This document shows, one piece after another, positions 1 to 11,889 of a stretch of DNA of 11,889 nucleotides (positions are counted from its first letter, which is position 1; the number at the start of each line of letters is the position of its first letter). Where the stretch lies: positions 1 to 11,889 of the forward strand of contig CBDUXP010000090.1 in NCBI GenBank assembly GCA_965371225.1. Reading direction: 5' to 3'. Origin of the DNA: CBDUXP01 sp965371225 [NCBI: uncultured bacterium]. GTDB taxonomy: Bacteria > Abyssobacteria > SURF-5 > CBDUXP01. The notes under the pieces are model-generated. The model had not been told where the DNA came from. It ran no database searches and saw only the letters and a list, made by a program, of their open reading frames with translations. The position numbers were made by a program, and so were the translations under genes.

Positions 1-1079
1 CCGCGCATGAACTCGAGCATGGGCAGCAAGGGGACCGCTTTCCCGTGCGCTACCCCGTGTGCTTCGTATACCGGAATGTCCTCCGCACCGCACTGCTGCG
101 TGAACTCGTAACACAACCGGCTCTTGCCCGTGCCCGCCAGCGCCACCACGCCCACCACCTGGCCGTCGCCGCTCCGCGCTCGCTCCAACGCGTCGTGCAA
201 CGTGCGCATCTCCCCGGCGCGTCCCACGAATTTACTAAACCCCCGTGCGCGCGCCACGTCCAACCGGCTGCGCGCGGCGCCGACCCCTTGCAGCTCGCGC
301 ACGCCCAGGTCGCCCTGCACGCCCTTGACCGGCATGGGCCCCAGGTCGCGCATGGCGAAGAACCCGCCCACGATGCCCGCCGTGTGTTCCGTCACGAAGA
401 CCGTGCCCGGGTCCGCCATGGTCTCCATGCGCTGGGCGAGCCCGACCGTGTGCCCGATGGCCGTGTAGTCCATGTGCAGGTCGTCGCCAATGGCGGCCAC
501 CACGACTTCCCCCGAGTTCAAGCCCACGCGCACCCCCAGGCTCACCCCGTGTGTGCGGCGGACCTCGTCCGCGTACTGCCGGACGTCGTCCCGCAGTTGC
601 AGCGCCGCATAGCACGCGCGCTGCGCGTGGTCCTCGTGCGCGATGGGCGCGCCGAACAGCGCCATGATCCCGTCCCCCGTGAACTGGTTGACGGTCCCCT
701 CGTAGCGGTGCACGCCCTCGGCCAGCACGCGGACGCAGCCCTCCATGATCCCGTGCCACGTCTCCGGGTCCATTCCCGCTTGCAGGTCCATGGACCCCCG
801 CACGTCCGCGAACAGCACCGTCACCTGCTTGCGCTCCCCCTCGATCGCCCCGCGGCTGTGCAGAATCTTGTCCGCCAGATGTTGCGGCGGTTTGTATGCA
901 CGGGGATCGCGTGCCGGCGTGGCGGCCGGGGCCACGGTGGTCCCGCAGCCGTCGCAGAATTGCGCGTCGGCGCGCAGTTCTCGACCGCACGAGGCACAGG
1001 TCGCGGTCAGCGGGGCGCCGCAGCCGTCGCAGAAGGCCGCGTCGCCGCGATTCGCACGACCGCAGGCGGAACAGTCCAT
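1..1079 (-). CDS. Zinc-ribbon class III adenylate/guanylate cyclase with P-loop ATPase region (partial, C-terminus beyond left edge)
   Basis: The reading frame starts at ATG 1079-1077 and stays open to the window edge, giving 359 residues without a stop. Two four-Cys zinc ribbons open the protein (C3/C6/C17/C20 and C28/C31/C42/C45). A class III cyclase domain follows at about residues 80-260. Its two metal-binding aspartates are visible as D92 in FADVRGS and D136 in FTGDGIMALFGAP, at the usual 44-residue spacing. The transition-state Arg is kept (R217), but the usual Asn four residues before it is Gly213, and the position of the adenine-selecting Lys is Gln132. An FVGRAGE motif then leads into a P-loop, ALAGTGKSR (K319, S320). 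This order matches the family of cyclases fused to an AAA/STAND-type ATPase and, usually, C-terminal TPR repeats, which would lie outside the window. Expected role: cytoplasmic cyclic-nucleotide signalling. The nucleotide made is uncertain. The gene is transcribed divergently from the acyltransferase pair. A purine-rich GGGGGGA sits 6 nt before the ATG. Confidence 0.92.
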   Translation of the reverse strand, partial: MDCSACGRANRGDAAFCDGCGAPLTATCASCGRELRADAQFCDGCGTTVAPAATPARDPRAYKPPQHLADKILHSRGAIEGERKQVTVLFADVRGSMDLQAGMDPETWHGIMEGCVRVLAEGVHRYEGTVNQFTGDGIMALFGAPIAHEDHAQRACYAALQLRDDVRQYADEVRRTHGVSLGVRVGLNSGEVVVAAIGDDLHMDYTAIGHTVGLAQRMETMADPGTVFVTEHTAGIVGGFFAMRDLGPMPVKGVQGDLGVRELQGVGAARSRLDVARARGFSKFVGRAGEMRTLHDALERARSGDGQVVGVVALAGTGKSRLCYEFTQQCGAEDIPVYEAHGVAHGKAVPLLPMLEFMR

Positions 1080-1080
1080 G

Positions 1081-1098
1081 GGCGATCCCCCCATCGCC
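1081..1098 (-). promoter_or_regulatory. Hairpin with the Shine-Dalgarno-like G run in its loop, at the cyclase start
   Basis: The cyclase leader contains a perfect inverted repeat, GGCGAT / ATCGCC, around a six-base GGGGGG loop, ending one base before the ATG at 1079. The G run is the only Shine-Dalgarno-like sequence for this gene. The fold could therefore present or mask the ribosome binding site. As DNA, the same sequence is a symmetric site that a dimeric repressor could bind. The repeat is seen directly; the function is inference. Confidence 0.45.
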
Positions 1099-1118
1099 GG
1101 GCTACACAGGCGGCCGCC

Positions 1119-1124
1119 AGCATA
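1119..1124 (-). promoter_or_regulatory. Possible -10 element for the cyclase gene
   Basis: TATGCT on the minus strand lies about 40 nt upstream of the cyclase start codon, inside very GC-rich DNA. I see no convincing -35 hexamer at 16-18 nt upstream, so this is a weak candidate. Confidence 0.25.
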
Positions 1125-1172
1125 CCGCATGGCGCGCGGCCCGCCGGGCGCGGCCTGCGCGGGGGGGACCCT

Positions 1173-1183
1173 TGCTATAGAAT
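1173..1183 (+). promoter_or_regulatory. Extended -10 promoter for the first WS/DGAT gene
   Basis: TGCTATAGAAT combines the TGn extension with TATAGA, five of six matches to TATAAT, and is the only AT-rich patch in this intergenic region. Transcription would begin near 1188, leaving a leader of about 54 nt that contains the GGAGAAGGG ribosome binding site at 1224-1232. No -35 match is evident, which is acceptable for an extended -10 promoter. Confidence 0.55.
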
Positions 1184-1241
1184 GCACGCGCTCGGGCGCC
1201 GTGGGCTGCGCAAGCAGGCGCCCGGAGAAGGGATACGAGCA

Positions 1242-2747
1242 ATGGCTGCTTGGGACCGCCTCACGGGCTTAGACGCGACCTTCCTCGAACTGGAGGACGG
1301 CAACGCGCACATGCACATCGGGGCGACGATGGTGTTCGAACCGGGGCCGCTGGTGGGCGCGGACGGGCGGCTGGACATCGAGCGCATTCGCCGCGCCGTG
1401 GCCGCCAAGCTCCACCTAGTGGCGCGGTACCGCCAGAAGCTGGCCTATGTCCCCCTGGAAGGGCACCCGGTCTGGGTGGACGACGACCAGTTCAACCTGG
1501 AGTACCACGTGCGGCTGACGGCGCTGCCCTACCCGGGCGGGCCGGACGAGCTGAAACGGCTGACGGCCCGGATCATGTCCCAGATGCTGGATCGCGGGAA
1601 GCCCCTCTGGGAGATTTGGATCGTCGAGGGGTTGCAGAGCGGCGGCTTCGCGATGATCAACAAGACGCACCACTGCATGGTCGACGGCATCAGCGGCAGC
1701 GATATCATCTCGACCCTGCTCGATCCCGATCCGCGCTTGCCCACCGGCCGGCCCCAGGCCTGGAAGCCGCGGCCGACGCCGCACGCCGTGAACTTGACGG
1801 CCGATGCGGTGCGGCATCGCCTCGAGCAACCGCTGGAACTGTTGCGCGCGACGCGGCGGGCCATTACGAATCCGATCACCACGCTGCGTGAGGCGCAAGC
1901 GGCGGTGCAGAGCGTGGCCCAGGCGGTGGCGCCGGGGCTCACCAAGGCCTCCGAGACACCCTTCAACGTGCCCATCGGGCCGCACCGGCAGATGGAATGG
2001 ACGTCCATGCCCCTGGCCCAAGTCAAGGCCGTCAAGGACGCGTTGGGCGGCACGGTGAACGACGTGGTGTTGGCGACGGTGGCGGGCGCGGTGCGCCGCT
2101 ACTTCAGGTACCGCCGGGTGCCCGTGCGGGATCTGGACTTCCGCGTGATGATCCCGGTCAGCGTGCGGACCAAGGGGGAGGAGGGCGCACTGGGCAACCG
2201 GGTGTCGCTCATGGTGGCGCCGCTGCCCATCGGCCTCAAATCGGCCGTGGAGCGGCTGCACGCCATCATCGCGACGACGAAGGACCTGAAGCGCAGCAAG
2301 CAGGCGGTGGGCGCTGAGCGGCTGACGAGCATGGCGGAGTGGGCGGTGCCGAATCTGATGGCCCAGGCCGCGCGCCTGGTCACGCGGGCGCGGGCGTTCA
2401 ACCTGGTGGTGACCAATGTGCCCGGCCCGCAAGTCACGCTGTACCTGGAGGGGGCCCGGATGGTGGCCTCCTATCCCGTCGTCCCCTTGACGCACAACAT
2501 GGCGTGCGGGGTCGCGCTGTTCAGTTACGACGGGACCCTGTACTGGGGCCTCAACGGCGACTGGGACGCCATGGCGGATATGGATCGGCTGATCCGGTTC
2601 GTGGGCGAGGCGTTCGACGAGCTGCAAACGGCGGCGGAGCACGTCAGCCGCCGGGAGACCGCGACGCCGGCGCCGCCCGCCCGGAAGCGCAAGCCCCGGC
2701 GTAAGAAGGTCGAGGCCGCCACGGCCGCGAACCGCAAGTCGGCCTAA
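1242..2747 (+). CDS. Wax ester synthase/diacylglycerol O-acyltransferase (WS/DGAT), first copy
   Basis: This 501-residue bifunctional acyltransferase would transfer an acyl group from acyl-CoA to a fatty alcohol or diacylglycerol, forming wax ester or triacylglycerol at the membrane/lipid-droplet surface. The catalytic motif HHCMVDG is at residues 143-149 (His144 is the expected base, Asp148 structural). Other family landmarks are GKPLWEIW just before it, NDVVLA from N273, and NVPGP at 392-396. The length fits the family (about 450-500). The frame is open far upstream, but ATG 1242 is chosen because GGAGAAGGG lies 9 nt upstream and the protein start M-x-x-W-D/E-R-L-T matches the paralogue downstream. 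Residues 476-501 form a Lys/Arg/Ala/Pro tail (RKRKPRRKK) beyond the catalytic core. It is divergent from the cyclase gene and 130 bp upstream of a second copy. Confidence 0.95.
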   Translation: MAAWDRLTGLDATFLELEDGNAHMHIGATMVFEPGPLVGADGRLDIERIRRAVAAKLHLVARYRQKLAYVPLEGHPVWVDDDQFNLEYHVRLTALPYPGGPDELKRLTARIMSQMLDRGKPLWEIWIVEGLQSGGFAMINKTHHCMVDGISGSDIISTLLDPDPRLPTGRPQAWKPRPTPHAVNLTADAVRHRLEQPLELLRATRRAITNPITTLREAQAAVQSVAQAVAPGLTKASETPFNVPIGPHRQMEWTSMPLAQVKAVKDALGGTVNDVVLATVAGAVRRYFRYRRVPVRDLDFRVMIPVSVRTKGEEGALGNRVSLMVAPLPIGLKSAVERLHAIIATTKDLKRSKQAVGAERLTSMAEWAVPNLMAQAARLVTRARAFNLVVTNVPGPQVTLYLEGARMVASYPVVPLTHNMACGVALFSYDGTLYWGLNGDWDAMADMDRLIRFVGEAFDELQTAAEHVSRRETATPAPPARKRKPRRKKVEAATAANRKSA

Positions 2748-2789
2748 GGAGCGGCCCGGCCCGCCGCCCGCGCATTTCGGGGCCGGTCA

Positions 2790-2798
2790 TGGTAGGGT
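2790..2798 (+). promoter_or_regulatory. Possible extended -10 promoter for the second WS/DGAT gene
   Basis: TGGTAGGGT has the TGn extension and a TAnnnT core, the same architecture as the element before the first copy. It would give a leader of about 75 nt. The intergenic region (2748-2877) also has a CCGGCCC / GGGCCGG inverted repeat at 2756-2762 and 2780-2786 without a T run, a possible but weak pause or terminator. A promoter of its own is plausible, though the two genes may also be co-transcribed. Confidence 0.35.
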
Positions 2799-2877
2799 AT
2801 GCGGGGACACAGAGAGTACCGCCGAGCGAGGGGTTAGGGACAGAAGCGCCAGGCGTGTGGGCGCGGGGGAATAGCGT

Positions 2878-4422
2878 ATGCCCTCTTGGGAGCGGTTGAC
2901 CGCGTTGGACGCGTCGTTCCTCGGTCTAGAAGACGGGGACCTCCACATGCACGTGGGCGCGACGCTCTCGTTCGAGCCCGGGTCCCTGGTCGGCCCGCAC
3001 GGCGAAGTGGATATCACGCGCATCCGGAAGGTGGTGGCGTCCAAGCTCCACCTGGTGCCGCGCTACCGGCAGCGGCTGGCAGCGATCCCCTACGAAGGCC
3101 ACCCCATCTGGATTGACGACGACCGGTTCAACATCGAGTACCACGTGCGGTTGACGGCGCTGCCGAAGCCCGGCGATGGGGACGAACTGATGCGACTGGC
3201 CGGGCGGATCATGTCGCAACAACTGGACCGCGGGAAGCCGCTGTGGGAAATGTGGGTGGTCGAAGGGGTGCAGGGCGGCGGCTTCGCCATCATCTGCAAG
3301 AACCACCACTGCATGATCGATGGCATCGCCGGCACCGACATCCTGACCGCCCTCCTCGACATGAATCCGGATCTGCGGGCCGGGCGGCCCAAGCCGTGGC
3401 GGCCGCGCCGCGCGCCCCACGCCATCAGCCTCGTGTCGAGCGCGCTGCTCCGGCGCATCGAAGCCCCGGCGGAATTCCTGCGGTCGACCCGCCGGGCGCT
3501 CCGCTCGCCCCGCAAACTGTTGCGCGATGCGGGGGACTACATCGAGAGCATTGGAGAAATTCTGGCGCCGGGCCTGAACGGGGGCTCACAGACGCCACTG
3601 AACGCCCAGATCGGGACGCACCGCCGCTTCCGTTGGCTGACGATGGACCTGGGGGAAGTGAAGGCGGTGAAGAACGCGTTGGGCGGCACGCTGAACGATG
3701 TGGTGCTCGCCACGGTGACCGGGATGTTGCGGCGCTTCTTCCGCCACCGGGGCATCGCCGTCGCCGGGCTGGACATCAAAGCGCTGGTGCCGGTCAGCGT
3801 GCGGCCGGATGCGGCCCGCGGGCAGATGGGCAATCAGATCGCCACGATGGTGGCGCCCCTGCCGCTGAAGTTGAAGACGGCGCGCGCGCGGTTGGCCGCC
3901 GTGCACAAGACGACGCAAGGCCTCAAGGAAAGCAAGCAAGCCATCGGCGCGGAACGGCTCGCGGCGGTGGCGGACTGGACGGTGCCGAACATCCTCGTGC
4001 AGGCCGTGCGCATTCAGACGCGCGCGCGGGCGTACAACCTGGTGGTGACCAACGTGCCGGGGCCACAGATTCCGCTGTACATGGACGGCGCGCGCATGAC
4101 CACCACCTATCCGTTGGTGCCGCTCTTGGGGCGGAACCAGTGCCTGGGCATCGCGCTGATGAGTTACAACGGCAAACTCTTCTGGGGCCTCAATGGCGAT
4201 TTCGAAGGCATGTCGGACCTGGACATGGTGGCGAAGTTTCTGCAAGCGGCCTTCGAGGAGCTGCAGGAAGCCGCCGGGATTCAGCCGGCGAAGGCGCCGC
4301 GCAAAGCCCAGGGGAAGCGCGCGGCCGCGAAACAGGCGGCGGCCGGCCATGCGCGACCCGCCGCCGCCGGGAAGCCGGGAGCGGCCGCGACAAACAAACC
4401 GTCCGCGGCGGCGTCCGGCTAA
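2878..4422 (+). CDS. Wax ester synthase/diacylglycerol O-acyltransferase (WS/DGAT), second copy
   Basis: A 514-residue paralogue of the preceding gene, with the same expected reaction. The catalytic HHCMIDG is again at 143-149, ND at 273-274 and NVPGP at 392-396. The two proteins therefore keep register at every landmark checked, and about 105 of the first 149 residues are identical by eye. Differences around the active site (CKNHH against NKTHH, EMWVVEGVQ against EIWIVEGLQ) are mostly conservative. The sequence diverges completely after about residue 469 into a 45-residue Ala/Lys/Pro/Gly tail (PAKAPRKAQGKR onwards), which is longer and less basic than the tail of the first copy. ATG 2878 has GGGGGA 7 nt upstream. 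Tandem duplication is the simplest origin. Different acyl or alcohol preferences would be the usual reason to keep both, but nothing here shows that. Confidence 0.95.
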   Translation: MPSWERLTALDASFLGLEDGDLHMHVGATLSFEPGSLVGPHGEVDITRIRKVVASKLHLVPRYRQRLAAIPYEGHPIWIDDDRFNIEYHVRLTALPKPGDGDELMRLAGRIMSQQLDRGKPLWEMWVVEGVQGGGFAIICKNHHCMIDGIAGTDILTALLDMNPDLRAGRPKPWRPRRAPHAISLVSSALLRRIEAPAEFLRSTRRALRSPRKLLRDAGDYIESIGEILAPGLNGGSQTPLNAQIGTHRRFRWLTMDLGEVKAVKNALGGTLNDVVLATVTGMLRRFFRHRGIAVAGLDIKALVPVSVRPDAARGQMGNQIATMVAPLPLKLKTARARLAAVHKTTQGLKESKQAIGAERLAAVADWTVPNILVQAVRIQTRARAYNLVVTNVPGPQIPLYMDGARMTTTYPLVPLLGRNQCLGIALMSYNGKLFWGLNGDFEGMSDLDMVAKFLQAAFEELQEAAGIQPAKAPRKAQGKRAAAKQAAAGHARPAAAGKPGAAATNKPSAAASG

Positions 4423-4429
4423 CCCCCCA

Positions 4430-4452
4430 CGGCCGACCCGGCGGACCGGCCG
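4430..4452 (+). terminator. GC-rich inverted repeat downstream of the second WS/DGAT gene, possible terminator
   Basis: CGGCCG at 4430-4435 and again at 4447-4452 can pair around an 11-base loop, 7 nt after the stop codon. There is no T run, so it is not a canonical intrinsic terminator and could be only a pause site or chance in GC-rich DNA. Confidence 0.25.
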
Positions 4453-4489
4453 CGGGCGCTCCCCCGATGCGCGGTTCCCCTCCCCCGCC

Positions 4490-5194
4490 GTGAACGGCAA
4501 CCGATGCTTCGGCCCGGGCGATGCCTGCCTCATCCTGCTGGGCTTCTTCGCGACGCACGCGGCGGTGGAGACCGCGGCGCACGCTAGCGGCGGCGTGTCG
4601 ACTCCGGGCGGGGTGGCCTACGCGCTGCTCGTGTCGACGATGGCGGGTGGGGCCGTCGCGCTCGTCCTCAGCCACCTGCGCATCCGCGTCCGCGCGCGCG
4701 AGCCGTACCGCACCGCCATCGGCTGGGCCCCGGGCACCCCGGCGCAGTGGGCGCTGGCCGCGGGGGCCGGCGCGGCGCTGGGCCTGGCGTACCTGGCCGT
4801 CAGCCGGTGGGGGCTCCCACCGGATCCCGCCGCGGACCTGGGGCCGCGCGCGATGCTGGGCCGCACCCCCGGCCTACCGAGACTCCTGTGGGCGGCGGTC
4901 GGCCTCGCCATCGCGCCGCCCGTGGAAGAATTCGTCTTTCGCGGTGTGGTGTACTCCGGATTCGTCCGGCGCTGGTCCCCGCTCGCGGCCGGGGCCATGA
5001 CGACGGGGCTGTTCTTGCTCATGCACGTGCGCGAGGCGCAGGCCTATTGGCCGGCGCTCGGGACCATCACGGCGTTGGGCGCGGTGACAGTCGCGCTGCG
5101 CGCGCGCACCGGGTGCGTGGGGCCCGCCGTGGTGGCGCACGTGTCCTACAACGCGGTCATCGTCACCGCCGCGCTCCGACTGCCCCCCACCTAA
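4490..5194 (+). CDS. CPBP-family intramembrane metalloprotease (Rce1/Abi-like)
   Basis: This 234-residue polytopic membrane protein carries all three CPBP motifs: EExxxR as E146 E147 F V F R151, FxxxH as F175 L L M H179, and HxxxN as H217 V S Y N221. In Rce1 these residues hold the metal and water for peptide cleavage within the membrane. Hydrophobic stretches lie at roughly 12-30, 41-60, 86-104, 132-144, 160-178, 185-200 and 210-228. The start is taken as GTG 4490. It is the only plausible start just before the first membrane segment, since the next in-frame ATG would remove that segment. No Shine-Dalgarno or -10 element is visible, so the exact start is uncertain. The substrate is unknown. 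Neighbours give no hint of prenyl-protein processing, bacteriocin immunity or phage defence. It ends 27 bp before the next gene and may be co-transcribed with it. Confidence 0.85.
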   Translation: MNGNRCFGPGDACLILLGFFATHAAVETAAHASGGVSTPGGVAYALLVSTMAGGAVALVLSHLRIRVRAREPYRTAIGWAPGTPAQWALAAGAGAALGLAYLAVSRWGLPPDPAADLGPRAMLGRTPGLPRLLWAAVGLAIAPPVEEFVFRGVVYSGFVRRWSPLAAGAMTTGLFLLMHVREAQAYWPALGTITALGAVTVALRARTGCVGPAVVAHVSYNAVIVTAALRLPPT

Positions 5195-5206
5195 GCGCGG
5201 CTCCCG

Positions 5207-5212
5207 TACAAT
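5207..5212 (+). promoter_or_regulatory. -10 element placed for a near-leaderless transcript
   Basis: TACAAT matches the -10 consensus at five of six positions and stands in GC-rich sequence, 9 nt before the GTG start at 5222. Transcription would begin at or within a few bases of the start codon. A weak AGG at 5213-5215 is the only Shine-Dalgarno candidate. No -35 match is seen at 17 nt spacing. Confidence 0.45.
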
Positions 5213-5221
5213 AGGCGCGCC

Positions 5222-7306
5222 GTGCACGCGCAACCGGTCGACCGTTTGCCGGGACGTTCGGTGTCCTGGGCGGTGCTGTTTTTCCTGGTGCTCACCATCG
5301 TCTGTACGTGGCCGATGGCGCGGGACGTGCGCGACCACGTGCAGGATCGCGGCGACCCGCTGCTGCAAGTGGTGTTGTTGGCGTGGGCCACGGATGCGCT
5401 TTTGACGCCGGGCGATGCGTGGCTGGACACGCCGCAGTTCCACCCGTACCGCGACACCGGCGTGTACCAGACCAGCATGTTGGGCCAGGTGCCGCTCTTC
5501 GCGCCCGTGTACCGGCTGAGCGGGAACCCGGTGCTCGCGGTGCAGGCGAGCTTTCTCGCCACGCTGTTCCTCTCCGGCTTGTGCATGTGGGCGTACGTGC
5601 GGCGCATTACTGGGCTGTCCACGGCCGGATTGCTCGCGGGCCTGGTCTTCGCGTTTCACCAGTACCGGTTCCGCAACCTGCAACACATGCAGGTCATGAG
5701 CATCTGGTGGTGGCCGCTGGCCCTGTGGGCGCTGGAGGATTTCTTGACGACCCGCCGGTGGCGCAGTGCGCTGGCGTTGGGCGCGTGCGCCGTTGGGCAA
5801 CTGTACTGCTCCGTGTACATGACGTTCATGCTCGGGCTCATCGTGGGCATACGCTGCGTCGTCGAGTGCGTAGCGGAACCCGGGCGGCTCAGCGACCGGA
5901 CGCTCTGGCGCCGCGGGGGGCTGGTGCTGCTCCTCGCCGGCGTGGCCGTGGCGCCGCTCCTGCTGGCGTACCTGCGCGTGGCGCGGCAATTCCCCCCCGC
6001 GCACGATCTGGACACCATCGTGCAGTTCAGCGCGGCGCCGCGCGACTACCTGCGCGTCGGGCTGAGCAGCGTGCCGTATTACTGGCTGCGTGCGCGCGCA
6101 GCCTGGCAGTACACGTTCGAGCAGCACGTGCTGTTTCCCGGGCTGGTCCCCGTGGCGCTGGCCCTGTACGGCTTCGTGGCGGCGGAAGCCCTCGGCCGCC
6201 GCACGCAGGGCGCCGGGCAGGCTATCCGGCGGCGGGCATTCAGTCTGGTGCTGACCGCCGCGCTGGGCATCGTGCTCAGCCTGGGGCCCTACCTGAAGTA
6301 CGGCGGCCAGGCGACGGACATTCCTCTGCCCGCCTTCGCGCTCCTCACGTACGTGCCGGGCTACGCCATCTTCCGCGTAAATACCCGGTTCGCGTTCCTG
6401 CTCTTGTTCGCGCTCAGCATTGGCGTGGGGCGCGCGTATGCGGCGCTCGCCACGCGCCCCACCCTGTCCGACCGGGGCCGGAAACTCCTTTTCGGCGGCA
6501 TCGCCGCCCTGCTCCTCCTGGAAAACTGGAACGCGCCGGTGCCGACCGTGCGCGTGCCGGTGGGTGACGACCTCCCGCCGGTCTACGCCGCGCTCGCGGA
6601 GGAGGCGACCGGGCGCGGGCCGGTGCTGCACGTACCGTTCGGCCGGAACCTCTATGAAGAGATCGAGCGGGTGTACGGCGGCCTGCGCCACCGGCGCCCC
6701 ATGGTGAACGGGTACAGCACGGTGCAGCCGCCGGGCTATCTGCAACTGGCGGCGCTGGCGCGCCGGGGCCCCACGCCGGCGTTCCTCACCGCGGCGGTCG
6801 GCATCAACGCGGACACCCTCGTCGTCCACTACGACGCGATGCCACCGGCAGAGGCGGCGCGGTGGCGCGCCGCGCGCATGCGAACGGGCATCCATGTGGT
6901 ACGCGAGTTCGCGGGCGTCGACGTGTGGAAGCTCGCCCTCGACCGCACCTTTCTGGACCAACCTGTTGCCCGCCTCAGCGTGCCGCCCCTCGCCGCCGGC
7001 GCGACGGCCACGGTCCCCCTGCGCTTCTCGACGCCTCCGCAGACCGCCTGGCGGTGTCCGCGGCCGCTAGGCCAGCGCGACGCCACGGTCACGTGGCAGC
7101 CGCTGGGCAGCGGCGCGCTCGTCGAGGAACCGACGCGGGTGCGGGTGCCGCTTTTCGTCGTGTGGACGCAACCCATGGAGGTTCCCCTGCGGCTGCACGC
7201 GCCCCTCCTGCCCGGTGAGTACACGCTGCGGGTGGATTGCGGCGTGGCCGTGGCGGAAGCGCCGGTCCAGGTCCTGCCACCGCGGGCACCCGACGCCGCC
7301 GGCTAG
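5222..7306 (+). CDS. Polytopic membrane protein with GT-C glycosyltransferase-like architecture, function unknown
   Basis: This is a 694-residue protein. The first 435 residues carry about ten to eleven hydrophobic segments (for example 15-34, 104-125, 132-147, 160-172, 182-212, 232-250, 304-322, 341-357, 366-380, 390-410, 421-434). The first loop after segment 1 has a D42-x-x-D45-P pair followed by HPYRDTGVYQTSMLGQVP, and HQYRFRNLQHMQ lies at 146-157. This arrangement recalls GT-C enzymes, which use lipid-linked sugars and place an acidic motif in the first outer loop, and a set of uncharacterised bacterial membrane proteins of this style. I cannot name a substrate. Residues 436-694 are soluble. 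They include a mixed segment with RRPMVNGYS (491-499) and a final beta-rich, Pro-rich part from about 580. The GTG start is set by the TACAAT element 9 nt upstream and by segment 1 beginning near residue 15. It runs convergent to the next gene. Confidence 0.85.
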   Translation: MHAQPVDRLPGRSVSWAVLFFLVLTIVCTWPMARDVRDHVQDRGDPLLQVVLLAWATDALLTPGDAWLDTPQFHPYRDTGVYQTSMLGQVPLFAPVYRLSGNPVLAVQASFLATLFLSGLCMWAYVRRITGLSTAGLLAGLVFAFHQYRFRNLQHMQVMSIWWWPLALWALEDFLTTRRWRSALALGACAVGQLYCSVYMTFMLGLIVGIRCVVECVAEPGRLSDRTLWRRGGLVLLLAGVAVAPLLLAYLRVARQFPPAHDLDTIVQFSAAPRDYLRVGLSSVPYYWLRARAAWQYTFEQHVLFPGLVPVALALYGFVAAEALGRRTQGAGQAIRRRAFSLVLTAALGIVLSLGPYLKYGGQATDIPLPAFALLTYVPGYAIFRVNTRFAFLLLFALSIGVGRAYAALATRPTLSDRGRKLLFGGIAALLLLENWNAPVPTVRVPVGDDLPPVYAALAEEATGRGPVLHVPFGRNLYEEIERVYGGLRHRRPMVNGYSTVQPPGYLQLAALARRGPTPAFLTAAVGINADTLVVHYDAMPPAEAARWRAARMRTGIHVVREFAGVDVWKLALDRTFLDQPVARLSVPPLAAGATATVPLRFSTPPQTAWRCPRPLGQRDATVTWQPLGSGALVEEPTRVRVPLFVVWTQPMEVPLRLHAPLLPGEYTLRVDCGVAVAEAPVQVLPPRAPDAAG

Positions 7307-7333
7307 CAGGCGCGGCACGGCTACGCGTCTGTC

Positions 7334-7426
7334 CGACCGTGCGGGCGAATACAAGATTCGCCCCTACCTCGGAGCACATGGACCTGGGATCATCGTAGGG
7401 GCGATCCTTGTGATCGCCCACGTTCG
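7334..7426. repeat. Inverted pair of palindromic repeats (REPIN/BIME-like element)
   Basis: Two hairpin units face each other between convergent genes. Unit 1 is GGGCGAAT (7343-7350), loop ACAAG (7351-7355), ATTCGCCC (7356-7363), then CTAC. Unit 2 is GTAG, GGGCGATC (7399-7406), loop CTTGT (7407-7411), GATCGCCC (7412-7419). Read on the other strand, unit 2 has the same ACAAG loop and the same trailing CCTAC. The outer flanks also match (CGACCGTG on the left, CGAACGTG when the right side is reversed). The units differ at stem positions 7 and 8, but both arms changed together. A conserved loop, conserved tail, variable but paired stem and head-to-head order are what REP-pair elements show. The element may also act as a bidirectional terminator for the two converging genes. 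Whether it occurs elsewhere in the genome cannot be seen here. Confidence 0.7.
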
Positions 7427-7445
7427 CACACCCGGCGAACGGCCC

Positions 7446-8186
7446 CTATGAATCTACTGGCGGCGATTCCTCAGGATCCGCATCGCTCGCCGCCGGGGGC
7501 CGAATGGGGATGGCGAGTGCCAGGAGCGCGGCCGCCGCAGCGCCCACGATGCCGAACAGCACGCGGTGAAACCAGTCGGACCACCGGGGTGCGGCATCGG
7601 GTTCCTGGTGCGCGTGACCGGAGTGGTCGCCCGCATCTTGCGCGTCATGCGCGTCCGCGTCGGGCGCCGGCGCCTCAGGGGGATCGGACGCGTCGTCGCC
7701 CCGGATCTTGGCGAGCGCCTTCAGCATCTGGACATCATCCGCGTCCAGCTCCATCTGTCGTTCTAGCCGCGCCCGCGCCGCGGCCGACTGGGAACTTTCC
7801 GCCGACTCCGCAAAGGCGTTGTGGAAACGGCTGTCCACGATCGCGTGGACGCCCAGCCCGAGCACCAGGCCTATGAGCAGGCCGGCGGCTTGGTAGCGCG
7901 CTCGCGTCTTTTGTGCCTGTTCATACGCCAACTCCACCGCCGCCGACCAGGGGCGCGCGCGCAAGATGTCGCGCACCGTGCGCAGCACGACGATCGTGCC
8001 GACGATCAGGCAGCCGAGCTGGATCGTAGCGGCGGGACCGGCATCCATGGACGCCTTCTCGTGCGCGTGCTGGGCCCAGGCGGCGGGCACACCCAGAAGC
8101 CCCGCGCCCGCGACGCCAAGGAGGGCCCTCCAGGCCGGCGGCCACGGCGCGCGGCGGCGGGTCTGTTCACGGGGAGGACGCTGCAT
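7446..8186 (-). CDS. Uncharacterised membrane protein with His/Asp-rich loop
   Basis: I do not recognise this 246-residue protein. A basic N-terminus (residues 1-20) is followed by a hydrophobic stretch ending in AWA at 36-38, then Q39. This could be a signal peptide cut after Ala38 or a first membrane anchor. Further hydrophobic segments lie at about 54-70, 100-117 and 205-228. Between the last two is a charged, probably helical stretch (120-160), then an acidic, His-containing loop at 173-199 with His180, 188, 191 and 193 among many Asp residues. A second HAH triplet (40-42) follows the putative cleavage site and mirrors the HAH at 191-193, so metal binding is a reasonable guess and no more. 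The start at ATG 8186 is supported by a strong promoter 9 nt upstream rather than by a ribosome binding site. It lies 71 bp downstream of the kinase on the same strand. Confidence 0.75.
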   Translation of the reverse strand: MQRPPREQTRRRAPWPPAWRALLGVAGAGLLGVPAAWAQHAHEKASMDAGPAATIQLGCLIVGTIVVLRTVRDILRARPWSAAVELAYEQAQKTRARYQAAGLLIGLVLGLGVHAIVDSRFHNAFAESAESSQSAAARARLERQMELDADDVQMLKALAKIRGDDASDPPEAPAPDADAHDAQDAGDHSGHAHQEPDAAPRWSDWFHRVLFGIVGAAAAALLALAIPIRPPAASDADPEESPPVDS

Positions 8187-8195
8187 GCGGTGGGA

Positions 8196-8224
8196 ATTCT
8201 CGCATCGCCCCGCACGCGCGTCAA
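8196..8224 (-). promoter_or_regulatory. Sigma70-type promoter giving a near-leaderless transcript
   Basis: On the minus strand TTGACG (8224-8219, five of six to TTGACA) is followed by exactly 17 nt and then GAGAAT (8201-8196, four of six to TATAAT). A TGC just before GAGAAT adds an extended -10. The -10 ends 9 nt before the ATG at 8186, so the transcript would begin at or within about three bases of the start codon. No Shine-Dalgarno sequence is present, consistent with leaderless translation. This is the best -35/-10 pair in the window and shows that the 246-residue gene can be expressed independently of the kinase upstream. Confidence 0.6.
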
Positions 8225-8257
8225 GGCGAATGGGAGCGGGACACGCCCGGCCTGCGC

Positions 8258-11200
8258 TTAGACCGACAGGACGTCGCGCACCATGGCCGCGAGGGTGCGC
8301 GGCCGGTACGGCTTCTTGAGAAACGCGGTGGCGTGGGCCCGGTTTTGCATCAGCGGGAGCTGTTCGGCGGCATACCCGCTGGTGAGGACGGCCTTCACCT
8401 GCGGATCCACGGTGCGTAGCGCCTCGAGCGTATCCAGGCCGTCGCGCCCGGGCATGATCATGTCCAGCAGCACCAAGTCGATCTCGTCCCTGTGGGTGCG
8501 GTACAGCGCAAGCGCTTCGTCCCCGTTCTTGGCGACCATCACGTGGTAGCCCAAATCGCGCAACACGTCGCAGGCGAATTCGCGGACCACCAACTCGTCA
8601 TCAGCCACGAGAATCGTTTCCGATCCCGTCGGGGTCGGCGCGGGCGGGGCCGCCTCCTCGGACACCTTCACCGGGGCATCGTGCGCAGGCAGGTACAGCC
8701 GGAAGGTGGTGCCGCGTCCCGGTTCGCTTTCACAGTGCAGGCACCCGCCGTGATTCACGACGATCCCCTGCGCGGCCGCTAAGCCCAACCCGCGGCCAAA
8801 GCCTTTCGTCGAAAAGAACGGTTCAAAAATCCGCCGCGCCGTCTCCGGGTCCATGCCACAGCCGGTGTCCTGAACGGTGAGGAGCAACTGGTGTTCGACG
8901 CCGTCGTCCCCTTGGGCCGGGCAGTGGGCCGGGCCCGCCACGTCACCGAGCTGCACCGTGAGCGTGCCGCCGCCGTCGGCCATCGCCTCGCCGGCGTTGG
9001 TGCAGAGATTCATGATCACCTGTTGCATCTGGGAGGGATCCGCCAGCACCGACGAGAAGCCTTCGGGGAGCAAGCACTGCACCTTCACGGCCTTCGGCAG
9101 CACAGCGCCCAGCATGTCCAACAGGTCCGCCACGAGGCTGCGCAGGTCCACGGGCACGGGGTTCTGTTTGCCACCGCGCGCGTACGCGAGCAGTTGCGAG
9201 GTGAGGCCCACCGCCCGCTCGGCGGAATCTTCGATGACCTCCAGGGACCGCTGGGCGGGGCTATCCGCCGGGACCTCTTCCCGCGCCAGCGCCGCGTGGC
9301 CCAACACCCCCACCAGGATGTTATTGAAATCGTGCGCCACCCCCCCGGCGAGCATCGCCACCGATTCCATCTTCTGCAAGTCCCGCAACTGTTCCGCGTG
9401 CGCGCGCTCCTGCGCCTCGGCGCGCAGGCGGCACAACTCAGCCGCAGCCCGTTCCGCGAACAGCGCAAACACCGGTTCCAATAGCCGCGGGGGAATCGTG
9501 AGGGGGGCCTGATCCAACGCGCACAGGATTCCCACCACATGGCCGTCCCGGTCCCGCAGGGGCGTGCCCACGTAACTCTGGATGGCGTGTTCGCGCAAAT
9601 GATCCGCCGACGCCGCTGGAAATACCTCCGCGGCGCCTTCGGGCACGAGCGTGAAGCCCTGCTCCACCGCACAGCCGCAGGGGGTGCCGGCCAGCGCGAA
9701 TTCGTAAACCTCCTCGGGACCACCACTGCGCCAGACGGCTACTGCCCGCCCCTGCGTGGCCTCCGCGTCGGCGACTTCCGATATCTGCACCCAGTACACC
9801 CCGAGCCATTCGGCAAGATGCTCCGCGAGGGCCGTGAAGAAGGCCTCGCCCACGACCCCGGCTAGGCCCTGGTGCAAGTGTTCCACCGCCTGTTCCAATC
9901 GTTGTTGCTCGGTGACATCCCGCATGGCCACCTGGTATAGCAGTTGGCCGCCGACGGTGACCCTGTTGGAGGACACCTCGCAATCCATGAGAGTGCCGTC
10001 CAACCGCCGGTTGCGCCACGGGAAGGTCTGCGGTTCGCCGGCGTCGATCCGGACGGACCGTTCCGCGGCCACCTCCTGGGAAGAGCGGCCGTCGGCCTGC
10101 GTTTCGGGCCAGAGATCGGTCGCCGGGCGACCGATCAGGTCCTCCACCGTGGTCCGGAACATGGCAGCGGCCTTCTCGTTCACCTGCAGAATGGTGTCGC
10201 CGGCGACCATGATGCCCTGGACCGGCGACTCGAAGAGGGTGCGGTACAACTCCTCGGACTGCCGGAGGGCCAGCTCCGCCCGCTTGAGGTCGCGATAGTC
10301 CACGCCGAGCAGGAGGTACCCCTCCACGGTCCCGTCGGGGCCGCACAGGGTACTGAACGACAGCAGGACGGGCACCCGCTCGCCACCGAGCCCGGTCCAC
10401 GTCGTTTCAATGTTGATCACCTGGCCTTCAGCGTCCCGTTGAGCCAGCAGTTCGTCCCAGGTTTCGCTGCCGTGATCGAAGAATTCGGCCACGGGCATGC
10501 CGATCAGGCCCTCGGAGGATTGTTCCGCCAGCGCCTGCGCCGCCTCGTTGGCTTCGAGAATGATGCCGTTTTGGTCAGTCAAGAACACCGGCTGCGACAT
10601 GTTCCGCAACACCTGGCCGGAGAGGCCACGCAAGGTGGGGCGGAGCAAGCGAAACCGGAAAATGCCCAGGGCGTACAGCGCGCAGCCAGCGGTGGTCAAT
10701 CCGACGGCGCTCCAATACACGTGGTACCCCAGCAACGGGAGAATGAGATTGGTGATCGTGCCCCCGATGAAGGGGATCGCCGTGCCCGCGGCGAGGCACA
10801 GCACCCGCCGCCGCTCCACCCCGGGCGGCGCGCGCATGACGCCGCGCACAAGCACCCCCAGCGTCGCGATCATGAAGAGCTGGATATACAGCCAATAGAA
10901 AATCAACAGCGCGCCCGGCTCCTGTTGGAGTCCCCACGGGGCCCGTTCGGCCGCCACCGTGAAGATAAGCGGCGTGAACCAGCGCAAGAGCAACAGCGGG
11001 ACGCCCGGCAGGTACACCAGGGCGAACAGGGGATGCTCGCGCAACAAGGGCCGGCCCCGCAATACCACCAAGACGAAGTGCAGGATGAAGGGACCGATGA
11101 AGATCCAGACCGGGGCCGACAGACATACCGCCAGGTTGTACGAGGCGGGGTCGACCACCACCGAGTACAACGCCGTGAGCAGCGCCCACCACGCCAGGGA

Positions 11201-11323
11201 ACCGGACAGCAGGGCGAAGATGCGATTGACCGGGTGCCGCAGGCCCAAATTGAGCGTGTACATGCACAACGCCAGGTTCGTGCAGAACGCGATGAAGGGA
11301 ATCAGGGCCCAGGTGGTCAGCAT
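8258..11323 (-). CDS. Hybrid sensor histidine kinase (7TM-PAS-PAS-GAF-HisKA-HATPase_c-REC)
   Basis: A 1021-residue membrane sensor with its own receiver. Residues 1-225 form seven hydrophobic segments, like the 7TM module found at the N-terminus of some histidine kinases. PAS domains follow at about 238-342 and 354-470, then a GAF domain at about 485-632 (with GTPCGCAV and SYVGTPLRDRDG). The dimerisation domain has the phospho-accepting His664 in GGVAHDFNNIL. The ATPase domain shows N776 in the N box, DTGCGM (819-824), FEPFF (833-837) and GFGRGLGLA (841-849). The C-terminal receiver (about 903-1019) has acidic residues D908/D909, phospho-accepting D954, T981 and K1004. All catalytic residues appear intact. 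Expected output is phosphorelay from His664 to D954. No response regulator or HPt gene is nearby, so it looks orphan. An in-frame TAA at 11332-11330, 6 nt upstream, fixes ATG 11323 as the first possible ATG. No ribosome binding site is evident. Confidence 0.95.
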   Translation of the reverse strand: MLTTWALIPFIAFCTNLALCMYTLNLGLRHPVNRIFALLSGSLAWWALLTALYSVVVDPASYNLAVCLSAPVWIFIGPFILHFVLVVLRGRPLLREHPLFALVYLPGVPLLLLRWFTPLIFTVAAERAPWGLQQEPGALLIFYWLYIQLFMIATLGVLVRGVMRAPPGVERRRVLCLAAGTAIPFIGGTITNLILPLLGYHVYWSAVGLTTAGCALYALGIFRFRLLRPTLRGLSGQVLRNMSQPVFLTDQNGIILEANEAAQALAEQSSEGLIGMPVAEFFDHGSETWDELLAQRDAEGQVINIETTWTGLGGERVPVLLSFSTLCGPDGTVEGYLLLGVDYRDLKRAELALRQSEELYRTLFESPVQGIMVAGDTILQVNEKAAAMFRTTVEDLIGRPATDLWPETQADGRSSQEVAAERSVRIDAGEPQTFPWRNRRLDGTLMDCEVSSNRVTVGGQLLYQVAMRDVTEQQRLEQAVEHLHQGLAGVVGEAFFTALAEHLAEWLGVYWVQISEVADAEATQGRAVAVWRSGGPEEVYEFALAGTPCGCAVEQGFTLVPEGAAEVFPAASADHLREHAIQSYVGTPLRDRDGHVVGILCALDQAPLTIPPRLLEPVFALFAERAAAELCRLRAEAQERAHAEQLRDLQKMESVAMLAGGVAHDFNNILVGVLGHAALAREEVPADSPAQRSLEVIEDSAERAVGLTSQLLAYARGGKQNPVPVDLRSLVADLLDMLGAVLPKAVKVQCLLPEGFSSVLADPSQMQQVIMNLCTNAGEAMADGGGTLTVQLGDVAGPAHCPAQGDDGVEHQLLLTVQDTGCGMDPETARRIFEPFFSTKGFGRGLGLAAAQGIVVNHGGCLHCESEPGRGTTFRLYLPAHDAPVKVSEEAAPPAPTPTGSETILVADDELVVREFACDVLRDLGYHVMVAKNGDEALALYRTHRDEIDLVLLDMIMPGRDGLDTLEALRTVDPQVKAVLTSGYAAEQLPLMQNRAHATAFLKKPYRPRTLAAMVRDVLSV

Positions 11324-11329
11324 AAGGGC

Positions 11330-11391
11330 TTACACGACGCGTCGGCCGCCGACGCAGAACTTCATTAGAGGAGGCGGCCCGGGTGCTCCAT
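11330..11391 (-). other. Two overlapping mini-ORFs in the kinase leader
   Basis: In the stretch between the AT-rich promoter and the kinase, an 8-codon ORF (11391-11365, MEHPGRLL) ends in TAA. The last A of that stop is the first base of the next ATG (TAATG), opening an 11-codon ORF (11365-11330, MKFCVGGRRVV). Its TAA lies 6 nt before the kinase ATG and in the same frame. Neither has a clear ribosome binding site. They could be an upstream-ORF relay that couples translation to the kinase, or chance. Confidence 0.25.
11339..11355 (-). promoter_or_regulatory. 17-bp palindrome 15 nt upstream of the kinase start
   Basis: GCGTCGGC and GCCGACGC flank a single central base at 11347, an exact 8+1+8 inverted repeat. 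As RNA it would form a very stable short hairpin just before the start codon. As DNA it has the symmetry of an operator. It lies inside the second mini-ORF and overlaps a second 10-bp palindrome, CGACGCGTCG (11335-11344). Confidence 0.45.
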
Positions 11392-11432
11392 GAGAATACA
11401 AAATTATGATTATTATACTATAAATGCTGATT
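11392..11432 (-). promoter_or_regulatory. AT-rich promoter island upstream of the hybrid kinase
   Basis: About 40 bases of mostly A and T interrupt very GC-rich DNA. On the minus strand there is a perfect TATAAT (11417-11412), with only a weak TTCCCT at 17 nt spacing as a possible -35. The -10 overlaps TTATA-C-TATAA (11413-11423), a symmetric 5+1+5 palindrome that could be an operator covering the promoter. Transcription would start near 11405 and leave a leader of about 80 nt before the kinase ATG. TATACT and TATAAA on the plus strand could also serve as a -10, but no plus-strand gene follows. Confidence 0.5.
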
Positions 11433-11483
11433 CCAGGGAAACGGCGCCCCCTCCATAGGGCAGTGAGTTGAATCAGGAACGGC

Positions 11484-11510
11484 GGGGCGTGGGACCGCCC
11501 CCATCGGGGC
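11484..11510. other. Overlapping alternative hairpins between rnpB and the kinase
   Basis: GGGGCG (11484-11489) can pair with CGCCCC (11496-11501) around a 6-base loop. GCCCC (11497-11501) can instead pair with GGGGC (11506-11510) around CATC. The two stems share the same C run and cannot form together. They lie just downstream of the rnpB T run and may form a backup termination region. I see no gene in 11433-11518. Confidence 0.3.
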
Positions 11511-11518
11511 CAGAGCGC

Positions 11519-11526
11519 AAAAAAAA
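11519..11526 (-). terminator. T run ending the rnpB transcript
   Basis: Eight consecutive T on the minus strand follow the rnpB 3' end, directly after CGACTCCCGCCGTC. In RNase P RNA this 3' segment pairs with the 5' end to form helix P1, and the 5' partner lies beyond the window. A local hairpin before the T run is therefore not seen, and P1 itself may serve as the terminator stem. Confidence 0.5.
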
Positions 11527-11889
11527 GACGGCGGGAGTCGGGCTGTAAGCCGGGTTCTGTCTAGGGGCCATGCCCCCGAGACGGTCATTCCTCTGGGACG
11601 TGCGTCGCCGCACGCCTCAAGCGTCCAACCCACCGGCGGTGTGGGCCACACCAGTGCCGGCCTATTTGGACTTGCTCCCGGTGGGGTTTGCCCAGCCGAC
11701 CGGTCACCCGGCCGCTGGTGCGCTCTTACCGCACCATTTCACCCTTACCGCGGGACCGACGCGTCGGTGTCGACCTTGCCGGGCAAGGCCGCCCCGCGGC
11801 GGTATCGTTTCTGTGGCACTGTCCGTCGGGTCACCCCGCCTTGGCGTTACCAAGCACCGTGCCCTGTGGAGCCCGGACTTTCCTCGACG
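11527..11889 (-). ncRNA. rnpB: RNase P RNA, bacterial A type (5' end beyond right edge)
   Basis: This is the catalytic RNA of ribonuclease P, which matures the 5' ends of tRNAs. Reading the minus strand, GAGGAAAGTCCGGGCTCC is at 11885-11868. The long conserved core GGTAAGGGTGAAA...GGTGCGGTAAGAGCGCACC follows, then GGGAGCAAGTCCAAATAGG, GAGGAATGACCGTC and ACAGAACCCGGCTTACA near the 3' end. These are the hallmark conserved blocks of bacterial RNase P RNA, in the right order and spacing. The 5' strands of P1-P3 that come before the first block are outside the window, probably a few tens of bases. The L15 loop that contacts the tRNA 3' CCA reads GGGCAAAC where E. coli has CGGTAAAC. The exact 3' end is estimated from the T run. 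Confidence 0.96.

Follow-up and report, generated by a model that had tools for sequence, protein, structure and literature searches.

Introduction

The closest described relatives of the repeat analysed here are the GTAG-tagged REPs, a super-family whose members, according to the text of Di Nocera et al. (2013; PMC3733652), have a GTAG beside a short GC-rich stem, alternative complementary residues within that stem, inverted dimers, many copies, and a RAYT gene nearby. Most of the loops described there are very short, many families having only 2-3 bases. The same text treats the REPINs of P. fluorescens as head-to-head (HH) dimers, also reports families richer in tail-to-tail (TT) pairs, and mentions other families in which HH partners differ in stem sequence. 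REPINs themselves are presented in the text of Bertels and Rainey (2011; PMC3116915) as inverted doublets that are able to co-fold and are linked to RAYTs. A further relative is subclass 2.4 of TnpA_Y1, equivalent to RAYT group 4, which the text of Quentin et al. (2018; PMC6006769) characterizes by three G-C pairs at the stem base, single- and double-foot types, a scattered occurrence over phyla, and REPs lying within the tnpA_REP gene in the interval from HuH to Y. Cutting has been followed in vitro for the group 3 REP of S. maltophilia and TnpA_Sm, and the text of Corneloup et al. (2021; PMC8266576) reports that TnpA_REP cuts the single-stranded REP and not its complement, that GTAG is required, and that the loop letters of these 8-bp-stem REPs are critical.

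The locus compared here with these systems is a repeat pair in a stretch of 11,889 nt (the window) of contig CBDUXP010000090.1 (GCA_965371225.1), from the uncultured bacterium CBDUXP01 sp965371225. Its units resemble the S. maltophilia group 3 REP in having GTAG and a perfect 8-bp stem, but that REP has a three-base GCT loop and belongs to another RAYT group, whereas the window units carry the five-base loop CTTGT. This loop is unnamed in the text of PMC3733652, the part of that paper that our comparison covers. The kind of element is already known, and the CTTGT family may be among the 24 consensuses of Figure 1 in that paper.

Results

The window contains two perfect hairpin units. Unit 1 (7343-7367, minus strand) is the 25-mer GTAGGGGCGAATCTTGTATTCGCCC, with its GTAG tag at 7364-7367 and the stem GGGCGAAT/ATTCGCCC; unit 2 (7395-7419, plus strand) is the 25-mer GTAGGGGCGATCCTTGTGATCGCCC, with its tag at 7395-7398 and the stem GGGCGATC/GATCGCCC. 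Both follow the layout GTAG, 8-bp stem, CTTGT loop, stem, 25 bases in all, and so present GTAG at the foot of a short GC-rich hairpin in the manner of the GTAG-tagged REPs. When up to 3 mismatches were allowed, a scan of the window for GTAGGGGCGNNNCTTGTNNNCGCCC returned 2 matches, compared to a mean of 0.01 in shuffled sequences, and two matches were obtained in 0 of 200 shuffles, which bears out the earlier observation, made from the sequence alone, of two hairpin units sharing loop and tail in opposite orientation. Folded as single-stranded DNA, the units reach -9.0 and -9.5 kcal/mol (z about -6), and the 77-nt stretch 7343-7419 can also fold as a single long hairpin (-21.5 kcal/mol, z -4.7). 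The pair was originally placed at 7334-7426; it is indeed there, but it occupies only 7343-7419 and the remainder is a few flanking bases. Two ORFs converge on the pair from either side (5222-7306 on the plus strand and 7446-8186 on the minus strand), and it lies in the 139-bp gap (7307-7445) between their 3′ ends. Two short unrelated inverted repeats, GCACGG/CCGTGC and CGTTCGC/GCGAACG, bracket the pair at 7315-7342 and 7421-7441 (located by eye). An Rfam scan of the window gave no match at gathering score across 7343-7419; its only match was a bacterial class A RNase P RNA at 11530-11889 on the minus strand, which runs off the window end. There is no RAYT among the seven main ORFs of the window.

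The GTAG tags of the two units face each other across a 27-bp spacer (7368-7394). The sequence-only reading had called the pair head-to-head; in the terms used in the text of PMC3733652, tails pointing inward make it tail-to-tail. That reading had also proposed compensatory changes in the stem. Stem positions 7-8 do differ between the units, with both arms altered and pairing kept in each (AAT/ATT versus ATC/GAT), but both 25-mers were found letter for letter elsewhere, so that a local compensatory event is not required. We therefore dropped local co-evolution as an explanation of the AAT/ATC difference; the two stem versions were probably inherited as two sub-variants.

Exact matches to GTAGGGGCGNNNCTTGTNNNCGCCC were present in at least 119 genome-contig stretches and in 58 viral-contig stretches. 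Among the matches listed, the record names included Deltaproteobacteria, Gammaproteobacteria, Chloroflexi, Acidobacteria, Bacteroidetes genera, Clostridia, Planctomycetota, Verrucomicrobiota, Nitrospirota, Gemmatimonadota, Latescibacterota, Zixibacteriota, a Parcubacterium and others. Because many of the source genomes are MAGs, individual attributions may in some cases be binning errors, but the matches listed also include Flavonifractor plautii ATCC 29863, Hymenobacter isolates and the complete chromosome of Candidatus Uabimicrobium amorphum. Copy number was 2-361 in each of 50 genomes (up to 2 mismatches), compared to 0-4 for a reversed-pattern control; these 50 were part of 92 genomes drawn from the matched loci and hence chosen for a match. 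We also examined genomes not selected by match. At least one match occurred in 35 of 148 genomes from the phylum of G018, Deltaproteobacteria bacterium NC_groundwater_1542, and three or more in 19 (this sample includes G018 and G033 from the match-chosen set), while in the class of G198 the corresponding numbers were 41 of 148 and 9. Genomes with one or two matches are partly due to chance, judging by the control columns. The same unit in at least 119 genome stretches and in many copies per genome argues for a repeat family instead of a local terminator, and the environmental sequences with a GTAGGGGC edge and a CTTGT loop that the sequence-only reading mentioned exist among the matched genome stretches. 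One viral contig (L014) has exact CTTGT REPs at 48, 1405 and 2922, next to tailed-phage late genes identified with Pfam (terminase large subunit, P22-type coat protein, amidase), so the repeat is present in phage DNA too. A literature search with the GTAGGGGCG string listed no match that concerned bacterial repeats, judged by title, and searches of the same library with five stem-loop strings of the family and with five REP-derived peptides returned no match.

Both window variants recur together in two other genomes. At L285, a locus of G018 (the genome that also holds L079), the two window 25-mers are present letter for letter, one each, in HH arrangement inside the RAYT gene of a REPtron. 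The second genome, G307, which is from the class of G198 and belongs to the broad group of the window, has 86 copies including both exact window variants. We fetched 16 of its REP places and found two units within 150 bp in 13 of them, all HH, with spacers of 17 bp in 7 pairs and 21 bp in 6. Each of these doublets has one ATC-type unit; the partner is AAT-type in 11 and AAG/ATT or CAG/CTT in two. The other three places hold single units, two of them less than 300 bp from a contig end. No CTTGT REP was present, at up to 4 mismatches, at the four RAYT-like regions fetched from G307, and the cognate enzyme of that genome was thus not found there. The window also contains two adjoining wax ester synthase/diacylglycerol acyltransferase (WS/DGAT) genes (1221-4422), apparently a tandem duplication, whose first 300 bases are 73% alike. 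The best matches of the second WS/DGAT protein, in the class of G198, had 55 and 57% identity, which makes these relatives too distant for a same-site comparison, and the histidine kinase, when used as a probe for relatives, matched only through its C-terminal kinase part.

To what extent the stem is conserved can be read from the three stem pairs that GTAGGGGCGNNNCTTGTNNNCGCCC leaves free. All three were Watson-Crick in 119 of 145 exact matches (the genome matches listed plus the window), among which the two window versions, AAT/ATT and ATC/GAT, occurred 9 and 11 times, respectively. Among the matches listed there were 31 distinct arm pairs, and 82% of their cells pair, compared to 34% (maximum 51%) when the 3′ arms were redealt, indicating that pairing is maintained while the letters vary. 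This is the complementary stem variation described for GTAG-tagged REPs, and it agrees with the stem covariation that the sequence-only reading had led us to tabulate. The further claim that the hairpin, and not the exact sequence, is maintained was too strong: stem pairing is kept, but foot and loop are constant and mainly the inner stem pairs vary. As the pattern itself fixes foot and loop, part of the evidence for their constancy comes from the loops counted near RAYT genes, given below.

The orientation of neighbouring units bears on whether the window pair is a REPIN. Among the matches listed, the genome loci contained 179 family elements forming 55 adjacent pairs within 150 bp, of which 41 were HH, 8 TT and 6 head-to-tail (HT), and the viral loci contained 117 elements forming 31 pairs (23 HH, 3 TT, 5 HT). 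The excess of HH over TT was significant in both sets (p = 2e-6 for the listed genome matches; p = 9e-5 for the viral loci). HH partners differed in stem sequence in 31 of the 41 listed genome pairs. The HH doublets of G307 fit the REPIN as described in PMC3116915, a repeated HH doublet with GTAG outside, but the window doublet is oriented oppositely. The likeness to REPINs proposed from the sequence thus holds for the family, which forms inverted REP doublets, and fails for the window pair, which is of the TT minority type; we conclude that it is two REPs and not a REPIN in the strict sense. One could suppose instead that the TT pair is itself a mobile doublet, a REPIN of inverse layout. TT pairs do occur in the numbers just given, two viral contigs (L033 and L048) have one TT pair in common with the same spacer, and the text of PMC3733652 includes families in which TT exceeds HH. 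We nevertheless regard this as very unlikely, given the predominance of HH in both sets, the arrangement in G307, where the same two variants are HH in 13 of 13 pairs with 17- or 21-bp spacers, and the variable spacers of TT pairs outside arrays and the L033/L048 pair (judged by eye). Where HH doublets stand in arrays, as at L245, the TT pairs mark the joints from one doublet to the next. No relics of outer HH partners were seen beside the window pair: the best candidate on either side agreed at 12 of the 19 fixed letters, and 154 and 126 of 300 shuffles, respectively, reached the same score.

In other genomes the repeat occurs with RAYT/Y1 genes, as the sequence-only reading had suggested looking for. 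PF01797 was present in 41 of the 50 REP-bearing genomes, and near PF01797 genes we found REPtrons in which Y1 genes are flanked by, and contain, CTTGT, CTCGT or CACGT REPs. From an alignment of five REPtron proteins picked for their REPs we built a profile, A2, which at 1e-10 matched in 30 of the 50 genomes; two of these, Flavonifractor and a Polyangiaceae genome, had no PF01797 match. The profile matched the solved TnpA_REP chain 4er8 at 1.5e-7, compared to an E value of 0.077 for the L285 protein alone; the L285 and L262 proteins scored 20.8 and 20.7 bits against Pfam (cut-off 23). Four of eight scanned Y1 proteins passed the cut-off of the NCBIfam REP-associated tyrosine transposase model, and the four A2 seeds among the eight missed it (60 to 73 bits versus 80). 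We then collected 89 distinct near-full-length A2-type genes (E < 1e-20, covering 140 or more of the 173 profile positions), five of which are the seeds. Of the 89, 81 had a GTAGGG hairpin with any loop in the gene or no more than 300 bp away, and 71 had one inside, at a density of 2.64/kb versus 0.17/kb elsewhere in the same loci. For 52 RAYT genes fetched by protein alone, a hairpin was nearby in 50 and inside the gene in 48; the CTTGT loop occurred in only 5 of these 52, and the rest carry related hairpins with other loops. Within tnpA_REP, 118 of 121 internal elements, from 67 genes that are relatives, were in-frame REPs between the HuH and Y motifs. The features of subclass 2.4 named above were all found in the REPtrons examined, an assignment made by shared features and not with the profile of the PMC6006769 authors.

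Genomes with three or more REPs had an A2-type RAYT significantly more often than the others, both in the phylum of G018 (12 of 19 versus 23 of 129; p = 9e-5) and in the class of G198 (9 of 9 versus 31 of 139; p = 4e-6), at E limits of 1e-20 and 1e-10 and with p values uncorrected for kinship; one of the nine (G301) has three matches that look chance-like. Seven of the 19 REP-rich genomes in the phylum of G018 had no A2-type match (G033, G103, G113, G138, G145, G167 and G181). A TTTAT-loop variant makes up most of the REP places listed for G103, G138 and G167, and the REPtron of G033 contains another RAYT type. A second RAYT type (L249 and L239; also L280) is surrounded by CTTGT and TTTAT REPs whose stems are mainly GGGG, and L249 and L239 are nearer to the NCBIfam REP transposase model, whose cut-off they pass with 115 and 88.9 bits. 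The window units might on this account be REPs of the second type and not of the A2-type clade, the more so as some REP-rich genomes have no A2-type match. This is highly improbable: the CTTGT units of L249 and L239 have neither an AAT nor an ATC stem, and the exact window variants occur in REPtrons of the A2-type group formed by L285 and its tree neighbours L262, L293 and L311 (91% SH-aLRT), the latter three carrying AAC, AAT and ATC versions.

On a quick maximum-likelihood tree of the 89 A2-type proteins, each protein was labelled with the loop class of the REPs belonging to its gene (five-base 20, six-base 24, short 31, other 6, none 8). Support was below 80% on 42 of 86 inner branches. Loop class changed 12 times on the tree versus 48 in shuffles, and 0 of 200 shuffles were as low, a test that near-copies inflate. 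The five- and six-base classes fell together in one 47-row group (90% SH-aLRT) spanning several phyla. These results demonstrate that loop class tracks RAYT phylogeny. We found no description of loop classes or of their link to the RAYT tree in the text of PMC6006769, and no report of such a link in the parts of the REP/RAYT literature that we covered. The five- and six-base loops are mostly C-(N2-3)-G-T. With hairpins parsed to a fixed 8-bp stem and the seeds excluded, the first and next-to-last loop bases could pair in 25 of 25 five-base and 42 of 43 six-base gene-loop combinations; C and G are nearly invariant in the six-base class, which indicates conservation more than covariation. The final loop base was T in 16 of the 25 and 42 of the 43 combinations, respectively; for the six of the 25 five-base combinations with a terminal A, a ninth stem pair is the better reading. 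GTAG/CTAC was found at both feet in 10 of 20 genes in palindromic-loop lineages versus 3 of 55 in others.

Discussion

The dispersed copies, the preserved stem pairing and the association with RAYT genes lead us to identify the window units, with considerable confidence, as single-foot GTAG-tagged REPs with a CTTGT loop; a RAYT whose gene lies at another place in the genome probably deposited them. From their sequence features, the RAYTs serving this family probably resemble subclass 2.4. A different reading, that the pair is a local bidirectional terminator or mRNA 3′-end hairpin for the convergent genes with no link to mobile DNA, is hardly credible in spite of its place between those genes, its stable hairpins and one terminator-like match overlapping unit 1, since neither REP hairpin is followed by a T run, that sole match in the consensus scan (0.1 in shuffles) uses another 6-pair stem, the fixed GTAG tag and loop would be superfluous for termination, and identical 25-mers turn up in other, unrelated genomes and in different contexts.

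For the GTAG-tagged REPs identified here, we propose by analogy with the assayed systems that the RAYT (TnpA_REP, a HuH/tyrosine single-strand nuclease) would bind the folded single strand of one orientation, would read the GTAG foot and the loop, leaving the inner stem letters free if paired, and would cut next to the hairpin and paste the hairpin or doublet elsewhere. A fixed foot and loop, a paired but free inner stem, and a loop class that goes with the enzyme clade are the imprint expected from such reading. The TT pair of the window is best taken as two REPs remaining after juxtaposition or partial loss of HH doublets, which may now be inert or act as 3′-end hairpins between the convergent genes.

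More tentatively, the REP loop could be a heritable recognition code in this RAYT lineage, a possibility that we consider rather doubtful. Under this hypothesis, the C-G pair within the loop would lengthen the stem to nine pairs, with a single base, usually T, staying unpaired on the 3′ side, and the asymmetry of the bulged base could show the enzyme which strand it holds. With the RAYT gene holding its own target in frame, code and reader would move jointly between phyla, which would account for one hairpin sequence across many phyla.

By itself the window pair is ordinary mobile-repeat material. The family is a large natural set of RAYT/REP pairs that show joint variation of enzyme, stem and loop, and this variation makes REP recognition and spread testable in enzymes beyond the proteobacterial ones whose assays are described in the text of PMC8266576. 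The repeats also call for caution in annotation, as they enter ORFs and give peptides such as HKDRPY. In the window this happens in an ORF that is probably spurious (7089-7421, minus strand) and translates unit 2 as GDHKDRPY, and similar peptides lie inside RAYT genes. In G307, a RAYT-like ORF of 324 aa (L403, 1902-2873) has, between HuH and Y, a REP-derived segment of about 40 aa that is itself repeated about three times, and from its sequence the internal REP looks as if it had been expanded in frame.
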